Positions 1 through 28,774 of a DNA stretch of 28,774 bases are shown piece by piece (the stretch's first letter is position 1; each line of letters opens with the position of its first letter). Origin of the DNA: Treponema sp. UBA3862 (GTDB lineage Bacteria; Spirochaetota; Spirochaetia; Treponematales; Treponemataceae); NCBI GenBank assembly GCA_002392405.1, contig DGGY01000052.1:1-28774 (forward strand). The letters run 5' to 3'. Both the position numbers and the translations under genes were made by a program. A model generated the notes under the pieces. It did no database searches, was not told the DNA's origin, and was given only the letters and a program-made list of their open reading frames with translations.

Positions 1-13
1 TGTCCACTAAGTT

Positions 14-56
14 ATACTAACTTCACCTTCTTAAAACCGGAAGAGCGTATTAGTAT
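14..56. repeat. Intergenic hairpin repeat, copy A
   Basis: First of six related intergenic repeats. The conserved core reads TTCACCTTC, an A-rich loop, then GGAAG and GTATTAGT. This copy also has perfect 7-bp outer arms, ATACTAA at 14-20 and TTAGTAT at 50-56, which enclose the core hairpin. It lies downstream of the minus-strand zinc-ribbon nuclease gene. The nested two-stem layout resembles an integron attC site, but that is inference. Confidence 0.75.
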
Positions 57-120
57 ATAGTCGCAGATATGCGAAAAACAGCAATAAAACTGAAAAAAAG
101 TTCATAAAAAATGCTTTTTT

Positions 121-1659
121 TTATTTTTCATCAAAAGGAAGCTCTAATTGTTCAGATTCATTCCACTTTATATTATCAATAACTCCATTCTGATGAATTA
201 CTTGAAGTAATAATGATAAACTTTCAAACACAGGATATGGATACTCTATATGAGCATTTGAAAAATATAATATTTTAATATTATGATCATCACAAAGTTT
301 CTTCTTTGCTTTATCACGTTCTATTGTAATTTTATATTCCTCTTCCCCACCGAATAATTCAGAGGGAAAAAAATGTTGTCCCCCCTGACACTCTATTGCG
401 ATTCCATATTCTGGTAAGAAAAAATCTAAAAACATTTTTCTATTGTAAACTAACCAAGGAAAACCTTTCTCTTGTTCAAAAGATATTTTATTTTTAAGAA
501 GGAATAATCTAATTTCTCCTTCCATATTACTTTGAGGACATGTCGGACAACCGGCACCAAAAAGATGATTATTTGGTGTTTGCCAGAACTCTCCATGTTC
601 GGGACAAATTATACAGACTTTAGAAGCCGTATTTTTATAAACTACCTTTGAATAATCATATTTATTCTCATGAACTAATTTAGCTTTTTCAATAAACTCG
701 TCAGTTGTAAGACGTCTGCCACCAACACATTTTGGACAATTACCACCATTCATATGATATCGTGCAGTTTGCCAGAACTCTCCGTGTTCGGGACAAATTA
801 TACAGACCTTCTCTAAGGAACTTGTAAAATCTACCTTGCTGTAATCATATTTAATTTCGTGATTTTCAATAGAACGCTTAAAAAACGCTTCAGCATCAAT
901 AGGAACCATTCCACTACATTTTGAACATCCGTTTCCATTCCAATGTGACTGAGGCTTTTGCCAAAACTCTCCGTGAACAGGACAAACTATACAAACAGGT
1001 TCTTTATTTCCTTTATATTCAACTTTAGAATAGTTATATTTATCTCCATGTACTACCCTAGCCTTTTCAATAAACTCTTCTGTTGTATGTTTAGGAGTTC
1101 CAAAACATCCAGGACAACTATGACCTCGGAGAAAATTATTTGGTGTTATCCACCATTCGCCGTGTTCAGGACAAATAATGCAAACTTTATCCTTATTACC
1201 TTTATATTCAACTTTCGAGTAATCGTATCTATCACCATATACTTCTTTTGCTTTACGAATAAACTCATCTGTATTTGATTTAGGAGTAGCAAAACAACTG
1301 GGACAACCATTTCCGTGTAAATGATTTTTAGCAATTTGTTGAAACTCGCCATGTATAGGACAGATTATGCAAACTTCTTTATTAGATCCTTCAAACTTTA
1401 CTTTTGAATAATCATATCTTCCTTTATGTATATCGGTAGCTCTTGTAATAAAAACTTCTTTTGTTATCCTCTGCCGACCACTGCATGTAGGACACTTATG
1501 TCCTCGAAGGAAATTATTTGGAGTTATAAAGAAATCTCCATGCTCAGGACATGTAATACAAACTTTTGTTGAGGTATTTACAAAGTGAACTTTTGAATAC
1601 TCGTACTTATCTCCATATTTAAGCTTTGCACGAACAATAAACTCTGCAACAGAAAGCAT
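121..1659 (-). CDS. Six-repeat zinc-ribbon protein with C-terminal PD-(D/E)XK-like nuclease domain
   Basis: A 512-residue protein made of six tandem units of about 62 residues (1-377) and a C-terminal domain (378-512). Each unit has a helix of the type EFIxKA, a DKYDYSKV segment, a CxxCPxHGEF pair and a closing GCPxC pair, so each can bind one zinc. The C-terminal domain has FLDFFLP (Asp412) and IECQGGQH (Glu423, Gln425), then a basic helix near 445-455 and a hydrophobic strand. This fits a PD-(D/E)XK fold of the DUF559/Vsr-like kind. Such zinc-ribbon repeats are known from phage and bacterial nuclease-like proteins and probably bind DNA. Only 12 bp separate it from the upstream RAMA-domain gene, so the two are probably co-transcribed. 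Start: ATG with a weak purine stretch upstream. The DNA target is unknown. Confidence 0.8.
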   Translation of the reverse strand: MLSVAEFIVRAKLKYGDKYEYSKVHFVNTSTKVCITCPEHGDFFITPNNFLRGHKCPTCSGRQRITKEVFITRATDIHKGRYDYSKVKFEGSNKEVCIICPIHGEFQQIAKNHLHGNGCPSCFATPKSNTDEFIRKAKEVYGDRYDYSKVEYKGNKDKVCIICPEHGEWWITPNNFLRGHSCPGCFGTPKHTTEEFIEKARVVHGDKYNYSKVEYKGNKEPVCIVCPVHGEFWQKPQSHWNGNGCSKCSGMVPIDAEAFFKRSIENHEIKYDYSKVDFTSSLEKVCIICPEHGEFWQTARYHMNGGNCPKCVGGRRLTTDEFIEKAKLVHENKYDYSKVVYKNTASKVCIICPEHGEFWQTPNNHLFGAGCPTCPQSNMEGEIRLFLLKNKISFEQEKGFPWLVYNRKMFLDFFLPEYGIAIECQGGQHFFPSELFGGEEEYKITIERDKAKKKLCDDHNIKILYFSNAHIEYPYPVFESLSLLLQVIHQNGVIDNIKWNESEQLELPFDEK

Positions 1660-1671
1660 TATTGGAACCTA

Positions 1672-2589
1672 TTATGCTATACTCTTCTGATACTTTTCCC
1701 ACTTTTCATTAATGAGTTTTCCATCCATAGTTTTCCAAGTTACCCATCCATTACTTGTTGTTCTTGTCGGAGATACTTCCTGGATACAACGCAAAGAAGA
1801 AATACTTGGAGACGATATAACCCCATTTACTTCAATCCCATTTATATGAACAATACCTTCAAAGTGTCTTTTTTTTGTTCCTTTAGGTCCATAGTCCATA
1901 TAAACCTTCTCACCTTCATTTAGGAAACCAGCTTTTACAACTAGTTCCAAAAGATTTTCCGGTTTCTTATCAGATATTTCTTTTATTTCCTTTGCAATTT
2001 TCTCTTCAGTAAATTTAAGTTCTAAATCCGGCATATTGAATAAGACGTTTCCATCTTTATCCATAAACTTTTCTACAAGCTGTATTTCAACTTTTATTCT
2101 AAGATTGCCAGCCCATTCTTCAAGATCATTAGGAATATAATCTATTGGAAGAGAAACTATTGGATCTTTTCTGAGTATCTTTTCAATTTCTCCATGAATA
2201 TTGATTTCTGAAATATTTATTTCGTTTAACAAATCAATAAAGTTAGGAGTTTTCTTTATTTCAGATATACAGTTTTCCGTTATCTTAATTTTAGTATCAT
2301 CATTTTGAATGGCTGTAATCTGCTTATTTATCTGCGGAGCAATATGTTCCCATGTTCCATGGATACCTCGTTCCACTTCCATAATATACCACTGCCCTTC
2401 TTCAAAATTAATAATAATACCATCTGGAATAGTTCCTTTTCCTCCAGAGGTATTTATCATGCTTTTTGGTAATAAAATGGAATAATCTCCAAATAAAAGT
2501 TTGAAGTTATTGATGATAACGTTTTCAACCTCTTCTTCTGTATTGAACTCTATCTTTGTAAAAGTTTTTCCATTTATATCAAAAATCAT
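1672..2589 (-). CDS. PD-(D/E)XK nuclease-like protein with C-terminal RAMA domain
   Basis: A 305-residue protein. The N-terminal half shows Glu20 in an early helix, TIPDGIII (Asp56), then WYIMEVE (Glu71, Glu73) and PQINKQ (Gln86). This is the order of the PD-(D/E)XK core as in NucS/DUF91-like enzymes, with Glu in the usual Lys position. Residues 215-290 look like a RAMA domain: GFLNEGEKVY, a basic turn, VHINGIEVNG, SSPSISSL and a GWVTW signature. RAMA domains accompany adenine methyltransferases and restriction enzymes and are thought to sense modified DNA. The start has a clear AAGGAG 8 nt upstream, lying just beyond repeat B. It heads a two-gene minus-strand unit with the zinc-ribbon nuclease. 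A role as a modification-dependent nuclease in defence is inference; no methyltransferase is visible nearby. Confidence 0.65.
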   Translation of the reverse strand: MIFDINGKTFTKIEFNTEEEVENVIINNFKLLFGDYSILLPKSMINTSGGKGTIPDGIIINFEEGQWYIMEVERGIHGTWEHIAPQINKQITAIQNDDTKIKITENCISEIKKTPNFIDLLNEINISEINIHGEIEKILRKDPIVSLPIDYIPNDLEEWAGNLRIKVEIQLVEKFMDKDGNVLFNMPDLELKFTEEKIAKEIKEISDKKPENLLELVVKAGFLNEGEKVYMDYGPKGTKKRHFEGIVHINGIEVNGVISSPSISSLRCIQEVSPTRTTSNGWVTWKTMDGKLINEKWEKYQKSIA

Positions 2590-2604
2590 GCTAGAACTCC
2601 TTAT

Positions 2605-2642
2605 TGTTTTCTCACATTCTTAAAACCAGAAGGTCGTATTAA
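2605..2642. repeat. Intergenic hairpin repeat, copy B
   Basis: Diverged copy of the array repeat: CTCACATTC, TAAAACC, AGAAGGTCGTATTAA. It lies about 15 bp upstream of the RAMA-domain gene start and about 40 bp beyond the end of the 95-residue gene, so it separates two cassette-like units. Confidence 0.65.
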
Positions 2643-2678
2643 CATAAAACAAGACTTTCTTTTGGACAGCCCTGTTTG

Positions 2679-2966
2679 CTAATACATTTTCATATCTGAT
2701 AATTTACCACTTTTAGTTTTTTCTAGTATAAGTTTGTACCCATTCTTTTTGAAATACTCAAGCATATAATCGTGTTTTTCTTTCACACTTTTTTTACATA
2801 AATCTTCAATGGTCTGCTTACTTGTATTTCCATTAAAAATATAAGTATCACCATTGTTTTGATGATAATAAAAATCTCCTGTAACCCAGTATGCTAAATA
2901 TCCATATTCTTTCTGAAATGTTTGATAAAAATCATTATCTACGGATGATATTAAGTATTCTGTCAT
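2679..2966 (-). CDS. Hypothetical 95-residue protein
   Basis: Unrecognised small soluble protein, rich in Tyr, Lys and Asn, with no signal peptide, membrane segment or cysteine motif; its one cysteine is not part of a pair. An aromatic N-terminal half (YGYLAYWVTGDFYYHQ) is followed by a charged helical C-terminal half. Stop is TAG. An AGGA lies about 9 nt before the ATG. It is the only gene between repeats B and C. High AT content and orphan status fit a mobile cassette. No function can be assigned. Confidence 0.6.
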   Translation of the reverse strand: MTEYLISSVDNDFYQTFQKEYGYLAYWVTGDFYYHQNNGDTYIFNGNTSKQTIEDLCKKSVKEKHDYMLEYFKKNGYKLILEKTKSGKLSDMKMY

Positions 2967-3007
2967 ATGATATCCTAATACACCTTATATGATTTTGGAA
3001 ACCCTTT

Positions 3008-3044
3008 GCTGTTTCACCTTCAAAAACCGGAAGGTCGTATTAGT
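3008..3044. repeat. Intergenic hairpin repeat, copy C
   Basis: Full copy: GCTGTTTC, ACCTTC (3016-3021), an A-rich loop, GAAGGT (3030-3035), CGTATTAGT. The 6-bp stem is perfect. On the minus strand its edge supplies the TAA stop of the 44-aa ORF at 3040-3174. Confidence 0.75.
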
Positions 3045-3174
3045 CACAAATCTGAGAGCTGTCGTTTTCTAATCTCTGAGTATAAGTTCTGATTACTACA
3101 GCGGCTCCAACATCATAGGCAGACCTTTCTGTAATACGAACTATCTGTCCGCTTACGCGCCATTCATTTATCAT
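3040..3174 (-). CDS. Small ORF of 44 residues ending inside repeat C
   Basis: Reading the minus strand from ATG at 3174 gives a 44-residue product beginning MINEWRVSGQIVRITE and ending QICD, with TAA at 3040-3042 inside repeat C. The predicted protein alternates hydrophobic and polar residues (GQIVRI, GAAVVIRTY), as in a small beta-rich protein. Its codons are less AT-rich than the neighbouring genes. Only a weak purine stretch precedes the ATG. It could be a real small cassette protein, the tail of a decayed gene, or chance; it would fill the otherwise gene-free gap between 2966 and 3270. No homolog recognised. Confidence 0.4.
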   Translation of the reverse strand: MINEWRVSGQIVRITERSAYDVGAAVVIRTYTQRLENDSSQICD

Positions 3175-3269
3175 AATTACTTCTTACCTGCAAAGCAGGT
3201 CGAAAAAAATAATTTTTTGTAAAAATAAAGCGTCATTTGAATTGTAAAACAAATTGCCCTTTTTAGAAT

Positions 3270-3848
3270 TTACAATTCATCTTTAATGTTTTCATAATAC
3301 TTATTGAATTTCTCTTTATCTTTTTCAATTTTTTCTTTTTCTATCAAATCTGTTAATTCTTGTGATGTAAAACAAATACAATTTACGCCATAGTTATTAT
3401 TTCTAAAATCTTTTTTAATTGTTAAGGTATTATTATTTCCAGAGGAATAATAACTCGAACCATCAAATTTAGTTCCGGTTATTTTATCAAGTTTTAAATC
3501 ATATTTCCGAATTAGAGCATTTTCGATATGTTCAGCTTCTTCAAAAGAATTAGACATTATTCTTTCAAAGTGGATAAAACTTAAATACATTTTATTTTTA
3601 TAAAAGTAAAAATCTATTGAAGCAACTCTTATGCCGCCATAATAAAAAGTTTCCTGTCTACATTCCATATAGGATTTATAATCGTCTCTAAAAGGAATTG
3701 GATTTCCACTCACAGCCCAGCCTTTCTCTTTCATCATCTTATCAACTTCTTCAAAAGAGCTTCCGAACTTAATTCCCATAACACCAGTTAAATCTTCTGC
3801 ATAGCAGAGAGATACGCAGAGAAAGAGAAGGGCAAATATTTTTTTCAT
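3270..3848 (-). CDS. Secreted hypothetical protein, about 192 residues
   Basis: The preferred start is the ATG at 3848, preceded by AAGGAG 5 nt upstream; a longer reading from TTG at 3863 would place that ribosome site inside the gene. The product begins MKKIFALLFLCVSLCYAE, a clear signal peptide with likely cleavage after CYA, so it is exported to the periplasm or beyond. The mature part contains GVMGIKFGSSFEEVDKMM, a motif seen in many small secreted proteins of gut bacteria, and ends in a Lys/Glu-rich helix. It lies between repeats D and C. No enzymatic motif is visible and the function is unknown. Confidence 0.7.
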   Translation of the reverse strand: MKKIFALLFLCVSLCYAEDLTGVMGIKFGSSFEEVDKMMKEKGWAVSGNPIPFRDDYKSYMECRQETFYYGGIRVASIDFYFYKNKMYLSFIHFERIMSNSFEEAEHIENALIRKYDLKLDKITGTKFDGSSYYSSGNNNTLTIKKDFRNNNYGVNCICFTSQELTDLIEKEKIEKDKEKFNKYYENIKDEL

Positions 3849-3916
3849 AAGAACTCCTTGCAATTATGATAACACACTATTTGTAACTTACAACCCAGTC
3901 TATAGAGCAGCCTAAA

Positions 3917-3953
3917 GCTGTTTCACCTTCTAAAACCGGAAAGTCGTATTAGC
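3917..3953. repeat. Intergenic hairpin repeat, copy D
   Basis: Full copy of the array repeat: GCTGTTTCACCTTC, TAAAACC, GGAAAGTCGTATTAGC. It is flanked on the left by CAGCCTAAAGCTG, a short inverted repeat that extends the secondary structure. It separates the minus-strand secreted protein from the plus-strand lipoprotein gene. Confidence 0.75.
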
Positions 3954-4047
3954 TATTTAACGAGCTCTGGAGAGAATAAGGAGCTTTATAATTTTATCTT
4001 AAAAGCCTTAACTATTTTTTAACGAATATAGACCAGCGTTAATTTTT

Positions 4048-4077
4048 TTGACAGATAAAAAAAACGCATTATATAAT
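4048..4077 (+). promoter_or_regulatory. Consensus sigma-70 promoter for the cassette lipoprotein
   Basis: TTGACA at 4048-4053, an 18-bp spacer, then TATAAT at 4072-4077; both boxes match the bacterial consensus exactly. The ATG of the lipoprotein gene is 25 bp beyond the -10 box, with AAGGAG at 4086-4091. In this AT-rich stretch a chance -10 box is likely, but the perfect -35 box at proper spacing is not. Confidence 0.75.
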
Positions 4078-4102
4078 TTTTTATTAAGGAGTATTAAACT
4101 AT

Positions 4103-4924
4103 ATGAAAAAGTTTTTATTATTGCTTTTAGGCTGTTTTTTATTTTTTTCTTGCTCTGAAGAAATAACAAAAAATGAAACAGAAAAAAAGGAATTAACACT
4201 AGAGGAAGAGTCATCAAAAACAGCTTTTTTTTATAACACTACAGAAAATAAAATAAATTTAATATTTTATTATACAGACGATTTTTTTATAATAGAGGAA
4301 TTAGAACAAGATGAGGGAATATCTACCCATTTTGGAAGGTACAAAACAGCTTATTTTTTTAATCAAGAAAATAAAAAAATAGAAATTAGTTTAACTGAAA
4401 TAGAGACTAATTCTTATATAGATATTTATGAAAATGAAATAAAAATAAATAATAATGAATATGTTTATATTCGAATTTGTCAACCTAGTGTTAAAGCTTG
4501 TCTAAAGTATAACGAGGGTTTAGAAAGATTTTATTATTCTATAAATAATGCTGAATATAAAAAAATTGATATAAAAAATATTTATGAGAATTATACAACA
4601 AGTGATTCAAAAAAATATATAAGAGTCGCTAGAGGATTTTACTCTATAGCTAAGACAGACCTTAACTATGCGGAAAGGAGAAGTTATTCTACTTTTCAAG
4701 AAAAGTTAAAAATATTGAATTGTTTAGATGCTTTAAAACAAAACAACATAACAGAGGAACAGTTAGAATATTTTGAGAATTATTGTTTTAATGAAAAAAA
4801 TATTTTTATTAACGAGGAACCTTTTATTAAATCAGCTAAAATATTTATAAATATTGCTACTAATAAAGATGGTGTAACTTGTTTTGATTTTTTATATCTA
4901 AATGCTGATTCATCATACGATTAA
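4103..4924 (+). CDS. Predicted lipoprotein, 273 residues, function unknown
   Basis: Begins MKKFLLLLLGCFLFFSC, a type II signal peptide with a lipobox (FFSC, Cys17), so the mature protein should be lipid-anchored and surface or periplasm facing. The rest is rich in Asn, Lys, Glu, Tyr and Ile with many beta-prone stretches, and shows no known motif. It is the only plus-strand gene of the repeat array and has its own consensus promoter, so it does not depend on transcription of its neighbours. Very AT-rich codons suggest recent arrival. It lies between repeats D and E, and its stop codon touches the outer arm of repeat E. Confidence 0.75.
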   Translation: MKKFLLLLLGCFLFFSCSEEITKNETEKKELTLEEESSKTAFFYNTTENKINLIFYYTDDFFIIEELEQDEGISTHFGRYKTAYFFNQENKKIEISLTEIETNSYIDIYENEIKINNNEYVYIRICQPSVKACLKYNEGLERFYYSINNAEYKKIDIKNIYENYTTSDSKKYIRVARGFYSIAKTDLNYAERRSYSTFQEKLKILNCLDALKQNNITEEQLEYFENYCFNEKNIFINEEPFIKSAKIFINIATNKDGVTCFDFLYLNADSSYD

Positions 4925-5001
4925 AACAGCCCTTTATAGCGCTTTTATAGCGTAATTGAGTAAAGCTGTTTCACCTTCCAAAACAGGAAAGTCGTACTAG
5001 T
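4924..5001. repeat. Intergenic hairpin repeat, copy E, with extended outer arms
   Basis: The core GCTGTTTCACCTTCC, AAAAC, AGGAAAGTCGTACTAGT spans 4965-5001. To its left a second nested structure is seen: AAACAGC (4924-4930) pairs with GCTGTTT (4965-4971) and encloses CGCT (4940-4943) pairing with AGCG (4949-4952). It follows directly on the stop codon of the lipoprotein gene. Confidence 0.7.
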
Positions 5002-5017
5002 AATTTTTCATTTCTTT

Positions 5018-5155
5018 TTACTTGCAATTTAAGAAGTTCTGCAATAATGTCATATATAAAGAGTCACCCCTGGGTAGTTGATTTATATCGACCCCAGCTT
5101 TGGAAGGTGGCTCTTGTTTTTTTATGTCATCTTCTGAAAAAAAACGAATACACAT
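5018..5155 (-). CDS. Possible small ORF of 45 residues between repeats E and F
   Basis: An open frame from ATG at 5155 to TAA at 5018-5020, beginning MCIRFFSEDDIKKQEPPSK and ending LLQNFLNCK. AAAAGG lies 4 nt before the ATG. The segment between repeats E and F has no other gene, so by analogy with the other segments a small gene is expected here. The same DNA forms a strong hairpin (next entry), so a non-coding role is equally possible. No homolog recognised. Confidence 0.3.
   Translation of the reverse strand: MCIRFFSEDDIKKQEPPSKAGVDINQLPRGDSLYMTLLQNFLNCK
5059..5123 (+). ncRNA. Strong two-part hairpin followed by a T run
   Basis: AAGAGTCACC (5059-5068) pairs with GGTGGCTCTT (5106-5115) with one G-T pair, and inside it CTGGG (5070-5074) pairs with CCCAG (5093-5097). 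Seven T residues follow at 5117-5123, as in a Rho-independent terminator or the 3' end of a small RNA. No good upstream promoter is seen. It overlaps the possible 45-aa ORF on the other strand. Confidence 0.35.
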
Positions 5156-5175
5156 AAAACCTTTTTCTTCACTTT

Positions 5176-5198
5176 GATGTATCACCTTCCAGAACCGT
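5176..5198. repeat. Partial array repeat, copy F, at the inner boundary
   Basis: GATGTATCACCTTCCAGAACCG matches the left half of the repeat; the right half has diverged. It sits just past the end of the PIN toxin gene and marks the edge between the cassette-like stretch and the flanking chromosome. Confidence 0.5.
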
Positions 5199-5210
5199 GA
5201 TAATTATAGT

Positions 5211-5648
5211 TCATGAAAATTCCGCCGTAAACCAGTTCTCAAGACGCAGCATTGATTTGTCCTTAATATATTTAAAATCTTCGGTATTGCGCGTTACAAG
5301 AACCATTCCGTTTGCGACGGCAGTTGAGGCAATCTGAGAGTCATATGCTGGAAGCGTCCTTCCGTCAAGTTCAGCCCGTGCCTGAAGTTCACCGCAGATA
5401 TCGGCAGAAAACTTGTCGTACGGGATTACTTCCAGACAGTTTACATAAATATTCATGCATTCCTGTAAATAATGTTTTCTTCTTCCTTCAGGAAGACGCT
5501 CCACCCCCCTCTTAAGTTCCTGCCAGGTAACGGCAGAAACGGCACAAAGATTTTTTCTTGCAAGATAAAAGGCAGTAACCTGAGTATCAGGCCGCTCTTT
5601 TGAAAATTCTGAGACAATATTCGTATCAAGTAAATATATCTTTTTCAT
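5211..5648 (-). CDS. vapC: VapC-like PIN-domain toxin ribonuclease
   Basis: A 145-residue PIN-domain protein beginning MKKIYLLDTNIVSEFSK. The four acidic metal-binding positions of the family are present: Asp8 (LLDTN), Glu44 (WQELKRG), Asp103 (AYDSQIA) and Asp124 (TRNTEDF). PIN toxins of this type are Mg-dependent RNases that cleave tRNA or rRNA when free of antitoxin. The start at 5648 is preferred over the longer reading from 5675 because GAAGGA lies 6 nt before it and the PIN fold normally begins here. It follows the Phd-type antitoxin gene by 17 bp. GC content is nearer the chromosome than the AT-rich cassettes. Confidence 0.88.
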   Translation of the reverse strand: MKKIYLLDTNIVSEFSKERPDTQVTAFYLARKNLCAVSAVTWQELKRGVERLPEGRRKHYLQECMNIYVNCLEVIPYDKFSADICGELQARAELDGRTLPAYDSQIASTAVANGMVLVTRNTEDFKYIKDKSMLRLENWFTAEFS

Positions 5649-5665
5649 ATTCTTTCCTTCTCTGG

Positions 5666-5938
5666 TTAAGCCCACGGATCTTTTGAATAATCAGGACACT
5701 CTCTTGATGGTATTACAAAGTCTTCATTACTAATTACATCTGCATAGTTTCGTTTTAATTCCGCCAGTTCTGTAAGAAGCGAAGGCTTTTTTTCTTCTTC
5801 GCTGTCGTACTCAGCCCAGCTGATAATAACGGCAACAGGCTTATCATAACGGGTCAGCTGAACGACTTCCCCTTCCTCCGCCATTTTTACGAGAGATGAA
5901 AAATTGTTTCTTGCGTCATAAATTGAAGTTTTACACAT
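5666..5938 (-). CDS. Phd/YefM-family antitoxin
   Basis: A 90-residue protein. The N-terminal half has the Phd/YefM pattern: IYDARNNFSSLVKMAEEGEVVQLTRYDKPVAVIIS, with the DARxxxxxLV helix and the phrase KPVAVIIS. The acidic C-terminal part (to PDYSKDPWA) would wrap and inhibit the toxin. AAGGAGG lies 8 nt before the ATG, a strong site suited to antitoxin excess. It is the first gene of the pair and probably represses its own promoter, where a near-palindrome is found at 5998-6013. VapC-type toxins paired with Phd-type antitoxins are common. Confidence 0.85.
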   Translation of the reverse strand: MCKTSIYDARNNFSSLVKMAEEGEVVQLTRYDKPVAVIISWAEYDSEEEKKPSLLTELAELKRNYADVISNEDFVIPSRECPDYSKDPWA

Positions 5939-5993
5939 ATGGACTGCCTCCTTCCGTATTCGGCATATAAAGGGTAACGCAGTCTATTATGTT

Positions 5994-6013
5994 AGTCAAC
6001 TAAAATTTAAGTT
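5994..6013 (-). promoter_or_regulatory. Candidate operator and -35 box of the toxin-antitoxin operon
   Basis: A 16-bp near-palindrome at 5998-6013 (AACTAAAATTTAAGTT, symmetric at 14 of 16 positions) overlaps a minus-strand TTGACT (-35-like, 5994-5999). The -10 box at the right distance is poor. The site lies about 60 bp before the antitoxin start, where Phd-type antitoxins bind. Inference from position and symmetry. Confidence 0.35.
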
Positions 6014-6074
6014 AGCCAGCATTTTAAATCTAGGGGCGTTCGGTGACAACGGCATAAATAAACAGTTATGCGTT

Positions 6075-6301
6075 ACAAAACTCGTGTCTATTTTTCTGAA
6101 TCATATTCAGCATATGCGTATGCGTTTACGAATCGCGAACGCGATTCTGCGAGTTTTGCGTTACAAAACTCGTGTCTATTTTTCTGAGTCATACTCAGCG
6201 CAAGCGTACGCGTTTACGAATCGCGGACGCGATTCTGCGAGTTTTGCAGGACAAAACTCGTGTCTATTTTTCTGAGTCATACTCAGCGCAAGCGTATGCA
6301 T
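6075..6301. repeat. 88-bp tandem repeat, 2.6 copies, rich in hairpins
   Basis: Copies start at 6075, 6163 and 6251 with an 88-bp period. The third, partial copy covers the stop and last codons of folE2. Each full unit contains CTGARTCATAYTCAG, GAATCGC paired with GCGATTC, and at unit junctions CGAGTTTTG (6150-6158) paired with CAAAACTCG (6164-6172). Copies 1 and 2 differ by paired changes that keep the first stem (CTGAAT/ATTCAG versus CTGAGT/ACTCAG). On the minus strand each unit still encodes the folE2 tail AEYDSEK and its TAG stop. This fills the gap between folE2 and the antitoxin gene; no other gene is seen there. Confidence 0.85.
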
Positions 6302-7106
6302 TGTGATAGTGGATACTTTCTTCCGTCTCTGCTTCTACGTTGAACCATTTGAAGCCTGCTTGTTTCAGGCCCAGGTACACTTCACGGACTACGTCTTCTA
6401 CGAATCTCGGGTTATCGTAAGCGTGTTCGGTTACGTATTTTTCATCCTGGCGCTTCAGGATCGAATAAAGGGAAGTTGAAGCGCAGTTTTCTATCATTTC
6501 AATTACATCTTCTATCCAGAAAAATTTGGAGTATAGAACTTTTACCTTTACAAAGCCTCTCTGATTGTGTGCTCCATATTCTGAAATTGCCTTTGAGCAT
6601 GGGCAGAGGGTTGCAACCGGCACCTTTATCGTGATGAAGAATTTTGCACCGTTTGGGGATTTTAAGGGGCTACGCCCCTTAGGTGAGGGGGTGGCGCAAG
6701 ACTGCGAAGCAGGCTGAAGACAGGGGGAGACTTCCCCCTCATAAGAACACTGATATTCCATGAGGCCTGCACTGCCTGAAACCGGGGCTTTTTTTTCCAT
6801 AAAATACGGAAAAGTTATGCGGCCAAATGCACGCTCTGCGTCGAGTTTTGTGCGGATTTCTTCGAGCATCTCAAGAAAATTATTCATTGAAATGTCCGTG
6901 TGATATTTGTGGAAGACCTCGATAAAGCGGCTCATGTGTGTTCCCTTGTAATTGTGGGGAAGATTCACAAATAGATTTACCGAGGCTGTTGTATTCTGGA
7001 CTTTTTTATTTTTATCTAAAACCTGAACCGGATAGCGGACGTTTTTTACACCGACTTTCTGAAGCGGTACCTCGCGCGTATCCGGCGTGGACTGTATGTC
7101 TATCAT
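6264..7106 (-). CDS. folE2: GTP cyclohydrolase FolE2 (type IB)
   Basis: A 280-residue enzyme converting GTP to dihydroneopterin triphosphate, the entry to folate, pterin and queuosine synthesis. Family signs: the N-terminal TREVPLQKVGVKNVRYPV, SVNLFVNLPHNYKGTHMSRF, and the metal/catalytic KVPVATLCPCSKAISEYGAHNQRG (Cys168), then EDVVREVY near the end. About 30 residues at 124-153 are foreign to the family and encoded by a palindromic insertion that keeps the frame. The last codons are part of the 88-bp repeat. It starts 19 bp after folD with no clear ribosome site, so it is probably translated from a folD-folE2 transcript. FolE2 works with metals other than zinc in related enzymes, an adaptation to zinc limitation. 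Confidence 0.93.
   Translation of the reverse strand: MIDIQSTPDTREVPLQKVGVKNVRYPVQVLDKNKKVQNTTASVNLFVNLPHNYKGTHMSRFIEVFHKYHTDISMNNFLEMLEEIRTKLDAERAFGRITFPYFMEKKAPVSGSAGLMEYQCSYEGEVSPCLQPASQSCATPSPKGRSPLKSPNGAKFFITIKVPVATLCPCSKAISEYGAHNQRGFVKVKVLYSKFFWIEDVIEMIENCASTSLYSILKRQDEKYVTEHAYDNPRFVEDVVREVYLGLKQAGFKWFNVEAETEESIHYHNAYACAEYDSEK
6653..6742. repeat. Palindromic element inserted in frame in folE2
   Basis: About 90 bp inside folE2, containing two hairpins: AAGGGGC (6664-6670) with GCCCCTT (6674-6680), and AGGGGGA (6722-6728) with TCCCCCT (6733-6739). It encodes a Pro/Ser-rich stretch (PKGRSPLKSP among others) between the strand EYQCSYEGE and AKFFITIKVPV, without a stop or frameshift. The exact ends are estimated from where the family pattern breaks. 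Confidence 0.6.
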
Positions 7107-7125
7107 TTGTCGTTACCGGCAGTAG

Positions 7126-8007
7126 TTATTTTCCGCTGATTGTGTTTTCTGCTGCTTCGAGTGTATTGTACATCAGCATTGCGATTGTCATCGGTCCGAC
7201 TCCGCCCGGTACAGGTGTGATAAAGCCGGCTTTTTCTTTGATTGTGTCAAAGTCTGTGTCGCCGATAAGACGGAAGCCGCTCTTTTTTGTGCTGTCAGGG
7301 ATGCGGTTTACGCCAACATCGATTACAACGGCACCTTCTTTTACCATGTCAGCGGTTACTGTATGAGGATGACCTGAAGCGGCTACGATAATATCTGCCT
7401 GGCGTGTGATTTCTGCAAGATTTTTTGTTCCGGTATGGCACATTGTTACGGTACAGTTTGTTTCGCGACGGGCAAGAAGAAGTGTTACAGGTTTTCCAAC
7501 GATATTTGAGCGGCCGATTACTACTGCATGTTTTCCTGATGTTTCAATTCCCATGCGTTCAAGCAGAACGATGATTCCGTGTGGTGTACATGGAAGGAAG
7601 GCCTTTTTGCCGATTACAAGATTTCCCACATTTACAGGGTGAAAGCCGTCTACGTCTTTTGACGGATCAATTGCCATGATTACTTTGTCTTCATCAATAT
7701 GCTTTGGAAGAGGAAGCTGAACTAAAATTCCGTGAACTGTATCATCTTTATTGAGTTTATCGATAAGCGCAAGAAGTTCTTCTTCTGTTGTATTTTCAGG
7801 AAGTTCTTCTGAACGGTCTTTCATGCCTGCTTCTGCAAGGGCCTTGCGTTTTCCTGTAACATAGCTTACTGAAGCTGGATTTTCGCCTACAAGGATGACT
7901 GCGAGGCAGGGTGTAATTCCTTTTGCCTTAAGGGCAGCAACTTTTTCTGCAACGCCTGCGCGGACATCAAGCGCAATCTGTTTTCCGTCAATAATCTGTG
8001 CACTCAT
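7126..8007 (-). CDS. folD: Bifunctional methylene-THF dehydrogenase/methenyl-THF cyclohydrolase
   Basis: A 293-residue enzyme from ATG at 8007 ([12 protein letters not shown]), with AGAGG about 8 nt upstream; the longer open frame to 8082 adds residues unlike the family. It interconverts 5,10-methylene-THF and 10-formyl-THF using NADP. Motifs: Tyr49 and Lys53 (YVTGKRKA, the YxxxK catalytic pair), [32 protein letters not shown], the nucleotide-binding [11 protein letters not shown], and [11 protein letters not shown] near the end. It leads a two-gene unit with folE2 and is divergent from the outer-membrane protein gene. It provides the methylene-THF that MetF reduces for MetH. Confidence 0.95.
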
Positions 8008-8026
8008 TTTGTAACCTCTGAAACCT

Positions 8027-8075
8027 GATATAAATTGTGTAACCCTGCAGTTCAAAAGATGTTTATTTTTTGAAC
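8027..8075 (-). promoter_or_regulatory. Candidate folD promoter with overlapping inverted repeat
   Basis: Minus-strand TTGAAC (8050-8055), a 17-bp spacer and TATATC (8027-8032), each matching 4 of 6 consensus bases, ends 19 bp before the folD ATG. The -35 box is part of an inverted repeat, GTTCAAAA (8050-8057) with TTTTGAAC (8068-8075), which could be an operator. Confidence 0.35.
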
Positions 8076-8290
8076 GCCGCAAAAAGACGTTTATATTGAA
8101 ACAAACGCTCTAAATAGGGTATTATCACAAGAGCATCCTCAAAAAAACACAATTTTTAGAGGCACCCTTCAAATAAACTATACTTATTTTTTTATAAAAA
8201 TGCTATGGGAAGGACAAAAGTTAAACCAAAACCTTTTTTGAAAAACCCTTTTGTAAATCCTGGAAGTTATTTAAAAAAAGTGAGGACATG

Positions 8291-8893
8291 ATGAAAAAAT
8301 ATTTTGTGCTTGTATGCGCAGTTTTAATGCTTTCTTCCTACACATGGGCCCAGGAAGAATTCGAAGAAGAAGACAGATTTGCTGTTGAATACAATTTCAA
8401 TGAACCGGGCGACCAGTTCATCAACATTTCACTTATGGCTACTTTCCCGCTTAACTTCGGCGGAAGTTTTCCTCTCTACCGCGAAGGACAGCTTGCAACA
8501 GGCGGCGCAGGTTCAATCGGATACCACAGATTCATTACTTCATGGTTTGCAATCGGAATGGATTTGAGTTTCGGTTATGCACCAACTATCGGTGAAAATA
8601 TGTTCACTTATGTTCCGTTCACCCTCTGCTTTACCTTCCAGCCTTCATATAAACGTTTTGAATTTCCTCTGACCTTTGGAATCGGCTGTGCTACAGAAAG
8701 TTACCTTAACCGCACATATTTTCCTGGTCTTATAATAAAACCTCAGGCCGGCGTTTTTTACCGCGCCACACCAAGCTGGTCATTCGGCATAAGGGGCGAA
8801 TACATGATGATGCCTCAGTGGTATGACGATTCTCAGTATGATGATATCGGTCACTTTGCTTCCTTTGCGATTGCTGCAAGATACCACTTCTAA
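8291..8893 (+). CDS. Small outer-membrane beta-barrel protein
   Basis: A 200-residue protein with a signal peptide (MKKYFVLVCAVLMLSSYTWAQ) and alternating aromatic/polar strands typical of an 8-stranded barrel, ending in RYHF, the terminal Phe used for barrel assembly. Glycine-rich turns and repeated aromatic girdle positions support an outer-membrane location. ATG at 8291 is preferred over 8288 because GAGG at 8282-8285 is then 5 nt away instead of 2. From memory, T. pallidum has an OmpW-like barrel (TP0733) next to folD (TP0732), which this arrangement matches. The lipoprotein gene follows after 24 bp, so the two are probably one operon. The ligand is unknown. Confidence 0.8.
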   Translation: MKKYFVLVCAVLMLSSYTWAQEEFEEEDRFAVEYNFNEPGDQFINISLMATFPLNFGGSFPLYREGQLATGGAGSIGYHRFITSWFAIGMDLSFGYAPTIGENMFTYVPFTLCFTFQPSYKRFEFPLTFGIGCATESYLNRTYFPGLIIKPQAGVFYRATPSWSFGIRGEYMMMPQWYDDSQYDDIGHFASFAIAARYHF

Positions 8894-8917
8894 TCTTTAA
8901 TTTGACGGAAAGTAAAA

Positions 8918-10138
8918 ATGAAAAAACTGATTAAAAAAACTGCTTTATTTTTAACACTCACTGCAGCTGCTGTTTTAACCTCATGCAGCGGAGTTATTTT
9001 TGACACAATCCGCGAAGAAGTAAAACTTGCTGATTCCCAGATTTCAGGAACCGTGTATTCAATTGTACGTCTGCAGGAAGGGGGAGAGGTGCAGGAAGGG
9101 GGAAAGGAATACCTCCTTACTTCACTCGGCACAATCTGGAAAAAGAACATTACAGAAGCAGCATCCAATGGAACAGATACTGACCGTGACGGTGACGGCA
9201 TAAGCACCTCTGATTCAGGTCACTGGTCAAAATTTACAAGCCCTGCAAAAAATGTAAGAACCATGGCATCTAACAAAAATGAAGAGCTTTATGTCCTTGC
9301 ACAGACTATTGCAGAAGTTGTAGATGACGGTGAACTTGTTGTCTCAGGCTGGACAATGTACTATTACAAAAATGGCAGCTGGAAGACTGTAACATATGAA
9401 AACGGAAATGATGTTTCTTTCTATTCCACCAGCACATCTGAAATAGTAATGGTTTTCGGAACAAACAGCCCGAACAACGACAATCGTTACGCCTTTGCAA
9501 ACATAAAGGGAACCCTTTACGAATTAAGCGGTGGAATTGCCAGTGAATATAATCCTGGCGACAATGCAAAAGATATTGATAACTCGACAGACATCAGCGC
9601 AAGTGCAGTAAGTGCAGCTTATCTTAATGATAAAGTCTATTTTTCAGACAATTACGGAATGACGACAAACGAAGCTTATGGCAAAGATGCAGACACAATT
9701 TATGTTTCTGACGGTGACTATATTTATTACAACGATGAAAACAAAGATGGAAAAGGAAACGGATGGAAAGCCGGAAATAAAAACTCTGACTACTCTTCTG
9801 CCCTCGCCCTGGGCTACGCTGAAGGCACAGGTCTTCTGATGGGCACTTCCGATGGACTTATAATTGCAACTCTAACTCTTGATGACGAGAGCGGTATTTA
9901 TATTCCTGACGGCGGCACAGGAAATCTTCCGTCAAACACATCTTCAACCCTTTCTTCATATTATGAAGTACATAATCTTCTTGTGATTGACCCTTCAAAA
10001 GCATTATCGTCAAGTTCAGGTACAGACATTTATGCTTCAGTTGATTTCACAGGAACTTCTTCAAGCTCATCTGCCGTTTTCCAGAATGTAGGCATGTGGG
10101 CATACTATCCGGGAAGAAATAAGTGGAACCGCGAATAG
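8918..10138 (+). CDS. Predicted lipoprotein, 406 residues
   Basis: Starts MKKLIKKTALFLTLTAAAVLTSC, a lipoprotein signal peptide with Cys23, so the mature protein is lipid-anchored. The body is rich in Ser, Thr, Gly, Asp and Tyr with recurring short beta segments (ELYVLAQT, KVYFSDNYG, LLMGTSDGLIIAT), suggestive of propeller-like blades, though no domain is named with confidence. A DTDRDGDGIS stretch (about 88-97) resembles a calcium-binding loop. An 18-bp direct repeat at 9072-9107 gives two QEGG units. It lies 24 bp after the barrel protein, with a weak GGAAAG ribosome site, and may be its partner. Its stop codon is part of a strong terminator hairpin. It ends in a Gly-Arg-Asn-Lys-Trp segment. 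Confidence 0.75.
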   Translation: MKKLIKKTALFLTLTAAAVLTSCSGVIFDTIREEVKLADSQISGTVYSIVRLQEGGEVQEGGKEYLLTSLGTIWKKNITEAASNGTDTDRDGDGISTSDSGHWSKFTSPAKNVRTMASNKNEELYVLAQTIAEVVDDGELVVSGWTMYYYKNGSWKTVTYENGNDVSFYSTSTSEIVMVFGTNSPNNDNRYAFANIKGTLYELSGGIASEYNPGDNAKDIDNSTDISASAVSAAYLNDKVYFSDNYGMTTNEAYGKDADTIYVSDGDYIYYNDENKDGKGNGWKAGNKNSDYSSALALGYAEGTGLLMGTSDGLIIATLTLDDESGIYIPDGGTGNLPSNTSSTLSSYYEVHNLLVIDPSKALSSSSGTDIYASVDFTGTSSSSSAVFQNVGMWAYYPGRNKWNRE

Positions 10139-10167
10139 AAAAATCCATCCTTGGATTTTTCTATTCG
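10132..10167 (+). terminator. 15-bp perfect hairpin over the lipoprotein stop codon
   Basis: CGAATAGAAAAATCC (10132-10146) pairs perfectly with GGATTTTTCTATTCG (10153-10167) around a 6-nt loop. The TAG stop (10136-10138) is inside the left arm. There is no long T run after it, so it may act as an mRNA 3' stabiliser or bidirectional terminator and not as a classic Rho-independent site. Confidence 0.6.
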
Positions 10168-10440
10168 ACAGGATTGCTTTGCAATCCTGTCAGAAATTAA
10201 ACTCTAAGTGGCATCCTTGACAAAAAAAAAACATCCATGCAATTTGTTATTCGCAACAATTTTCTACGAAAATTCTTGCTTGTCTGAACAGCGCATCCGT
10301 GCGCTGCTTTTTTTTCCAGGATTGCTTTGCAATCCTGTCAGAAATTAAGCTCTAAGTGGCATCCTTGCCACAAAAAAACCATCCATGCAATTTGTTACTC
10401 GCAACAATTTTCTTCGAAAATTCTTGCCTGTCTCTTCAGC
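10168..10440. repeat. 148-bp direct duplication with several hairpins
   Basis: Two copies at about 10168-10292 and 10316-10440 share the order: AGGATTGC/GCAATCCT hairpin (loop TTT), CAGAAATTAA, CTCTAAGTGGCATCCTTG, an A run, CATCCATGCAATTTGTTA, and AATTTTC/GAAAATT hairpin. Most differences are single bases in loops. No open frame or ribosome site is seen, so this 370-bp gap before rarA is non-coding and repeat-derived. It probably belongs to a dispersed palindromic family. Confidence 0.75.
10289..10315 (+). terminator. Rho-independent terminator between the two duplicated units
   Basis: CAGCGCA (10289-10295) and TGCGCTG (10300-10306) form a 7-bp stem with a 4-nt loop, and eight T residues follow from 10308. 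This is the likely end of transcripts from the barrel-lipoprotein operon. Confidence 0.75.
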
Positions 10441-10496
10441 ACTTCCTTGCCACAAAAATTAGTGTGACAAATGTATCAGCACAAAACATCAAAATA

Positions 10497-10512
10497 TGAT
10501 ATACTCACTGCA
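10497..10512 (+). promoter_or_regulatory. Extended -10 promoter placed for a leaderless rarA mRNA
   Basis: TG-A-TATACT: the extended TG at 10497-10498 and the -10 box at 10500-10505. Only 6 nt separate the box from the rarA ATG, so transcription would begin at or beside the A of the start codon. There is no Shine-Dalgarno sequence and no good -35 box. Confidence 0.5.
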
Positions 10513-12950
10513 TGGCTGATTTATTTGATACTGCAACTTCCCAGAAAGAACCTCTTGCTGCGCGCTTACGTCCGCGGAACCTGGATGAATATATCGGCCA
10601 GGACCATATTGTCGGGAAAGGACGGCTTCTTCGCCGCGCCATTGCCGCTGATCAGCTTACTTCCGTTATTTTTTATGGGCCCCCGGGCTGCGGAAAAACT
10701 ACCCTCGCCCGGGTAATTGCAAACCACACTAAATCAAATTTTATCACCTTAAACGCCGTTCTTACCGGAGTAGCAGAAATCCGCACTTCCATAAAACAGG
10801 CTGAAGAATACTACCGCCTCTACCAGCGGCACACAATTTTATTTGTAGATGAAGTTCACCGCTGGAACAAAGCCCAGCAGGACGCACTCCTTCCCTGGGT
10901 TGAAAACGGAACCATAATTTTAATCGGCGCAACAACTGAGAACCCTTTTTTTGAAGTAAACAAGGCCCTTGTTTCAAGAAGCCGTGTATTCCAGTTAAAA
11001 CCTCTGACAAAAGACGACCTCTTGAAAGCAGCACAGTTTGCCCTCTCGGATACCGAACGCGGTTACGGACACTGGAATGTTGAATTTGAAAAAGGAGCCC
11101 TGGAACATCTTATTGAAACTGCAAACGGAGACGCCCGCTCCCTGCTCAATGCCCTTGAACTTGCAGTTGAAACCACTCCTGAAAAATGGGATCCCTACAA
11201 CGCAAATCCCCAGCCTGCCTGGGGCTCAAAAATCTACATTTCTAAGGAAGCGGCAGAAGAATCGATTCAAAAAAAGGTCGTTCTCTATGACAGGGACGGC
11301 GACTACCATTACGACATAATATCTGCCTTCATAAAATCACTGAGGGGAAGAGACCCTGATGCCGCAATGTACTGGCTTGCCCGCATGGTACGTGCCGGAG
11401 AGGATCCTCATTACATTTTCCGCCGCATGCTCATTTCTTCCTGCGAAGACACCGGACTTGCTGACCCTCAGGCTGTAAGTGTAGTTGAAAGCTGTGCCCA
11501 GGCCTTTGACAGGGTGGGCATGCCTGAAGGAAGATATTTTCTTGCACACGCAGCCCTCTACCTTTCAACCTGCCCAAAATCAAATTCAAGCATGGCATTT
11601 TTCGATGCCCTTTCAAGCGTCGAAAAAGAAGATACTGAAGTTCCAAACCATCTGAGGGACTCAAGCCGCGATGCAGAAGGTTTCGGTCACGGCGAAGGCT
11701 ATCTTTATCCTCATGCATACCGCGACCACTGGGTAGCACAGCAGTACCTGCCTTCTGAACTTGTGGGACGAATTTTTTACACACCTACAAACCAGGGCTA
11801 TGAAGCAAAAATCAAGGAAGATGTTTTAAGCCGCCGGGAAATGCAGATTTCTTCAATTCTTGAACACATTGAACCTGAAAAGCCTGATACCTCCGCTTCC
11901 TGCGGCATGCATCCCCTTCCTCACTTTGCCTCTGATTTTGATAATCCGATTGGAGAATGGTGGATAAACAAAAACTTTGAGAAATCTTCCGTAAAAAAAG
12001 GCGAAAACCTTACCTTTACTCCTAAAAATGAGCGCAGGGAAAACGCACTCGACAGGGCTGATAAAGCCTGGCGGAACAGACTCGATTCCAACAGGGCTGA
12101 AGCCCTTACAATGGTGCGTGATGCAATGGTCAATCTGTCAGATCTTAAACGGCACACAAGAAGCCTTGTCTGGAATGCTGATGACGGACTTTTACTCTGG
12201 GATGTAAGCAGAAAAACTCCTGAAGGCGTAACTGCAGGTCTCTGCTCAAACAAAAGAGGCCTTGAAATTCTTGAGCAGTACGGCCGAACACTTGAAGATT
12301 TAGACCGCCCTCTCCTGATGCTCCGTCCTGAGAGCATAGAAAACTATCTGACGGCACAGGTTTTTGCCGCAGTTCTTGAACAGTACAACGAAAAAGGAAT
12401 GATTTTTGACCGCATATTCTTCCGCGATCCGTTTAACTGCCAGGACAGTGTAGACGTTCTTGCAGACGCACTGAAAAAACTTCCGCCGCACTTAATAAGC
12501 CCTGACCTTAAAATTGTAATCAGCCAGAGGATTCCTTCAAAAACTCAGAGACTGAGTGAACTTATTTACAGTCAGATTCTTCAGGACTCTACACGCGCCT
12601 CTTTTGAGGGAATATTAAAAAAGATGCAGGAAGCTGAAGATGCCTTTTTCTCAAACGAAGACAATCCTCTTTTTGCCTGGGACGAAAAATCAATTGACGA
12701 AGCGTTTACAGAGCGGGGCTTTACCGTAAAATCAGCATCAAAAGTAATAACCGAAAAGCGCCGCATAAGTGAAAATGAAATCAACCGCTGGTTTGACACA
12801 GAGCATTCTCAGTACGGAACAGCAGTTTCTGCAGGAACAGGAACAGAAGACTTCAATAAAATCAAAAATCTTCTCTTAAGCGCAAGAGAAAATGCTTTAT
12901 TCAACTGGAACACTGCAATTGAGTTTTTAACCGTTTCTGTGGTAAAGTAA
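10512..12950 (+). CDS. rarA: RarA/MgsA AAA+ ATPase fused to an unknown C-terminal domain
   Basis: An 812-residue fusion. Residues 1-445 are RarA, an AAA+ ATPase that acts at stalled replication forks with SSB: Walker A GPPGCGKTT (56-64), Walker B LFVDEVHRW (Asp113, Glu114), sensor-1 GATTENP (139-145), arginine finger SRSR (155-158), and the C-terminal tetramer domain ending VGRIFYTPTNQGYE. RarA alone is about 440 residues; here about 370 more follow, including LLLWDVSRKTPEG, a FDRIFFRDPF strand and LKIVISQRIPS, in an order that suggests a Rossmann-type methyltransferase-like fold. Proteins of this shape are known in databases as RarA/unknown-domain fusions. No ribosome site; a -10 box lies 6 nt before the ATG. 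adk follows after 42 bp. Confidence 0.9.
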   Translation: MADLFDTATSQKEPLAARLRPRNLDEYIGQDHIVGKGRLLRRAIAADQLTSVIFYGPPGCGKTTLARVIANHTKSNFITLNAVLTGVAEIRTSIKQAEEYYRLYQRHTILFVDEVHRWNKAQQDALLPWVENGTIILIGATTENPFFEVNKALVSRSRVFQLKPLTKDDLLKAAQFALSDTERGYGHWNVEFEKGALEHLIETANGDARSLLNALELAVETTPEKWDPYNANPQPAWGSKIYISKEAAEESIQKKVVLYDRDGDYHYDIISAFIKSLRGRDPDAAMYWLARMVRAGEDPHYIFRRMLISSCEDTGLADPQAVSVVESCAQAFDRVGMPEGRYFLAHAALYLSTCPKSNSSMAFFDALSSVEKEDTEVPNHLRDSSRDAEGFGHGEGYLYPHAYRDHWVAQQYLPSELVGRIFYTPTNQGYEAKIKEDVLSRREMQISSILEHIEPEKPDTSASCGMHPLPHFASDFDNPIGEWWINKNFEKSSVKKGENLTFTPKNERRENALDRADKAWRNRLDSNRAEALTMVRDAMVNLSDLKRHTRSLVWNADDGLLLWDVSRKTPEGVTAGLCSNKRGLEILEQYGRTLEDLDRPLLMLRPESIENYLTAQVFAAVLEQYNEKGMIFDRIFFRDPFNCQDSVDVLADALKKLPPHLISPDLKIVISQRIPSKTQRLSELIYSQILQDSTRASFEGILKKMQEAEDAFFSNEDNPLFAWDEKSIDEAFTERGFTVKSASKVITEKRRISENEINRWFDTEHSQYGTAVSAGTGTEDFNKIKNLLLSARENALFNWNTAIEFLTVSVVK

Positions 12951-12992
12951 GTAAAACAAGCGGGCAACCGCATTATATGGAGCACAGATAAA

Positions 12993-13622
12993 ATGAATTT
13001 CATCTTTTTAGGACCACCAGGAGCAGGAAAAGGCACTCTGGCAAAAGAAGCTGCAAAAGCTTACAATATTCCTCACATTTCTACGGGGGATATTTTCCGT
13101 GAAAACATCAAAAACGGAACAGAACTGGGAAAAAAGGCAAAGGCAATTATTGATGCCGGCGGACTTGTAAGCGATGAAATCACAATCGGACTTGTAAAAG
13201 ACCGTCTTTCTCAGCCTGACACAAAAAACGGCTACATTCTTGACGGATTCCCGCGCACAATTCCTCAGGCAGAAGCCCTGGAAACATTTGCAAAAATTGA
13301 CGCTGCCGTAAACTTTGACATTGCAGACGAAGCAGTTGTTGAACGTCTCGGCGGCCGTGTATGCTGCAAAGAATGCGGACAGATGTACCACACAAAATTC
13401 AACCCGCCGAAAACAGCAGGAAAATGCGACAAATGCGGCGGAGAGCTTTATACACGCGATGACGACAAAACAGAAAGCATCCAGAACCGTCTTGTAGTTT
13501 ACCGCAAGTCAACAGCTCCGCTCATCGACTTCTACAAAAACAAGGGCAACCTCGTTGATATCGATGCACGCCCGGCTCCGGAAAAAGTACTTGAAGAATT
13601 CAAGAATAAGTTCAAAAACTAA
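12993..13622 (+). CDS. adk: Adenylate kinase, zinc-type lid
   Basis: A 209-residue enzyme catalysing ATP + AMP to 2 ADP in the cytoplasm. P-loop GPPGAGKGT (7-15), AMP-site STGDIFR (30-36), the DGFPRT motif (84-89) and a long lid. The lid has Cys125, Cys128, Cys145 and Cys148 in a C-x2-C-x16-C-x2-C arrangement, which in this family binds a structural zinc. Length is that of long-lid bacterial enzymes. A GGAG lies about 11 nt upstream of the ATG. It follows rarA on the same strand and is closed by a strong terminator at 13643-13671. Confidence 0.96.
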   Translation: MNFIFLGPPGAGKGTLAKEAAKAYNIPHISTGDIFRENIKNGTELGKKAKAIIDAGGLVSDEITIGLVKDRLSQPDTKNGYILDGFPRTIPQAEALETFAKIDAAVNFDIADEAVVERLGGRVCCKECGQMYHTKFNPPKTAGKCDKCGGELYTRDDDKTESIQNRLVVYRKSTAPLIDFYKNKGNLVDIDARPAPEKVLEEFKNKFKN

Positions 13623-13642
13623 ATAATTTTTTCTGACATATA

Positions 13643-13671
13643 CAGACGCCCCTGCGGCGTCTGTTTTTTTT
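13643..13671 (+). terminator. Rho-independent terminator of adk
   Basis: CAGACGCC (13643-13650) and GGCGTCTG (13656-13663) form a perfect 8-bp stem with loop CCTGC, followed by eight T residues (13664-13671). Confidence 0.92.
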
Positions 13672-13713
13672 AACAATGTTTTTTATCACGGCAGTTTAAA
13701 AAATCACAAATAA

Positions 13714-13722
13714 TGTTATAAT
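13714..13722 (+). promoter_or_regulatory. Extended -10 promoter of the signalling gene
   Basis: TG-T-TATAAT with the consensus -10 at 13717-13722 and the TG extension at 13714-13715. The -35 region (GTTTAA) is weak, as usual for extended -10 promoters. It implies a leader of about 75 nt before the ATG at 13805. Confidence 0.55.
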
Positions 13723-13804
13723 TTAATATAGAAATCTTTATTTGCCTCACCTGCTGCACTTATTTAAGATTTTCTTTTCATGTTAAAAAAGTCCGGAGTT
13801 TTTT

Positions 13805-15121
13805 ATGAAAAAAATCATTACCGCTTCTTCTAATCCTGAAGTAATCAATGTTGTAAAAACAGCCTGCCAGCGCTACAGAAACTATTTTGAAACAGACATC
13901 TACTCAGACACAGAACAGATTATAAACTATATTGACTATCAGATTCCTGAAATCAAGGTAATTGATTTTTCATGCACTGATGTGGATGGAAAACGCATTC
14001 TTTCTGCAATCAACGAAGACCCATGGCTTCACTTTGGAGGCATTATTGCTGTCTGCCGTGATCAGGCACAGGTACAGGAACTTGAAGCAAAAAAAGACAC
14101 AAACATTGTTGCAATCCAGACAATAAAAGATTTTACAAAGCATTTCAGCCGCCTTCTGCGCATTCTCTGGCAGAACCAGCAGTTTTTATTCAACCGCGGA
14201 ATGCAGGATGTAATCGGAGGCCAGGAAACAGGAAACTTTATCTGCGGAAACGACCCGATGGACATCCGCTTCTATACAAACTTCCTTGTAAGCTATCTTT
14301 ACAATACAAACCGCATTTCTGACGAAGACCGCTTTAACCTGCAGATGACTTTGATGGAACTCTTAACAAACGCACTTGAACACGGTAATCTTGAAATCAC
14401 CTACGAAGACAAAACAAAATGGATGAGTCAGGGAGGTGACATCCTTCAGCTCATCGGTGCGCGTGCAGCAATGCCTCAGTTCTCAGGAAGACGCATTCAT
14501 ATTTCATACGCAATCGGCAAAGTAAAATCCCGCTTTACAATCCAGGACGACGGAAACGGTTTTGACTGGAAGAGCCACATTGCAAAAAAAGAAGCAGGAA
14601 CAGAACTTCACGGCCGGGGAATCAGTCTTTCTGAAAGCCTTGTATCAGAACTCGTTTACAACGAAAAAGGAAACGAAGTAAGTTTTGAAATTACAAACCT
14701 CCGCAACACAATCAACAATGTTCCTGTAATGTTCAAGCCTTTTGATACACTCATTTACACCGACAAACAGATTGTCTGCCGCCAGAATGAAACAAGCAAC
14801 GACCTTTACTTTATTGTAGGCGGCCGCTTTGCAGTATATTCAGGAAGAAAACTCATTTCTGTCCTCACTCCAAACGACATGTTCATCGGAGAAATGGCCT
14901 TCCTCTTAAATGACCGCCGTTCAGCAACCGTCCTTGCCGTAGGAAACTGTAAGCTCATTAAGATTCCAAAACAGGACTTTCTCTCCCTCATCCGCCGCAA
15001 TCCGCACTACGGCATTTTCCTTTCAAAAATGCTCGCACAGCGTCTTGTAAAGCAGACAGGAAGAACCCTTGCCCTTTCTCATGAACTTCAGGCCTTAAAG
15101 GCAGAAAAAGGCGCAGAATAA
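13805..15121 (+). CDS. Receiver-like, histidine-kinase-type ATPase and cyclic-nucleotide-binding protein
   Basis: A 438-residue three-domain signalling protein. Residues 1-125 resemble a CheY-like receiver: the phospho-acceptor position is kept (Asp54 in VIDFS) but the usual N-terminal acidic pair is replaced by Ser-Ser, so phosphorylation is doubtful. Residues 150-300 are a GHKL ATPase: N-box ELLTNALEHGN (185-195), G1 DDGNGFD (248-254) and G2 HGRGISL (269-275), as in anti-sigma RsbW-type kinases; no phosphorylatable-His domain is present. Residues 310-415 are a cNMP-binding domain with phosphate cassette GEMAFLLNDRRSATV (362-376). It probably passes a second-messenger signal to a partner-switching pathway; the partner is unknown. 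GGAG lies 6 nt before the ATG. Next gene 12 bp downstream. Confidence 0.85.
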   Translation: MKKIITASSNPEVINVVKTACQRYRNYFETDIYSDTEQIINYIDYQIPEIKVIDFSCTDVDGKRILSAINEDPWLHFGGIIAVCRDQAQVQELEAKKDTNIVAIQTIKDFTKHFSRLLRILWQNQQFLFNRGMQDVIGGQETGNFICGNDPMDIRFYTNFLVSYLYNTNRISDEDRFNLQMTLMELLTNALEHGNLEITYEDKTKWMSQGGDILQLIGARAAMPQFSGRRIHISYAIGKVKSRFTIQDDGNGFDWKSHIAKKEAGTELHGRGISLSESLVSELVYNEKGNEVSFEITNLRNTINNVPVMFKPFDTLIYTDKQIVCRQNETSNDLYFIVGGRFAVYSGRKLISVLTPNDMFIGEMAFLLNDRRSATVLAVGNCKLIKIPKQDFLSLIRRNPHYGIFLSKMLAQRLVKQTGRTLALSHELQALKAEKGAE

Positions 15122-15133
15122 CCTTAATTAAAA

Positions 15134-16645
15134 ATGTCCCTCAACTGTAACGAAATTGATGTTATCCTCAGTGAACTGGACCTGGAAGGCTCTTTTATTC
15201 AGGAGATTGTCCAGCCTTCTTTTGATTCTATTGCCCTGTACACTTACAAACCCGGCCTACCAAAAACCGTGTACATCTGTCTTGCTTCAGGAGAATGCAG
15301 AATCAACCAGGTCACCCGTAAAATTCCTAAAAATGAAAAACCTCTCCGCTTCAATGAACTTCTTCGCTCAAAAATCAAAGGCGCAAGAATAAAGGAATGC
15401 ATCCAGCTCTCAAAAGAAAGAATCATCAAAATATCTCTGTTCCGGGAAGGTCCTTTTTACATCATGCCGGCCGCCCAGGAAAAACTTTCCGGCAAAAAAA
15501 AATCCCGGCAGGAAGATGAAACAGAAGAATTAAACCTTTACATAAGACTCTGGTCAAATGCAGGAAATATTTTTTTATGCACTAAAGATGACGTAATTTT
15601 AGACAGTTTCTACAGGAGACCTGCAAAAGGAGAAAAATCAGGCGAAAAACTCTCCCTGCCAGAGTGCACGGCATTCACTGAAACTGAAGAAGAGAAATTA
15701 CTGTCAAAATTCCCTGTACGCACCTTTGACGGACTTTCAGAAAACGGGGAATTAAGCTTTAACGAAAAGGTAGATTTATTTTATTCACAGAATTCTGCAC
15801 GAACATCACTTGAAAGCCTTCTTGAACAGACTGAAAAATGGTACTACTCGCATAAGAACAGACTTCTTCCTGCCCTTGAGAAACTTAAGGAGAAACAAAA
15901 AACTTTTGCCAGTGCCGCTCAGTGGAAACACGAAGGTGATTTGATTCTTTCCTACAGTTATCTTTTTACCGAAGGAGCCGCAGCAGGCGGCTTTATTGAA
16001 TGTACCGACTACGACACGGGAAAAACCATACGCTTAAAAGTAGACCCCAAAAAAACTGCTCAGGAAAATGCCGCAAAGTATTACGAAACCTATAAAAAAC
16101 AGTCTGGAGCTCTGGAAGAGCTTGAACACGATATATCCAGGACAGAAAAACAGCTTGAGGACCTTGAAAAACAGTACCGCTCAATGCTCAATGAGAAAAA
16201 CCCTGTCAGACTGGAGCAGATTTTACGAAAAACTTCTAAGCCAAAGCAGCAGGAGAAAAATGAACGTCCGGGGCTTATTTATGAAGTAAAGGAGTGGACA
16301 ATTCTTGCAGGCCGAGACGCCGGTGAAAACGATGAACTTTTACGGCATTATGTAAAGGGACAGGACATGTGGTTTCACACAAGAGATTATGCAGGCGGAT
16401 ACATTTTTGTAAAAGGACGGGCAGGAAAAACAATCCCGCTTGAAATAATGATTATTGCAGGAAACCTTGCCGTTCACTATTCAAAAGCAAGAAAAAACGG
16501 AGAGGCAGATTTATACTACACCCAGGTAAAGCACCTTCGCCGCGCAAAAAACGGTCCAAAAGGGCTTGTGCTTCCGACAAACGAAAAAAACCTTCACATA
16601 AAACTTGATCCGGCAGTTTTGAGGAGTCTAGAAAATGATAGATGA
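15134..16645 (+). CDS. NFACT/RqcH-like ribosome quality-control protein
   Basis: A 503-residue protein: NFACT-N domain (about 1-230), helical and coiled-coil middle (about 225-370, with ELEHDISRTEKQLEDLEKQY) and an NFACT-R domain (about 390-500) with QDMWFHTRDYAGGYIFVKG. RqcH binds stalled 50S subunits and directs Ala-tail addition to nascent chains. The B. subtilis enzyme needs an Asp-Arg pair in NFACT-N; the matching place here is SKERIIKI (Glu95-Arg96), a conservative change that could alter tailing. It could thus be an RqcH or one of the older 'fibronectin-binding-like' relatives. No ribosome site is clear; the start lies 12 bp after the signalling gene. It overlaps the next gene by 11 bp. 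Confidence 0.85.
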   Translation: MSLNCNEIDVILSELDLEGSFIQEIVQPSFDSIALYTYKPGLPKTVYICLASGECRINQVTRKIPKNEKPLRFNELLRSKIKGARIKECIQLSKERIIKISLFREGPFYIMPAAQEKLSGKKKSRQEDETEELNLYIRLWSNAGNIFLCTKDDVILDSFYRRPAKGEKSGEKLSLPECTAFTETEEEKLLSKFPVRTFDGLSENGELSFNEKVDLFYSQNSARTSLESLLEQTEKWYYSHKNRLLPALEKLKEKQKTFASAAQWKHEGDLILSYSYLFTEGAAAGGFIECTDYDTGKTIRLKVDPKKTAQENAAKYYETYKKQSGALEELEHDISRTEKQLEDLEKQYRSMLNEKNPVRLEQILRKTSKPKQQEKNERPGLIYEVKEWTILAGRDAGENDELLRHYVKGQDMWFHTRDYAGGYIFVKGRAGKTIPLEIMIIAGNLAVHYSKARKNGEADLYYTQVKHLRRAKNGPKGLVLPTNEKNLHIKLDPAVLRSLENDR

Positions 16646-17168
16646 AAAGGCTGTAGAAGAAGAAAACTCCAAACCAGCTTTTGAGCAGAAAATCAGAAAT
16701 GACTGGGCTATCTTTACCCGGTTCTGCATTAAAAACAATCTTACAGTCTCTACAATGGAAAGCTGCACGGGAGGACAGATTGCATCCCTTATTACTGACA
16801 CAGACGGAGCTTCAGCCGTTTTAAAAGGGGCCTTTGTTACTTACTGTGATGACGCTAAAATCCTTCAGGGCGTAAAAAAAGCAGCAATCGAAAAATACGG
16901 TGTCTATTCAAAGGAAACTGTACTGGAAATGGCTGAATGCTGCAGAAAAACTTATAAAGCGGATATCGGAATCGGTACAAGCGGCATTATGACAACTGGT
17001 GAAGAAGGAAAAGTATTTTTTGCAGTTGTCACAAAAGATGAAAGCATTGCCCGGAAATTAACCATTCCACCGGACAGAAACCGCCTGTTTTATAAAATGA
17101 GCACAGCACAGGCAGTTCTTACGGCATTCAAAAGCCTGAAGATTTATAAATGCAAAAAATCAGACTAA
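16635..17168 (+). CDS. pncC: PncC/CinA-C nicotinamide-nucleotide amidohydrolase-like protein
   Basis: A 177-residue protein of the CinA C-terminal family, which deamidates NMN in NAD recycling. It has the catalytic MESCTGG (Ser43), the GAFVTYCDDAKILQGV segment (Tyr70, Lys75) and YGVYSKETVLEMA. The usual glycine-rich GIAGPxGG loop reads GTSGIMTTGEEGK here, so the substrate pocket is changed; activity on NMN is less sure. About 20 extra residues precede the domain. GAGGAG lies 8 nt before the ATG, inside the preceding gene, which it overlaps by 11 bp: likely translational coupling. It stands alone, without the CinA N-terminal domain. It converges with metF. Confidence 0.82.
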   Translation: MIDEKAVEEENSKPAFEQKIRNDWAIFTRFCIKNNLTVSTMESCTGGQIASLITDTDGASAVLKGAFVTYCDDAKILQGVKKAAIEKYGVYSKETVLEMAECCRKTYKADIGIGTSGIMTTGEEGKVFFAVVTKDESIARKLTIPPDRNRLFYKMSTAQAVLTAFKSLKIYKCKKSD

Positions 17169-17217
17169 TTACACTAATACTGTACAGAAAGAACTTAACG
17201 GCTTCTTTTATCTTACC

Positions 17218-18099
17218 TTATTTATTAATTGCCTTAATGATTGAATCAACATTTCCCAAAATCGCTTCTGCAATCTCAGGCTTATTCATTGTATAAATGT
17301 GAATTCCGCGGACTCCGTTTGAAATCATGTCGATAATCTGGTCTGTTGCATAGGCAATTCCTGCCTGTTTCATAGCTTCATTGTCATTTCTGAAGCGGTC
17401 ACAGAAAGACAGCAGTTTCCGGGGAATATAGGCATTTGATAAATCTACCATGCGGTTTACCTGATTTGCATTAGTCACAGGCATGATACCTGCAATTACA
17501 GGCACGTGGATTCCAGCCGACTGAAGCCGATACAGAAATGAATAGAGCATGTCATTATCAAAAATCATCTGTGTTGTAAGAAAATCAACGCCTGCATCAA
17601 CCTTATACTTTAAATTATCAATATCTGCATCGCGGTTAGCACTCTCAGGATGTCCTTCAGGATAGCAGGCTCCGCCGACACAAAAGCCCTCTTTTTTAAG
17701 GATTGCAGCAAGATCAGAAGCATGGCAAAGGCCTGACGGAAACAGAACCTCACCTTCAGTTCTATCCTGCGGATAATCACCGCGGAGGGCTAAAATATTG
17801 TGTATATTTTTTGCTTTCAAAGTTTCTACAGTCTCAAGAAGCTGTTCTTTTGTCGAGCGGACACATGTTAAATGAGCAAGGGCTGTAGTTCCCGTCTGTT
17901 CAACGGCAGAGGCAAGTTCAGATGTATTTGTCTGGGTTGAACCGCCTGCCCCGTAAGTAATGGAAATAAAATCCGGCTTAGAAGAGCACAGACGGAGGGC
18001 AGTTTCCTTTACGGAATTAAATGCTTCCTGTTTTTTCGGCGGAAAAATTTCGAAAGATAAAGTAACTTTTTTTGAATTAAGTATTTCACTGATTTTCAT
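17218..18099 (-). CDS. metF: 5,10-methylenetetrahydrofolate reductase
   Basis: A 293-residue flavoenzyme reducing methylene-THF to 5-methyl-THF, the methyl donor for methionine synthase. TIM-barrel motifs: SFEIFPPK (catalytic Glu17), FISITYGAGGSTQTNT, AHLTCV, LALRGDYP (Asp109), CYPEGHPES, TTQMIFD and PVIAGIMP. Length is typical of bacterial MetF. No Shine-Dalgarno is seen before the ATG; a TATTTT lies 9 nt upstream on the minus strand, so a very short leader is possible. It is divergent from metH, and the gap contains a 150-bp foldback element. Coordinated expression with metH is expected, but no methionine riboswitch is visible. Confidence 0.95.
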   Translation of the reverse strand: MKISEILNSKKVTLSFEIFPPKKQEAFNSVKETALRLCSSKPDFISITYGAGGSTQTNTSELASAVEQTGTTALAHLTCVRSTKEQLLETVETLKAKNIHNILALRGDYPQDRTEGEVLFPSGLCHASDLAAILKKEGFCVGGACYPEGHPESANRDADIDNLKYKVDAGVDFLTTQMIFDNDMLYSFLYRLQSAGIHVPVIAGIMPVTNANQVNRMVDLSNAYIPRKLLSFCDRFRNDNEAMKQAGIAYATDQIIDMISNGVRGIHIYTMNKPEIAEAILGNVDSIIKAINK

Positions 18100-18150
18100 A
18101 TAAACAACAAAATAGCAGAAAGAAGTGAAAAAATCTACAGCGTGTGCAGA

Positions 18151-18300
18151 CCGTAAAAAAGTGACTGCACTCCCGCAAACGCATGTTCCTGCGCCATGCT
18201 GAAGGCAATAAGGTATCCGACTCCCTCACTTCGTTCGGTCGCGGCCTTCACAATGGCTCGGAACCTTTGCCTTTGCTCGCGTTCCGTCACTTTTTTGCGG
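18151..18300. mobile_element. 150-bp foldback (MITE-like) element between metF and metH
   Basis: The ends are inverted repeats: CCGTAAAAAAGTGAC (18151-18165) against GTCACTTTTTTGCGG (18286-18300), 14 of 15 matching. Similarity goes on inward for about 60 bp per arm (GCAAA, GTTCC, GCCAT, TGAAGGC occur in the same order in both arms), with a GC-rich centre. The element can fold into one long hairpin. It codes for nothing. No clear target-site duplication is visible. Confidence 0.6.
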
Positions 18301-18411
18301 CCAGGGTCAGAGTTATTATTTCCTGATTATCTGGATTTTTTTCAATATGACAGAATATAAGGCGTATATCCCCGCTGTTTCTTTTTACTTTTAATTTATC
18401 CTGTTTTTTTA

Positions 18412-18425
18412 TATTATTCTCAATA
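18412..18425 (+). promoter_or_regulatory. Candidate -10 box for a leaderless metH transcript
   Basis: TATTAT (18412-18417) lies 7 nt before the ATG, and no Shine-Dalgarno is present in the T-rich stretch upstream. Transcription would start at or one base before the start codon. The -35 region is weak. AT-rich context lowers certainty. Confidence 0.35.
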
Positions 18426-20977
18426 TGAAAAAAACTTTCCGTGAATACTTAAACGAACAGAATGACAAAGGCCTTCCCGTTTTTTTTGACGGCGGCATGG
18501 GAACTATGATTCAGGAAGCAGGAATCACTGACTACAATATTCCTGAAGACGTTTCCATTGAACATCCTGAAGTCATTAAATCAATTCACAGAAAGTATCT
18601 TGATGCAGGGGCAAATGTACTTACAGCGAACACTTTCGGTGCCCTTCCCCTCAAATTAAAAGACGCACGCTACAGCTGTAAAGAATATATCGAAGCCGCA
18701 GCCCGCCTTATGAAAGAAGCAGTAAAAGAAGCAGAAGAAAGCGGAAATACCCGGCCCCACTACATCGGCTGGGACACTTCCCAGATAGGACGTCTTCTTG
18801 AACCGATGGGCGATCTGACCTTTGACGAGGCCTACGATACCTACAGGAAAACTGCAGTTCTGGCAGAAAAAAACGGGTTTGAACTTGCCATCGTAGAAAC
18901 CATGGCAGACCTTCACGAAGTAAAGGCGGCAATTCTTGCAATAAAAGAAAACACCTCTCTTCCCATTGTCGCTTCAATGACTTTTCAGAAAAACCTCCGC
19001 ACCCTCACCGGTGCTGACGTTCAGACCTGCGTAACTTATCTTGAAGCCCTCCGCCCTGACGTAATCGGCTTTAACTGCGGCGGCTCTCTGGACGAAGGCG
19101 AAGAACTCTGCCGCCAGTTCTTAAAATACGCTCATCTGCCGGTTTTAGTTCAGCCGAATGCAGGTCTTCCTGTAGTGCAGAACGGAAAGGCTGTCTTTCT
19201 TGTTAAGCCTGAAAAATTTGCAGAAAGCCAGAAGAAAAACCGCCTGAACGGGGCTCTTGTTTTAGGCGGCTGCTGCGGTACAACTCCATCACACATAAAA
19301 GCCCTGGTTGAACAGGCTGAGCCTCTCGGAAAAGTTGAACAGAACTGCATAAAAGAAGCAGACAGTACAATGATCTGCTCGTACAACCAGACAGTACAGA
19401 TTGGAGGTTCTGCCGGTCCGATGATAGTCGGAGAGCGCATTAACCCTACCGGCAAAAAAAAGGTAAAAGAAGCCCTTCAGAAGCATGACATGAACTTTGT
19501 CCTCTCTGAAGCAGAAAGCCAGATTAACGCAGGCGCACAGATTCTCGATGTGAATGTTGGACTTCCTGGAATTGATGAAGCCCAGACCATGGTGGATGCA
19601 GTTAAAACAATTCAGAATGCTTTTTCAACACCGCTTCAGCTCGATTCTTCAGAAGCTCCTGTACTTGAAAAAGGCCTGCGCTATTACAACGGAAAGGCTC
19701 TCATAAACTCAGTAAACGGAAGACAGGACGTAATGGATAAAGTCTTCCCGCTCGTAAAGCACTACGGTGGCTCTGTAGTTGCCCTCTGTATTGATGAAGC
19801 AGGAATTGCTCCGACTGCAGAAGGCCGCGTCGCCGTAGCAGAAAAAATCATAAAGGAAGCCGCAAAATACGGTATTCCAGTACGCGACATCGTAATCGAT
19901 ACCTTAACCCTTACTGTAAGTTCCCAGCAGAAAGAAGCACTTGAAACCTGCCGCGCAATCACCATCCTGAAAAACAAATACGGCAGTCAGGGCATAAAAT
20001 TCATTCTGGGCGTTTCAAACATCAGTTTCGGACTTCCGCGCCGTGACATCATTAACTCACGCTTTTTTGCTATGGCTCTTTACGCAGGACTTGATGCCTG
20101 TATCATAAATCCATTAAGCCAGCCGATGATGGAAAGCTATTACGGCTACAGGGCACTCGCTTCTTACGATGAAAACTGCCTCACCTATATAACAACTTAC
20201 AACGGAACTTCAGCCCCGCTTTACGGAGTTACGGCTGAACAGCTTTCTTCTGCTCTTCCTGCAAAAAGCGAAGTCAAAAAAGATGTTGCAGCCCCGTCTT
20301 CAGCATACACTGCCCTTCCGGAAGATTTAACAGAAGACGAAAAAGCTTTAATCGATATAATCTGCAAAGGATTTAAAGATTCGTCCGCACAGGCCACTAA
20401 AAAACTCCTTGAATCAAAAGTTGAACCTGTTTCAATAATTGACCGCTGCATAGTTCCTGCCCTCGATATAGTCGGAAAGGATTTTGAAAAAGGAGTAAAA
20501 TTCCTTCCCCAGCTGCTTTTAAGCGCAGATACAGTAAGCGCTGCCTTTAGTGTAATTAAAGCCTTTTTAAAAGAAACAGGCACCCAGACTGAGTCAAAGG
20601 GCTCAATCGTCATAGCAACTGTTTTCGGCGACATTCACGATATCGGAAAAAACATCGTCAAAGCCATGCTCGAAAACTACGGCTACACTGTTATAGACCT
20701 TGGAAAAAATGTCCCTGAAGAAGAGGTAATAAAAGCAGTCCTTGATAATGACATAAAACTCGTAGGCTTAAGTGCCCTCATGACAACTACTGTAACCAAT
20801 ATGGAAAAAACCATTATATCTTTACGCTCTGCTTTAAAAGAGAAAGGAAAATCTGTTAAAATAATGGTAGGCGGTGCAGTCCTCACAGCTGATTACGCTG
20901 CCCAGATCGGTGCCGATTATTATTCAAAAGACGCAATGCAGTCTGTAGCAATAGCCAAGGAAGTTTTTAATGGATAA
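18425..20977 (+). CDS. metH: Cobalamin-dependent methionine synthase lacking the reactivation domain
   Basis: An 850-residue enzyme transferring methyl from 5-methyl-THF to homocysteine through cobalamin. Domains: homocysteine-binding barrel (1-310) with zinc ligands Cys218 (GFNCGG), Cys283 and Cys284 (LGGCCGTT); pterin-binding barrel (about 325-600) with GERINPTGKK and LDVNVG; B12 cap helices (635-715); B12-binding domain (725-850) with FGDIHDIGKN (His738 as the lower cobalt ligand) and GLSALMTTT. The roughly 330-residue AdoMet reactivation domain of E. coli-type MetH is absent and no separate gene for it is seen. It ends cleanly and overlaps the next gene by 8 bp, so this is the native end and not a truncation. 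Shorter MetH forms are known in some anaerobes. Confidence 0.95.
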   Translation: MKKTFREYLNEQNDKGLPVFFDGGMGTMIQEAGITDYNIPEDVSIEHPEVIKSIHRKYLDAGANVLTANTFGALPLKLKDARYSCKEYIEAAARLMKEAVKEAEESGNTRPHYIGWDTSQIGRLLEPMGDLTFDEAYDTYRKTAVLAEKNGFELAIVETMADLHEVKAAILAIKENTSLPIVASMTFQKNLRTLTGADVQTCVTYLEALRPDVIGFNCGGSLDEGEELCRQFLKYAHLPVLVQPNAGLPVVQNGKAVFLVKPEKFAESQKKNRLNGALVLGGCCGTTPSHIKALVEQAEPLGKVEQNCIKEADSTMICSYNQTVQIGGSAGPMIVGERINPTGKKKVKEALQKHDMNFVLSEAESQINAGAQILDVNVGLPGIDEAQTMVDAVKTIQNAFSTPLQLDSSEAPVLEKGLRYYNGKALINSVNGRQDVMDKVFPLVKHYGGSVVALCIDEAGIAPTAEGRVAVAEKIIKEAAKYGIPVRDIVIDTLTLTVSSQQKEALETCRAITILKNKYGSQGIKFILGVSNISFGLPRRDIINSRFFAMALYAGLDACIINPLSQPMMESYYGYRALASYDENCLTYITTYNGTSAPLYGVTAEQLSSALPAKSEVKKDVAAPSSAYTALPEDLTEDEKALIDIICKGFKDSSAQATKKLLESKVEPVSIIDRCIVPALDIVGKDFEKGVKFLPQLLLSADTVSAAFSVIKAFLKETGTQTESKGSIVIATVFGDIHDIGKNIVKAMLENYGYTVIDLGKNVPEEEVIKAVLDNDIKLVGLSALMTTTVTNMEKTIISLRSALKEKGKSVKIMVGGAVLTADYAAQIGADYYSKDAMQSVAIAKEVFNG

Positions 20978-21929
20978 CAAAAAACTCACCAGAAAAGAAA
21001 AAAGGGAATTAAAATTTCAGGAACGCGAATTAAAAACCTACAGCGGCCTTTATCCGTATTTCCGCATAATTCCTTCACCCCGCACTTATAAAGTTGCCTG
21101 GAAGTTTTTATATACAGTTACGAAAAATTACATGGGAACCCAGTTCCTTCAGAAGTGGGGCTTTTATCACATCCCGGTTGTAAACGTTGACTCACCGCTC
21201 GACAAAAAAATCCCGTTCACACCGTCAAAGGTTTATGTGTACATGGATTTTGTCTATCTTTTCCTGCGCCCGCTTACAATGATTATTAAGCGCTATGGAA
21301 TGAAAAAAGCAGCACGTTTCTGCAACGAATGGTTTACGGCAACAACAAAAGTCTACACAGAAGCCGGCAGGATGTATAAACACACGCTTTCTACAACAGT
21401 GCGTCCTGTCTACAAAGAAAATATTCATTTCCGCATCATCCATGCCTTTGATCCGCACCTTCTTTGTGTTCCAAGCCTCCACATTGCACTGATTGCACTT
21501 ACAACAGTTTACTTCAAAAAATTCTTCAGGGAACTTGAATTAACCGAAGCAGAATGTTTCCAGAAAAATACGGAAATCTATAATGAGGCAGTGGAAATTG
21601 CTGAATCAGTACTCTACATGAAACAGCACTCGGTAAACTGCATTCCGTCGGCCCTCTACATGATTACAAAACTCTTCCCGGAACTTTTCACACCAAACGA
21701 TGCAGTAAACTTCATCAACGACATGTTCCTTACCGCTCCTGCCATCAGCACAGAAGATGTTGCAGAAATAAAAGACCACATCTCCTTTATGTATGAAAGA
21801 CTTTTACTCGAAGGAATTGCCGCAGACGACTGGCGCGATCCTGTTATCCGCTGGATAGAAAGCTACGACTACCAGAAAGAAATCAAAGCATACGAAGAAA
21901 AACAGACTCAGGAACAGCAGAAGGATTAA
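20970..21929 (+). CDS. Unknown protein with degenerate PAP2-like motifs
   Basis: A 319-residue protein, not firmly recognised. It has the order of a PAP2 acid phosphatase: Lys137-x7-Arg-Pro (145-146), VPSLHIAL (Ser169, His171) and Ser213-x6-His220. The first motif has one residue too many, and Asp after the last His is Cys224, so the active site is unusual. Residues 90-105 and 170-182 are hydrophobic but a multi-pass membrane topology is not obvious. The N-terminus is strongly basic (KKLTRKEKRELK). It starts inside the metH stop region (ATGGATAA), so it is translationally coupled, and queD follows after 3 bp. The link to methionine or pterin metabolism is positional only. It may be treponeme-specific. 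Confidence 0.6.
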   Translation: MDNKKLTRKEKRELKFQERELKTYSGLYPYFRIIPSPRTYKVAWKFLYTVTKNYMGTQFLQKWGFYHIPVVNVDSPLDKKIPFTPSKVYVYMDFVYLFLRPLTMIIKRYGMKKAARFCNEWFTATTKVYTEAGRMYKHTLSTTVRPVYKENIHFRIIHAFDPHLLCVPSLHIALIALTTVYFKKFFRELELTEAECFQKNTEIYNEAVEIAESVLYMKQHSVNCIPSALYMITKLFPELFTPNDAVNFINDMFLTAPAISTEDVAEIKDHISFMYERLLLEGIAADDWRDPVIRWIESYDYQKEIKAYEEKQTQEQQKD

Positions 21930-21932
21930 AAG

Positions 21933-22331
21933 ATGTTTGAAGTACGGGTTAAAGACGACTTTGCCGCCGCACATTTTTTAAAAGACTACCACGGAAAATG
22001 CGAAAACCTTCACGGACATAATTACAAAGTTTATGTCCATGTTTCAGGAACACAGCTTGATGAAGGCGGAATGCTTCTTGATTTTTCAATCCTCAAAAAA
22101 GCCCTTAAAAAAGTTCTTGCTTCAATTGACCATACAAACTTGAACGACATTTCTTTTTTTAAGGATAATCCAAGCGCAGAAAGAATTGCAGTTTACATCT
22201 ACGACAGTCTGATTAAAACCTTAAGTGAAGAAGGAAAAGACCTTTCATCTTCTTCGCCTTCAGGAACAAAAATCTGCCGCATCGATGTTTTTGAAACTGA
22301 CACAAACCGCGCCCGCTACATCCCGGATTAA
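21933..22331 (+). CDS. queD: 6-carboxytetrahydropterin synthase (QueD/PTPS family)
   Basis: A 132-residue enzyme of the PTPS fold. It makes 6-carboxytetrahydropterin from dihydroneopterin triphosphate, the second step to queuosine. Zinc ligands His14, His27 and His29 (AAAHF, NLHGHNY), catalytic Cys23 (GKCENLHGH), the Asp66-His67 pair in IDHTNLN, and Glu121 (VFETDTNRARY) are all present. The C-x3-HGH pattern is that of QueD. Substrate would come from FolE2 (6264-7106), coded elsewhere in the window. It is the last gene of the metH unit; a weak ribosome site precedes it. No other queuosine gene is in view. Confidence 0.92.
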   Translation: MFEVRVKDDFAAAHFLKDYHGKCENLHGHNYKVYVHVSGTQLDEGGMLLDFSILKKALKKVLASIDHTNLNDISFFKDNPSAERIAVYIYDSLIKTLSEEGKDLSSSSPSGTKICRIDVFETDTNRARYIPD

Positions 22332-22337
22332 TTCTCT

Positions 22338-22440
22338 CCGCCGCACAGCTGCTTTCTTCCTGTCGCACAGCTGCTTTCTCCATGCAGTCTGCATCCCGCC
22401 GCACAACTGCTTTCTCCCCGCCGCACAGCTATTTTCTGTG
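22338..22440. repeat. Four degenerate ~20-bp direct repeats after queD
   Basis: Four units of the form CCGCACAGCTGCTTTCTCC, the first and last beginning near 22340 and 22420, with steps of 23, 35 and 22 bp. One spacer holds ATGCAGTCTGCAT, a short palindrome. Each unit contains CAGCTG or a variant. The array fills the gap before murE; role unknown. Confidence 0.6.
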
Positions 22441-22480
22441 ATTGAAACACTCACGGCTTTAGGGATAGAATAAAAGAGTT

Positions 22481-24184
22481 ATGACAAAAAATCTTTCAGA
22501 ACTCTTAAGTTCATTCGACCACGTATGCACGGAAAGTGACGGCTCAACATTAAACGCCGCTTTTACTGACACAAAAATTACAGACCTTGTATTTGACAGC
22601 CGCGATGTTACTCCGGGAACACTCTTTTTCGCCCTGCCAGGCACTCACACAACAGGAAACATTTTTATACCGCAGGCACTTTTAAACGGTGCAGCTGCAA
22701 TAGTTTTCCAGGACGATTTTGATTCTGACACTAAGGAAAAAATCTGTTCTGCCCTCAAAAAAGCTGACTCGCACCCGGTATTTCTCCGCGTAGCAGACAG
22801 CCGTAAGACAATGGCTCCTGCCGCTGCCTGTTTTTATGACAACCCTTCAAAAAAACTCGGAATAATCGGAGTTACAGGAACAGAAGGAAAATCTTCAACC
22901 GTAAGCTTCATCTGGCAGCTTTTACGCTTAAACGGACACAAGGCTGGCTTTATTTCTACAGTTCAGTATTCCCTGGGAGACGAAGCTATGGCTAATCCCC
23001 AGCACACCACAACACCTGAAGCCCCTATCATCCAGAAATATCTTGCACAGATGGCAGAAAAGGGCTGTGAATACGCTGTAATCGAAACTTCAAGTCACGG
23101 TCTTTCACCAAAGCTCTCACGCACCGCCTGCATCGATTTTGACTGCGGCGTATTTATGAACGTAACACTTGAGCACCTTGAATTTCACGGCACCTTTGAG
23201 CAGTACCGCGACGACAAGGCAAATCTCTTCAGAAAACTGGACGAAAACGACCACATAAAAACCATCTGCGGCAAAAAAACTACAGTTCCGTCGTTTGGAA
23301 TCGTAAACCTCGAAGATGAATCAGCCCCTTATTTTATAAAAGCAACAAAAAAGCCGGTAATAGGCTTTACGACAGAAGGAAAAGCAGGAAAACAGGCAGT
23401 TGCAGGAATTGAAGACCAGAAACCTCTTCCTCCTCTCCCGCCTTCAATTCCATACCTCTGCGGCAAGAATATTGCAAGTGCAAGTTATGGACTTACCTTC
23501 AGCATTACAGAACCTAATCTCGTAGATAAAAGTTCTAAACCTGTAAATCCCGGAATAATTCACGTTAAGGCACCGCTTCCGGGCGCTTTCAACGCCTACA
23601 ACATAATGGCAGCCTTAATCGCAGTAAGCCGCCTCACCTCAACACCGCTTTCAGTTATCGCAGAAAAAGTTCCGCAGATGACACCGGTAAAAGGAAGAAT
23701 GACAGTAATCGACCAGGGACAGCCCTTTGAAGTTATCGTTGACTATGCGCACACTCCTTCAAGCTTTGAAACAATCTTCCCTCCAGTCCGAAGACGCTGT
23801 TCAGGTAAAATGATAAGCCTTTTTGGAAGCGGCGGCGAACGCGACAGAAAAAAGCGTCCGTTACAGGGAGCCGTTGCAGCCCGCTTCTGCGATTACATCA
23901 TACTCACAGATGAAGATCCTCGCGGAGAAGACAGTGTTGAACTCTTAAAGGAAATTGCCGCAGGTGCTCAGAAAGAAGGAAAAATCTTGAATAAAGACCT
24001 TTTTATCACACCTGACAGACCGGAAGCTATCCGCCAGGCTTTTAAGATGGCATCAAAAAATGACATCGTCCTTCTTTTAGGAAAAAGCCACGAAAACTCA
24101 ATCATCTATAAGGACGGCCCTCATCCCTACGATGAGATTTCAGAGGCAAAAAAAGCCCTCTCAGAAATGGGATACAACAAATAA
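22481..24184 (+). CDS. murE: UDP-MurNAc-tripeptide synthetase (MurE)
   Basis: A 567-residue Mur ligase adding the third residue to UDP-MurNAc-L-Ala-D-Glu in the cytoplasm. N-terminal UDP-binding domain with DLVFDSRDVTPGTLFFA; P-loop GVTGTEGKSST (130-140), with Glu where the family has Asn; HTTTPEA; ETSSHGL; the carbamoyl-lysine segment YRDDKANLF (Lys246); VDYAHTPSSFE; GSGGERDRKKRP; and the diamino-acid loop TDEDPRGED (477-485). The family signature for meso-DAP is DNPR; EDPR here keeps the Arg. Treponemes are known to carry L-ornithine, so the substrate cannot be told from the loop alone. About 60 residues longer than E. coli MurE, with an insert near 300-360. No strong ribosome site. Confidence 0.92.
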   Translation: MTKNLSELLSSFDHVCTESDGSTLNAAFTDTKITDLVFDSRDVTPGTLFFALPGTHTTGNIFIPQALLNGAAAIVFQDDFDSDTKEKICSALKKADSHPVFLRVADSRKTMAPAAACFYDNPSKKLGIIGVTGTEGKSSTVSFIWQLLRLNGHKAGFISTVQYSLGDEAMANPQHTTTPEAPIIQKYLAQMAEKGCEYAVIETSSHGLSPKLSRTACIDFDCGVFMNVTLEHLEFHGTFEQYRDDKANLFRKLDENDHIKTICGKKTTVPSFGIVNLEDESAPYFIKATKKPVIGFTTEGKAGKQAVAGIEDQKPLPPLPPSIPYLCGKNIASASYGLTFSITEPNLVDKSSKPVNPGIIHVKAPLPGAFNAYNIMAALIAVSRLTSTPLSVIAEKVPQMTPVKGRMTVIDQGQPFEVIVDYAHTPSSFETIFPPVRRRCSGKMISLFGSGGERDRKKRPLQGAVAARFCDYIILTDEDPRGEDSVELLKEIAAGAQKEGKILNKDLFITPDRPEAIRQAFKMASKNDIVLLLGKSHENSIIYKDGPHPYDEISEAKKALSEMGYNK

Positions 24185-24234
24185 TTAACCGCCGGCGTAT
24201 CCTCAACGCCTGCAGGAATCACAGCACACCCCGC

Positions 24235-24269
24235 AAAAAAAAAAGCTGAACTCCAGATTGAAGTTCAGC
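24235..24269 (-). terminator. Rho-independent terminator of the minus-strand barrel gene
   Basis: GCTGAACT (24245-24252) and AGTTCAGC (24262-24269) form an 8-bp stem; on the minus strand a run of ten T residues (24235-24244) follows. It may also stop plus-strand transcripts from murE, since a short T-rich stretch lies on the other side. Confidence 0.85.
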
Positions 24270-24290
24270 CTTGTTTTGCAGTCTTAACCG

Positions 24291-24902
24291 CTAATTGGTA
24301 AGACACACTGACAGTTTATATGCAATATGGAAGTCAAAACCGGTTCCATTTTTAGAAACTTTTGTTCCGTCGTATTCAAGATAGCCTTCCCACGGAAGTG
24401 AAAAACCGAATTCAAGGCCGTTAGAAACCATGTCGTCTCCCCACTGCCATGAGAAAGATGCTCCAAACTTATAGTTTGTAACAACCAGCTTATCATCTTC
24501 AACATATTCCATATCTGTAAGACTGTAACGCTCCCAGATAAGAGGATAGATATTTACCTTCTTTTTTGTGCTGCTGCCGTCAAAAGCCCAGCCGATGGAA
24601 GGAGCAAGAGACCAGGCGATTGAATTGGCATCTTGATTGTCTCCGTCATCAATCTCAATGGAAACATCACACTTTTTTACACCGCCCTTTACGCCAAGAC
24701 CAAAGGGACCGGAAAATGTATGGAAAAATTCACCTGTTACTCCGTAAGACCAGATGTATTCAAAAGCGTCAGCCCCAGAGGAGCCTTTTTTATCCTGCCA
24801 GTAAAAGCCCCATTCAAGGGGAATTGAAAAATTAAGATAGTCATTTGCAAAACAAAAAACAGAAGCAAAAAGAACAGTAAGTCCTGCAATAAGTTTTTTC
24901 AT
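24291..24902 (-). CDS. Predicted outer-membrane barrel protein, 203 residues
   Basis: Start at 24902 (MKKLIAGLTVLFASVFCFAND, a signal peptide) is set by AGGAGGT about 7 nt upstream; a longer frame to 24929 would include it. The mature part alternates aromatic and small residues (LEWGFYWQ, GVTGEFFHTF, FGASFSWQWG), with Gly-rich turns, as in small outer-membrane barrels. The C-terminus (LSVCLTN) lacks a terminal aromatic residue, so barrel assembly is less certain than for the protein at 8291. It is a single gene in opposite orientation to murE and ddl, with its own promoter and terminator. Function unknown. Confidence 0.7.
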   Translation of the reverse strand: MKKLIAGLTVLFASVFCFANDYLNFSIPLEWGFYWQDKKGSSGADAFEYIWSYGVTGEFFHTFSGPFGLGVKGGVKKCDVSIEIDDGDNQDANSIAWSLAPSIGWAFDGSSTKKKVNIYPLIWERYSLTDMEYVEDDKLVVTNYKFGASFSWQWGDDMVSNGLEFGFSLPWEGYLEYDGTKVSKNGTGFDFHIAYKLSVCLTN

Positions 24903-24954
24903 ACAAATTACCTCCTTTCTGGATTTCATGCGTCAAAATGCACATGGGTATCTA

Positions 24955-24983
24955 ATTATAACTTAAATCTTTCTTAAAGACAA
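24955..24983 (-). promoter_or_regulatory. Promoter of the minus-strand barrel gene
   Basis: Minus-strand TTGTCT (24978-24983), a 17-bp spacer and a perfect TATAAT (24955-24960), with the ATG about 53 bp downstream. Confidence 0.65.
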
Positions 24984-25002
24984 TTTTTTAATGGTATTTA
25001 AG

Positions 25003-25117
25003 GGCGTCTCCCCCGGACTGTATTCATTCCGGGGGCCGCTATGTTCCGGATTCCGCTTCCGCTCCAGCCGCTCCGCGGCCTTCGTCCTTCACAGCGCTGA
25101 CGCTTCCCCTGCCACTA
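25003..25117. repeat. GC-rich palindromic intergenic element before ddl
   Basis: A GC-rich island in an AT-rich gap. CCCCCGG (25010-25016) pairs with CCGGGGG (25029-25035), and the ends GGGCGTC and GACGC...CCCC are roughly inverted. No ORF is seen. In style it resembles the palindromic elements at 6653-6742 and 18151-18300. The rest of the 24903-25203 gap holds only the promoter above and an AT-rich run before ddl. Confidence 0.45.
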
Positions 25118-25203
25118 CACCATTTTTATTCAAATCGCTATAATTTAACTGCCGGTTAAAAAAAGAAACCGGTCTAATTTCATATAAAAAACAGGCTAAA
25201 TAC

Positions 25204-26334
25204 ATGACAGTTACAGTTATTTACGGCGGAAAAACAGGAGAACACGAAATCTCATTAGTTTCAGGAGCAGCCGTTGCACGCAATATCGACTCAAAAAACA
25301 AAGTTCAGCTCATCGCAATTTCAAAAGAAGGACGCTGGTTTTTACAGCCTCAAAGCGAACTTGAACGCATAAAAAAAGACTCAAAAGCAGCCTTTTCCAT
25401 CATCGAAGATGAATCAAAAGAAGTTTCAGTAATTCCAGGCGGCGGAACAAAAAGAACTTTCCGCATCAATAACGAAATTATCGGCACAGACGTTGTTTTC
25501 CCTGTCCTGCACGGACCTTTCGGCGAAGACGGAACAATTCAGGGACTTTTTGAAATGACAGATGTTCCTTATGTAGGCTGTACTACCCTCGGAAGCGCAG
25601 AAACAATGGATAAGGAAAAAACAAAGGTTGTTTTAGAGCATGCTGGCATTCCTGTAGTTCCGGGCATCTGCGTAAGGCGTAGTGACCTTGCCGACTGGAA
25701 ACGCTATGACGAACTTTTAGAACAGGCACAGACAGAACTTGGCTTCCCTCTTTTTGTAAAACCATGCGCCGCAGGAAGTTCAGACGGAGCATCCCTTGCA
25801 AAAGATTTACAGCACTTAAACGGCGCAATCATGGAAGCCTTCAACTGGGATGACAAAATCTTAATTGAAAAGGCAGTTAATGCCCGGGAAATTGAATGCT
25901 CTGTTACAGGAAATCCGACAATTGATGACGGAACAGTACCGGCAGAAAAGCTGACAGCTTACGGACCTGGAGAAATTGCGCCTAAACACGACTTTTACGA
26001 CTACGATGCAAAATACAACGACCCTGACGGAGCAGACTTACTCATTCCTGCCCGCCTCGAAGAAGACAGACTGGAAGAAATCCGCACACTCGCAAAAAAA
26101 GCCTTTGCAGCCTTAGACCTTGCAGGCTTAAGCCGCGTAGACTTCTTCATTGATAAAGACACAGACAAGCTCTACTTAAATGAAATAAACACCATGCCTG
26201 GCTTTACCCAGATCAGCATGTTCCCAAAAATGTGCGGCGCTTTCGGCCTGGATTTTACAAGCCTGACAAATCTTTTAATTGAAGAAGCCGTTGCAAGATT
26301 CAAGAAGACAAGAAATCTTCAGACTTCAAGGTAA
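25204..26334 (+). CDS. ddl: D-alanine--D-alanine ligase
   Basis: A 376-residue ATP-grasp enzyme joining two D-Ala for the peptidoglycan stem. Motifs: IYGGKTGEHEISLVSG at the N-terminus, LHGPFGEDGTIQG, VKPCAAGSSDGAS (glycine-rich loop), IECSV, the omega-loop FYDYDAKY whose Tyr points to D-Ala-D-Ala and not D-Lac, GLSRVDFF, and the metal-binding LNEINTMPGFTQISMFPKM. Length matches the family. The start is supported by the conserved N-terminal strand; AGG 9 nt upstream is weak. murD follows after 21 bp, so they are probably one transcript. Confidence 0.95.
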   Translation: MTVTVIYGGKTGEHEISLVSGAAVARNIDSKNKVQLIAISKEGRWFLQPQSELERIKKDSKAAFSIIEDESKEVSVIPGGGTKRTFRINNEIIGTDVVFPVLHGPFGEDGTIQGLFEMTDVPYVGCTTLGSAETMDKEKTKVVLEHAGIPVVPGICVRRSDLADWKRYDELLEQAQTELGFPLFVKPCAAGSSDGASLAKDLQHLNGAIMEAFNWDDKILIEKAVNAREIECSVTGNPTIDDGTVPAEKLTAYGPGEIAPKHDFYDYDAKYNDPDGADLLIPARLEEDRLEEIRTLAKKAFAALDLAGLSRVDFFIDKDTDKLYLNEINTMPGFTQISMFPKMCGAFGLDFTSLTNLLIEEAVARFKKTRNLQTSR

Positions 26335-26355
26335 AAATATACTTAAGGAGTTCTT

Positions 26356-27927
26356 ATGTCAGACACAAACGAACCACTTCCGCCCGTTCCTCATTTTTAC
26401 CCGGAGGGCTGTTATTTTAAAACTTTAGATGACATACGCGGCAAAAATGTTGTCGTAATGGGACTGGGGCTCAACGGCGGCGGAGAGGCGGCTGTACGCT
26501 TTCTTTTAAAATACGGCGCAAAAGTTCTTGTAACTGACATGAAAACTGCAGAGCAGCTCGCTCCGACAATTAAATCCCTGTCCGAAGATGCTTCCCTTCC
26601 TAAAGAAAACCTTTCATACCGGCTGGGCGAACACAGAATCGAAGACTTTGAAAACGCTGACTGTGTAATCAAAAACCCGGGCGTAAAATATGACGGCAAC
26701 AAATATCTTGCCGCTGCAAAAGCAATTGAAACTGACCTGAGCCTCTTCCTCAATTTTTCAAAGGCACCTGTAATCGCAGTTACAGGCAGCAAAGGAAAAA
26801 GTTCTACAGTAAGCGCAATCTGGTATGGACTTAAACAGGCAGGGTTTGACGCCTACCTTGGAGGAAACATCACGGTTTCACCCCTTACCTTCCTTGAAAA
26901 AACAAGCGGAACTACACCTGTAGTGCTTGAACTTTCAAGCTGGCAGCTTGCAGACCTTCGCGGAAGAAAACTTTTAAAACCGCACATTGCAGTAATCACA
27001 AAAATAATTCCTGATCATCAGAACTTTTATCATTCAATGCTTGCCTATGTAGCCGACAAAAAACTGATTTACGCCGACCAGACAAAAGATGATTTTACGA
27101 TTCTTGATTTTGATGATGACCCGGCTGCAGACGGCGGAACCTTAATCGATAACTGGGGCAATATTTTTGCAAAAGAAACAAAAGCACAGGTCCTGCGCTA
27201 TTCAAAAACAAAACTTCCTAAAGAAGTGTACGGAGTCTGGCAGGATAAAGACGGCAAAGGCATCTGCCGCCTGCCCCCGAAAAATATGAGCCGTTACGCC
27301 CAGACTCACGCAAAAGACACTGAAGTAATCTTAAAAGACCTCGTTGTTCCCGGCAAACACATGCGCCTCAATGTCTTAAATGCAGCCCTAGTCCTTGAAC
27401 TCATGGGAGTAGCCCCTGAACAGACAATCAGCATTCTCGGACAATGGAACGGAATTGAACATCGCCTTGAATTCTTCCATGAGTGGCAGAATGAAAACCT
27501 GACCGTCCGCTTTTACAATGACTCAGCCGCAACAGTTCCTGAGGCCGCAGCAGAATCAACACAGGCCTTTGGAGAGCCTGTAATCTTTTTAACAGGCGGA
27601 ACTGACAAAGGACTTGATTTAACGCCTATAGCCCGCACACTTTCAAATCCGCTTGCAATCCAGCCTTCGGCTACATACCTGCTTGCGGGCACTGCAACAG
27701 ATAAACTTATCGAAGATTTTAAGGCACACGGAATAAAGCACTCAGGCGTTTATAATTCCCTGGATGAAATGCTTAACAAACTCAAAGAAGACATAAAAGC
27801 CCGCCGCGGCGCAATCGGAAGAAAAGTCGTAGTTTTCAGCCCGGGCGCAACAAGTTTCGGAATGTTTAACAATGAGTTTGACCGTGGAAACCAGTTTAAA
27901 CAGAAAGTAAAGGAAATATTTTCATAA
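26356..27927 (+). CDS. murD: UDP-N-acetylmuramoylalanine--D-glutamate ligase (MurD)
   Basis: A 523-residue Mur ligase adding D-Glu to UDP-MurNAc-L-Ala. Motifs: VVVMGLGLNGGGEAAVRFL (N-terminal UDP-binding Rossmann domain), KNPGV, P-loop VTGSKGKSST (142-151), ELSSWQL (192-198), PDHQNFYHSM, LNVLNAALVLELMG, YNDSAATVPEA, LTGGTDKGLD and FSPGATSFGMFNNEFDRG near the end. About 70 residues longer than E. coli MurD, partly through an N-terminal extension of about 25 residues and an insert near 250-330. AAGGAG lies 6 nt before the ATG. Confidence 0.95.
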   Translation: MSDTNEPLPPVPHFYPEGCYFKTLDDIRGKNVVVMGLGLNGGGEAAVRFLLKYGAKVLVTDMKTAEQLAPTIKSLSEDASLPKENLSYRLGEHRIEDFENADCVIKNPGVKYDGNKYLAAAKAIETDLSLFLNFSKAPVIAVTGSKGKSSTVSAIWYGLKQAGFDAYLGGNITVSPLTFLEKTSGTTPVVLELSSWQLADLRGRKLLKPHIAVITKIIPDHQNFYHSMLAYVADKKLIYADQTKDDFTILDFDDDPAADGGTLIDNWGNIFAKETKAQVLRYSKTKLPKEVYGVWQDKDGKGICRLPPKNMSRYAQTHAKDTEVILKDLVVPGKHMRLNVLNAALVLELMGVAPEQTISILGQWNGIEHRLEFFHEWQNENLTVRFYNDSAATVPEAAAESTQAFGEPVIFLTGGTDKGLDLTPIARTLSNPLAIQPSATYLLAGTATDKLIEDFKAHGIKHSGVYNSLDEMLNKLKEDIKARRGAIGRKVVVFSPGATSFGMFNNEFDRGNQFKQKVKEIFS

Positions 27928-27965
27928 AAAAATAAATACCAATTGATCAACGGAGAGGTACTAAA

Positions 27966-28774
27966 ATGGAAGAACAAAAAGACTGGAAAAAGACCGGAAA
28001 AAAGTCTATTTCGCTTAAGGCAGAACTGACAGGAATTATTATAGGAGCCTTGGCCTTAACCGCAGCTGTTATAGTAACGGTTTCACTGTCAATTCTGGAT
28101 AATAACATTGTAGTAAGTACAGAAGACAGCTTAAGTCACACAAGTGAAGGAGCCATGTATCTTCTGAAAGACTGGCAGGATAATGTTACCCGCTACGCAA
28201 ACATTCTTGCCTCAGGGCCTGATATTATCGCTTCCATAAGGAACAACGATTCAGTTAAGGCCGATGCAACCGGTGAAGAAAAATCCAGCAAATTCGGGCT
28301 TGATCTTCTTGCCATAATCGGCAGCAACGGCGATGTAATCGGCGGCTACGGCATGGAAAACAGCCGTAACCTTGACCACCTGGATATTATACAGTCGGCA
28401 CTTGCCGGAGAAGAAGACTATACCTATGACGCGGCCGGCGATTATACTTTTGCCCTTCTGGCAGCATGCCCTGTTTATATAAACAGAGAAATCCGCGGTT
28501 GTGTACTTGCCGGATATAACCTCACCGGACAGAGTGAAGATTCCTATGTACCGATTATTCAGGGTAATTATGATGTTGAGTGTACTGTTTTTAAGGGCAC
28601 CACCCGTGCAGAAACAACACTTGGTCCTGACATGATAGGAACGACACTTGAAAACCAGGCCATCGTAAATAAGGTTTTCAAAAACGGACAGCCTTATTCA
28701 GGTAATAATGTAATCAACGGTATTTCATATATAACAAACTACCTTCCGCTTAAAGACGGAAAGGACAATATAAA
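27966..28774 (+). CDS. Methyl-accepting chemotaxis protein, N-terminal part (cut by the window edge)
   Basis: Open from ATG at 27966 to the end of the window (269 codons). A basic N-terminus (MEEQKDWKKTGKKSISLK) precedes a membrane segment at about 21-44. The next 225 residues are a periplasmic sensor of the Cache type: a long helix (LSHTSEGAMYLLKDWQDN), LLAIIGSNGDVIGGYG, a CPVYINREIRGCVLAGYNL strand pair, then TTLGPDMIGTTL and ISYITNYLPLKDGK, phrases common in treponemal chemoreceptors. The HAMP and methyl-accepting parts would lie beyond the edge, so the class is inferred. The ligand is unknown. AGAGGT precedes the start. Confidence 0.82.
   Translation, partial: MEEQKDWKKTGKKSISLKAELTGIIIGALALTAAVIVTVSLSILDNNIVVSTEDSLSHTSEGAMYLLKDWQDNVTRYANILASGPDIIASIRNNDSVKADATGEEKSSKFGLDLLAIIGSNGDVIGGYGMENSRNLDHLDIIQSALAGEEDYTYDAAGDYTFALLAACPVYINREIRGCVLAGYNLTGQSEDSYVPIIQGNYDVECTVFKGTTRAETTLGPDMIGTTLENQAIVNKVFKNGQPYSGNNVINGISYITNYLPLKDGKDNI

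Follow-up and report, generated by a model that had tools for sequence, protein, structure and literature searches.

The window, that is, the whole stretch of 28,774 nucleotides of Treponema sp. UBA3862 analysed here, begins where its contig does, in a MAG that is 65% complete. It contains a ~36-bp repeat in five full copies and one partial copy, all on the forward strand and separated by gene-sized inserts, in agreement with the six sites of a ~37-bp repeat given in the preliminary description. The full copies lie at 19..54 (A), 2608..2643 (B, divergent but full), 3010..3045 (C), 3919..3954 (D) and 4967..5002 (E), and the partial copy, of which the TGTATCACCTTCC half remains, at 5174..5197 (F). 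With R1, a sequence-only repeat model built without base pairs from nine copies, the full copies gave E-values from 2.2e-10 to 8.4e-14 (A, match 18-60, 1.7e-10; B, 2603-2649, 2.2e-10; C, 3006-3051, 8.4e-14; D, 3915-3959, 3e-13; E, 4963-5007, 1.9e-12), and F matched model positions 2-25 (E=0.048); because five of the nine model copies come from the window, these matches arise by construction. An IUPAC pattern that predates the model, allowing up to three mismatches, found C (zero mismatches), D and E and nothing else in the whole genome, missing A and B, which are both clear by eye; the reversed pattern gave no match in this genome. No Rfam family matched the window at its gathering threshold. 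Direct repeats in one orientation, 36-37 bp long here, are within the ~24-47 bp usual for CRISPR arrays.

Four inserts hold complete ORFs. Insert A-B (55..2607, 2553 bp) carries two, one of 512 aa (121..1659, reverse strand) with repeated treble-clef zinc-finger units (DUF723/DUF4379) and one of 305 aa (1672..2589, reverse) with a RAMA-domain match under the curated cut-off. Inserts B-C (2644..3009, 366 bp), C-D (3046..3918, 873 bp) and D-E (3955..4966, 1012 bp) carry one each: a 95-aa ORF with no convincing family (2679..2966, reverse), a 197-aa ORF with no Pfam family (3270..3863, reverse), and a 273-aa ORF with a start that looks lipoprotein-like by eye and no Pfam family (4103..4924, forward). 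Segment E-F (5003..5177, 175 bp) is hairpin-rich and devoid of ORFs of 60 aa, so the earlier statement that each segment holds one or two genes applies from A-B to D-E and fails for E-F. The repeats do lie between genes, as had been described: A to E are between the main ORFs, and F ends near the stop of a PIN ORF. None of the seven window ORFs submitted matched a defence-system family, and the window contains no cas gene. A search for the array in 200 genomes of the genus returned partial homologues in six others, with no repeat at up to 11 mismatches in the fetched flanks. One of these genomes, G140, has an 85% homologue of segment E-F, close to which a degenerate repeat can be made out by eye.

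The repeat is palindromic. In an alignment that used 48/67 distinct complete copies, F and a half copy at L019:4994 being left out, the inner palindrome CACCTTCC..GGAAGGTG proved to be a feature of the family, with 87.8% of cells paired versus 26-49% when slid. In three pairs both partners have changed, a score attained in 66 of 500 shuffles, and the covariation is not clearly above that of shuffles. The hairpin character proposed for the window copies fared poorly, their single strands forming only weak folds (z from -1.3 to +0.35). The outer inverted arms (7-8 bp in copy A), proposed as part of the site, are clear in copy A alone and were rejected as a family feature.

The same ~36-bp repeat occurs, often arrayed, in 51 of the 200 genus genomes, the window's own included (E<=0.01 per genome, 30 candidates scored in each; ~2 genomes expected by chance). 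The genomes compared are mostly MAGs. Among the matches listed there are at most five repeats per genome, often clustered, and no two are ~66 bp apart, the period of the cas9-type loci. The 67 inserts collected, two of them from the Lactobacillaceae locus L204, measure 125-3438 bp (median 671), as opposed to the regular unique spacers of ~20-50 bp of a CRISPR array, and no normal ~30-bp spacer was seen with any of these repeats in the loci read. L072 mirrors L071, as though a single locus had been sampled from two genomes, and was therefore left out of the analysis of insert ORFs and frames and of the cargo-ORF count.

Our comparison of relatives revealed what the window lacks. Of the 36 array loci of the repeat family that were fetched, 12 contain type II-like cas1/cas2 pieces (tblastn E<=1e-3; L180 and L200, added because they hold cas1, are outside this count), and the other 24 have no cas trace. 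Relative to the repeat, the 12 share one strand, and 11 of them are read in its direction; the exception is L069, where a cas2 piece on the far side of the repeats points away from them and runs off the contig. Many of the cas genes are decayed. The pair is intact in one locus, L055 (Cas1, 238 bits at a cut-off of 120; Cas2, 40 bits at a cut-off of 24.5), and the only intact cas1-cas2 found for the window's own repeat subfamily is in G161. By this strand rule, copy F is on the side that holds cas2 and the leader in relatives. The newest repeat is expected on that presumed leader side, yet the partial copy sits there, which we would attribute to a deletion.

The stand-alone Cas1 proteins form one clade of seven (support 100/100), which comes from Treponema, from a Lachnospiraceae-type family (two genomes) and from one Eggerthellales contig. 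Another tree was made from 74 rows less seven below 250 aa, near-identical rows being kept; in it, treponema_cas9 is the name of a group and not a row-by-row finding of cas9. Other stand-alone loci, with ~36-bp repeats of their own, are L155, L156, L157, L158, L159/L234, L178, L256 and L257; the copies in L178 and L256 are exact, the L178 array is upstream of cas1, and L156, L158 and L070 have one repeat each on the contig. E147, H202 and D214 are invariant in four aligned stand-alone Cas1s and line up with E, H and D of 5xvn, which are catalytic residues. In Lactobacillaceae L204, three exact 36-bp repeats are spaced at ~500 bp on a 7-kb contig that lacks any big ORF; the Cas1 of this locus belongs to another clade and a cas9 could be past the contig end, which makes it a lead only. 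Viral contigs gave 247 pattern matches and no relative of the stand-alone Cas1, and 15 plasmid and four phage records yielded only relatives below 60% identity, which, where annotated, are type II Cas1.

The effector of type II systems, Cas9, is absent from these loci. Model TIGR01865 had no match in 14 selected genomes that carry arrays or a stand-alone Cas1, and it matched all five positive controls. The repeat is also present in three of these controls, G183, G150 and G044, whose cas9 is on a different contig, and Cas9 may therefore be present in trans there; with cas9 on other contigs, our weighting of the readings stays as it was.

The preliminary description had offered two readings of the cassette-like layout, an integron with attC sites or a new type of cassette repeat, and the evidence upholds the second. 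Chromosomal integrons and CALINs are known from Treponema denticola and T. succinifaciens (PMC3607928). An integron, or an integrase-less CALIN, with an unusual short attC would account for unrelated genes between repeats of one orientation, for cargo as diverse as that of integrons, and for a genus in which 58 of 200 genomes exceed the IntI cut-off; we nevertheless consider it very improbable. As already suspected from its poor fit to GTTRRRY, the ~36-bp repeat does not end in the RYYYAAC ... GTTRRRY boxes of attC sites, which span ~57-150 bp, and the IntI-linked arrays of this genus use a different attC of ~64 bp, TAACAAAGGTTCGTAGCC...GTACAACCAGTTGTTA. The earlier remark that no integrase is visible extends to the window's genome at its 65% completeness, in which no IntI exceeds the model cut-off. 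By hand count, IntI is over the cut-off in 17 of 51 repeat-bearing genomes and 58 of 200 genus genomes, and is therefore linked neither to the repeat nor to these arrays. Cargo orientation is also mixed, 28 ORFs pointing away from and 17 toward the presumed leader (45 of 48 counted by hand, three of L178 left out), and cas1/cas2 pieces adjoin the repeat in a third of the loci fetched. The attC assignment was thus rejected.

Variation at the leader end provides further insight. The 60 bp that precede the first repeat are identical, with differing DNA behind it, in L155/L156/L157, L158/L234, L055/L053 and L062/L070. G193 differs from G080 by one exact extra unit of 222 bp (repeat plus 186 bp) at the leader, followed by 100% identity over 1316 bp, and G060 has a third, different first insert. 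In relatives, the comparison bears out the exact repeat-to-repeat variation that the preliminary description had named as a test; the window's own array lies outside it. As for G193 and G080, recombination between repeats could instead have removed the unit from G080. That the repeat is a mobile palindromic element of MITE or REP type, inserted many times between genes, would fit its palindromic form, intergenic position and spread over dozens of genomes. Such an element would hardly be expected to stay at five or fewer often clustered matches per genome, to lie 14 bp from the end of the cas2 match in L053, L055, L062 and L070, or to differ at the leader by an exact repeat-plus-insert unit, and we give this reading almost no weight.

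A further possibility is that cas9 was lost from what were ordinary type II CRISPR arrays and that their spacers were stretched by transposition, recombination or misassembly. The repeat length, the cas1-cas2 family and the cas1-cas2-array order are those of type II-C, and the decay of many cas genes would agree with it. This origin appears improbable given that no insert among 67 is under 125 bp, that several different repeats in three phyla display the same pattern, that the stand-alone Cas1s are one clade, that G018 is a single contig, and that near-identical loci differ at the leader end.

Some of the inserts are gene pieces. The 186-bp insert resembles an internal gene piece and is 80-85% identical to other contigs of G090, G080, G060 and G083; a 270-bp insert has 76-80% matches in G193 and G060, and G504 has a cut pyrH-like ORF. 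The sources are relatives at 67-91%, not exact donors, and no protospacer motif was readable from two insert sources. In the plasmid array, the two inserts at the leader end come from gene interiors and neither includes a whole gene, as would be expected if real Cas1-Cas2 arrays were long-spacer memories or by-products of size-blind adaptation and had no gene-capture function. We regard this as possible though doubtful: in the window's family, 58% of 38 inserts versus 14% of random fragments have a complete frame longer than any end-cut one, an enrichment in whole genes reached in none of 200 random draws, although the control has the higher GC (0.398 versus 0.346) and its end-open frames are therefore inflated. 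The lack of Cas9 in the 14 chosen genomes, in a search that covered Cas9 as the effector, also argues against it.

Taken together, these comparisons lead us to propose, with a probability of about 0.77, that the window is a cas-less stretch of a CRISPR-like array with gene-sized units, which in relatives would be grown by a Cas9-less Cas1-Cas2. Judged from sequence, it looks like a gene-collecting Cas1-Cas2 array, an integron analogue made from CRISPR parts. In relatives, such arrays start beside a stand-alone type II-like Cas1-Cas2 pair with no Cas9 adjoining. The pair would take a long double-stranded fragment (~125-3400 bp), for example from a related bacterium's chromosome, and insert it at the leader-repeat junction. 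Gap filling would duplicate the ~36-bp repeat, whereby the array would grow at the leader end by one repeat-plus-insert unit. Some inserts would be cut gene pieces and whole useful genes would tend to stay, and the chromosomal arrays would thus come to resemble integron cassette arrays. Catalysis by Cas1-Cas2, gain rather than loss as the direction of change, and benefit to the host are what we infer from the comparison.

The broader proposal, to which we give even odds, is that an effector-less CRISPR adaptation module may serve as a gene-capture platform beside integrons and transposons, in at least three phyla of gut bacteria and partly on plasmid-like DNA, copying gene-length pieces of neighbours' chromosomes in capture order. 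The usual picture of Cas1-Cas2 is that of a ruler, cutting spacers of ~30 bp for immunity. If the proposal is true, a stand-alone Cas1 clade that stores pieces of up to kilobase length would alter the understanding of how spacer length is determined, add a route of gene acquisition to bacterial evolution, provide a candidate enzyme with which to write long DNA at a defined site, and leave a record, kept in order, of DNA passed horizontally among gut bacteria. Two small proteins and one repeat would be enough for a direct test. No account of such gene-holding arrays appeared among the papers listed by full-text searches of open PMC articles, subscription papers and bioRxiv being outside the search.

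To conclude, the arrays share features with several known systems. They resemble the type II-C adaptation module in the Cas1 (TIGR03639) and Cas2 (TIGR01573) families, ~36-bp repeats often ending in CAAC, the cas1-cas2-leader-array order in most loci and variable leader-end units, but have no Cas9 at the locus, inserts of 125-3438 bp rather than ~30 bp, often with whole genes, and a distinct Cas1 clade. Casposons are Cas1-solo transposons and likewise use a Cas1-family integrase on DNA far longer than a spacer; the loci here differ by the presence of Cas2 and by forming repeat arrays, not one element. Xer/p-dif modules are small gene modules flanked by short palindromic sites, a layout found here too, except that our repeats all have one orientation and cas1-cas2 nearby. 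With chromosomal integrons and CALINs, the arrays share unrelated genes between short repeats, many without known function, and strain-specific content (PMC3607928). Unlike them, they have no linked IntI and no attC boxes, a palindromic ~36-bp repeat, cargo in mixed orientation, and Cas1-Cas2 adjoining some arrays.

The window holds the repeat array that the preliminary description had reported: five full copies (A, 19-54; B, 2608-2643; C, 3010-3045; D, 3919-3954; E, 4967-5002) and one partial copy (F, 5174-5197) of a ~36-bp CRISPR-like direct repeat, all on the + strand. From A to F, the DNA inserted between neighbouring copies measures 2553, 366, 873, 1012 and 175 bp. Complete ORFs occur in the first four of these inserts, and all five are AT-rich, with a GC content of 0.24-0.32 versus 0.43 from position 6501 onward. 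The window spans all of contig C32 of G000, a MAG that is 65% complete and, judging by its relatives, belongs to a Treponema genus. A pattern allowing ≤3 mismatches found three repeat copies in that whole genome, every one in this contig; the reversed pattern gave 0 matches.

Several other features of the window were recorded. The cargo gene at 121-1659 contains six internal repeats of 189 bp (63 aa), and its product matches the treble-clef zinc-finger-like families DUF723/DUF4379. A hairpin-rich segment at 5015-5134, GAGTCACC...GGTGGCTC, has an 85% homologue in G140 (L214, around 1501-1623) that adjoins, by eye, a degenerate GTTGTA...TACAAC repeat; an Rfam search of the window, this segment included, returned no match. 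A PIN toxin and Phd antitoxin pair at 5211-5938 directly adjoins partial copy F, and three tandem ~88-nt repeats lie at 6064-6327 beside folE2.

Of 200 genomes of the genus, 51, G000 counted, carry the repeat according to a sequence-only model made from nine copies (E<=0.01 per genome, 30 candidates scored per genome, ~2 false genomes expected), with at most five repeats per genome among the matches listed. The fetched loci comprise 74 matches from 36 sources. In the window's direction the consensus is approximately TTGTATCACCTTCC-GAAAAC-GGAAGGTCGTTTAGY, and some subfamilies are near-perfect palindromes ending in GGTGATACAAC or GGTGATACACC.

The array had previously been likened in layout to an integron cassette array with attC sites, a new type of cassette repeat being the alternative; we reject the integron identity. 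Where arrays of this genus adjoin IntI, their attC is another sequence, ~64 bp long. IntI scores over the cut-off in 58/200 genomes overall and in 17/51 repeat-bearing genomes (hand count), and is therefore not associated with the repeat; none was found over the cut-off in the 65%-complete G000. Published Treponema integrons have attC sites of 63-132 bp with AAC/GTT boxes (PMC3607928), whereas the window's repeat lacks these boxes.

When the ORFs surrounding the repeats were clustered, Cas1 and Cas2 emerged instead. At locus L055 (genome G161), an intact Cas1 (TIGR03639, 238 bits, cut-off 120) and an intact Cas2 (TIGR01573, 40 bits, cut-off 24.5) finish immediately before the first repeat. Pieces of cas1 or cas2 are present at 12 of the 36 array loci (tblastn, E<=1e-3), and the other 24, the window included, show no trace at that threshold. 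The strand of these pieces relative to the repeat is identical in 12/12 loci, and 11 are oriented toward it; the exception, L069, has its piece on the far side of the repeats, reading off the contig end. The gap from the cas2 match to the repeat is 14 bp in L053, L055, L062 and L070, and the first 23 residues of the L058 cas1 extend into the repeat. The 30 further type II Cas1 loci retrieved from this genus behave like ordinary CRISPR; 26 of them have other repeats with periods of 65-68 bp, mostly 66. The Treponema zioleckii kT3 record (L200:392-697) shows a cas1 remnant, one repeat with 8 mismatches and, by eye, a HipA-like gene.

Stand-alone cas1-cas2, type II-like with no Cas9 beside it, was found in five further genomes of the genus. 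A second repeat, GTATAACGACCCGCAATTTTTGGAGGGTCGTCAACC, sits after cas2 in arrays holding 186-1765-bp inserts. Scanning one genome per species revealed L178, an Eggerthellales contig on which a 36-bp repeat occurs in four exact copies at spacings of 540-1337 bp. Searching 348 genomes of the family to which G200 (a MAG named Lachnospiraceae) belongs added two more cases: G504, with four exact repeat copies, and G434, with a 31-bp repeat core in ten copies. Seven different Cas1 proteins of the stand-alone type group in a single clade (support 100/100), separate from 12 Cas1 of loci with a Cas9-like or Cas9-sized ORF, and a 67-row Cas1 tree without L256 and L257 agrees. A Cas9 model found nothing in 14/14 selected genomes that have arrays or a stand-alone Cas1, mostly incomplete MAGs, and was positive in 5/5 control genomes; in three of these controls (G183, G150 and G044) repeats of the window's family are present too, and cas9 sits on a different contig. 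Cas1 relatives number 1020 at E<=1e-30 among 5.8 billion proteins, and a few of the 120 listed are named Treponema, Tyzzerella or Lachnospiraceae.

Similar plasmid-like DNA with ParA, Fic and cas1(-cas2) occurs in L155, L157, L177, L199 and L201, in MAGs labelled Treponema and Lachnospiraceae, reflecting a shared plasmid or a binning error. A Lactobacillaceae contig (L204:138-1216) carries three exact 36-bp repeats ~500 bp apart beside a Cas1-Cas2 of another clade, a possible second origin. At L257:9189-9272, a repeat copy directly precedes a cas1 missing its first ~88 residues, as if these had been taken away by an event at the repeat.

The inserts measured number 67, of which 38 belong to the window's family, 13 to the second and 16 to L178, L204, L256 and L257; their lengths range from 125 to 3438 bp, with a median of 671 and none under 100 bp.

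G080, G193 and G060 have cas1-cas2 and leader in common; through the first repeat G060 is identical to G080, and G193 is 98.4% identical to it over 1780 bp. Directly after that repeat, G193 has an extra unit of a 36-bp repeat plus 186 bp, beyond which it matches G080 at 100% for 1316 bp, to the end of the G080 contig. The first insert of G060 is of a third kind. The 60 bp leading up to the first repeat are likewise identical, with different DNA behind it, in L155/L156/L157, L158/L234, L055/L053 and L062/L070, the contigs of L156, L158 and L070 stopping before any second repeat. In L234 the cas2-adjacent repeat is intact and the remaining six have 2-5 mismatches. Repeat-bounded units also vary at a locus common to G156, G059, G128 and G093, the right flank of which is ~90-94% identical among the three genomes holding it. 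Gain of units at the leader is the simplest reading of these differences, which may also have arisen by loss between repeats.

The 186-bp insert has 80-85% matches over 169-191 bp on other contigs of G090, G080, G060 and G083, and its frame resembles flagellar FlgK by eye; the next insert (270 bp) has matches of 80% in G060 and 76% in G193. A 612-bp insert of G504 contains a cut ORF resembling PyrH (by eye) and has 67% similarity, over 526 bp, with a different contig of the same genome. An L178 insert includes a piece, cut at the repeat, that has a 91% identical counterpart at another place on its contig. Arbitrary pieces of genes are therefore among what is captured, and they apparently come from related bacteria. 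Whole genes are also frequent: the longest complete frame is longer than any end-cut frame in 58% of the 38 inserts of the window's family versus 14% of random equal-length fragments (0/200 draws reach it), and in 54% of the 13 second-family inserts versus 15% (1/200 draws), the higher GC of the control favouring open frames there. Of 48 cargo ORFs listed, 20 were scanned with Pfam; seven had no match, and among the hits were a chemoreceptor, an M1 peptidase, a PIN domain, an ADP-ribosylglycohydrolase, a WYL regulator and an ASCH domain.

We propose that Cas1-Cas2 would attach a long fragment by its ends to both ends of the leader-side repeat, that repair would duplicate the repeat, and that whole genes of use would be kept in the array. 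The ~30-bp ruler seemingly does not apply to this divergent Cas1-Cas2 with no Cas9 beside it. Partial copy F may mark a deletion that removed the cas genes of the window's array. A role of Cas1-Cas2 in catalysis is suggested by comparison. The components, Cas1-Cas2 and CRISPR-type repeats, are already known; we found no description of their combination with gene-sized inserts in the open full-text PMC literature. The arrays differ from CRISPR immunity in having neither an effector at the locus nor short spacers, and from integrons in having neither IntI nor attC.
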